Shown: positions 1 to 33,658 of the stretch, one piece after another | Layout: every line of letters begins with the position of its first letter | Position numbering within the stretch: the first letter of the stretch is position 1 | Assembly: GCA_017480425.1 (NCBI GenBank) | Contig: JAFVAR010000038.1 | Location: 1-33,658 of the forward strand | DNA from: a bacterium | GTDB taxonomy: Bacteria > Cyanobacteriota > Vampirovibrionia > Gastranaerophilales > Gastranaerophilaceae | Length of the DNA: 33,658 bases | Reading direction: 5' to 3' | Made by a program: the position numbers and the translations under genes | Notes under the pieces: generated by a model | Databases searched by the model: none | What the model was told of the DNA's origin: nothing | Seen by the model: the letters and a program-made list of their open reading frames with translations, nothing else

Positions 1-837
1 CCAATATTAGCGATAAAGGCAGGTTCGGATGCTGCGGAGCAATATGTACTCTTCCATGGACCGTCATGTACAGGTAAAACATTTAGTGCAAAGATTATGG
101 CAAATGAACTGGGAGCAGAATATGCAGAGGTAGATTTCCCGAAAATAGCTTCTCCTTATGTAGGTCAAGCATCAAAAAATATTGATAATGTATTTAAAAG
201 CATAAGAGAACAAGCCCAAAAACAACCGGATAAAAAGTTTTTAGTTGCATTTAATGAAATTGATTCCATGCTGATTCCGTTGGAACGTTCAGGAAATAAT
301 CAATCATATGTTTTAGAAAACAGAACTGCATTTTTAAACGGTCTTGATTCCGTAGCGGATTTGAAAAATGTAAAAATTGTCGGAACAACAAACGCTAATC
401 CAAGCAGCGGGAATTTAGATTTGGCAGCGCTAAGCAGATTCGGTAATATTTTTGAAGTCGAGCTTCCGACTGTAAATGAGATTAAAGCTTCATTAAAATG
501 GCACTTGAAAAACTGTGAGTCTGTTGAAAAAGATAAGTTCTTTGATAAAAACAAGTCAGAAATTGACAAATTGGCAAAAATATTGCATGACAGAAATTTC
601 TCACAAAGAGATGTAGAGAAAATAGCAAAAATTGCAAAAACAAATTATGGAATTACTTTAGGCAAATCTTCAAATCCGGAAAAAGAGGTTTTCCAAATTA
701 AGTATTTGGAAGATGCGCTTAATGATAAAGAATTTACAACAGGTGCTGTTGGTAGAAATGGAAATACTGCTGCCTCTCAAAACGATACAAAATTAACATT
801 CTGGCAAAGAGTCGGATTATTCTTGCTACGTAAATAG
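1..837 (+). CDS. AAA+ ATPase, 5'-truncated by the window
   Basis: The reading frame is open from base 1, so the true start lies upstream; the first internal ATG is at 97. The visible 278 residues form one AAA+ module. The Walker A motif GPSCTGKT lies at about residues 20-27 (bases 58-81). A sensor-1 stretch VGTTNA follows, then a SRFG segment in the arginine-finger area. The Walker B strand reads FLVAFNEID, so the usual Asp-Glu pair is Asn-Glu. The C-terminus (WQRVGLFLLRK) is basic and hydrophobic and may touch a membrane or partner. FtsH/Cdc48-type ATPases have the same core order, but no protease or other effector domain is visible in this part. The substrate is unknown. The downstream regulator gene begins 70 bases later on the same strand. 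Confidence 0.8.
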   Translation, partial: PILAIKAGSDAAEQYVLFHGPSCTGKTFSAKIMANELGAEYAEVDFPKIASPYVGQASKNIDNVFKSIREQAQKQPDKKFLVAFNEIDSMLIPLERSGNNQSYVLENRTAFLNGLDSVADLKNVKIVGTTNANPSSGNLDLAALSRFGNIFEVELPTVNEIKASLKWHLKNCESVEKDKFFDKNKSEIDKLAKILHDRNFSQRDVEKIAKIAKTNYGITLGKSSNPEKEVFQIKYLEDALNDKEFTTGAVGRNGNTAASQNDTKLTFWQRVGLFLLRK

Positions 838-907
838 AATTAATTTATAAATATTTTATAACGTGATATTATATAATTAATTATTTATTTAATTTAGGGT
901 AACATTA

Positions 908-1954
908 ATGTCACAAAATCAAAAAACAAGGCAAATTACTGTAGCGGAGATGGCTCCTCATGTTCATTCTTTTGCAGTTGGAGAAAATAAGGTTAATAAA
1001 ATTTCTGATTGGCTGACTAATTGGATTATATCAGCCTTAAATTCAGGCATGATTAAACCGTTTGATTTTTTACCGTCAAAAGGAGAACTTGCTTTTCATA
1101 TCGGCGTAAGTTTAGGCACAATACAGAACGTGTACAGGACGCTTGAAGATGCGGGATTGGTTGAATCAAAACAAAAAATAGGTACTTATATTAAAGGGAC
1201 TAATAATATAGAAAAGCTTTCTTCTAAAAGAGAAGTTGCTTGCGAATTAATAAAGAAATATATAAAGGACAATTCTTTGTCAAATGGCGATTTTTTAGTT
1301 TCGGTGAGAAAATTGTCGAAAGAACTCAATATCCCGAATACAACCCTTAGAATAGCAGTAAATACACTAATTCAGCAAAATATAATAGAATCAAAAGAAA
1401 AACATTTTGTGATTAGAAGTACTGACTTTGAAATTAATAATGTAGAAACTGAAAATTTAGTACAAAAAATAGCTGATAATCTTAAAAATATTATAAATAC
1501 AAGTTACAGACCGAATGAAAAGCTTCCTTCGAATTTTTTGCTTGCCCAAAAATATAATGTCAGTATAAAAACAATTCATGATGCGGTGAAATTATTGGAA
1601 AAAGAAGGGATTTTGAGAACAAAACGCGGAAACTATGGCACTTTTGTTGCAAATCCTGATTCAGAAGTCGAATTGTACAACTATGAAAAAATTGAGGCAA
1701 AGATAAGGCACTTTATAATAAAAAATTATAAGGTGGGTGATAAACTTCCGCCAATAAGGGATTTTGCAAAAGAATATAATGTAAGCACTAAGACAATAAA
1801 AAAAGCATTAGATAACCTTGCGGAAGACGGGTATGTTGCTTTTTCCAGAGGAAGGATTGGCGGAACTTTTGTGCTTGATATTCCGCAAAAAGGGGATGAA
1901 ACATATACTTGGCTTGCAATTAATCCGGATTATATTCAAAATGCCCGAAATTAA
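908..1954 (+). CDS. Regulator with four tandem GntR-type winged-helix domains
   Basis: This 348-residue protein appears to consist almost entirely of GntR-like DNA-binding units. Unit 1 (about 31-96) has FLPSKGELAFHIGVSLGTIQ and ends GTYI. Unit 2 (about 107-170) is the most diverged (SVRKLSKELNIPNTTLR). Unit 3 (about 182-247) has EKLPSNFLLAQKYNVSIKTI and ends YGTFV. Unit 4 (about 258-322) has DKLPPIRDFAKEYNVSTKTI and ends GGTFV. Units 1, 3 and 4 keep the P-S/P-x(n)-L/F-A-x(3)-VS-x-x-T-I pattern and the wing G-T-F/Y-V/I. Ordinary GntR regulators have one such domain plus an effector domain (FadR, HutC, MocR or YtrA types); no effector domain is seen here. ATG 908 follows a weak AGGGT ribosome site. 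It may bind an extended or repeated operator. Target and ligand are unknown. Confidence 0.8.
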   Translation: MSQNQKTRQITVAEMAPHVHSFAVGENKVNKISDWLTNWIISALNSGMIKPFDFLPSKGELAFHIGVSLGTIQNVYRTLEDAGLVESKQKIGTYIKGTNNIEKLSSKREVACELIKKYIKDNSLSNGDFLVSVRKLSKELNIPNTTLRIAVNTLIQQNIIESKEKHFVIRSTDFEINNVETENLVQKIADNLKNIINTSYRPNEKLPSNFLLAQKYNVSIKTIHDAVKLLEKEGILRTKRGNYGTFVANPDSEVELYNYEKIEAKIRHFIIKNYKVGDKLPPIRDFAKEYNVSTKTIKKALDNLAEDGYVAFSRGRIGGTFVLDIPQKGDETYTWLAINPDYIQNARN

Positions 1955-1964
1955 TCCGAAATAC

Positions 1965-1992
1965 TTGAATTATACGTAAACCATGGTATTAT
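1965..1992 (+). promoter_or_regulatory. Candidate infC promoter
   Basis: TTGAAT (1965-1970) and TATTAT (1987-1992) are separated by 16 bases and resemble a housekeeping sigma promoter. Transcription would begin near 2000, leaving a leader of roughly 27 bases before the infC start. This is inferred from sequence only. Confidence 0.45.
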
Positions 1993-2026
1993 AAAAAATA
2001 TAAAATTAATAAAAAGGAGAAAAACC

Positions 2027-2569
2027 ATAGCAAACGAAGATAGAAATCCCGCAAAGGGAAAGGACAAACCTCTTATTAATGAAAAAATCCGTGCAAAAGA
2101 GGTAAGACTGATTGATGAAAACGGAGAAAACCACGGAGTGGTTCCAACATCCCAAGCACTTAAAATGGCAGAAGAAGCTGAGTTAGATTTAGTTGTAATT
2201 AGCGCAAATCAAGCTCCTCCGGTTGCAAAGATTTTGAATTTCGGGAAATACAGATACGAACAAGAAAAAAAAGCTAAAGAAGCTAAAAAGAAACAACACG
2301 TAGTTGATATTAAAGAAGTAAAAGTCAGATACAAGATTGATACGCATGATTATGAAGTTCGTTTAAAAAGTATAAGAAAGTTCATTTCGCAGGGAAATAA
2401 AGTTAAACTTGTAGTTATGCTCAGGGGGCGTGAAATGCAACATTCAGCGCTTGCAATAGAATTAGCTAACAGATTTATTGCTGACCTTGCAAATGATTCT
2501 TTGGTTGTTGAAAAGAAGCCTATGGTAGAAGGACGAAATGTTACCGCATGGTTCGCTCCTCAAGGATAG
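2027..2569 (+). CDS. infC: Translation initiation factor IF-3, AUA start codon
   Basis: The product is 180 residues, the normal size for IF-3. It binds the 30S subunit, keeps 50S away and checks the initiator tRNA and start codon. The N-domain contains NEKIRAKEVRLIDENGE, the linker is Lys-rich (KKAKEAKKKQ), and the C-domain has VKVRYKIDTHDYEVRLK and GNKVKLVVMLRGREM. No ATG, GTG or TTG fits the N-terminus: the first in-frame GTG (2138) would delete 37 conserved residues. ATA at 2027-2029 lies 6 bases after AAGGAGA (2014-2020) and reads (M)ANEDRNPAKG, so it is taken as the start. In E. coli infC starts with AUU, and IF-3 represses its own translation by rejecting that codon; the same feedback is inferred here. 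rpmI and rplT, the usual downstream partners, are absent; a tRNA gene follows. Confidence 0.93.
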   Translation: MANEDRNPAKGKDKPLINEKIRAKEVRLIDENGENHGVVPTSQALKMAEEAELDLVVISANQAPPVAKILNFGKYRYEQEKKAKEAKKKQHVVDIKEVKVRYKIDTHDYEVRLKSIRKFISQGNKVKLVVMLRGREMQHSALAIELANRFIADLANDSLVVEKKPMVEGRNVTAWFAPQG

Positions 2570-2591
2570 TGGCTGTTTTTGAAAATTATGC

Positions 2592-2647
2592 TTGATTAAA
2601 AATTTTTAGCAGGTACAATTATTTTATGTCCGACAGGGCAGTATAAT
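2592..2647 (+). promoter_or_regulatory. Candidate promoters for tRNA-Phe
   Basis: Two possible -10 boxes precede the tRNA. TTGATT (2592-2597), 16 bases, TACAAT (2614-2619) is one complete pair. A consensus TATAAT at 2642-2647 would start transcription about 10 bases before the mature tRNA but has no good -35 box. Either could serve. Confidence 0.3.
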
Positions 2648-2663
2648 AATTAAATAAAAGTAT

Positions 2664-2736
2664 GCCGCAATAGCTCAGTTGGTAGAGCAAGGGACTGAAA
2701 ATCCCTGTGTCCTTGGTTCAATTCCGAGTTGCGGCA
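2664..2736 (+). tRNA. tRNA-Phe (anticodon GAA)
   Basis: All four arms can be drawn. The acceptor stem is GCCGCAA (2664-2670) pairing with TTGCGGC (2729-2735), with discriminator A at 2736. The D-arm contains AGCTCAGTTGGTAGAGC. The anticodon stem AGGGA/TCCCT closes the loop CTGAAAA, giving anticodon GAA. The T-loop is TTCAATT. The length is 73 nt and the 3' CCA is not encoded, so it must be added by nucleotidyltransferase. The gene follows infC by about 95 bases. Its 3' end is also part of a tandem repeat (see 2726-2955). Confidence 0.95.
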
Positions 2737-2955
2737 TATTTTTTTGGATATACGAGTTTTAAGAACTCGGAATTTCACGCCTTTTCATACGAAAAGGGGT
2801 TCGCCCCTCTCAGCAAACTTGACATTTAGTCAACTTTGCTTCGGCAGAGTGAGTTGCGGCATATTTTTTTGAATATACTAGTTTTAAGAACTCGGAATTT
2901 CACGCCTTTTCATACGAAAAGGGGTTCGCCCCTCTCAGCAAACTTGACATTTAGT
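2726..2955 (+). repeat. Tandem repeat copying the tRNA-Phe 3' end
   Basis: A 105-base segment at 2726-2830 recurs at 2851-2955 with only a few substitutions, an offset of 125 bases; 20 unique bases separate the copies. Each copy begins with GAGTTGCGGCATATT, the 3' part of the T-arm plus the acceptor strand of tRNA-Phe, so the second copy carries a tRNA 3' fragment with no tRNA. Each copy also contains the hairpin CCTTTTC-ATAC-GAAAAGG overlapping GGGG-TTCG-CCCC, so the two stems compete. Copy 1 has CGAGTT-TTAAG-AACTCG, which copy 2 weakens by substitution. These hairpins could act as tRNA terminators or processing sites; the tRNA-end duplication also resembles an integration scar. Confidence 0.85.
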
Positions 2956-2956
2956 G

Positions 2957-2984
2957 AGTAGGTTGGGTGAAACCCAACAATAAC
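2957..2984 (+). repeat. REP palindrome, left copy
   Basis: A 28-base element whose core GTTGGGT-GAA-ACCCAAC is a perfect 7-bp stem with a 3-base loop. Its exact reverse complement lies at 3552-3579 and the pair encloses the RAYT gene. A third copy is at 7567. Confidence 0.9.
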
Positions 2985-2994
2985 TTAATTATTA

Positions 2995-3531
2995 TCATTC
3001 GTAATCTAATTTATTTATATCGTACTTATTTTCAAAATTGCACCAATCCTTTTCATAATATCCATCTTCAACAAATTTATTAAATGACGAATATTGCCAA
3101 TCTTTTGGTGCAATATTATAATGCTTCATCGGATTGTAATGTATATAATCAATATGTTTGTTCAAATCCTCTTCGTTAATTATTGTATGTTCAAAATATC
3201 TTCTCTGCCAAATACTTTTTTCGCCTTTGCTTTTTCTACTATCTGACTCATAATAATCCTGAATTTGTGAAATATCAAAATTAACTGAAAAATTTCGTTT
3301 TATATTTTTTATAATATCCGGATATTCTTTTATACTGCCTGTCTTTAATAACATATGAATATGATTTTTTAATACACAAATTGCCACTATATCAAATTTA
3401 TATTTTTGTTTTGTCTGTTTTATTGCATATCTTAATAAATCAATATTTTGTATCAAGATTTCTTGTCTTTCGAATGTGACAACTGTTATAAAAACAATGC
3501 TATTTGGTATAAATAATCTTCTATAATTCAT
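2995..3531 (-). CDS. REP-associated tyrosine transposase (RAYT, Y1/HUH family)
   Basis: The product is 178 residues, starting at ATG 3531 and giving the family-typical MNYRRLFIPNS. The upstream in-frame TTG at 3549 adds six untypical residues and is not preferred; no clear ribosome site is seen for either. A beta-strand (VFITVVTFERQ) precedes the HUH-type metal motif H57-I-H59 in LKNHIHMLLK. The signature WQRRYFEHTI...DYIHYNP (108-134) holds the candidate nucleophile tyrosines Y129 and Y132. These proteins cut single-stranded DNA at REP hairpins through a 5'-phosphotyrosine. The flanking palindromes are its likely substrate. The catalytic core looks intact. Confidence 0.92.
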   Translation of the reverse strand: MNYRRLFIPNSIVFITVVTFERQEILIQNIDLLRYAIKQTKQKYKFDIVAICVLKNHIHMLLKTGSIKEYPDIIKNIKRNFSVNFDISQIQDYYESDSRKSKGEKSIWQRRYFEHTIINEEDLNKHIDYIHYNPMKHYNIAPKDWQYSSFNKFVEDGYYEKDWCNFENKYDINKLDYE

Positions 3532-3551
3532 AATAAAATCATAATACAAAA

Positions 3552-3579
3552 GTTATTGTTGGGTTTCACCCAACCTACT
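3552..3579 (-). repeat. REP palindrome, right copy (inverted)
   Basis: Exact reverse complement of 2957-2984, located just upstream of the RAYT start codon. A hairpin here could form in the RAYT message leader and might tune its expression. Confidence 0.9.
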
Positions 3580-3683
3580 TTTTTATGTTCTCAAAATCTC
3601 TGTTCTTCCTTCTCAAACCGACTGTTATTATACAGTTATATGAATTTAGAAATTTTTGTTGTTTAATATTATAAGAGGTATTT

Positions 3684-4664
3684 ATGATTGATTGTTTATC
3701 AAATCCAAGTTGGATAAATCCGCAAATAGATTGTTTGCTTTTTTTGCAGCAATTTAGAATTGGGCATTTAGAGATGCTGGACAAGTTTTTTCTGTCTATT
3801 ACGGTTTTGGGTGAGTTTTGGCTGCCGACTTTAATTTGTGCCATTACGTATTGGTGCATAGATTCAAGGGCAGGAATGTATTTGTTTTCATTAGAAGGGT
3901 TTAATGTGTTGTTGACACATTTTTTCAAAATGCTGGCTTGTGTTTATCGTCCTTGGATTTTGAGTAATTCTTTACATCCGTCAGAACTTGCAATTCCGTA
4001 CGCAAAAGGGTATTCTTTCCCAAGCGGGCATTCTGCAATGACATCTTCTGTGATTGGCGGTATTGCCTATCTTATAAGAAAGCGTAAAGTTTTATGTACA
4101 TTTTTAGTGATATTAATTTTGCTTGTTGGTTTTTCAAGGCTATGGCTTGGGGTACATACTCCTCAAGATGTTGTATGCGGCTTGTTAACAGGTCTTTTCC
4201 TTGTCTTTGTTGCAAATTTTTTAATTAACTGGGCGGAAAAAAATAGAAACAGATATTTATATATCGCAGGATTAGTCAATATCTTAGCAATTATGGCAAT
4301 TGTTTATATTAAATTTTTTAATACATACAGAATTGATTATGTATCAGGAGAAATTCTTGTTGATCCGGAGCGTACAATTTACTTTACAATTATAACATAC
4401 GGATTTGCTCTTGGTATACTTAACGGGTGTTTTTTATGCAGAAGGTTTTTCCCGTTTAATCCGAAGGAATTTCTATTGAAAAATCGTATAATTATTGGAA
4501 TAATAGGAGCAATTCTCTTATTTATACTTTTAAAATACTTACTGGAATTCATTATAATGAATGTGATTGCATTAAAGTATGCAACCACATTAATGTTTAT
4601 ATTCGGATTATTTATAACTTTAATTTATCCGTTTATTTTTACAAGATTTAAAAACAAATTATAA
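3684..4664 (+). CDS. PAP2-family membrane phosphatase
   Basis: The product is 326 residues with many hydrophobic helices. All three PAP2 acid-phosphatase motifs are present: KMLACVYRP (K-x6-RP), SFPSGHS (PSGH) and SRLWLGVHTPQD (SR-x5-H-x3-D). The conserved His residues act as acid and nucleophile, facing the outside of the membrane. Family members remove phosphate from lipids such as phosphatidate, phosphatidylglycerophosphate or undecaprenyl pyrophosphate; which of these applies cannot be told from sequence. The C-terminal half (about 200-326) adds four or five further membrane helices beyond the catalytic core. ATG 3684 has AAGAGG 5 bases upstream. The stop overlaps by 6 bases the 3' end of the convergent gene 4659-4979. 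Confidence 0.9.
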   Translation: MIDCLSNPSWINPQIDCLLFLQQFRIGHLEMLDKFFLSITVLGEFWLPTLICAITYWCIDSRAGMYLFSLEGFNVLLTHFFKMLACVYRPWILSNSLHPSELAIPYAKGYSFPSGHSAMTSSVIGGIAYLIRKRKVLCTFLVILILLVGFSRLWLGVHTPQDVVCGLLTGLFLVFVANFLINWAEKNRNRYLYIAGLVNILAIMAIVYIKFFNTYRIDYVSGEILVDPERTIYFTIITYGFALGILNGCFLCRRFFPFNPKEFLLKNRIIIGIIGAILLFILLKYLLEFIIMNVIALKYATTLMFIFGLFITLIYPFIFTRFKNKL

Positions 4665-4979
4665 TCTTTCATGATAACCGTACCAAAGTTGTGACACCTT
4701 GTCTTTGTTATCTTCTATTTCGTTATTAAGTTTTTTTATTTCATTTTGAATTTCTGTTATTTTTTTCAAAGCTTCATCTTTGTCCAAACCTTGTACACTC
4801 TGAAAACTTTGAATTTTTGCAGTAAGTTCGGCAGTTAAAGTATTTACTTTTTCTTGCAGAACCTTGTTAAGCTTTGTAATCTCATCTATCATTTTTTCGA
4901 TAGATTCATAGTCTGCAAATTTTTTTCTTATAGTTCTGTATGGTCCCACATAATCTGCACGGAATGTAATTTTGTTCAT
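4659..4979 (-). CDS. Small coiled-coil protein of unknown function
   Basis: The product is 106 residues, starting at ATG 4979, which has AAGGAG at the right distance. The in-frame GTG at 4997 would put that ribosome site inside the gene, so it is rejected. An N-terminal segment (MNKITFRADYVGPYRTIRKKF) precedes two heptad-like stretches, about 25-60 and 68-97, rich in Glu, Lys, Ile and Leu and joined by SVQGLDKDEA. There is no signal peptide or membrane span and no recognised family. It converges on the phosphatase gene and diverges from the hydrogenase operon; nothing in the context gives a function. Confidence 0.75.
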   Translation of the reverse strand: MNKITFRADYVGPYRTIRKKFADYESIEKMIDEITKLNKVLQEKVNTLTAELTAKIQSFQSVQGLDKDEALKKITEIQNEIKKLNNEIEDNKDKVSQLWYGYHERL

Positions 4980-5193
4980 TATTATCTCCTTATTCACTTA
5001 TTTTACATAAAAACTTGTAAAAAAAAATTTTGCTATTAAAAATTTTTAACAAAATTTATAAAAATTACACTGAATAGTGTGTTTTTATTTGATTTTAATT
5101 TAAATTGTGATATTTGGAACTTGTTTGAAAAATTTCTCCATGTTATATTTATTGGTGTGTTCATCATATAAAAAGAAGATTAGGAGAAGATTA

Positions 5194-5691
5194 ATGACTG
5201 AAACAAGCACAAAGCTGGATTTTCGGGTTTTAGACGAAATACTCGAAACTTATGAGTACAAAAAATCTTACCTTATTGCGATGTTGCAAAAGGTTCAGGA
5301 AGTATACAGATATCTTCCGGAAGAAGCTATGACTTATATCGGAGAAAAAGTTGACGGGCTTTCTCCGGCTACAGTATATGGCGTTGCTACTTTCTATGCT
5401 CAGTTCTCACTCGAACCAAAAGGTAAATATGAAATTAAAGTATGTGACGGTACTGCATGTCACGTTAGAGGTTCAATGCCGGTATTAAATGCCATCAGAA
5501 ATAAATTAAATTTAAAAGAAGGTCAGACTACTTGCGATAACGGTTTATTTTCGTTGGAGATAGTAAGTTGTTTGGGTGCCTGCGGTCTTGCACCTGTTTG
5601 CGTAATAAATGACAAAGTTTATCCTCAGATGACCTCTGATGCAATAAGTATGATACTGGATACACTTATGAAAGAGGAGGGTTTGAACTAA
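5194..5691 (+). CDS. hndA: Hydrogenase NuoE-like [2Fe-2S] subunit
   Basis: The product is 165 residues. ATG 5194 follows TAGGAG; the upstream ATG at 5107 in the same frame adds 29 residues unlike the family and lacks a ribosome site. The helical N-terminus includes YLPEEAMTYIGEKV, then the thioredoxin-like [2Fe-2S] domain with C84, C89, C126 and C130 (C-x4-C, C-x3-C), as in NuoE, HndA and HydC. It passes electrons in the soluble NAD(H)-linked hydrogenase complex encoded by this and the next two genes. Its TAA overlaps the ATG of the next gene by one base, so the two are probably translationally coupled. Confidence 0.93.
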   Translation: MTETSTKLDFRVLDEILETYEYKKSYLIAMLQKVQEVYRYLPEEAMTYIGEKVDGLSPATVYGVATFYAQFSLEPKGKYEIKVCDGTACHVRGSMPVLNAIRNKLNLKEGQTTCDNGLFSLEIVSCLGACGLAPVCVINDKVYPQMTSDAISMILDTLMKEEGLN

Positions 5692-7544
5692 TGACGCTTA
5701 ATATAGATATAAAAGAAGAACAAAGAAAAGCTCAAGAACATATTAAAGAACAAGGTTTGAGAGTTCTTGTTTGTGCAGGAACAGGCTGCGTTGCAAATGG
5801 TTCTCTAAAAGTAATTGAAAAATTTAGAGAGCTTGGTGCAAACGTGTCTGCTCTTACCGATTATGACAAAATGACCATTGTTCCTACAGGCTGCCACGGG
5901 TTCTGTGAACAAGGTGTTTTAGTAATTATACCGGATAAACACGTAACTTATGTAAAAGTAAAAGAATCTGATGTAGAAGAAATTTTTGAAAGTCATATTA
6001 AAGGCGGTCAGCCGGTTGAGAGACTGCTTTATACTGATCCTAAATCAGGTGAGCACGTTCATAAAAATGACGATATTAATTTTTATGCAAAACAAACTCG
6101 TACAGCTCTTAAAAATTGCGGTAAAATTAACGCCGAGTCTATTGAAGAAGCAATTTCTGTCAGAGGGTATGAAGCTTTAGCAAAAGTTATTGAAGAAAAT
6201 AATCCGGATGGTGTTATTGATACAATTACAAAATCAGGTTTGCGAGGCAGAGGCGGCGGTGGTTTCCCTACAGGTATGAAATGGAAATTTACTGCTGCAA
6301 ACAGAGGCGGAAAATCATATGTAGTTTGTAACGGTGATGAAGGCGACCCTGGTGCATTCATGGACAGATCTGTTATGGAAGGTGACCCTCACAAACTTCT
6401 TGAAGGTATGGCAATTGCAGGTTTTGCAATTGGTGCGGATGAAGCATATATATATGTTCGTGCAGAATATCCGCTTGCAATCAAGCGTTTAAGAAAAGCG
6501 ATTGCAGATGCTGAGGAAAAACACTATTTAGGTAAAAACATTATGGGAAGTGATTTCTCATTCACAATCCATATTAAAGAAGGTGCCGGTGCATTCGTTT
6601 GCGGTGAGGAAACTGCACTTATCGCATCTATTGAAGGCGAAAGAGGTATGCCTCGTCCGAAACCGCCGTTCCCGGCAAACAAAGGTTTATTCGGAAGACC
6701 GACTTTGATTAACAACGTTGAAACGCTTGCTAACGTTCCGTTAATTATTCTTAATGGAGCTGAATGGTTTTCATCAATGGGTTGTGAAACATCTAAAGGT
6801 ACAAAAACATTTGCCTTAACAGGTGAAGTTAACAATACAGGTCTAATAGAAGTTCCGATGGGAACAACATTAAGACAAATTATTTTCGATATTGGCGGCG
6901 GAATTCGTGGCGGCAAGAAGTTTAAAGCAGTTCAAATCGGCGGCCCTTCAGGCGGATGCTTAACAGAAGAACATTTGGACATTTCCATGGACTATGACAG
7001 CTTAATAAAAGCAGGTGCAATGGTAGGTTCAGGCGGTTTGGTTGTTATGGCTGAAGATACTTGTATGGTTGAAGTTGCGAGATTCTTTATGAACTTTACA
7101 AAGAATGAATCTTGCGGAAAGTGTGTTCCTTGCAGAGAAGGTACAAAGAATATGTTAAAAATTCTTGAAAAAATCGTTGCAGGAAAAGGCGAAATGGAAG
7201 ACCTTGACAGATTAGAGCAATTAGCTTTAACAGTAAAAGACGGTTCTCTTTGCGGTCTTGGTAAAACAGCTCCAAACCCTGTACTTTCAACTTTAAAATA
7301 CTTTAAAGACGAATATATTGCTCACATACGTGATCACAAGTGTCCTGCAGGTGTTTGTACAGCAATGAAAAAGATTTCAATTGATCCTGAAAAATGTAAG
7401 GGATGTACAAAATGTGCAAGAACTTGCCCTGTCGGTGCAATTGAAGGAACGGTCAAGAATCCGCACAAAATTGATCAGTCTAAATGTATCAAGTGCGAGG
7501 CTTGTTTAAATGCTTGTCCGTTCAAGGCAATAAGTAAGGAATAA
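5691..7544 (+). CDS. hndC: Hydrogenase NuoF-like NAD(H)/FMN subunit
   Basis: The product is 617 residues with the full HydB/HndC domain order. An N-terminal [2Fe-2S] thioredoxin-like domain has C28, C33, C68 and C72. The NuoF core includes the glycine-rich RGRGGGGFPTGMKW (186-198) and GDEGDPGAFMDRS (215-227) for FMN and NADH. An SLBB segment precedes the [4Fe-4S] site C475, C478, C481 and C521. A CPAGVC pair (551, 556) comes before a C-terminal 2x[4Fe-4S] ferredoxin (C569, C572, C575, C579; C599, C602, C605, C609). It would exchange electrons with NAD(H) and, in bifurcating relatives, couple this to ferredoxin. The ATG overlaps the previous stop; GAGGAGG supplies the ribosome site. Confidence 0.95.
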   Translation: MTLNIDIKEEQRKAQEHIKEQGLRVLVCAGTGCVANGSLKVIEKFRELGANVSALTDYDKMTIVPTGCHGFCEQGVLVIIPDKHVTYVKVKESDVEEIFESHIKGGQPVERLLYTDPKSGEHVHKNDDINFYAKQTRTALKNCGKINAESIEEAISVRGYEALAKVIEENNPDGVIDTITKSGLRGRGGGGFPTGMKWKFTAANRGGKSYVVCNGDEGDPGAFMDRSVMEGDPHKLLEGMAIAGFAIGADEAYIYVRAEYPLAIKRLRKAIADAEEKHYLGKNIMGSDFSFTIHIKEGAGAFVCGEETALIASIEGERGMPRPKPPFPANKGLFGRPTLINNVETLANVPLIILNGAEWFSSMGCETSKGTKTFALTGEVNNTGLIEVPMGTTLRQIIFDIGGGIRGGKKFKAVQIGGPSGGCLTEEHLDISMDYDSLIKAGAMVGSGGLVVMAEDTCMVEVARFFMNFTKNESCGKCVPCREGTKNMLKILEKIVAGKGEMEDLDRLEQLALTVKDGSLCGLGKTAPNPVLSTLKYFKDEYIAHIRDHKCPAGVCTAMKKISIDPEKCKGCTKCARTCPVGAIEGTVKNPHKIDQSKCIKCEACLNACPFKAISKE

Positions 7545-7566
7545 ATTACGTGATTTGTGAACAGTA

Positions 7567-7590
7567 AGTAGGTTGGGTGAAACCCAGCAA
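7567..7590 (+). repeat. REP palindrome, third copy, inside the hydrogenase operon
   Basis: It matches the first 24 bases of the RAYT-flanking REP with one substitution, which changes one stem pair from T-A to a T-G wobble so that the RNA hairpin still forms. It lies 22 bases after the hndC stop and ends just before the hndD ribosome site AAAGGA (7595-7599). Confidence 0.88.
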
Positions 7591-7606
7591 CATAAAGGAA
7601 AATAAA

Positions 7607-9382
7607 ATGAGTGAAGATAAAAAAACATTAATAATTGAAGGTAAAGAAGTTGAGTTTACAAACGAAGCTAATTTACTTGAAGTAATAAGAAAAGCGGGAA
7701 TGAATGTTCCAACACTTTGTTACAGACCTGATTTAACTTCTTTTGGTGCTTGCAGAATGTGCGTTGTTGAAGTTGAATATCCAAATGGAAGAAAAATGAT
7801 TAATTCTTCTTGCACAATGCCTCCTGAAGCAGGTATTAAAGTTCATTTAAATACAGAAAAAGTCAGAAAAATCAGAAAAATGGTTCTTGAACTTCTTCTT
7901 GCAAACCATGACAGAGAATGTACAACTTGTGATAAATCAGGAAACTGTGAACTTCAAAGATATGCAGAAGAATACGGTATCAAAAAAGTTAAGCAATACG
8001 CACAAAGAGAGGTTATGGCTCCGATTGATGATTCATCTTGTGCTTTGGTTCGTGATAATAATAAATGTATTTTATGCGGAGCATGTGTAAGAGCTTGTGA
8101 TGAGCACCAAGGCTTACAAGTTTTGGGCTTTGCAAACAGAGGCAGCAAAACGGTTGTTGAACCTATGGCAGGAAAAGAGCTTGCAAAGAGCGAATGTATA
8201 AACTGCGGTCAATGTGCTGCAGTCTGCCCTACAGGAGCTTTGACAATTAATTCAACTCAGCTTGATGATGTTTGGAATGCTATTACAAACCCTGAAAAGA
8301 AAGTTGTTGTTCAATTTGCACCATCTGTTCGTGTAGCAATCGGTGAAATGTTCGGACTTGAACCCGGGGTAAATTCTACAAAGAAGATTAACGCAGCATT
8401 AAGGAAGATTGGTTTTGATTTAGTGTTTGATACAAACTTCTCAGCAGATTTAACAATTATGGAAGAAGCACATGAATTTATAGACAGACTTCAAAATGGT
8501 GGTAAGTTGCCACTGTTCACATCATGCTGCCCAGGATGGGTTAGATTTTTGGAATTACAGCATCCTGATATGCTTGATCATTTGTCTAGTTGCAAATCGC
8601 CGCAAGGCATGATGGGTGCTATTATTAGAGAATATGTTCCTAAGTATTATGAAGATATAAAATCGGAAAATCTTGTAAGCGTTTCTATAATGCCTTGTAC
8701 TGCTAAAAAATACGAAGCTAAGAGAGAACAATTTAAGATGGCAGACGGAAGACAAGAAATTGACTACGTTTTGACAACACAAGAACTTGGCAGAATGATT
8801 AAAGGCGCAGGTATCGACTTTAAAACTCTCGAAGGAGAAGAGCCGGATTCTCCATTTGGTAAATATACAGGTGCAGGAACAATCTTCGGTGTTTCAGGCG
8901 GTGTTGCTGAAGCTGCAGCAAGAACTGCTTACGAAGTTGTTACTGGTGAAACTCTTCAAAATGTTGTTATTGATGACATGAGGGGCACTAAGAGAGTTAA
9001 GACTGTTGAATTAGATCTTAAAGGAACAAAGATTAAGGTTAAAATCGTGAACACTCTAAGAGAAGCTGAAAAATGCATGAGAGAAATCAAAGAAGGTAAA
9101 GCAGATTATCAACTTCTTGAGGTTATGGCATGTCCCGGAGGATGTATTAACGGCGGCGGTCAACCTCAAAGCTGCAACGATTCAAATATCAAGGAGCTTA
9201 GAGCAAAAGGTTTGTACAAAGATGATGAAACAGGTGAATTGAGAAAATCACATGAAAACCCTGAAATCAAGGATTTGTACGCAAAACACCTTGAAAAACC
9301 AAACTCTCATAAAGCACACGAACTCTTGCATACTACATATGTTAACAAGAGAAACGATTGTTATATCTCTGTCGGAGAATAA
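7607..9382 (+). CDS. hndD: [FeFe]-hydrogenase catalytic subunit, HndD/HydA type
   Basis: The product is 591 residues. ATG 7607 follows AAAGGA; an in-frame GTG at 7577 lies inside the REP and is rejected. In order: a plant-type [2Fe-2S] domain (C38, C49, C52, C69), a His-Cys [4Fe-4S] site (H101, C105, C108, C114), a 2x[4Fe-4S] ferredoxin (C154, C157, C160, C164; C197, C200, C203, C207), and the H-cluster domain with L1 TSCCPGW (305-311), L2 MPCTAKKYE (362-370) and L3 MACPGGC (507-513). A small-subunit-like tail follows (NPEIKDLYAKHLEKP). This is the modular form found in trimeric, electron-bifurcating-type cytoplasmic hydrogenases. The H-cluster needs HydE, HydF and HydG, all encoded just downstream on the other strand. 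A terminator follows. Confidence 0.97.
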   Translation: MSEDKKTLIIEGKEVEFTNEANLLEVIRKAGMNVPTLCYRPDLTSFGACRMCVVEVEYPNGRKMINSSCTMPPEAGIKVHLNTEKVRKIRKMVLELLLANHDRECTTCDKSGNCELQRYAEEYGIKKVKQYAQREVMAPIDDSSCALVRDNNKCILCGACVRACDEHQGLQVLGFANRGSKTVVEPMAGKELAKSECINCGQCAAVCPTGALTINSTQLDDVWNAITNPEKKVVVQFAPSVRVAIGEMFGLEPGVNSTKKINAALRKIGFDLVFDTNFSADLTIMEEAHEFIDRLQNGGKLPLFTSCCPGWVRFLELQHPDMLDHLSSCKSPQGMMGAIIREYVPKYYEDIKSENLVSVSIMPCTAKKYEAKREQFKMADGRQEIDYVLTTQELGRMIKGAGIDFKTLEGEEPDSPFGKYTGAGTIFGVSGGVAEAAARTAYEVVTGETLQNVVIDDMRGTKRVKTVELDLKGTKIKVKIVNTLREAEKCMREIKEGKADYQLLEVMACPGGCINGGGQPQSCNDSNIKELRAKGLYKDDETGELRKSHENPEIKDLYAKHLEKPNSHKAHELLHTTYVNKRNDCYISVGE

Positions 9383-9416
9383 TAAATAGTAAATGGTTGA
9401 TAAATATGAAATTAGG

Positions 9417-9444
9417 AAGCGGGCGAAATTTTGCCCGCTTTTTA
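9417..9444 (+). terminator. Intrinsic terminator of the hydrogenase operon
   Basis: AAGCGGGC (9417-9424), an 8-base loop, GCCCGCTT (9433-9440) and a T-run. The stem is perfect with a GC-rich core. Confidence 0.92.
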
Positions 9445-9462
9445 TTAAAATGCCTAATAATA

Positions 9463-9660
9463 CTATTCATTTATCAATTTAAAATCTTTGACTAATTTAT
9501 CATATAATATTTGGACAAACTCAGGAAAAGTCATACCTAATCCTTCAGCTATTCTCCGGATTGTAATAAACTTACAACCTATCATAAAATTCTCTATTCT
9601 TGAAAGATTGCCGCTATCTATATCAAATTCATAACCATTAGTCGCTAATTCTAAAGTCAT
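9463..9660 (-). pseudogene. Probable remnant of an XRE/Cro-type helix-turn-helix gene
   Basis: The frame from ATG 9660 encodes about 65 residues. The middle part (NLSRIENFMIGCKFITIRRI, then AEGLGMTFPEF) resembles the recognition helix and last helices of an HTH_3 domain. The first helix and turn expected upstream are missing; the segment before it (TLELATNGYEFDIDSG) fits poorly and an in-frame TAG lies just upstream of TTG 9666. No ribosome site is seen. It may be a decayed regulator or a short real protein. It lies between the hydrogenase terminator and hydE. Confidence 0.4.
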
Positions 9661-9693
9661 TTCCAACGTTGTCTTATACTAATTTTTTATAAT

Positions 9694-10677
9694 CTATCCT
9701 TTTCTAAATCCTTTTTCTTTGCTTATGGTTCTTCCGATTGCACGGATTTTGCCTTCAATGCACCCTCTGCATTGTTCAGGGTTTTCATTTATACAAATTT
9801 TTCCTGGGTAGATTTCGTATTTTGCCCGATATTCTTTTGATGTTACGTTTGGCATTACAACATTGGCTCCGCTTTGTAATGCGATTATTCTGCCGTTTGG
9901 ATTAAGCGTTTCCATTGCGGTAGTTGCAGGAATGTTAATATCGGGAAGACATAACCTTGTAATTGCCATAACTTTTAAGGCAAGCCAAAAATCGCCTTTT
10001 GCACAATCTTTTAAAGGGGTTTGTTTGTGAGGAATAAACGGGCCGATTCCTATCATGTCAGCATCCAGTTCTTTAAAAAACAAAATGTCATCAGCAAGTG
10101 ATTCTATTGTTTGATTTGGCAGACCGACAAGACAACCGGTTCCTGTTTCAAACCCAAGAGATTTTAAATTATATAAACATTGTTTTCTGTTTTCATAGCT
10201 GGCATTTGGATGCATTTCTTCATAGAGACGTTTGTCAGTAGTTTCGATTCTCAGAAGATATCTGTCTGCGCCGGCTTTTTTAAACGCTTTAAATTCATCA
10301 TACGTTTTTTCACCGATACTAAGCGTAAGAGCTATATCGTGCTTTTTGATTTCACGGATAATTTCGAGCATTTTGTCAGTGTCATAGAAATTATCTTCGC
10401 CCGATTGCAGGACAATTGTCCTATATCCCATATCTATTGCATTTTTTGTATATAAAAGTATTTCGTCTTTAAGGATTCTGTATCGCTCAATTTCTTTGTT
10501 TTCGCTTCGCAAACCGCAATACTTACACTGTCTTTTGCAAATGTTGGAAAATTCTATAAGTCCTCTAAGGTGTACTTTGTCACCGACATTTTCTTTACGA
10601 ACACGGTTAGCTTCTTTAAATAGCCAATCGTTTTTTGTTTCATCGGATAAAATATTTATGATTTCTTGCTTATTCAT
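9694..10677 (-). CDS. hydE: [FeFe]-hydrogenase maturase HydE (radical SAM)
   Basis: The product is 327 residues, starting at ATG 10677 with GAGGA upstream. It overlaps the end of hydF by 8 bases, so the in-frame TTG at 10683 is not needed. The radical-SAM cluster motif C47-x3-C51-x2-C54 sits in NICKRQCKYC. Other family stretches include LQSGEDNFYD, RIETTDKRLYEEMHP and GIGPFIPHKQTPL. HydE works on the HydG-derived Fe(CO)2(CN)-cysteine synthon on the way to the azadithiolate bridge of the H-cluster. A C-terminal C-x7-C-x2-C (KICINENPEQCRGC) may hold a second, non-essential cluster. It is the last gene of the maturation operon. Confidence 0.95.
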   Translation of the reverse strand: MNKQEIINILSDETKNDWLFKEANRVRKENVGDKVHLRGLIEFSNICKRQCKYCGLRSENKEIERYRILKDEILLYTKNAIDMGYRTIVLQSGEDNFYDTDKMLEIIREIKKHDIALTLSIGEKTYDEFKAFKKAGADRYLLRIETTDKRLYEEMHPNASYENRKQCLYNLKSLGFETGTGCLVGLPNQTIESLADDILFFKELDADMIGIGPFIPHKQTPLKDCAKGDFWLALKVMAITRLCLPDINIPATTAMETLNPNGRIIALQSGANVVMPNVTSKEYRAKYEIYPGKICINENPEQCRGCIEGKIRAIGRTISKEKGFRKG

Positions 10678-11860
10678 TCTCAAATATCCTCAGAGCTCTT
10701 TCTAAAATTCCGTTCATATAAGCGATTGCCATTCCATAATTTACAATTGGAATATTTTGTTCGGATGCTCGCTTAACTCTGTTTTTCATTTCTGCTTCAT
10801 TTATCATACATCCGCCGCAGTGGATAATTAATTTGTATTTGCTTAAATCTAACGGAAATTCTCCGCCTTGAGTAAATTCAAAATCAATATTTTTACCTGT
10901 ATAATTTTTTATCCACATAGGAAATTTTACTGTACCAATATCGTTACACTGCCTGTGATGCGAACAAGCTTCCGATATCAATATTTTATCGCCGTCTTGT
11001 AATTTTGAAATAGTTTTCGCACCTTCTAAAAGTTTATTTAAATTACCCTTGTATTGTGCCATAAGAATTGAAAAAGAAGAAAGTATAATATTTTCAGGTA
11101 CAATATCTTTAACTTTGTTAAAAGCCTGTGAATCAGTAATAACGTACTTTGGAGTGTATGTATTAAGAATTATTTTCAGCTCTTGAATCTGGCAGCAAAT
11201 TGCAGTTGCGTGCGCATCAAGGCACTCCCTTAAAACATTTTGTTGTGGCAAAATAATCCTTCCTTTGGGTGCCGATTCGTCAATAGGAATTACAAGAATA
11301 ACGATATCACCGGCTTTTAATCTGTCTTTAATGATATATTTTTCAACTTTATTTTCACTTGCTATTTTACTCAAAAGCTCACGAAGTTCATTAATCCCCT
11401 CACCGGTTACCGCAGAAACAGCAAGTTCTCCAGCCCCTTGAGGGAGTGGGTTAGGAGGCAGGTATGATTTATTTATAAGATCGCTCTTGTTATAAACAAC
11501 AACATAAGGTAGTTTTCTTTCTTCAAAAAGTTGAATTATTTTTTTATCATATTCATTTATGCCAATAGTTGAATCAACAATGAGAACGGCAATATCAGTT
11601 TTTCCTAATACCTGCATTGTTTTTTCTATACGGAGTTCGCCCAGTTTACCCCCGTCATCAAGTCCAGCTGTATCAATAATTACAACAGGTCCTATCGGTA
11701 GGAGCTCCATTGCTTTTTGAACAGGGTCAGTTGTTGTCCCTTTAATATCAGATACAACAGACAAAGCTTGATTTGTAACCGCATTTACTACAGAAGATTT
11801 GCCTGCGTTTGTACATCCAAAAAATGCAATATGTGGTCGTTCGGATTTTGTAATCTGCAT
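10670..11860 (-). CDS. hydF: [FeFe]-hydrogenase maturation GTPase and scaffold HydF
   Basis: The product is 396 residues. The GTPase domain has G1 GCTNAGKSS (15-23), G3 DTAG (63-66), G4 NKSD (124-127) and G5 SAVTG (149-153). A dimerisation domain follows, then the cluster-binding domain with C299-x-H301 and H347-C348-x2-C351, the CxH...HCxxC signature. HydF holds the 2Fe precursor made by HydE and HydG and delivers it to apo-hydrogenase. Residues 134-145 (YLPPNPLPQGAG) between G4 and G5 look like an inserted repeat (see 11426-11458). ATG 11860 has AGGGG upstream and follows the hydG stop by 14 bases. Confidence 0.95.
   Translation of the reverse strand: MQITKSERPHIAFFGCTNAGKSSVVNAVTNQALSVVSDIKGTTTDPVQKAMELLPIGPVVIIDTAGLDDGGKLGELRIEKTMQVLGKTDIAVLIVDSTIGINEYDKKIIQLFEERKLPYVVVYNKSDLINKSYLPPNPLPQGAGELAVSAVTGEGINELRELLSKIASENKVEKYIIKDRLKAGDIVILVIPIDESAPKGRIILPQQNVLRECLDAHATAICCQIQELKIILNTYTPKYVITDSQAFNKVKDIVPENIILSSFSILMAQYKGNLNKLLEGAKTISKLQDGDKILISEACSHHRQCNDIGTVKFPMWIKNYTGKNIDFEFTQGGEFPLDLSKYKLIIHCGGCMINEAEMKNRVKRASEQNIPIVNYGMAIAYMNGILERALRIFENE
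11426..11458 (-). repeat. In-frame repeat-like insertion within hydF
   Basis: This 33-base stretch encodes PPNPLPQGAGE. It is more GC- and C-rich than its surroundings and contains CCCT-CA-AGGG. Peptides of the type PxPNPLPxGEG are well known as translations of dispersed palindromic repeats. It lies in a surface loop of the GTPase domain, where length variation could be tolerated. Only one copy is present in this window, so its repeat status is an inference. Confidence 0.5.
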
Positions 11861-11874
11861 ATTTTACCCCTATA

Positions 11875-13314
11875 CTAAAATCTAAAGTCTCTGTTTCCTT
11901 TTTCGATTTCTTTAAGGTTATTTTTTAATATGTTTCTGACTGCTTCAGATGGCACATTATTAATTTCTTTTTCGATTAATCTTTCACCAATGGCTTTAGT
12001 TTCAGGTGTTGCATAGTCCATGAGGAATTCTTTTAAAGTAATAAGTGCATTTGGATGGCAGCAATTTTGTATCTGTCCTGTTTTGCACAGTGACATAAAT
12101 CTGTCACCGGTTCGTCCTTCTCTGTAGCAAGCTGTACAGAAAGACGGAATTCTTCCTTGCTCCATAAGCCATCTTACGACTTCATCCAATGTTCTTTGGT
12201 CTGAAACGTCAAATTGTTCCGTATCAACAGGTCTTTCTTCCTGAGTGTACCCGCCAACAGATGTTCTTGAAGCACCTGAAACTTGCGAAACGCCGAGTTG
12301 AAGCAATTTTTCTCTTACAGCCTGTGTTTCACGAGTAGAAATAATTATGCCGGTATAAGGAACTGCAATACGAGTTAATGCAACAATTTTTGCGAATGTT
12401 TCGTCATCAATTCCGTTATCAAAGGCATTTGGGTCAATATCGTCCGCTTTTTTTACACGAGGAACAGAAATTGTATGAGGACCGACTCCGTGAACCGCTT
12501 CCAAGTGTTCTGCATGCATCAAAAGTGCGGCGAATTCGTATTTATAGCGTTCTAATCCAAATAAAACACCTAATCCTACATCATCAATTCCGCCTTCCAT
12601 CGCCCTGTCCATTGCTTCTGTATGGTATGCATAATTATGCTTTGGTCCTGTCGGGTGAAGTCTTTCATAACTTTCTTTGTGATATGTTTCTTGGAAGAGA
12701 ATGTAAGTTCCTATGCCTGCTTCTTTTAATTTCCTGTAGTTTTCAACGGTTGTAGCTGCAATATTAACATTAACACGTCTTATAGCACCATTCTTATGCT
12801 TAATTGAATAAATTGTTTTTATACATTCCAGAATGTATTCAATAGGATTATTGACCGGGTCTTCTCCGGATTCAATCGCAAGACGTTTATGTCCCATATC
12901 TTGAAGTGCAATAACTTCTGCTTTAACTTCTTCCTGAGTAAGTTTTTTACGTGGAATATGCTTATTTTGATGATGATATGGACAATATATGCAGCCGTTT
13001 ACACAATAATTTGAAAGATACAACGGTGCAAAAATTACAATCCTGTTACCATAAAATGCTTCTTTTATTTCTTCTGCAAGTTTATAAATCTTGTTTAAAA
13101 TATTTTTATCTTCGCAAGCCAGAAGAATACTTGCTTCTTCGTGAGTCAAGCCTTTACAATGGACTTCTTTTCCGTCTTTTACCGGTCTTGCTTTTTTTAA
13201 AATATTCTCGATTAATTCTATATTATTTTTGTTTTTTTCTGCATAATCCAGAGTTCTTAAAACTTCTTCGTGACTAATAAATTCTTCCGCTTTTAGTGAT
13301 TTTTTATCGTACAT
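11875..13314 (-). CDS. hydG: [FeFe]-hydrogenase maturase HydG (tyrosine lyase)
   Basis: The product is 479 residues. The radical-SAM motif C104-x3-C108-x2-C111 lies in NYCVNGCIYC. The C-terminal auxiliary-cluster motif is C393-x2-C396-x13-C410 (FCTACYREGRTGDRFMSLC), the mark that separates HydG from ThiH. HydG cleaves tyrosine to p-cresol, CO and cyanide and builds the Fe(CO)2(CN)-cysteine synthon passed to HydE. ATG 13314 has AGAGGA upstream. The order regulator-hydG-hydF-hydE on one strand, facing the hydrogenase operon, makes a complete maturation set. Confidence 0.96.
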   Translation of the reverse strand: MYDKKSLKAEEFISHEEVLRTLDYAEKNKNNIELIENILKKARPVKDGKEVHCKGLTHEEASILLACEDKNILNKIYKLAEEIKEAFYGNRIVIFAPLYLSNYCVNGCIYCPYHHQNKHIPRKKLTQEEVKAEVIALQDMGHKRLAIESGEDPVNNPIEYILECIKTIYSIKHKNGAIRRVNVNIAATTVENYRKLKEAGIGTYILFQETYHKESYERLHPTGPKHNYAYHTEAMDRAMEGGIDDVGLGVLFGLERYKYEFAALLMHAEHLEAVHGVGPHTISVPRVKKADDIDPNAFDNGIDDETFAKIVALTRIAVPYTGIIISTRETQAVREKLLQLGVSQVSGASRTSVGGYTQEERPVDTEQFDVSDQRTLDEVVRWLMEQGRIPSFCTACYREGRTGDRFMSLCKTGQIQNCCHPNALITLKEFLMDYATPETKAIGERLIEKEINNVPSEAVRNILKNNLKEIEKGNRDFRF

Positions 13315-13362
13315 AATTATCCTCTTTTGCTAATAAATAAGTGACTTTAATTTGTCACAATT

Positions 13363-13608
13363 TTACATATTTGAATATACTGTTTTTGCATTAACGTGTT
13401 CTATTTTACCTATTTTCCCCGTAAGTGCGTTTATTGTATCAGATGGAGCATCAAGAACTACGCTAATTATTCTGATATTTTTTTGTTTGTACGGAATTCC
13501 CATTCTGCCTATAATATATTCGGAATATTCAGATAAAATATTTTGTATATTGCAAATAACTGCATCGTTTTCAACGATAATACTAATGATTGCAACTCTT
13601 GTTTCCAT
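13363..13608 (-). CDS. TM1266-type iron-only hydrogenase system regulator
   Basis: This 81-residue protein has the ACT/NikR-C-like pattern of the TM1266 family: METRVAIISIIVENDAV, then YIIGRMGIPYKQKNIRIISV and a C-terminal ALTGKIGKI. The family is nearly always found beside hydE, hydF or hydG and is called a putative regulator; it lacks a DNA-binding domain, so it probably senses a small ligand or contacts a partner. It is the first gene of the maturation operon, 48 bases before hydG. ATG 13608 follows AAGGAG. The ribosome site begins right after a strong terminator (13625-13663). Confidence 0.9.
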   Translation of the reverse strand: METRVAIISIIVENDAVICNIQNILSEYSEYIIGRMGIPYKQKNIRIISVVLDAPSDTINALTGKIGKIEHVNAKTVYSNM

Positions 13609-13750
13609 TATTTTTCTCCTTTTTTAAATAAAAAATGTCGTGCCAGCAAAGACACGACATTTTATAAATGACGTTGACTTTCTGCTCAGGAAGTAACCTT
13701 TACAGTCAGGCACACCTTTATTATTAAATAAATATGCTTATGAAGTCAAC
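13609..13750 (-). promoter_or_regulatory. Promoter and attenuator-like leader of the hydrogenase maturation operon
   Basis: On the minus strand a TTGACT box (about 13744-13749), 17 bases and TAATAA give a plausible promoter. The predicted transcript then has about 50 bases that can pair locally (TGACT with AGTCA, GTAA with TTAC), an intrinsic terminator (13625-13663) and the ribosome site of the regulator gene. A terminator placed between promoter and first gene implies conditional readthrough. No known riboswitch consensus was recognised by eye. The 8-base pair GTTGACTT (13673-13680) / AAGTCAAC (13743-13750) could be structural or a coincidence with the -35 box. Confidence 0.5.
13625..13663 (-). 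terminator. Intrinsic terminator before the maturation operon
   Basis: A perfect 11-bp stem, AAAATGTCGTG with CACGACATTTT, and a 10-base loop; on the minus strand a T-rich tail follows. It lies only about 20 bases before the start codon of the TM1266-like gene. It could end transcripts of the hypothetical gene at 13774-15444, act in attenuation, or both. Confidence 0.85.
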
Positions 13751-13773
13751 CTGCTAAAGTCTAGTATTATTTT

Positions 13774-15444
13774 TTATATATCTTTTCCCATATCAGAAAT
13801 ATCATATTGAACTCCGCAAGGGAAAAGTGTACAGATTATTCCGTTATGATTATGCTGTCCATTGTGAACTTTGCTGAAGGTAATTCGTATAGGAATTGTG
13901 CCCAATATTTTTTGTATATCACTGCTTAAATTTTCCGGTTCAATTAACATTGTCGGAGCGTAAGCAATTTTGTTTTCAAAAGTTCCGTCTTGTAATTTCT
14001 TTTTTTGCATTTTTTCAAAAATCTGAAATTTGCCGCCTTTTATAAATGTTTGTTTTATTGCGTTTTCAAGAGCCGGTATTAAAATTTCGCATTGTTCTTC
14101 AATTGATTTATTACTGTTGAAATCAACAAATCTATCAATAAATCTCATGGCAGAGTGTAATGAAAATAAGTTTTTAAACATACCTGTTGAAAGAACATCT
14201 GCAATTTCTTCCGCATTATTAGTATTAATATTAACATAACCGTGATTTATACGTTTACGTTTAACAAGTTCATTAAGAATGTCTTCTTTTGTAGCTCTTA
14301 CGACACAAGCACGTCTTAGAATATACGGGCTTGGATTTTGGGGGTTAGCTTTTTTTGTTTTTTCGATAAATTTATTAAATAATGAACTAAACCCATTTTG
14401 GACATTTGATAAAGTTCCTGGTATACGTATAATATATGAATCGGACTCGTCTTCAAGCTCTGTTGGTTCTACAATTTCTGATTCTTTTGAAACATCTTCA
14501 GTTTGTTGTTCTGATAATGTTGTTTTTTTTCTGCTTCCATAATTTATTGTATTCAAATCTACGAATCCTACTTGTTTAACTCCGGGAAGTTTACGAGATT
14601 CCGGACTGTCAAATATTTCAGGTTCACTTTTTTGTCCTGTTGTTTCATTATTTTCTGTTACAGATTCTTCTGATATATCCTGAGGTTCATTTTCTTCGTT
14701 TGTTTCGGGGGTTGATACATAAAGACTAAATTCATCAATCACTTCTTCTAAAGGAGTTTCATTAGTGAGTGCTGCGGACATATTTTCTACAAATTTTTGA
14801 GTAAATTCAGCATTATTAAGAGTTTCTCCATTTACATTAAATGATTTTTTACTGCGAATATCAAGACATAATTTTTCGAGTTTTTCTGCATGATTTTGGG
14901 GCAGTGAAAGCATTTCAACAAATGCTTTTAGGTTAGATTCGTGTGCTTTTAATCTGCCGATTTTTTTAGGATATGAAACTTTAACTATATTTGTTTCTTT
15001 CTCAACAACATCTTCTCCGATTATTCTAATTTCATCTTCAGAAATGTTGTCCGGTTCGTTATTTTCAGGTTCAGTTGCTTGTATAATTTCCAACTCTTCA
15101 TCTTCGATATTTTTATCAGCATAATCAGCATAATTTTGTACATATTTTTCTGTCAGATTTTCAGGGCTGTCGCAAATTATGTCTGCATGTTTATTAATTT
15201 CCCCGTCAGCTAAAGCTTTTAATGCACTATATGCTGCTGCCATGAAGGCTCCAAAACCTGCTAAATGTTTTGGGTTATTTAAAATTTCTTTAGCGGCATC
15301 TTGCATTCCGCCTCGGAAAGAAGGTGTTGTGGAAACATAAGTATCTCCGGAGATATTGTTGCTGCGAAATGGTGTAATTCTGTTATTTTGTACTTTTTGC
15401 AAATCAGAAAATTTTAAAATTTGATAATTTGGGGTAATTTTCAT
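13774..15444 (-). CDS. Large hypothetical protein with N-terminal PSFRG motif
   Basis: The product is 556 residues with no recognised family. It begins MKITPNYQILKFSDLQKVQN, has TPSFRGGMQDAAKEIL near residue 42 and a short Ala-rich hydrophobic stretch (GFGAFMAAAYSALKAL, about 68-83) that could be a weak membrane helix. A long acidic, probably disordered region rich in Glu, Asn, Ser and Thr covers about 100-330. A folded C-terminal third (about 350-556) contains KFIEKTKKANPQ, a Lys/Arg-rich segment and HNGQHNHNGIICTLFPCGV near the end. Many proteins of gut Melainabacteria that I recall carry a similar short N-terminal S-F-K/R-G motif of unknown role. ATG 15444 follows AGAAGGA. Confidence 0.85.
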   Translation of the reverse strand: MKITPNYQILKFSDLQKVQNNRITPFRSNNISGDTYVSTTPSFRGGMQDAAKEILNNPKHLAGFGAFMAAAYSALKALADGEINKHADIICDSPENLTEKYVQNYADYADKNIEDEELEIIQATEPENNEPDNISEDEIRIIGEDVVEKETNIVKVSYPKKIGRLKAHESNLKAFVEMLSLPQNHAEKLEKLCLDIRSKKSFNVNGETLNNAEFTQKFVENMSAALTNETPLEEVIDEFSLYVSTPETNEENEPQDISEESVTENNETTGQKSEPEIFDSPESRKLPGVKQVGFVDLNTINYGSRKKTTLSEQQTEDVSKESEIVEPTELEDESDSYIIRIPGTLSNVQNGFSSLFNKFIEKTKKANPQNPSPYILRRACVVRATKEDILNELVKRKRINHGYVNINTNNAEEIADVLSTGMFKNLFSLHSAMRFIDRFVDFNSNKSIEEQCEILIPALENAIKQTFIKGGKFQIFEKMQKKKLQDGTFENKIAYAPTMLIEPENLSSDIQKILGTIPIRITFSKVHNGQHNHNGIICTLFPCGVQYDISDMGKDI

Positions 15445-15580
15445 ATTGTGTCCTTCTACATTTACTTCACAAAATTGTTAAGTCAGGTAAAGATTTCTAT
15501 TTGACTGTTTTTTATAAAAATTTTACAAAAATTAACAAACAAAAACAAAAATTACTTAAAATTTATATTCCTATCTTTCT

Positions 15581-15608
15581 TTGCTTTTGAACATGTTGGA
15601 TGTACAAT
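15581..15608 (+). promoter_or_regulatory. Candidate promoter of the pyruvate oxidoreductase gene
   Basis: TTGCTT (15581-15586), 16 bases, TACAAT (15603-15608). The predicted start near 15615 leaves a leader of about 40 bases. The region 15445-15580 is AT-rich and holds the divergent promoter area of the gene on the other strand. Confidence 0.45.
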
Positions 15609-15653
15609 TTATGTATATAGTACTCAAAATGAGTAATGAAAGGGAGATATAAA

Positions 15654-18600
15654 ATGTCAAAAAACACAATTACAGTTGACGGGAACTATGCTGCAGCGCA
15701 TATTGCGTATGCATTATCAGAAGTTTCCGCAATCTACCCTATCACACCTTCTTCTACAATGGGAGAATGGGTTGATGAATGGGCTTCACAACACAAGAAA
15801 AACATCTGGGGCAAAGAAGTTCGTGTTGCCGAAATGCAATCAGAAGCAGGTGCAGCAGGTGCTGTTCACGGTTCACTTGCAGCAGGTGCTTTAACTTCTA
15901 CTTACACTGCTTCACAAGGTTTATTATTAATGATTCCTGTAATGCACAAAGCAGCAGGTGAAATGTTACCACACGTAATTCACGTTTCTGCTCGTGCGCT
16001 CGCAGCTCAATCACTTGCAATATTTGGTGACCATACAGACGTTATGGGTTGTCGTAACACCGGTTATGCAATGCTTGCTGCAAACAGTGTACAAGAAGAA
16101 ATGGATATGGCTTTAGTTGCACACTTGTCAACTTATAAAGCTAAAGTTCCGTTCTTGCAATTCTTTGACGGATTCAGAACTTCTCACGAAATTCACAAAA
16201 TTGAAGAAATTTCTTACGAAGAAATCGCATCTCTTGTTGAACCTCAATATATCGAGGAATTTAAGAAGAGAGCTTTAAGACCGGAAGCTCCTGTATGTAA
16301 AGTTGGTGCTCAAAACACTGACGTTTATTTTCAAGGTCGTGAAACTGTTAACAAGTATTATGATGCAGTTCCGGACATTGTTCAAGAATATATGGATAAA
16401 GTTGCTAAAGTTACAGGCAGACAATATCATCCGTTCGATTATGTCGGTGCTCCTGATGCAACAGATGTAATAGTAGCAATCGGTTCAGGCTGCGAAACTA
16501 TTGAAGAAACAATTGAATACTTAAATGCTAAACGCGGTACTAAGTATGGTTTGGTTAAAGTCAGATTATACAGACCGTTTGACGTTAAAAGATTTAATGA
16601 AGCTCTTCCGTCATCTGTTAAGAGAATTGCTGTTCTTGACAGGACCAAAGAACCCGGTTCAATCGGCGAACCTCTATACTTAGATGTTGTAGCGGCTTTA
16701 GCAGGTAAAGATATCAGAGTTATTGGCGGACGTTATGGTTTGTCTTCAAAAGAATTCACTCCGTCAATGGTTTATGCTATTTACAAACACTCTGAAAAAA
16801 ATGGATTCCACGGATTTACAGTCGGTATTGAAGATGATGTAACTCACAAATCATTACCAATTGAAGAACATATCGTTACAGAACCGGAAGGAACTACAAA
16901 CTGTATGTTCTGGGGCTTGGGTTCTGACGGTACCGTTGGTGCTAATAAAAACTCAATTAAAATTATCGGTCAATATACAAACAAAGATGCTCAAGCATAC
17001 TTTGCTTATGACTCTAAGAAATCTTTCGGTGTAACTGTTTCTCACTTAAGATTCGGTGACAAACAAATTAAGTCAACATACTTAATTACAGCACCTGATT
17101 TTGTATCTTGCTCAGCTCATGCATACATTGGCAGATACGATATTCTTAAAGGTATTAAAGAAGGCGGAACATTCCTTCTAAATTCACCTTGGTCTAAAGA
17201 AGAAGCATTCTCTCACTTAACAAGAGATATGCAAGAAACAATTATCAACAAGAAGGTTAAATTCTACAATGTTGATGCTGAAAAATTAATTAAGGAACAA
17301 CCCGGTTTAAGAGGTAAAGGTGCAAACACAGTTATGATGGTTGCTTACTTCAAAGTTTCAGGAATCATTCCGTTTGAACAAGCTCTTGAAGGTATGAGAG
17401 CAATGACAACAAAGACATTCAAGAAAAAAGGTGACGACGTTGTTAACATGAACTTAGCTCTTATTGATGCGGCAGTAAATGCAACTGAAGAAGTTATTGT
17501 TCCGTCATCACTTGATGGTGTCGCTCACGCAGAAGAAGTTAAGCTTATACCTGATAATGCAGATGAATTCGCTAAGAGAATCATTGAACCTTCAATGAGA
17601 CAGAAAGGTGATGATATACCGGTTTCAGCTATGAGTAATGACGGTGTAATTCCTACAGGTACTGCAAAGCTTGAAAAACGTGGTATTGCTCCGAGAGTTC
17701 CAAAATGGAACAGTGCAACTTGTGCGCAATGCGGTATTTGTGCGTCAGCTTGCCCGCACGCTGCAATCAGAACTAAGTTAATTGAAGAAAAAGATTTAGC
17801 TAACGCTCCTGCTTCATTTGAAACAGTTGCAGCTAAACCAAACGACCATGGTGAACATTTCAAAGTTCAAGTATACTGCAATGATTGTACAGGTTGCGGC
17901 GTTTGTATCGATCAATGTCCAATGTCTAAAATCCCCGGTAAAGAAGTTCTTACTTGGTCAACAATTGAAGAAGAAACTGCAAAGGGCGAGATGGTAAATG
18001 AAGAATTCTTTGATGCACTCCCTGATAATGTAATGGGCAAAAATACAACTAAGACAATCAAGGGTGCAATGTTAAGAACTCCTCTGTTTGAATTCTCAGG
18101 CGCTTGCGCAGGCTGTGGTGAAACACCTTATGTAAAACTTGTTTCACAATTATTCGGTGAAAACGCAATTGTAGCAAACGCAACAGGTTGTTCTTCTATC
18201 TATTCAGGAACTTTCCCGACAATTCCTTATACAACAAATAAGGACGGCAGAGGACCTGCTTGGGCTAACTCATTATTCGAAGATAATGCTGAATTTGGTT
18301 TTGGTATGAGATTAGCAGTAGACCAAAACAGAGATACATTAAAAACTTATGTGGAAAAAGTTTTAGCTAATGAAAAATCTCCTGCTGATTTAAAGGAAGC
18401 CTTAAATGGTGCTATGGCTCATTGGGATAATTCAAAAACGGATGAGGCTATTAAAGCTCAAGAGACAGCAAAAGCAGCTATCGCAAAATATGCTGACTGC
18501 GGATGCCCTGATTTAGCAATGGTTAGGGAACTCCAAGATTACTTTACGGATAAATCAATCTGGATTATAGGTGGTGACGGTTGGGCAAACGATATCGGAT

Positions 18601-19187
18601 ATGGCGGTATTGACCACGTTCTTGCTCAAAATAAGAATGTCAACATTCTTGTTCTTGACACTGAAGTTTACTCAAATACAGGCGGTCAAGCTTCTAAATC
18701 AACTCCTACCGGCGCAGTTGCTAAATTCGCTACAGGCGGTAAACCAACTTATAAGAAAAATATGGGCTTGATGTCTATGTCTTATGGTTATGTTTATGTA
18801 GCGTCTGTTGCTCTTGGTGCAGACAGAAATCAAACACTGAAAGCATTCCAAGAAGCAGAAGCTTATAACGGACCTTCTATTATATTTGCTTATGCTCCTT
18901 GTATCGCTCACGGTATTGATATGTCTAAGACTCAAACTGAACAAAAACGTGCAGTTGAAGCAGGATACTTCCCATTGTACAGATACAATCCTGCTGCGGA
19001 AGTTCCGTTCAGCTGGGATGCTAAAGAGCCTAAGGGAGCATATCAAGACTTTATTAGAAGTGAAGGAAGATACAAATCATTGCTTAAGACAAATCCTGAC
19101 GCTGCTGAAGCACTTTACAGTCAAGCTGAAAAAGATGCCGCTCAGAGAATGGAAGTCTACAAAGCAGTCGGTGCTTTACTTAAATAA
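15654..19187 (+). CDS. nifJ: Pyruvate:ferredoxin (flavodoxin) oxidoreductase, single chain
   Basis: The product is 1177 residues, the normal size of the homodimeric enzyme. It converts pyruvate and CoA to acetyl-CoA and CO2 while reducing ferredoxin. Domain I starts with DGNYAAAHIAYALSEVSAIY and the substrate-loop motif YPITPSSTMGEW. The transketolase-like and gamma domains follow. A 2x[4Fe-4S] insert (CAQCGICASACP near residue 690; CNDCTGCGVCIDQCP near 742) comes next, then the TPP domain with SGACAGCGETPY, GDGWANDIGYGG and NTGGQASKSTPTGA. The start is ATG 15654, with AAAGGGAG upstream; the in-frame upstream ATG at 15636 lacks a site. The gene stands alone with its own promoter and terminator. 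Reduced ferredoxin from this enzyme is the expected partner of the neighbouring hydrogenase. Confidence 0.97.
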   Translation: MSKNTITVDGNYAAAHIAYALSEVSAIYPITPSSTMGEWVDEWASQHKKNIWGKEVRVAEMQSEAGAAGAVHGSLAAGALTSTYTASQGLLLMIPVMHKAAGEMLPHVIHVSARALAAQSLAIFGDHTDVMGCRNTGYAMLAANSVQEEMDMALVAHLSTYKAKVPFLQFFDGFRTSHEIHKIEEISYEEIASLVEPQYIEEFKKRALRPEAPVCKVGAQNTDVYFQGRETVNKYYDAVPDIVQEYMDKVAKVTGRQYHPFDYVGAPDATDVIVAIGSGCETIEETIEYLNAKRGTKYGLVKVRLYRPFDVKRFNEALPSSVKRIAVLDRTKEPGSIGEPLYLDVVAALAGKDIRVIGGRYGLSSKEFTPSMVYAIYKHSEKNGFHGFTVGIEDDVTHKSLPIEEHIVTEPEGTTNCMFWGLGSDGTVGANKNSIKIIGQYTNKDAQAYFAYDSKKSFGVTVSHLRFGDKQIKSTYLITAPDFVSCSAHAYIGRYDILKGIKEGGTFLLNSPWSKEEAFSHLTRDMQETIINKKVKFYNVDAEKLIKEQPGLRGKGANTVMMVAYFKVSGIIPFEQALEGMRAMTTKTFKKKGDDVVNMNLALIDAAVNATEEVIVPSSLDGVAHAEEVKLIPDNADEFAKRIIEPSMRQKGDDIPVSAMSNDGVIPTGTAKLEKRGIAPRVPKWNSATCAQCGICASACPHAAIRTKLIEEKDLANAPASFETVAAKPNDHGEHFKVQVYCNDCTGCGVCIDQCPMSKIPGKEVLTWSTIEEETAKGEMVNEEFFDALPDNVMGKNTTKTIKGAMLRTPLFEFSGACAGCGETPYVKLVSQLFGENAIVANATGCSSIYSGTFPTIPYTTNKDGRGPAWANSLFEDNAEFGFGMRLAVDQNRDTLKTYVEKVLANEKSPADLKEALNGAMAHWDNSKTDEAIKAQETAKAAIAKYADCGCPDLAMVRELQDYFTDKSIWIIGGDGWANDIGYGGIDHVLAQNKNVNILVLDTEVYSNTGGQASKSTPTGAVAKFATGGKPTYKKNMGLMSMSYGYVYVASVALGADRNQTLKAFQEAEAYNGPSIIFAYAPCIAHGIDMSKTQTEQKRAVEAGYFPLYRYNPAAEVPFSWDAKEPKGAYQDFIRSEGRYKSLLKTNPDAAEALYSQAEKDAAQRMEVYKAVGALLK

Positions 19188-19205
19188 AGTGTAGACAAAT
19201 AAACG

Positions 19206-19246
19206 AAAAGAGACTGTTTCACATCTAGTGTAACAGCCTCTTTTTC
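19206..19246 (+). terminator. Intrinsic terminator after nifJ
   Basis: The stem AAAGAG/CTCTTT continues through CTGTT/AACAG and CAC/GTG with two single mismatches, loop ATCTA, followed by T5. Confidence 0.88.
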
Positions 19247-19351
19247 TATATAATATTTATGAAGTCCTAATTTACTAAAAAATTATACATATGCAAATAC
19301 ATTAACTATATGATAAATGAATTGAATTTTTATGTAATAATCTAAACAACG

Positions 19352-19360
19352 TGTTATAAT
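19352..19360 (+). promoter_or_regulatory. Extended -10 promoter candidate for the STAS operon
   Basis: TGTTATAAT is a consensus -10 with the TGn extension. No good -35 is seen 17 bases upstream, as is common for extended -10 promoters. The leader before ATG 19382 would be about 15 bases and contains AGAGGGG. Confidence 0.45.
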
Positions 19361-19381
19361 TATTTAAAGAGAGGGGTTTAT

Positions 19382-19696
19382 ATGGACGTTACTATAAAAA
19401 AAATAGGTATAAATGGTTTATACATTCATGCATCAGGAAGACTTGACCTCGACACTGCTGTTGACTACGGTACAAAAATAAAAGATACAATAGAGGATTC
19501 GGAAGAAATTATAAAAGAAGTAATACTCGATTTTTCAGAAATTACTTTTATTTCAAGTTTCGGATTAAAAATAATTTTGGAATTATTTAAACTACTAAAG
19601 TCACAAGAGGGCGTTTTGAAATTAAAAAATGTTTCAGAACAATTAATGGGTTCTTTTAAATTGGTAGGTTTTGATAAATTTTTAGTGTTTGAATAA
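19382..19696 (+). CDS. STAS-domain anti-sigma-factor antagonist
   Basis: The product is 104 residues, a single STAS domain of the SpoIIAA/RsbV type. The key loop reads DFSEITFISSFGLKIILE (50-67). The usual D-S-S-G is S58-S59-F60-G61, so the Asp is Ser and the second Ser is Phe; S59 aligns with the residue normally phosphorylated. In partner switching the unphosphorylated form binds the anti-sigma kinase and frees the sigma factor or another target. Its TAA overlaps by one base the ATG of the phosphatase/kinase gene, which should control its phosphorylation. No sigma factor gene is next to it. Confidence 0.88.
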   Translation: MDVTIKKIGINGLYIHASGRLDLDTAVDYGTKIKDTIEDSEEIIKEVILDFSEITFISSFGLKIILELFKLLKSQEGVLKLKNVSEQLMGSFKLVGFDKFLVFE

Positions 19697-22044
19697 TGTT
19701 TAAGACGGTAAAATCAAAAATTCTTATTACGGCAATTGTAATGCTTACAATTTTAATGTCTGCATTTGTTTGCTATACAATAGTTTCCAGAATGAAAACC
19801 AAGCAATTAATGGTGCAAAACTATGTATTTTCTGTAGATAAATTTGTTCAGGACATAAATAAAAAAATTATAAGATATGAAGATAATGTGCTTGATTTAG
19901 CACGAATAGGCAGTTTATTCTACAGGACTGATAAAAGCTTTGAATTAACGAATAAAACCATAGTAAAGATATTTGAGAACTATCCCGACAGTCTGGGGGG
20001 CGGTATTTGGTTCGAGCCTTATATAGTCGATAAAGCGCAAAAAAGAATATGCTTTTATGCATATCGCAACAAAGAGAATAAGGTAGTTCTTGATGAAAGT
20101 TTTAACAGTGAAAAATATGACTATCATAATCAGGGCTGGTATAAACAAATAATATCAAAAGTTACACCTGTAAATAATGTTGTATGGTCTGAGCCTTATT
20201 ATGAAAACCAAGGCAGTAATACTTTAATGATAACAGTAGGGACAGGAATATATGTAAACGGGGAGTTAATCGGTATATCTACTGTTGATTGGGAAATTAG
20301 TACAATCATTGAAGATGTTTCCAAAATGAAACCGCTTGAAAAAACATTTTCCATGTATAAAAACGGAGATGAGATAAAAAACAGTTTTGCCCTTTTTGGA
20401 AACAAAGATTATGATAATATTATTGCAACAAGCGACCCGTATCTTAACAATGATGAACTAATAGGGCATTCGCTAAAAGAAGTCCCTTGGTATTCGGATA
20501 ATTTATATGCAATTACCTATATAACATACCATAATAAAAAATATATACCGTTTTATAAAACATTACGCAATGGAATGGTATTAGTTGTATGTGTTCCCGA
20601 AATAGAAATGTTCAGAGAAATAGACAAATTCTATATAAATATGTTTACGGTGCTGTTATTGTTGGGCTTTATAATCCCTGCATTGCTATATTTCAGCATG
20701 AATCGTTACATTATTAATCCTATTGCTAAGCTGAAAGACATTGCATATAAAATTAGTAACGGCGAAGATGTTAATATTAAAATAGAAAATCCTGAAGAAT
20801 TTGCTCAACTAGCTTCTACTTATGATAAAATGACTAATGATATAAAGTTAATAACACGAGAAAGAGCAAAAATAAATTCCGAACTTTCAATTGCAAAGTC
20901 AATACAAGCGTCCAGTCTGCCAAATGTATTTCCGCCATTTCCGGATAAATCAGAGTTTGATATCTTTGCTTCAATGGAACCGGCTAAAGAAGTCGGCGGT
21001 GATTTTTATGACTTCTACTTTATAGATGATAAAAAATTCATGTTTTTAATTGCAGATGTTTCCGGTAAGGGAATTCCGGCAGCATTATTTATGATGACAG
21101 TAAAAACACTAATAAATAACCTTTCACAAGTTAATGATGATCCTAAAGAACTTATAAAAAAGATTAACAAAAAAATATGTGAAACCAATAAAGAAGGATT
21201 TTTTGTTACAATGTTAGCCGGTATTGCGGATACTATGACGGGTGAATTGAACATTATAAACTGCGGACACAATCTGCCTCTTATAAAAAGACAAAATGGA
21301 GATTATGAATATTTAAAACTTAATTCAAACATAGCACTCGGTGTATTTGAAGATACAGAATTTGAGATATATAACACTGTTATGAAAGCCGGAGACATAA
21401 TTTTCACCTATACTGACGGTGTAACAGAGGCTATAAATATAAATAACGAAATATACGGAGAACAAAAGCTTTATGAATGTTTAAACAATATCAAAGAAAC
21501 GAAACCAAATATAATCGCACAAAAAGTGAAAGCATCTATTCAAAAATATACTGATTCAGTTCCTCAAAGTGATGATATTACAATGTTAATTTTTAAATAT
21601 AACGGAGGGGTAAATAAAGGAGTAAATAAAGGAACAAATAATATGAAAACTTTTAAACAAATTGTAACTCAGGAAAATTATAAAGCCTTTTATTCTTGGC
21701 TTCATGATACACTTCAAGAGTGGAATATAAATGATGATTTAACTAACAAACTTGATATGTGTGCCGAAGAAATTTTTGCCAATGTTGCATTTTACGCCTA
21801 TCCGGACAGACAGGGTTTGATAGATGTATCATTAAACAAATTCGATAACAAAATAATTCTTGAATTTAAAGATGGGGGCATAGAATATAATCCTCTTGAA
21901 AAACCTGATCCGGATATATCTTTACCACCGGAAGAAAGACCTATTGGCGGATTAGGGATTTATATGGTAAAAAATCTGGCTGATGAAATTTATTATAAAA
22001 GAGAAAATAACAATAATATTTTAACTTTGATTTTTTATATATAA
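19696..22044 (+). CDS. Membrane sensor, PP2C (SpoIIE) phosphatase and RsbW-like kinase fusion
   Basis: The product is 782 residues. TM1 (8-30), an extracytoplasmic Cache-type sensor (about 40-300; GGGIWFEPYI, SEPYYENQG, TVDWEIS), TM2 (about 314-334), HAMP (335-390), a SpoIIE/PP2C phosphatase (about 395-635; GGDFYDFYF, LIADVSGKGIPAALF, YTDGVTEA, SDDITMLIF) and a C-terminal HATPase domain (about 650-782; LDMCAEEIFANVAFYAYP, GGLGIYMVK). The phosphatase would dephosphorylate the STAS protein and the HATPase domain would phosphorylate or bind it, with an outside signal setting the balance. The junction (bases 21601-21645) looks like a former intergenic spacer, with two copies of a 12-base unit and an SD-ATG at 21643 that could start the kinase domain separately. 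Confidence 0.92.
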   Translation: MFKTVKSKILITAIVMLTILMSAFVCYTIVSRMKTKQLMVQNYVFSVDKFVQDINKKIIRYEDNVLDLARIGSLFYRTDKSFELTNKTIVKIFENYPDSLGGGIWFEPYIVDKAQKRICFYAYRNKENKVVLDESFNSEKYDYHNQGWYKQIISKVTPVNNVVWSEPYYENQGSNTLMITVGTGIYVNGELIGISTVDWEISTIIEDVSKMKPLEKTFSMYKNGDEIKNSFALFGNKDYDNIIATSDPYLNNDELIGHSLKEVPWYSDNLYAITYITYHNKKYIPFYKTLRNGMVLVVCVPEIEMFREIDKFYINMFTVLLLLGFIIPALLYFSMNRYIINPIAKLKDIAYKISNGEDVNIKIENPEEFAQLASTYDKMTNDIKLITRERAKINSELSIAKSIQASSLPNVFPPFPDKSEFDIFASMEPAKEVGGDFYDFYFIDDKKFMFLIADVSGKGIPAALFMMTVKTLINNLSQVNDDPKELIKKINKKICETNKEGFFVTMLAGIADTMTGELNIINCGHNLPLIKRQNGDYEYLKLNSNIALGVFEDTEFEIYNTVMKAGDIIFTYTDGVTEAININNEIYGEQKLYECLNNIKETKPNIIAQKVKASIQKYTDSVPQSDDITMLIFKYNGGVNKGVNKGTNNMKTFKQIVTQENYKAFYSWLHDTLQEWNINDDLTNKLDMCAEEIFANVAFYAYPDRQGLIDVSLNKFDNKIILEFKDGGIEYNPLEKPDPDISLPPEERPIGGLGIYMVKNLADEIYYKRENNNNILTLIFYI

Positions 22045-22364
22045 TAAACTGTACAAGTAAAAACAGTTAACTTTCCAATATTATTTTATCACTTTATAAA
22101 ACTCCCGACCGCTAGAATAGACAAATTTACTAAATCATAGCACAATAATTACACTAACTGAAATAATCAAACTACTCAAAAAATGTAAAATAACAGTTGG
22201 TTTGAGAAAAAAGAATATAGAGTTTGGGAGTTGTTTTGGTGAAAAAATATGATTGACTTTTTTTCTGTCGGGTTGAAACCAGACCTATAAACTTAATGAA
22301 TTTGGTGATGCCGAATCCCATTTTTGATGGTTCAAAATTAGTGTTTGCAATATGTAACTAAACG

Positions 22365-22402
22365 AACAGTTTGATAATTTAATAAAAACAGTTTGATAAT
22401 TT
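22365..22402 (+). repeat. Two 16-base direct repeats at 22-base spacing
   Basis: AACAGTTTGATAATTT occurs at 22365-22380 and again at 22387-22402. MuA and TnsB end-binding sites are about 22 bases, so these are candidate transposase sites. Related CAGTT segments occur at 22194 and near the right end. Confidence 0.7.
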
Positions 22403-22534
22403 CGGCAACGTTCTCTATGGTTTTTAGGACACTTTTGAAATCGTTTTTTGCTATTCTTAATCGCCATGTTTGGCTTTGTGTTTGAGTTTTACCTGCTTCC
22501 CCAAGTCTGAGAGTCGGGGTTTTGAAAAGTCCGG

Positions 22535-22566
22535 AATGTCCGGTTATTAGGACGAAAATGTCCGGT
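22535..22566 (+). repeat. Second 22-base-period repeat pair
   Basis: AATGTCCGGT occurs at 22535-22544 and 22557-22566, again with a 22-base period, and a related AAGTCCGG lies just before. Its role is unknown; it may be a second class of protein site. Confidence 0.6.
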
Positions 22567-23114
22567 ATTTTTCCAAAAAATTTTATAAAATTGCCAAGTT
22601 CCCCGATTATATTTGAATTGTAGCGATTGCCAATAAGTGGACTTTTGAGAAAATTTGTTGCTCGAAAATCATGCTAAACTCGGAAAAATCCCATAAATTG
22701 TGCCTTTTAGGACTCTATTTAATTCGTATATTTCTATAACATTTGCTCTTAAGTCGGAAGTTTTCTTTTTAGAGGGAAGTTGCTTCCCTAACTTTATTTA
22801 TAAATATTTCAGACAATTTTATTTCAAAAATAACAACTTACTTTTCCAAAACTAAGTGTAAAAAATATCAGAACGATTTTAATCTTTTAAGAAGGAAACA
22901 GAACTGAGAGAAAAACGCAAATTTTTACTAAATTCTGAATTCAAACCGTGTTTAAATTGCGTTTAAAAGGTGTTCAAAAGCAGTTTTATAAAATTTTCTG
23001 CTTAAAATTCAGATATAATCGAACACAAAACAACACATTTCCCCCTCAAACACTTCCAATTTGAGAGAAACCAGTCTAACATACAGTAGCTTTAATAATA
23101 TATAAGGATTCGGT

Positions 23115-25178
23115 ATGGCAGACATTAACAATAATGATATCTGGATTGATGTAGAGACATTAGCAAAATTAAAAAACATTACTCGAAGAGCAGTTCGGCT
23201 TGCGCTTAATCAAAATAAATATGAATACAAAGTCGAAAATATCAGAGGTGGTAAAACTTATAAGATTAAATTATCTACACTTGAAGAGGAGCTCCAGCTT
23301 AAATATTTTCAGGAATATTATGATGATTATAAAACCTGTGAAAATGAGATTATTGAGCTATCAAATCTGAATATCAAACAGGAAAAACTTATATCTGAAA
23401 ACCAAAAGAAAATTGCACTCGCTAAATATGATTTAATCTATGCTTGGCTTGATTTTAGGAAAGAACATAAAAGAGATAAACTCAAAACCAACGGCAACAT
23501 TCCCGATAAAGAATTTTTGCAATTATATAATACCGGAATGTTTCAAGAGGAGATTTTTAAGACTTTAGGAAGAGTTTCAATCGGTTCTCTTTATCGCTGG
23601 CGGGCATTATTAAATTATAACAAGGATTGGACTGCGTTAGTCGGGCAATATAAATATTCAACAAGAAAAGAATACCGAACAACATTAAATGAAGAACAGT
23701 CAAAAATATTTATACAGATATTATTATCCCCAAGCGCATTTTCTATCGGAAAGTCTATAACATTAACAAAACATATATTAAATGAACGTGGTTATGAAAT
23801 ACTTCCAAAAGATGTAACATTCAGAAGATATGCTGAATGGTTTCGGGACAACAACTTTGATAAATGGACACTCGCCCGACATGGAGAAAAAGCACTTAAG
23901 GATAAAGTTGCACCATATATCGTAAGAAACGCATCATTACTTAAACCTGCACAAGTGCTTATTGCCGATGGTCACGACCTCAACTTCCAAGTAATTAACC
24001 CTTTTACAGGCAGAGGGTGCAGAGCGACTTTAATCGGATTTTTAGATTGGAAATCCGGCGGACTTGTAGGATATGACATTATGCTTGAGGAATGTACGCA
24101 AAATATTGCATCCGCTTTAAGAAATGCAATATTAAACTTGGATCACATTCCGCAATTTGTTTACCAAGATAACGGCAGAGCATTCAAAAGTAAATTCTTT
24201 AACGGAGATAAAAAGTTTGAGGAACTTGGATTTACAGGAGTTTACAAACGGCTTGGAATAGAACCTGTTTATGCCACTCCATATAACGCTCGTGCTAAAG
24301 TCATTGAGCGTTTCTTTTTAGAATTTCAGGAAAGCTTTGAAAAATTAGTGCCAAGTTATATCGGAACATCAATAGAGAATAAACCGGCGCACTTGATGAG
24401 GAATGAAAAATTACACAAACAAATCCATGAAAAATATAGTTTCACTCCAACGATAGAACAGGCTCGAATGATGATAGATAAATGGCTTGAATTTTATCAT
24501 TCCAAAGAATGCACCAATGTACCCGGCAAAACTATTCAACAGGTCATCAATGAAACAGAAAAACAGAATATTGATGAAAATATGCTTGATGATTTGATGA
24601 TGGCGCAGGAAATGAAAAATATCGGAAGAAACGGTATAAGATTTTTGAAGGCTGATTATTTTGACGAGGCACTATACGGAATCAGAGAAAAAACAGTTAT
24701 TAAATATAGTTTATTTGACCTTTCATATATTAAGGTTTACACCCTTAAAGGCGAATTTATTTGTAAAGCGCATCGTGTAACAGAAACTCATCCGCTTGCA
24801 AGTCAAATGGGTGATATTAACGACATTGAAGATTACAAACAAAAAATAGAAAAACAACAGAAATTACGCAAGAAAACCATAAAAGCAGTTCGGGAACATT
24901 TTAATCTTGAAGATATTGATTTTATTGAAAAAGAGTTGTTGGATAATATGAATTTTCAAAAAATTGAACCTGTAAAAGAAATAACTGTCCAACCTGAACC
25001 GGAGACAAAACAAGAATTTAAACCAAAAATTAAAACATCGATAGTCGCAAGACCGATTTTCAGAAACAACTTTGAAAGGTACGAATGGCACATCAATAAC
25101 GGATGTTTAAATCCAGAAGACAGGACTTGGTTTGAAAATTATGTAAAGTCAGATGAATACAGAGAAATATACAAGTAG
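23115..25178 (+). CDS. Mu-type DDE transposase (MuA/TniA-like)
   Basis: The product is 687 residues. An N-terminal winged-helix part (about 8-60; DVETLAKLKNITRRAVRLAL) resembles the Mu DNA-binding domain. The end-binding region (about 145-260) includes SIGSLYRWRALLNYNKDW and LNERGYEILPKDVTFRRYAEW. The RNase H-fold core has D285 (LIADGHD), D352 (VYQDNGRAFKS) and E398 (RAKVIERFFLEF), so all three catalytic acids are present. A beta-barrel and a charged C-terminal tail follow, the tail probably contacting the ATPase encoded next. It cuts and joins the transposon ends. ATG 23115 has TAAGGA 6 bases upstream. Catalytically it looks intact. Confidence 0.93.
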   Translation: MADINNNDIWIDVETLAKLKNITRRAVRLALNQNKYEYKVENIRGGKTYKIKLSTLEEELQLKYFQEYYDDYKTCENEIIELSNLNIKQEKLISENQKKIALAKYDLIYAWLDFRKEHKRDKLKTNGNIPDKEFLQLYNTGMFQEEIFKTLGRVSIGSLYRWRALLNYNKDWTALVGQYKYSTRKEYRTTLNEEQSKIFIQILLSPSAFSIGKSITLTKHILNERGYEILPKDVTFRRYAEWFRDNNFDKWTLARHGEKALKDKVAPYIVRNASLLKPAQVLIADGHDLNFQVINPFTGRGCRATLIGFLDWKSGGLVGYDIMLEECTQNIASALRNAILNLDHIPQFVYQDNGRAFKSKFFNGDKKFEELGFTGVYKRLGIEPVYATPYNARAKVIERFFLEFQESFEKLVPSYIGTSIENKPAHLMRNEKLHKQIHEKYSFTPTIEQARMMIDKWLEFYHSKECTNVPGKTIQQVINETEKQNIDENMLDDLMMAQEMKNIGRNGIRFLKADYFDEALYGIREKTVIKYSLFDLSYIKVYTLKGEFICKAHRVTETHPLASQMGDINDIEDYKQKIEKQQKLRKKTIKAVREHFNLEDIDFIEKELLDNMNFQKIEPVKEITVQPEPETKQEFKPKIKTSIVARPIFRNNFERYEWHINNGCLNPEDRTWFENYVKSDEYREIYK

Positions 25179-25190
25179 AAAGGAGAATAG

Positions 25191-25910
25191 ATGAAAAAAG
25201 TTTTTGTAAAAACAAATAATGTAAAACGGTTCATTACGATGATGAATAATCTGCAAAACCGAGCGGAAGGAGTTCCCGGAATGGGACTTGTATATGGTGA
25301 ACCCGGATTAGGCAAAACACAGACAATAAATTGGTGGGCATTCAAAAATAACGCAATACTTGTCCGCTGTACTCAACTTATGACAGCTCGTTGGTTATTG
25401 ACTGAAATACTTGATGAAATGGGAGAACTTAGCGGCTATAAAATATCTGATTGCTTTAAACTTGTAGTCAGAAATTTGTTAGTAAATCCGCAAATAATAA
25501 TTGTTGATGAAGTTGATTATTTAACGGTAGATTCAAGAGCGGTAGAAACTTTAAGGGACATTCATGATAAAACGAATGTCCCTATTATTTTGGTTGGAAT
25601 GATTAATGCTAAATCAAGATTGAAAAAATTTAATCATTTATACGACAGATTATCTGAAATCGTAAAATTTGAGAAATTTTCAAAAGCGGATATAAAAACA
25701 ATTGTTCAGGAATTATCTGAAGTTGAAATGACAGACTGCGCTATAAGGTATATTTATACTAATTTAAACAGATTCCGACAAATTGTAAAAGTCATAAACA
25801 AAGCTGAAATAATAGCAAAAGCAAACGGATTAAATTCTATTGACGAAATACTTATAAAGGAGGCAATTGCGAATGAAACAGAAAATATTGAAACTAATCA
25901 AGAATCTTGA
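25191..25910 (+). CDS. MuB/TniB-type AAA+ ATPase
   Basis: The product is 239 residues. Walker A is GEPGLGKT (36-43) and Walker B IIIVDEVDYL with D106 and E107; the sensor region reads PIILVGMINAK. A C-terminal helical part follows (LNRFRQIVKVINKAEI). MuB-type ATPases form filaments on target DNA, recruit the transposase and give target immunity. It lacks the N-terminal helix-turn-helix of phage Mu MuB, being closer in size to TniB-like proteins. It begins 12 bases after the transposase stop with AAAGGAG, and its last 38 bases overlap the next gene. Confidence 0.9.
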   Translation: MKKVFVKTNNVKRFITMMNNLQNRAEGVPGMGLVYGEPGLGKTQTINWWAFKNNAILVRCTQLMTARWLLTEILDEMGELSGYKISDCFKLVVRNLLVNPQIIIVDEVDYLTVDSRAVETLRDIHDKTNVPIILVGMINAKSRLKKFNHLYDRLSEIVKFEKFSKADIKTIVQELSEVEMTDCAIRYIYTNLNRFRQIVKVINKAEIIAKANGLNSIDEILIKEAIANETENIETNQES

Positions 25911-27423
25911 AAAATTTAAATCTGAGGATATTATTACTTTAACCGAATTAAGTGAAGATATAGTGAACAAATATCTCGAAGAATTGTTGGCAGAAGATAA
26001 AATTTGCAAAATAGCAAATTATGAGTATGCGTATTTACCGGAAATTATAGAAAAAGCAGATACTAAAACTGGAGAAACAAGCGGAATATACAAAAAGCCA
26101 ATCTATAAAATAGATCTTAAAAAAGAAAGAATAGAAGATATAAAACCTGAGGAATTATTTCCCAAAAAGGATGAGGTCAAATTTTTTAATGAAACAAAAG
26201 ATTATAATAAAAGAAATATCGTAAAAATTTTAACTGTTTTTAAACTTGCCGGTAATTTAAGGGGAGAGAGCTTAAAAAAATATTTAAAAGAACTGTCAAT
26301 CAAGCATCCTGAATATAAAATTTCATATTCAAATTATGTAAAATATCAAAGAAAATATTTAGCACAAGGGATTAGAGGGCTGTGTCTTAAATATGCAAAC
26401 TACGCAAATGTAAAAACTTCAGTTAAACCTGAAATGTATGAGATATTTAAAAAATATTATTTATCAAATAAACAATACTCGCTAACGGCAGCATATAAAA
26501 TTGTATGCAGAAGTTTCCCTGATTGTGATATTCCAAGTAAAATGAGTTTTAACAGACTTTTACTAAAGGAGTATAAGCCTGAGCATATAAAACAATTAAG
26601 GGAAACTCCAATAAATCTGCCTGATTTATCATACAATGTTAAAAAAGAAATTGCTGATAAATTGTTATTTGATAAATTTATTGATGCTGCGCATTATCAT
26701 TATGATTTATTAGATAAGAAAAATACCGAATCGGCAATTTGTCAAAAAGGTTATATTAAAAACCATTTAATACCATATTTTGAAGGGTATAAATTTAAAG
26801 ATATTACTCAGGACATTATAATTAACTACCAAAGTAAAATGGTCTCTCTAGGGTATTCAATAGCAAGTATCCGCAGATTTTTATCGGTATTAAGCATTTT
26901 ATTTTCAAAATATTCAGAATGTGCAGAAGATTTAAATTTCGTATCAGATAATGCACCAATTCCGTCATTGGAAATAAGTTATTATACAAACAAAGAAATA
27001 AAGGAAATAATATATAATAAAAAGCCGGAATTGTGGATATTGTGTTTAGGAATAACTCCGGCAGAACTATCCGCATTAAGATACGAGGATATAGATAAAA
27101 ATAACAGAACTGTTTTTATTCAAAGAACCGTATTTCAAGGAGTAGAGCAACCGCACAGAGCAAAATACCGTAAGCGCCACCTAAAAATTCCCGCAATAAT
27201 TTTTGATGATATAGATTTTAAAAATAAAGGTTTAATTTTTAAAGATATTGAAATTAATAATTATGACAAGCTTATAAATACGCATATTCACCTGCTGTTA
27301 GAGAAAAACGTACAAATAAATATAATCAGCAAAAATCTTGGTTTTCATAATATTAAAGATTTTGAAAGCAGATATAATTTTTTGTTACCGCAAAAATTGG
27401 ATGATAATTTTCAAATTTTATAA
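25873..27423 (+). CDS. MuA-like DNA-binding region joined to a degenerate tyrosine recombinase
   Basis: The product is 516 residues from ATG 25873, which has AAAGGAGG upstream inside the ATPase gene. Residues 1-60 look like a winged helix. Residues about 110-245 resemble the end-binding part of Mu-type transposases (SNYVKYQRKYLAQGIRGLCL, YYLSNKQYSLTAAYKIV, PSKMSFNRLL). Residues about 260-350 match the core-binding domain of tyrosine recombinases and 365-516 the catalytic fold (LGITPAELSALRYEDID; LLLEKNVQINIISKNLGFHN). By alignment Arg-I is T395, the H-x-x-R box is D465/I468 and the LGH His is F491; only the Tyr (Y501) and possibly a Lys near 431 remain. It is therefore probably a non-catalytic DNA-binding or assembly factor. 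No equivalent is known to me in Mu, Tn7 or Tn5053. Confidence 0.75.
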   Translation: MKQKILKLIKNLEKFKSEDIITLTELSEDIVNKYLEELLAEDKICKIANYEYAYLPEIIEKADTKTGETSGIYKKPIYKIDLKKERIEDIKPEELFPKKDEVKFFNETKDYNKRNIVKILTVFKLAGNLRGESLKKYLKELSIKHPEYKISYSNYVKYQRKYLAQGIRGLCLKYANYANVKTSVKPEMYEIFKKYYLSNKQYSLTAAYKIVCRSFPDCDIPSKMSFNRLLLKEYKPEHIKQLRETPINLPDLSYNVKKEIADKLLFDKFIDAAHYHYDLLDKKNTESAICQKGYIKNHLIPYFEGYKFKDITQDIIINYQSKMVSLGYSIASIRRFLSVLSILFSKYSECAEDLNFVSDNAPIPSLEISYYTNKEIKEIIYNKKPELWILCLGITPAELSALRYEDIDKNNRTVFIQRTVFQGVEQPHRAKYRKRHLKIPAIIFDDIDFKNKGLIFKDIEINNYDKLINTHIHLLLEKNVQINIISKNLGFHNIKDFESRYNFLLPQKLDDNFQIL

Positions 27424-27470
27424 CTTTCCTGTAAAAAGCGCAAATATTACTTTTAACTGCTAAGTAACTA

Positions 27471-28259
27471 TTATTTTTCATTTTTAACATCTAAATTATA
27501 GTCAACAATATTTTCTTTACTTGTTTTTTCTTCCCAAACCGTTGCAATATCACAAACTGAAGCACCATCTTTTTCTATAATATGAGTAAATTGATATGGG
27601 TTTTCTGTTCTGTTGGCACTGCAGGTTAAAGTGTCACCCAAAAAAGTTTCTTTATTAAACCTTATATGCAGATTTTTTAATCTGCGTGTTTTTCTGAATT
27701 CATCAGGGGCTGTCATCTCGGCAAGGTTTATATAACTTTTGTTGTTGACGTGTTTGTTAAAATCAGTATCTGATAAATTGTTAGTGTGTTCTATTTTTGT
27801 ATAAACTTCCGTTGTTTCAGGAAGAATAAACTTCTTGTGTTCACCCAAAACAAGTTCATTAACAATTTCAAACTTTTCAGCAACTTCATCTGCTTTCACG
27901 GGTCTTTGAGTATCTCTGCTAATTAAAAACCACAATGAATTTCCTTTAGCAATAACTTTATCTTTAGAATAAATATAGAAGTCAATATAAATCTTGAGTT
28001 TAGAAACTTCTGAAAACCACAGTTCAACCTTTATCTCCTCTGACCAGAAGGGTAAATTTTCGGTAAAATCCATATTAATATCCGCAACAACCCAATACAG
28101 ATTTTTTGCAAACAAATCGTATGCTGCCATTCTTTTGGTCGCCGTATATCTTGCAAAAGCGTCTTGCAGATACATTATTGCAGAAATCGGTCTGAGCCGA
28201 TATTCAAATAAATCCATATTATCAAGTATTACATTGTATGTCTTTGTGTATTTTTGCAT
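27471..28259 (-). CDS. Acyl-ACP thioesterase (FatA/FatB-like, double hotdog)
   Basis: The product is 262 residues, a normal length. The N-terminal hotdog has MYLQDAFARYTATKRM, and the second hotdog has the family motif DTDFNKHVNNKSYINLAEM, where Asn and His of N-x-H-V-N are catalytic. It hydrolyses acyl-ACP to release free fatty acid and ends chain growth. It starts 3 bases after the stop of the flavoprotein gene upstream, so the two form an operon, though no strong ribosome site is seen. Its last codons (AAT GAA AAA TAA) coincide with the proposed right end of the transposon, so the native C-terminus may have been replaced. Confidence 0.9.
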   Translation of the reverse strand: MQKYTKTYNVILDNMDLFEYRLRPISAIMYLQDAFARYTATKRMAAYDLFAKNLYWVVADINMDFTENLPFWSEEIKVELWFSEVSKLKIYIDFYIYSKDKVIAKGNSLWFLISRDTQRPVKADEVAEKFEIVNELVLGEHKKFILPETTEVYTKIEHTNNLSDTDFNKHVNNKSYINLAEMTAPDEFRKTRRLKNLHIRFNKETFLGDTLTCSANRTENPYQFTHIIEKDGASVCDIATVWEEKTSKENIVDYNLDVKNEK

Positions 28260-28262
28260 GAT

Positions 28263-28934
28263 TTAATTTTCCATTTCCGTTAATCTTTTACCCAAATCAA
28301 ATGCTTTTTCAAGGTCTTTCGGGAACTGTTCATCTCTTTGTTTTGCTTTTGCTTTTTCATCAACCATATCTGCCATATATTTTGAATAATCGCTAAATTG
28401 ATATGTGTTATATGCGGTTAAAGTTTCACAGTATCCAAAAAATCTCTTGGCTGTATTTACATCAGGTGCAAAAATTGCAGGATAGTTAAACATTTCTGCT
28501 TGTTCAGGATTACAATTCATCGTATAAATAAATCCGACATTTAATTTTTTCTTAAGTAACATTTTAGGAAATGTCGGGTCATCACCTTTTGAATATGTCA
28601 TCATAGCAAAGAATAATCTTTCTAAAACATTTCTGAACATTCCTGTTTGATAAGAGTAATAAATCGGTGTTCCCATAATCAGAGCATCAGCATCTAATAT
28701 TTTTTCTAAAACAGGTCTTAAATCATCTTTATAAGCACAAAGTCCACCTGTTGTATTACCAATTCTCTTACAAGCAAAACAGCTGATACAACCCTTATAA
28801 TTAAGATTTATAAGGTCAATATATTCAACATCTGCTCCAACTGATTCAGCACCTTTTTGTGCTTCTTTTAACATTTTGGCAGTATTCCAATTCTTTCTCG
28901 GACTTGCATTTAATATAATAACTTTTTTAGACAT
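28263..28934 (-). CDS. NAD(P)H-dependent FMN reductase / flavodoxin-fold protein with Cys cluster
   Basis: The product is 223 residues. The N-terminus VIILNASPRKNWNTAKML is the FMN phosphate loop of the NADPH-dependent FMN reductase family. C-x2-C-x2-C-x8-C (CISCFACKRIGNTTGGLC) resembles the [4Fe-4S] motif of iron-sulfur flavoproteins, with altered last spacing. GTPIYYSYQTGMFRNVLERL is the second flavin loop. It may reduce quinones, oxygen species or other electrophiles. ATG 28934 follows AGAGAGG. It diverges from the TetR gene, whose product may control both directions. Confidence 0.87.
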   Translation of the reverse strand: MSKKVIILNASPRKNWNTAKMLKEAQKGAESVGADVEYIDLINLNYKGCISCFACKRIGNTTGGLCAYKDDLRPVLEKILDADALIMGTPIYYSYQTGMFRNVLERLFFAMMTYSKGDDPTFPKMLLKKKLNVGFIYTMNCNPEQAEMFNYPAIFAPDVNTAKRFFGYCETLTAYNTYQFSDYSKYMADMVDEKAKAKQRDEQFPKDLEKAFDLGKRLTEMEN

Positions 28935-28984
28935 ATTCTACCTCTCTTTTGACCTATGGCTATATTAGCATAAAAACATGTGGA

Positions 28985-29019
28985 TTCTTCTATAAATTGC
29001 AAAGTTTTAAAGAATGTGC
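28985..29019 (+). repeat. 35-base direct repeat, left copy
   Basis: It matches 32620-32654 at 33 of 35 positions. In both places CCTATGGCT precedes it (28953-28961 here, adjacent at 32611-32619), separated here by 23 extra bases. The two copies enclose the TetR-to-acetyltransferase gene set. Confidence 0.85.
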
Positions 29020-29055
29020 ATAAATTTATTTTTGTAAATATTTATACTATAAGTC

Positions 29056-29084
29056 ATTGACTTTTGGTCAGTATAATATATAAT
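29056..29084 (+). promoter_or_regulatory. tetR promoter with overlapping operator-like palindrome
   Basis: TTGACT (29057-29062), 16 bases and TATAAT (29079-29084) form a good promoter. TTGAC-TTTTG-GTCAG (29057-29071) is an imperfect palindrome covering the -35 and spacer, the expected position for TetR-type autorepression. Binding is an inference. Confidence 0.5.
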
Positions 29085-29118
29085 GAAATTATAGCATGTA
29101 CTAATGAGGTGTTTCATT

Positions 29119-29721
29119 ATGACTAAAAGACAAGAAAATGCGCTTAAAACCCGTAAGAAGTTAATAGATACAGCAGAAGATTTACTAAAAGCAAACGGTT
29201 TTAATGCCCTTTGTGTTGAAGATATAACCAAAGCAGCAGGAGTCGCAAAAGGTACTTTCTATGTTTACTTTAAGCACAAAGAAGATATAGTTGCTGAAAT
29301 ATGCAGAGGGTACTTTAAGGAAATTGAAGATGAAATATCAAATATGTCGGGTTCTGATATAATCGAAAAATTATCCCTGTATTTTGATAACTTTATGAAA
29401 GCGGTTGAACTCTATGGCATAAATATATGTCGTGAATGGATTAGGGGTTCAATAGACCCGAAAACGGCACCTGATAATACGGATATGAGCAAGTGGCAGT
29501 ATGATGTTGATATGTTGAAAAACATACTGAATAATGCCATTAAAAATAAAGAACTAAAAAAAGATACACCTGTTGAACTCTTAACACATCTTATCATATC
29601 TGAACTGTACGGAATGATGACTTGTTGGTGTATGTCAGACGGTGTGTTTGAACCAAAAGAATGGACTCGAAAGTTTTCAGAGTTCCAATTAAAAGCAGTA
29701 TTAGACAAATATTTAATATAA
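29119..29721 (+). CDS. TetR-family transcriptional regulator
   Basis: The product is 200 residues from ATG 29119 (MTKRQENALKTRKKLIDTAE), with TGAGGT upstream; the in-frame ATG at 29104 overlaps that site and is not preferred. The HTH is VEDITKAAGVAKGTFYVYF KHKEDI in the usual N-terminal place. The C-terminal helical domain (about 60-200) includes SLYFDNFMKAVELYG and SELYGMMTCWCMSDG and would bind a ligand and dimerise. The ligand is unknown; electrophiles or quinones are plausible given the reductases that follow. The aldo/keto reductase begins 11 bases downstream, so it is the first gene of this operon. Confidence 0.92.
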   Translation: MTKRQENALKTRKKLIDTAEDLLKANGFNALCVEDITKAAGVAKGTFYVYFKHKEDIVAEICRGYFKEIEDEISNMSGSDIIEKLSLYFDNFMKAVELYGINICREWIRGSIDPKTAPDNTDMSKWQYDVDMLKNILNNAIKNKELKKDTPVELLTHLIISELYGMMTCWCMSDGVFEPKEWTRKFSEFQLKAVLDKYLI

Positions 29722-29732
29722 GGAGCAGAATT

Positions 29733-30725
29733 ATGCAGTATGTAAAATTAGGCAACAGTGGTGTTGATGTTTCAAGAATTTGTTTAGGTTGTATGAGTTT
29801 CGGTAAGCCCGGCAAAGAAAACGGTGTTTTCCCTTGGGCTAAAGATTTTGACGAAGCAAAGCCTATATTCAAGAAAGCAATTGATTTAGGTATCAATTAT
29901 TTTGATACGGCTAATGTTTATCAACTCGGAACAAGTGAAGAAATTACAGGTCGTTTGATTAAAGAATACGGACTTGATAGGGATGAAATCGTAGTTGCTA
30001 CAAAGGTTCATTTTGCTATGAGAGAGGGCAGACCAAACGGTGCAGGTTCAAGCCGTAAAAATATTATAGCAGAAATAGACCACAGTTTAAAAAGATTAGG
30101 ACTTGATTATGTGGACTTATACCAAATCCACAGACTTGACCATGAAACACCTATGGAAGAAATAATGGAAGCACTTCATGATGTAGTTAAGAGTGGTAAA
30201 GCAAGATATATTGGTGCTTCTACAATGTTTGCTTGGGAGTTTGAAAGATTAAATCAAATAGCAGAGAGAAACGGTTGGTCAAAGTTTGTTTCAATGCAGA
30301 ACCAATACAACTTAATTTATCGTGAAGAAGAAAGAGAAATGATGCCTTTGTGTCAGGATAGAAAAATCGCAGTTGTACCTTGGTCGCCATTAGCAGGCGG
30401 AAGATGTGCTCACCCATGGGGAACTAAAACATACAGAAATTCAATGGATGATGTTTCTCCAATGGTATGGGGTTCAACAGATGCACAAGACAAGATTGTT
30501 GTTGATAACTTGGAAAAAATCTCAAAGGAACTTGGCTATACAATGGCACAGATATCACTTGCTTGGATGTTATCAAAACCTTATGTAACTTCACCTATTG
30601 TTGGGTTCACAAGTGAAAAACATGTTGAAGAAGCAGTATCGGCACTTGATATTAAATTGAGTGATGAAACAATCAAGGCACTTGAAGCACCCTATGTACC
30701 ACATATTAAGACAGGAGCGTTCTAA
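29733..30725 (+). CDS. Aldo/keto reductase
   Basis: The product is 330 residues from ATG 29733, which has AAGGAG. An in-frame upstream start at 29661 would overlap tetR and is rejected. The (beta/alpha)8 family marks are present: GINYFDTANVYQLGTSEE with the catalytic Asp and Tyr, VVATKVHF with the Lys, VDLYQIHRLD with the His, and near the C-terminus SPIVGFTSEKHVEEAVSAL for the NADP phosphate. It reduces aldehydes or ketones with NADPH; sequence places it with YajO/Tas-like reductases rather than giving a substrate. Its stop overlaps by one base the next ATG. Confidence 0.93.
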   Translation: MQYVKLGNSGVDVSRICLGCMSFGKPGKENGVFPWAKDFDEAKPIFKKAIDLGINYFDTANVYQLGTSEEITGRLIKEYGLDRDEIVVATKVHFAMREGRPNGAGSSRKNIIAEIDHSLKRLGLDYVDLYQIHRLDHETPMEEIMEALHDVVKSGKARYIGASTMFAWEFERLNQIAERNGWSKFVSMQNQYNLIYREEEREMMPLCQDRKIAVVPWSPLAGGRCAHPWGTKTYRNSMDDVSPMVWGSTDAQDKIVVDNLEKISKELGYTMAQISLAWMLSKPYVTSPIVGFTSEKHVEEAVSALDIKLSDETIKALEAPYVPHIKTGAF

Positions 30726-31360
30726 TGAAAGTATTATTATTTAATGGTTCACCTCATAAAGAGGGCTGTACTTATACGGCACTTACAGAAATTGCTAAAA
30801 CTTTAAAAGAAGAAGGCATTGATTCTGAAATCTATCAAATAGGCATTGGTTCAATTACCCCATGCAGAGGTTGCTTTGCTTGTCAGAAACTTGGCAGGTG
30901 TGTAATAAATGACGATAAAGTAAATGAGTTTGTTGATTACATACAAGACTTTGACGGCTTTATTTTCGGTTCACCTGTTCATTACGGTTCTGCTTGTGGT
31001 GGAATTACAGCATTTTTAGACAGAGCATTCTTTGTTAATTTTACAAGCGGTAAGAAAGGTTTTGAACACAAACCTGCTGCTGCCGTTGCTGTTGCAAGAC
31101 GGTCAGGAACTACTGCAACATTAGACCAATTAAACAAGTATATGACTATTACTCAAATGCCGATTATTTCAGGCCGGTATTGGAATATGGTTCATGGCTA
31201 TACTCCTGATGATGTCAAACAAGATTTAGAAGGTATGCAGAATTTAAGAATACTTGCTCGTAATATGGCTTGGCATTTAAAATGCCACGAAGCAGGTAAA
31301 AAAGCAGGTATTGAACTTCCTAAACAGGAAGAAATTGTGTTTACGAACTTCATAAGATAG
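30725..31360 (+). CDS. NAD(P)H-dependent flavin reductase, iron-sulfur-flavoprotein-like
   Basis: The product is 211 residues. VLLFNGSPHKEGCTYTAL is the FMN phosphate loop. C-x2-C-x2-C-x5-C (CRGCFACQKLGRC) resembles the compact cluster motif of iron-sulfur flavoproteins. GSPVHYGSACGGITAFLDR is the second flavin loop. The ATG overlaps the reductase stop, so translation is likely coupled. It is related to, but not a close copy of, the leftward gene 28263-28934. It probably moves electrons to small redox targets; the substrate is unknown. Confidence 0.9.
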   Translation: MKVLLFNGSPHKEGCTYTALTEIAKTLKEEGIDSEIYQIGIGSITPCRGCFACQKLGRCVINDDKVNEFVDYIQDFDGFIFGSPVHYGSACGGITAFLDRAFFVNFTSGKKGFEHKPAAAVAVARRSGTTATLDQLNKYMTITQMPIISGRYWNMVHGYTPDDVKQDLEGMQNLRILARNMAWHLKCHEAGKKAGIELPKQEEIVFTNFIR

Positions 31361-31371
31361 AGGAGAATGCA

Positions 31372-31854
31372 ATGTCAAAGAGTTTAATAGTATATTTTTC
31401 AAGAATAGGCGAACAATATTCAGTTGGTGATATTTCAGAAGGTAATACTTCAATTATTGCCAAAATGATAGCAGATAAAACAGGTGGAGATTTGTTTGAA
31501 ATTAAGGTTGCACATGATAACTATCCTCATGGTTATATGGCATTAACTGAATATGCTAAATCTGAAAAACAACAGAATGCAAGACCTGAAATAGTTGGTA
31601 GTGTTGATAACTTCAACGACTATGACGCAGTATTTATCGGTTATCCTAACTGGTGGGCAGAAATGCCAATGCCTGTTTATACATTTCTTGATAGTTATGA
31701 TTTAACAGATAAAAAGGTTCATCACTTCTGTACTCACGAAGGGTCAGGCGGTGTAAAAAGAGAGGGCTTCGCTATCTATGGTCATACCGCACAGAACAAC
31801 AGAGCCGAAGCAGAAAAACAAGTTTCGCAATGGCTGAAAGGATTAGGATTTTAA
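31372..31854 (+). CDS. Flavodoxin
   Basis: The product is 160 residues. SLIVYFSRIGEQY...NTSIIAKMIADKTGGDLFEI is the flavodoxin N-terminus with the FMN phosphate loop, and GYPNWWAEMPMPVYTFLD the aromatic flavin loop. The family with this YPNWW motif includes short flavodoxins encoded beside aldo/keto reductases. It would carry one or two electrons in the cytoplasm. ATG 31372 has AGAGGAG. Its TAA overlaps the next start. Confidence 0.92.
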   Translation: MSKSLIVYFSRIGEQYSVGDISEGNTSIIAKMIADKTGGDLFEIKVAHDNYPHGYMALTEYAKSEKQQNARPEIVGSVDNFNDYDAVFIGYPNWWAEMPMPVYTFLDSYDLTDKKVHHFCTHEGSGGVKREGFAIYGHTAQNNRAEAEKQVSQWLKGLGF

Positions 31855-32399
31855 TGGAAGAAGTTAGAATTGATGTAAGAACACAAAGCCCTGAAAGAAT
31901 CACAGAAGCAAGAAGAAGTTCTGATTTGTGTTTTAGGATAAACCATACAAATCCTACAACACCTGAATGTCAGGAACTTATAAACGAACTCTTTAACAAT
32001 ACATTGGGTGAAAACACAAGAATAAATCCTCCGATTTTTACTATCCTTGCTGATAAAGTTAAAATCGGTAAAAATGTTATTATTATGAATGGGTTTCAAT
32101 GTATGTCAGCAGGTGGCTTAACCATTGAAGATAATACAATGATTTCTCTGAATTGCACCATTGCAACAAACAATCACGATATGTATGACAGATATGTTAT
32201 AACCTGTAAGCCTGTTCATATAAAGAAAAATGTATGGATTGGAGTTAATGTTACTATCTTGCCGGGGGTAACGGTTGGAGAAAATGCCGTTATCGGAGCA
32301 GGAGCAGTTGTAACAAAAGATGTTCCTGATAACGCAGTAGTTGTCGGAAATCCTGCAAGAGTGATAAAATATCTTGATGCAGAAAAATTTAAGGCTTAA
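31854..32399 (+). CDS. Hexapeptide-repeat O-acetyltransferase (maltose/galactoside type)
   Basis: The product is 181 residues from ATG 31854, overlapping the flavodoxin stop. An in-frame ATG at 31830 lies inside the flavodoxin gene and is less likely. The left-handed beta-helix shows as repeated hexapeptides (VKIGKNVIIMNGF, GLTIEDNTMISLNC, VWIGVNVTILPGVTVGENAVIGAGAVVTKDV, VVVGNPARVIK). The His in ATNNHDMYD is the expected catalytic base. It transfers acetyl from acetyl-CoA to a sugar or similar hydroxyl. It is the last gene of the tetR operon; a strong terminator follows 90 bases later. Confidence 0.92.
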   Translation: MEEVRIDVRTQSPERITEARRSSDLCFRINHTNPTTPECQELINELFNNTLGENTRINPPIFTILADKVKIGKNVIIMNGFQCMSAGGLTIEDNTMISLNCTIATNNHDMYDRYVITCKPVHIKKNVWIGVNVTILPGVTVGENAVIGAGAVVTKDVPDNAVVVGNPARVIKYLDAEKFKA

Positions 32400-32488
32400 T
32401 TATAATTGGACTCGAACCATGTAAAACATTGGTGGTTATTGAATTTAGACACAAATTTTAATAATTTAATGATTAATAGATTAAATAC

Positions 32489-32524
32489 AAATAAAGAGTG
32501 GAAAATGCCTTCCACTCTTTATTT
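32489..32524. terminator. Intrinsic terminator, possibly bidirectional
   Basis: A perfect 14-bp stem AAATAAAGAGTGGA / TCCACTCTTTATTT with an 8-base loop. The stem supplies T-rich tails on both strands, so it can work in both directions; it ends the tetR operon. Confidence 0.9.
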
Positions 32525-32619
32525 CAATATGATTTAATTTTTAGAAACTCCCCGAAAAGTGCCAGAATCGAACTTTTTGTATAAACCTGTATTCCGCTAT
32601 TGTTAACACTCCTATGGCT

Positions 32620-32654
32620 TTCTTCTATAAATTGCAAGGTCTTAAAGAATGTGC
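32620..32654 (+). repeat. 35-base direct repeat, right copy
   Basis: It differs from 28985-29019 at two positions and sits 22 bases before the GNAT start codon, just as the left copy sits in the tetR upstream region. The intervening 32525-32619 contains no gene. Confidence 0.85.
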
Positions 32655-32676
32655 TTGTTTATAGTAGTATTTATTT

Positions 32677-33108
32677 ATGACAGAATTTGACTATCAAAAA
32701 TATATCGGATTGAATGACAATATTATAAAAATCAGAACATCTGTTTTTGTTGATGAACAGGGCTTTAAGGATGAGTTTGATGAAACTGATAAAACCTGTT
32801 CTCATATTGTCCTGTATGATAATGAAAAACCTATTGCTACTTGTCGATATTTTAAAGAGGGTGAAATTTATCACATTGGCAGAGTTGCGATTATAAAAGA
32901 ATATCGAGGGCAGGGGTTAGGCAACAAAATTATGCAAATTGCCGAGAATGAAATTAGGGGTAAATGTAATGGTGAGAAATGCGTGGTTGAAGTTTCCGCA
33001 CAAGTCAGGGTTTCAGAGTTTTATAAAAAATTAGGTTATAATGAAATCGGCAATATTTATTTTGATGAATATTGCGAACACATAAGAATGATAAAGGAAT
33101 TATCATAA
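32677..33108 (+). CDS. GNAT-family N-acetyltransferase, ElaA-like
   Basis: The product is 143 residues. KIRTSVFVDEQGFKDEFDETD matches the ElaA-type N-terminus R-x2-VF-V-x-EQG. The acetyl-CoA loop is RVAIIKEYRGQGLGNKIM (Q/R-x2-G-x-G/A), and VSEFYKKLGYNEIG the GNAT C-terminal element. It transfers an acetyl group to an amine; the substrate is unknown. No clear ribosome site precedes ATG 32677, so the start is less certain. It stands alone, after the 35-base repeat, and converges on the last gene in the window. Confidence 0.88.
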   Translation: MTEFDYQKYIGLNDNIIKIRTSVFVDEQGFKDEFDETDKTCSHIVLYDNEKPIATCRYFKEGEIYHIGRVAIIKEYRGQGLGNKIMQIAENEIRGKCNGEKCVVEVSAQVRVSEFYKKLGYNEIGNIYFDEYCEHIRMIKELS

Positions 33109-33141
33109 AATTTTTCTTAAATTTTCAACTATACAATTTAA

Positions 33142-33658
33142 TTAATTTAAAGTCTCAGAATTTGGCTGAACCAAAAGCTCATCTATATTTTCTTCAAAAT
33201 CTTTTGGCAGAATTTTACAATTATTTAGTGAATATTGAATTAACCTTTTTTCTCCTGGATGCAATAACTCATTAACTGCAAAAATTACATCAAAATAACT
33301 TGCTAAAAATGCAGAAATTCTGTGATTAATACTAACAATATCATTTCTTTTTATCGCTTTTTCAATCTGTTCATAGTATGAGGCAAAAGGCTTATCATAC
33401 ATCAGCATCATATTTCTTTTGATAATATTTTCTTTAAGTTCTTTTGGGTACTCAGTTTTTATTGACTTTTGCAAATTCAAAAGCCAATTATCCGTATCAT
33501 AAATAATTTGAAAGTTGTTTAAGGTATATAAAAATGCAGTTGTATAACCGTTTGATGGGTAATGTTTAACCCAAACATTTTCTACAATATCGTTAAACCA
33601 ATTTACACCCCAGTACATAACATCTAATTGTTGATTTAATTCATCAACAAAAAATTCA
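33142..33658 (-). CDS. Probable DUF4037-type nucleotidyltransferase-related protein, truncated by the window
   Basis: The frame is open to base 33658, so the N-terminus lies outside; the internal Met at 33618 is not the start. About 171 residues are visible. NGYTTAFLYTLNNFQIIYD and LLHPGEKRLIQYSLNNCKIL resemble the C-terminal, all-helical half of DUF4037/aminoglycoside-nucleotidyltransferase-like proteins (the N-HPGEKR-L segment is what I recall). The nucleotidyltransferase core that would prove it lies beyond the window. Function unknown. Confidence 0.55.
   Translation of the reverse strand, partial: EFFVDELNQQLDVMYWGVNWFNDIVENVWVKHYPSNGYTTAFLYTLNNFQIIYDTDNWLLNLQKSIKTEYPKELKENIIKRNMMLMYDKPFASYYEQIEKAIKRNDIVSINHRISAFLASYFDVIFAVNELLHPGEKRLIQYSLNNCKILPKDFEENIDELLVQPNSETLN

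Follow-up and report, generated by a model that had tools for sequence, protein, structure and literature searches.

How is the assembly of the [FeFe]-hydrogenase cofactor controlled at this locus, and what does the RNA ahead of the assembly genes contribute? [FeFe]-hydrogenases produce much of the H2 of the anaerobic gut, and to our knowledge little is known about the control of the costly cofactor assembly by HydE, HydF and HydG. The window, i.e. the whole stretch of 33,658 nucleotides analysed in the present study, belongs to a draft-genome contig of Gastranaerophilales and has a GC content of 30-37%. Its minus strand carries an operon, TM1266-hydG-hydF-hydE, recognised by profile matches, and a [FeFe]-hydrogenase gene lies beside this operon on the opposite strand (7577-9382). 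The results suggest that the leader of the operon probably switches off the metal-cofactor genes of hydrogen-making enzymes. The original prediction, made from the window alone, described an attenuator-like leader in which a promoter, a pairing-capable RNA and an 11-bp perfect terminator precede the TM1266-like gene, with the ribosome site right after the terminator. All of these parts were recovered on the minus strand, in the order promoter, conserved RNA, terminator and ribosome site:

13720-13749, minus strand: promoter TTGACT-18-AATAAT, 10 of 12 matches, with core spacing alike in relatives (by eye)
13628-13717, minus strand: conserved leader RNA, the whole match of covariance model R1
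13709-13713, minus strand: GUGCC, 5' strand of P1, pairable with GGCAC of the terminator 3' arm, with order-level covariation
13698-13709, minus strand: symmetric core, strand 1, CUGA-CUGU-AAAG (alignment, RNAalifold)
13678-13689, minus strand: symmetric core, strand 2, CUGA-GCAG-AAAG (alignment, RNAalifold)
13670-13681, minus strand: 5' strand of P3, AAAG and the next bases, complementary to the terminator 5' arm and loop
13651-13663, minus strand: terminator 5' arm, also the 3' strand of P3 (sequence)
13632-13644, minus strand: terminator 3' arm, also the 3' strand of P1, followed by the U tract (sequence)
13616-13620, minus strand: ribosome site AGGAG (sequence)
13363-13608, minus strand: gene for a TM1266-family protein, candidate core binder (TIGR03959, PF21699, NikR C-terminal-domain fold)
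11875-13314, minus strand: hydG (TIGR03955)
10670-11860, minus strand: hydF (TIGR03918)
9694-10683, minus strand: hydE (TIGR03956)

The terminator (13663-13632) has 13 pairs before the U tract, and because one of these is G-U, the perfect Watson-Crick run is the predicted 11 bp; the AGGAG at 13620-13616 follows directly, ahead of the TM1266 ATG at 13608. The promoter-like match of the window, taken alone, is at chance level (19 found vs 18.9 expected in a 5-kb region); among 24 leaders inspected by eye in relatives, 23 have a -35/-10 pair at equal distance from the core, L071 being doubtful. Judging from this promoter, transcription probably begins a few nucleotides ahead of GUGCCUGA. Compared with dinucleotide shuffles, the window RNA folds more stably, with a z of -3.3 from the likely start and of -4.5 with the promoter included. 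A long pairing, GUUGACUU/AAGUCAAC, was rejected, as it involves promoter bases and is unconserved.

Several other elements of the window were also recorded. A small hairpin, GUGAC...GUCAC, lies between TM1266 and hydG (13341-13358) and is not the core. Upstream of the leader, a 556-aa protein (13774-15444, minus strand) has no NCBIfam or Pfam match. A 348-aa protein (908-1954, plus strand) gave repeated GntR-type DNA-binding profile matches with no effector domain seen, and three genes at 23115-27423 (plus strand) resemble, by eye, a Mu-type transposase, its ATPase partner and a recombinase.

The leader is conserved within the order of the window. TM1266 is present in 27 of the 65 genomes of the genus, and the order-wide scan of 383 genomes gave 26, of which 21 are within the genus and 5 are additional. 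A covariance model (R1) built from 15 short-loop leaders of this order matched the window at 13717-13628 with 74.5 bits, a score to be read with the window in the training set. Upstream of TM1266, R1 matched a leader in 29 of the 32 TM1266-positive genomes of the order, comprising 25 of 27 in the genus and 4 of the 5 further ones (G046, G160, G387 and G390). No R1 match was obtained in G006 (core without terminator), in G065 (contig starting inside the gene) or in G261, the remaining genome outside the genus. Locus L014 has a core and no terminator, and the RNA alignments leave out both L028, which lacks upstream DNA, and L032, in which no leader was found. Those intermediate R1 matches away from TM1266 loci that were inspected by eye (L057-L060, L066-L070, L072, L073) resemble coding DNA or ordinary terminators. 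An extra conserved stretch, about GGGGGUAAAU ... AAACCUUU, is shared by the leaders whose apical arm is long (L004, L007, L010, L019, L021, L026) and is perhaps a second structural element.

The conserved part is a hairpin in which each strand reads CUGA-NNNN-RAAG, with near two-fold symmetry and many compensatory changes. In A1, the alignment of leaders from the window's order, 100% of the cells of core helix and terminator are paired, both-sided changes occur in 10 of 16 pairs, and the covariation is 0.526, compared with 0.265 after shuffling and at most 0.114 in a slid control. RNAalifold, run with no structure given, returned CU, two mismatches, four pairs, two mismatches and AG/CU, plus the terminator. 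In the cross-phylum core alignment of 29 leaders (A4), the basis of the joint core model R2, 97.1% of cells are paired and the covariation is 0.708 vs 0.274 shuffled. The outer CUGA is identical in all 29 leaders, and the outer RAAG is kept in 28-29 of 29 at each position, the first base being A or G. The inner CUGA copy is looser (U in 29, G in 17 and A in 22 of 29); the inner site is more variable, and therefore the symmetry of the core is approximate. Nine leaders of alignment A3 (L089, L091, L111, L112, L114, L119, L122, L133, L152), most with a three-pair P2, were dropped from A4 and R2 because the aligner put them out of register, and covariation was counted on no A3 alignment. The leader thus contains a conserved structured element with covariation, a hallmark of riboswitches. 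The comparison of upstream regions of TM1266-hydG operons in relatives, which had been called for, supports the attenuator-like reading. A leader lacking conservation outside its terminator, the outcome named as speaking against that reading, was not observed, because the structure there is conserved with compensatory changes.

The same RNA was found well beyond the order. The best 80 loci from a scan of a species collection for TM1266 relatives were taken, of which 75 came from other orders than that of the window, mostly from Clostridia. R1, trained on the window's order only, matched 15 of these 75 at E<=0.05, nearly all directly before TM1266. Conversely, a model from 19 Clostridia-type cores (R3), to which the window and its order were unseen, gave this leader the top score of the 33.7-kb window, at 18.9 bits and E 0.017 (runner-up 10.3 bits, E 2), and detected leaders at 15 of the 31 loci from the window's order at E<=1. 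Either group's model alone therefore recovers leaders of the other group, and the RNA element is common to Clostridia, Gastranaerophilales and some gut bins labelled Alphaproteobacteria. The original statement that no known riboswitch was recognised also stands against Rfam 15 (4227 families): at the gathering threshold, the window and 48 different loci gave tRNAs only, and every match of the window leader at E<=5 was below that threshold. These sub-threshold matches (L10 leader, HIV_FE, freshwater-2, GibS, PyrR and others) were taken as chance because they are far below gathering and lie on the terminator or the A/T-rich end. Moreover, no RNA element at the HydE/F/G assembly genes was found in the open-licence literature searched. 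These alignments and model searches place the window leader in an RNA family absent from Rfam 15.

Two pairings might compete with the terminator. A script located terminators in all but one of 79 leaders, and in that one (L200) a terminator is visible by eye; the 78 comprise 54 Clostridia-type leaders and 24 of the window's order. First, P3 joins the 12 nt after the core helix to the terminator 5' arm and loop, at -9.91 kcal with the leader's own terminator and -6.36 kcal with those of others (0 of 5000 permutations, n=78). Second, P1 joins the first RNA bases to the terminator loop and 3' arm, at -6.21 kcal (own) and -4.92 kcal (others', n=78). Since 31 of the Clostridia leaders came from or overlapped a list scored using P1 and P3, the figures for the 78 are to be read beside those for 23 Clostridia leaders taken from core-model matches or alike. 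In these 23 leaders, chosen by the core alone, P3 holds (-9.27 vs -6.54 kcal, 0 of 5000), whereas P1 is unsupported (-4.11 vs -3.99 kcal, 1790 of 5000), and P1 was rejected as a universal pairing. Leaders of the window's order do support P1 (4 of 5000 permutations), and the column pair 8-101 is standard in 13 of 15 leaders of the alignment of this order. In the window itself, P1 is UGUGCC/GGCACG at -9.8 kcal, and P3 is weak, at -4.2 kcal, weaker than in most relatives. When the terminator stem was disallowed in folding, 50 of the 78 leaders formed P1 and P3 jointly, and the terminator form is more stable than the alternative by 3.3 kcal on average and by 4.5 kcal in the window. An intrinsic terminator thus lies between promoter and first gene, and a conserved pairing exclusive with it is provided by P3 generally and by P1 in the window's order only. 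The leader is, with high probability, a two-state regulatory RNA, and we infer that read-through is regulated.

The genes behind the core might indicate what is being controlled. R2 was used to scan 391 genomes from the class of Massilioclostridium coli (G403, locus L083) at E<=0.02, with strict filters in the whole-genome scans by which weak copies are missed. The scan gave 41 places in 39 genomes, all of which were inspected. The gene directly downstream is TM1266 at 21 places, hydE at 6, hydG at 6 and hydF at 1; one place precedes a FecCD permease, one precedes aspartate ammonia-lyase and then hydF, and five are chance-like. The R2 matches L219, L220, L258, L259 and L268 were rejected as coding or unrelated DNA. 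Downstream genes were checked by profile for HydG (L203, L211), HydE (L199, L263), HydF (L202), AspA (L213), TM1266 (L261) and FecCD (L217), and the remaining ones were assigned by sequence likeness. AspA can provide ammonium for the dithiomethylamine ligand, and aspA often lies near hyd operons, according to an excerpt of PMC11736057. In two more genomes, the core and terminator stand before an SsuA/NMT1-like substrate-binding protein and permease (L165, 1501-2621; L178, 1501-2703), and the substrate of this transporter might be a clue to the signal. Judged by these neighbouring genes, the regulon is coherent, covering H-cluster assembly and perhaps the supply for it. At one locus (L145), core and terminator lie between TM1266 and hydE. 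In addition, a TM1266-like domain was seen at the C-terminus of an ABC transporter ATPase (L269, 2193-3293, and L270, minus strand), in a cluster ordered core, FecCD permease, ATPase:TM1266, HydE, NifH-like and NifD-like.

The core is also used in a second architecture. Among the 75 loci, it lies 12-16 nt before the hydG ATG in 9 of the 25 operons with a placeable hydG start; this core has no terminator, and 0 of 500 shuffles reproduced the 9 of 25. At these sites, the last strand of the core runs into AAAGGA or a similar ribosome site. Because the two architectures share the core alone, the closed core would be the recognised part and the bound state would be OFF, which we regard as fairly probable.

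TM1266 is the candidate for the binding factor, and it was the sole protein considered in the co-occurrence analysis. The protein is encoded in 34 of the 39 core-positive genomes vs 235 of all 391; of the five core-positive genomes without it, four hold chance-like matches (G536, G550, G561, G649) and one holds a real core (G487). A real core therefore occurs in 34 of 235 TM1266-positive and 1 of 156 TM1266-negative genomes (Fisher 2e-7, a value inflated by the kinship of the genomes). Because this co-occurrence could follow from merely having hyd genes, loci were also compared: the core is at 16 of 30 TM1266 loci (15 of 29 minus the training locus L252) and at 2 of 30 HydG loci of TM1266-negative genomes (Fisher 1.4e-4, overstated since the genomes are related). 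HydG was searched in 80 of the 156 TM1266-negative genomes, and its loci extend about 1.5 kb on each side. In two draft genomes (G487, G667), the core precedes hydG and no TM1266 was detected even at a relaxed cut-off, in a search covering 29 HydG-positive genomes. About half of the TM1266 loci have no core. The predicted structure of TM1266 (mean pLDDT 95.5) best matches Thermotoga TM1266 (Z 15.7), followed by NikR C-terminal domains (Z 12-13.7, rmsd 1.4-2.0, sequence identity 9-19%); the DNA-binding domain is absent from the model, and the charge balance is neutral, with 8 basic and 8 acidic residues. The NikR C-terminal domain is a symmetric tetramer with nickel, according to the title of PDB 2y3y. 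It is suggestive that a regulator-like protein lacking a DNA-binding part is encoded downstream of a near-symmetric RNA in the leader of its own gene; the two exceptions, the TM1266 loci with no core and the neutral charge balance count against TM1266 as the binder. The connection with iron or with the neighbouring regulator, raised at the outset as conceivable, has gained ground through the TM1266 co-occurrence, the FecCD site and the NikR-like fold.

Herein, we propose that the leader acts as a two-state cis-regulatory RNA in an H-cluster maturation regulon under negative feedback. In the ON state, the emerging 5' arm of the terminator would pair with AAAG and the following bases (P3), and in the window's order the first bases, GUGCC, could also hold the terminator 3' arm (P1) in a three-way junction, so that polymerase would read through. 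P3 can form before the terminator 3' arm is made, and therefore kinetics may favour ON first. In the OFF state, the core would close as a near two-fold-symmetric hairpin, 5'-CUGA-NNNN-RAAG-3' against itself, leaving both terminator arms free, and transcription would therefore stop; at loci with the core on the hydG ribosome site, the closed hairpin would block translation. The state would be set by a factor recognising the closed core, most likely TM1266 with its NikR-like sensor domain. The comparative analysis demonstrates, as far as sequences go, a conserved core, covariation, a terminator-exclusive P3, a regulon and TM1266 co-occurrence; from these we infer that TM1266 is the favoured candidate for the core binder. 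The whole proposal, i.e. negative feedback on H-cluster maturation with bound core OFF and TM1266 as the binder, is our leading reading and a tentative one. Against it weigh the weak P3 of the window and its terminator form, more stable by 4.5 kcal, the lack of support for P1 in the 23 Clostridia leaders, and the merely approximate symmetry of the core. A further reading, somewhat less likely than not, is that a NikR-type sensor domain with no DNA-binding part gave rise to an RNA-binding regulator, TM1266, which would clamp CUGA-N4-RAAG as a symmetric dimer or tetramer upon a signal, a metal or an H-cluster precursor, and would shut off the H-cluster genes at terminators and ribosome sites.

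Other explanations were weighed against this proposal. The strongest is a riboswitch, in which the core itself would bind a small molecule or ion, e.g. iron, an H-cluster precursor or a substrate of the controlled transporters, and TM1266 would be merely one regulated gene. The highly conserved CUGA and RAAG bases adjoin a freely varying helix, the core precedes transporter genes (FecCD at L217, SsuA/NMT1-like at L165 and L178) as riboswitches often do, and two genomes carry it without TM1266; however, these conserved bases are few for an aptamer, the core and TM1266 co-occur strongly, and the near two-fold symmetry suits a symmetric protein at least equally. A riboswitch is a real but lesser possibility, and TM1266 is slightly favoured as the candidate binder. 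It is rather improbable that another RNA-binding protein recognises the symmetric core while TM1266 acts elsewhere: at 21 of the 41 places the core is followed first by TM1266, although it is missing from two core-positive genomes and the core, short, hairpin-like and beside terminators or ribosome sites, resembles a protein-binding site. Finally, an unregulated partial terminator, whose conserved fold would set a fixed level of read-through, agrees with the average 3.3-kcal advantage of the terminator state and is very improbable given a leader-specific P3 exclusive with the terminator and the recurrence of the core at hydG ribosome sites without one.

The RNA element gives a map of the regulon and suggests what TM1266, an unexplained protein, might do, in a form that can be tested; it also points to candidate new players, including transporters and NifH/NifD-like proteins. 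If the proposal is true, [FeFe]-hydrogenase maturation in anaerobic gut bacteria would be under dedicated feedback control, and clamping by TM1266 would represent a new class of RNA-protein switch. If TM1266 does not bind, the leader would be a riboswitch with a ligand reporting on H-cluster assembly.

Several known systems resemble this leader in part. TRAP is an 11-mer reading unpaired (G/U)AG repeats, and its binding sites are also found at ribosome sites, like this core. The TRAP/trp leader of Bacillota, as outlined in excerpts of PMC3913778 and PMC4027176, shares the two exclusive folds and the termination of the bound leader. In contrast, what is conserved in the present leader is a hairpin that is closed and near-symmetric, and TM1266, the candidate protein, is unrelated to TRAP. 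ANTAR RNAs consist of two small hairpins with fixed six-base loops, and this leader differs from them in its one core hairpin, free loop length and conserved internal loops. ANTAR antitermination leaders have in common with it a hairpin overlapping the terminator, a protein binder (a candidate in the present case) and control after initiation, going by the portion of PMC3369931 that describes them. The HMP-PP (thiS motif) riboswitch, a terminator-embedded aptamer treated in part of PMC6478431, is likewise a short leader whose conserved sequence overlaps the terminator; the present leader, however, has no Rfam match, a symmetric core and an additional use at ribosome sites. Finally, TM1266 has the fold of the C-terminal regulatory domain of NikR (PDB 3pht, 2y3y, 1q5y and others), but at 9-19% identity and without the DNA-binding domain; should TM1266 bind the core, a metal-sensor domain would have been recruited from DNA to RNA.

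Follow-up and report, generated by a model that had tools for sequence, protein, structure and literature searches.

In textbooks phage Mu stands for near-random insertion, and a hallmark of its family is a pair of ends with a 5'-TG terminus together with a 5-bp target duplication. Tn7 elements with TnsD/TniQ selectors, as well as CASTs, insert shortly after a conserved gene, in a fixed orientation, and carry defence-type cargo. Homing to tRNA genes has been described among Tn7-like and CAST systems (PMC11656645). The closest described counterparts of the protein considered here are TnsF of the Tn7-like Tn6022, a dead tyrosine recombinase with zinc fingers that partners TniQ and serves as selector for the target comM (Faure et al., 2023; PMC10293859), and CasMuC of CasMu-I, a dead MuA paralogue for which an adaptor role toward the module recognizing the target has been proposed (Altae-Tran et al., 2023; PMC10910872). 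Both a dead tyrosine recombinase as selector and a dead MuA paralogue are thus already known, and an earlier note on this DNA, which knew of no relative using a recombinase-derived protein, was wrong on this point, TnsF being one.

The locus under study lies in a stretch of 33,658 nucleotides, analysed as a whole and hereafter called the window. It resembles Tn6022 in that an inactivated tyrosine recombinase, derived from active integrase-like proteins, is encoded beside a DDE transposase and an AAA+ ATPase, but it differs in several respects: the module is of the Mu family, not of Tn7; its third protein bears a winged helix and a MuA-like domain in place of the N-terminal zinc fingers (the CxxC motif is absent from all of its 516 residues); the core-binding and catalytic folds are complete, whereas TnsF has CB1-CB2-partial CAT; the target is represented, in the relatives studied here, by tRNA flanks instead of comM; and no TniQ-like gene was noticed adjoining the module. 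A search for TniQ (PF06527) gave no match in 19 genomes, the positive-control genomes being equally silent. Like CasMuC, the third protein is an extra Mu-transposon protein derived from a MuA paralogue; the target module of CasMuC, however, is a CRISPR effector, whereas here nothing but the MuA-like DNA-binding domain remains, and it is joined to a dead tyrosine integrase. With Tn7 TnsD/TniQ elements and CASTs the relatives share fixed orientation, short downstream distance and defence-type cargo; no guide RNA was identified for them. The likeness to phage Mu consists in the transposase and ATPase belonging to the Mu group (phrog_310 and phrog_296) and in the Mor-like and gpP/terminase-like genes that flank many copies, while the added third gene, the non-random insertion and the absence of nearby virion genes in most copies examined distinguish these elements from it. 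The literature searched held no Mu-family transposon combining a dead-integrase/MuA-like third protein with insertion at tRNA flanks.

Organization and extent of the element

The three open reading frames delineated in the earlier note were confirmed by ORF analysis, phrog and Pfam matches and motifs, and all of them lie on the + strand. TnpA (23115..25178, 687 aa) is a Mu-type DDE transposase (phrog_310, 3.6e-92; Mu-transpos_C, 1.8e-13; rve, 2e-5) with the D/D/E motifs ADGH, QDNG and VIERFF at residues 285, 352 and 398. It is followed by a MuB/TniB-type AAA+ ATPase (25191..25910, 239 aa; phrog_296, 4e-51; TniB, 8e-7; AAA_22, 4e-17) with GEPGLGKT as Walker A and IIIVDE as Walker B. The third gene (25873..27423, 516 aa), encoding the candidate target selector, starts with ATG at 25873 immediately 3' of the ATPase gene, which it overlaps by 38 bp. 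A DDE transposase with the Mu C-terminal domain and an adjacent MuB/TniB-type ATPase place the module in the Mu family, and the three genes are best explained as the transposition module of a phage-free, cargo-carrying transposon of this family.

The extent of 23115-27423 given previously proved too small. The probable left end is found on the + strand at 22184..22208 (TGTAAAATAACAGTTGGTTTGAGAA; from 22184 the sequence reads TGTAAAATAACAGTTGGTTTGAG), 140 bp past the stop of a SpoIIE-type gene, and was placed there by its match to the left-end type TGTAAAGAAACAGGACA rather than by an empty site. The TGTAAAGAAACAGGACA type opens most of the 17 mapped relatives, the flanks of which diverge before it, and TGT stands at the start of most of these left ends. 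Reverse-complemented, the window left end also corresponds to the motif TTCTCAAACCGACTGTTATTTTAC, of right-end type, which occurs at other loci. Between this end and tnpA there is a left subterminal region (22407..23114, + strand) rich in GGACA/TGTCC, with a unit of about 230 bp that is tandemly repeated in relatives; upstream of tnpA the left region has 80-92% DNA identity to six other loci (L040, L206, L207, L208, L209 and L036). Genes from 27471 to 33618, to which no common strand is assigned, probably represent cargo reaching the contig end, although part of them could be chromosomal flank: Pfam recognizes FMN reductases, TetR, an aldo/keto reductase, a hexapeptide transferase and GNAT, and 27471-28259 was named a thioesterase on inspection of its sequence. 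No right end was found before the end of the 33.7-kb contig and it presumably lies beyond it; at the relatives' loci neither an exact target duplication nor a right end emerged. In several loci the motif GTTGAACACYTTTTGAAC, initially read as a right end, precedes variable cargo, and it is unproven as an end. The SpoIIE-type gene has a varying downstream neighbour in relatives, and, in the relatives compared, the best matches of this gene and of the module's right-hand neighbour occur on different contigs.

Domain structure of the third protein and loss of catalytic residues

The third protein carries a tyrosine recombinase fold comprising the core-binding and catalytic domains. From the N-terminus it consists of a winged helix (residues 1-60, 25873..26052) common to the third-gene classes, a MuA Ibeta/Igamma-like DNA-binding domain (residues 111-245, 26203..26607), a SAM-like core-binding domain of tyrosine recombinases (residues 255-350, 26635..26922; Phage_int_SAM_3, 8.7e-7, and fold) and a tyrosine-recombinase catalytic domain with lost catalytic residues (residues 351-516, 26923..27420; profile, alignment and models), all on the + strand. 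The resemblance of residues ~110-245 to the end-binding part of TnpA, pointed out in the earlier note, is borne out by a phrog_310 (transposase family) match over residues 111-245 (3.3e-5) and by hhalign of this part with the TnpA of its own family (probability 83%, E 9e-6). Residues 260-458 match the integrase family phrog_1 (2.4e-10), and the C-terminal half aligns with integrases of the same genomes at 100% probability (1.8e-50). Against solved structures, the profile of the third-protein family retrieved tyrosine recombinases (3nkh, 1.6e-17; 4a8e, 7e-15; 5hxy, 2e-14) and, weakly, the NMR structure of MuA Igamma and TnsB.

AlphaFold modelled the window protein with low confidence overall (pLDDT 56), residues 372-511 nevertheless matching Tn1549 Int (Z 9.7) and residues 182-246 matching MuA Igamma (2ezh; rmsd 2.2, 63/65 residues). 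A relative with 26% identity (L220) was modelled better (pLDDT 74): it reached Z 16.5 to archaeal Xer, matched complete core-binding and catalytic folds, and its first 60 residues superposed on the wHTH of the Rok repressor with rmsd 1.4 over 59 residues. An entry of a viral structure library labelled just 'Integrase' turned out to be a relative of the third protein, having 60% identity to the modelled relative.

The catalytic losses quoted in the earlier note for the window protein are correct (Arg-I is replaced by Thr, the HxxR pair by Asp/Ile and the LGH His by Phe, with the Tyr kept), and loss in the homologues as well, which the note had proposed to check, is supported by aligning 55 members of the family with integrases encoded in the same genomes. 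In the family Arg-I is present in 1/55 members, the HxxR His in 0/53, Arg-II in 10/53, the LGH His in 4/53 and the Tyr in 42/53; most of the integrases resident in these genomes retain the catalytic set. Since the catalytic residues are lost across the aligned members, it is very unlikely that proteins of this family would recombine DNA by themselves.

Distribution and classes of the third gene

Relatives were detected in 70/192 genomes of the order, a count which takes in matches of the Mu-type domain in other transposases as well as plain integrases; at a stricter cut-off they occur in 52/383 genomes of the family. A contig scan with a closer full-length alignment gave 16 loci (15 strong matches and a weak archaeal one), and those with a named organism belong mostly to Candidatus Gastranaerophilales or Melainabacteria, one being a Clostridia bin. 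The hosts are accordingly Candidatus Gastranaerophilales, bacteria of the gut. The IMG/VR scan and tblastn against phages and plasmids returned generic integrases only and no relatives. Homologues indeed follow MuA/MuB-type genes: in the 41 loci read, which are those with readable context, the third gene is situated directly 3' of the ATPase gene, overlapping it or nearly so.

The third gene occurs as a full-length form, as the N-half only (243-255 aa), as an HTH-integrase lacking the MuA-like part (353-384 aa), as the N-half followed by the HTH-integrase (L043), in split form, and as a short form of 221-229 aa in Mu-like prophages; tandem duplications are seen in L038, L056, L058, L211 and L212. 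These classes form clusters on the TnpA tree, with a few changes, and not all of them are of single origin. The cargo of relatives includes restriction enzymes, a reverse transcriptase-protease, and GmrSD-like and kinase genes matching defence models.

Exchange of modules between related elements

Comparison of close relatives revealed two complementary patterns of exchange. L033/L034 and L036/L209 have TnpA proteins about 97% identical (95-100% in most 40-residue blocks for L034 vs L036) and similar left-region DNA, whereas their third proteins are only about 36% identical; their ATPases are 98-100% identical over the first 40 residues and mostly 49-78% thereafter, L034 vs L036 giving 98% and then 51-75%, which places a recombination point inside the ATPase gene. 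The window and L031, conversely, share 96% identity in the ATPase and 82% in the third protein, while their left ends are not alignable and TnpA residues 1-200, i.e., the end-binding part, are 50-71% identical against mostly 72-100% in the rest. Judging by these sequence comparisons, the ends appear to track the TnpA N-terminus and the third protein appears to track the ATPase. Such a pattern suggests a target-side role for the third protein and argues against an end-binding one, and we infer that this is the strongest evidence for the former over the latter.

Accordingly weighed, the two functions named in the earlier note fared differently: the target-site selector is the best-supported of them, whereas end synapsis finds TnpA and the ends varying independently of the third protein. 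It is true that residues 111-245 are homologous to the end-binding region of TnpA, and the protein might on this ground sit with its MuA-like domain on the transposon ends beside TnpA as an end-binding or synapsis factor. Yet a third protein can differ greatly over shared left DNA and nearly constant TnpA, or stay similar over unalignable ends, as in the two pairs above, and the MuA-like part is wholly absent from some third-gene classes; we consider this function decidedly improbable.

The exchange of the third gene together with the ATPase, along with its position overlapping the ATPase gene, also bears on the suggestion that the protein is a repressor or immunity factor regulating the transposition operon, with no part in target choice. 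The N-terminal winged helix would suit such a regulator, and the recombinase part structurally matches the phage repressor complex 9rgl (SroF-Sar of phi3T); in many relatives, though, separate Mor-like and HTH genes already stand beside the module, and the regulatory role seems quite unlikely. On balance, the third protein is probably a target selector.

Insertion sites and choice of target

The supposition that these elements insert at sites such as tRNA ends holds for many relatives, which lie beside tRNA genes, and fails for the window copy, which follows the SpoIIE-type gene; the nearest upstream tRNA is 20 kb away, and Rfam detected no RNA gene at its insertion point. In the best-sampled full-length clade (L047-type), with the left end TGTAAAGAAACAGGACAATACAG and diverging flanks, 10/17 mapped left ends are located 54-381 bp after the 3' end of a tRNA on their own strand, all in one orientation. 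The near distances are 54 (Ser), 62 (Met), 62 (Ser), 92 (Ile), ~105 (Phe) and 110 bp (Gln), and the longer ones are 225-381 bp (Met, Met, Met, Ser), several of the longer gaps resembling the end sequence of another element. By chance about 0.07 of the 17 left ends would be expected at tRNAs, as calculated from 29-56 tRNA genes per genome in the 11 relatives counted, and the resulting binomial P of ~1e-20 is descriptive, because both the limit of 400 bp and the choice of the 17 left ends were settled with the data already in view; the sites, from related lineages, are also not fully independent, though they represent different genera and different tRNAs. Across all third-gene classes, 25/26 nearby upstream tRNA/tmRNA genes are on the element's strand. 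Closely similar proteins are found at different tRNAs (L052 at Met vs L214 at Phe; L216 at Ser vs L232 at Gln).

The same tRNA sites bear duplicated tRNA 3' ends, the scars of ordinary integrase islands, and the proximity might merely reflect hitchhiking in islands which integrases made at tRNA genes. However, left ends at 54-110 bp from the tRNA with no intervening gene, in one orientation and at several tRNAs, speak against this explanation, the least probable of those weighed here. The frequent location just downstream of tRNA genes suggests that the dead integrase helps to choose the landing site.

Which component would recognize the site is a narrower matter. Third genes without the recombinase domain are likewise found downstream of tRNA/tmRNA genes (L059, L060 and L070), and so are Mu-like prophages without this domain (L134, L135, L138 and L139). 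Because integrase-less elements also occur at tRNAs, the site may be determined by the N-terminal part that the classes share, or by the ATPase; direct reading of tRNA-gene DNA by the integrase domain itself is a possibility we lean against. Homing might even depend on the ATPase or on TnpA, through DNA shape or transcription terminators for instance, the third protein being only an ATPase activator or modulator and its recombinase domain a generic DNA clamp. Such an arrangement would fit the tRNA proximity in every third-gene class, and likewise the position of insertions, in the L047-type clade beyond the tRNA terminator hairpin. On the other hand, the third gene diverges fastest and is exchanged, as is expected of a specificity subunit, and the tandem third genes are easier to explain for a selector, so that homing by the ATPase or TnpA appears unlikely.

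With the third protein taken as the selector, TnpA would bind and join the transposon ends, the MuB-like ATPase would capture target DNA, and the third protein would select the target and recruit the ATPase through a presumed contact. Its winged helix and MuA-like domain may serve as an adaptor toward the transposition machinery, and the variable C-terminal module, here a non-cutting tyrosine integrase, may contribute the binding of target DNA; in the best-sampled relatives this would result in Tn7-like homing past the tRNA terminator, in fixed orientation and at several kinds of tRNA. In its complete form the proposal, for which we would give somewhat less than an even chance, is that an exchangeable Mu-family cassette of the ATPase and a selector, the latter joining a dead tyrosine integrase to the DNA-binding domain of a MuA paralogue, directs the element into the DNA that flanks tRNA genes downstream, with neither guide RNA nor TniQ, having evolved independently of TnsF. 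If true, a transposon family other than that of Tn7 would have recruited an inactivated tyrosine recombinase for targeting, the second recruitment of this kind, and tRNA-homing Mu relatives with defence cargo would resemble Tn7 in lifestyle and provide compact guide-free targeting modules to study. With their series of naturally swapped modules, these elements would allow a direct test of how ATPase, selector and target are linked.

The remaining 7/17 L047-type insertions are away from tRNAs. Among these seven, L053 lies at the 3' end of a serine-recombinase-like gene and L219 flanks an HTH-antitoxin-like gene, both names coming from reading of the sequence with no database match; T-arm-like sequences sought upstream of non-tRNA insertions gave weak matches only. 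In the window's own clade the tRNA-adjacent members are L031 and L040 only. The L214 element occupies the IF3-tRNA-Phe locus, and the orthologous site in the window is free of that insertion.

tRNA sites and element ends

Downstream of the tRNA-Phe gene of the window (2663-2900 and 3591-3630), the 3' end of the tRNA is duplicated and is accompanied by a relic of a right-end-type motif (TTCTCAAACCGACTGTTAT). Because of these remnants, the tRNA-Phe gene was probably occupied earlier by other elements. Additional copies of tRNA 3' ends were also detected at the tRNA-Ser and tRNA-His sites of the related loci L180, L183, L182 and L186, where they are ordinary integrase island scars adjoining the transposon sites.

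The left end upstream of tnpA contains a unit of approximately 230 bp, repeated in two or three tandem copies, in the loci L040 (7380-7900), L206, L207 and L036. In L051 (21000-21200, oriented and extended), the left end of the element directly adjoins the left end of a different element type, and this abutment of two types of left ends suggests a nested or tandem insertion.

Module organization and cargo

In six Mu-like prophages (L061, L069, L134, L135, L138 and L139), which also carry genes that we take to be GemA-like, two transposition modules are arranged in series: the targeted-type TnpA-ATPase-third gene set comes first, followed by a second TnpA-ATPase pair. A tRNA gene lies on the same strand 386-1136 bp ahead of the first tnpA in four of them. 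In L033, an opposite-strand gene encoding 339 aa (5709-6728, oriented) is interposed between tnpA and the ATPase gene.

Downstream of the module, ahead of the variable cargo, an 11-bp-phased motif, GTTGAACACYTTTTGAACANCGTTTGAA, was found in L047 (10647-10674) and many other loci. The cargo of L046, L047, L049, L052 and L066 includes matches to defence models, namely a type I restriction enzyme, a reverse transcriptase-protease, a GmrSD/HEC-06-like gene and a kinase similar to Stk2 or PD-T4-6.
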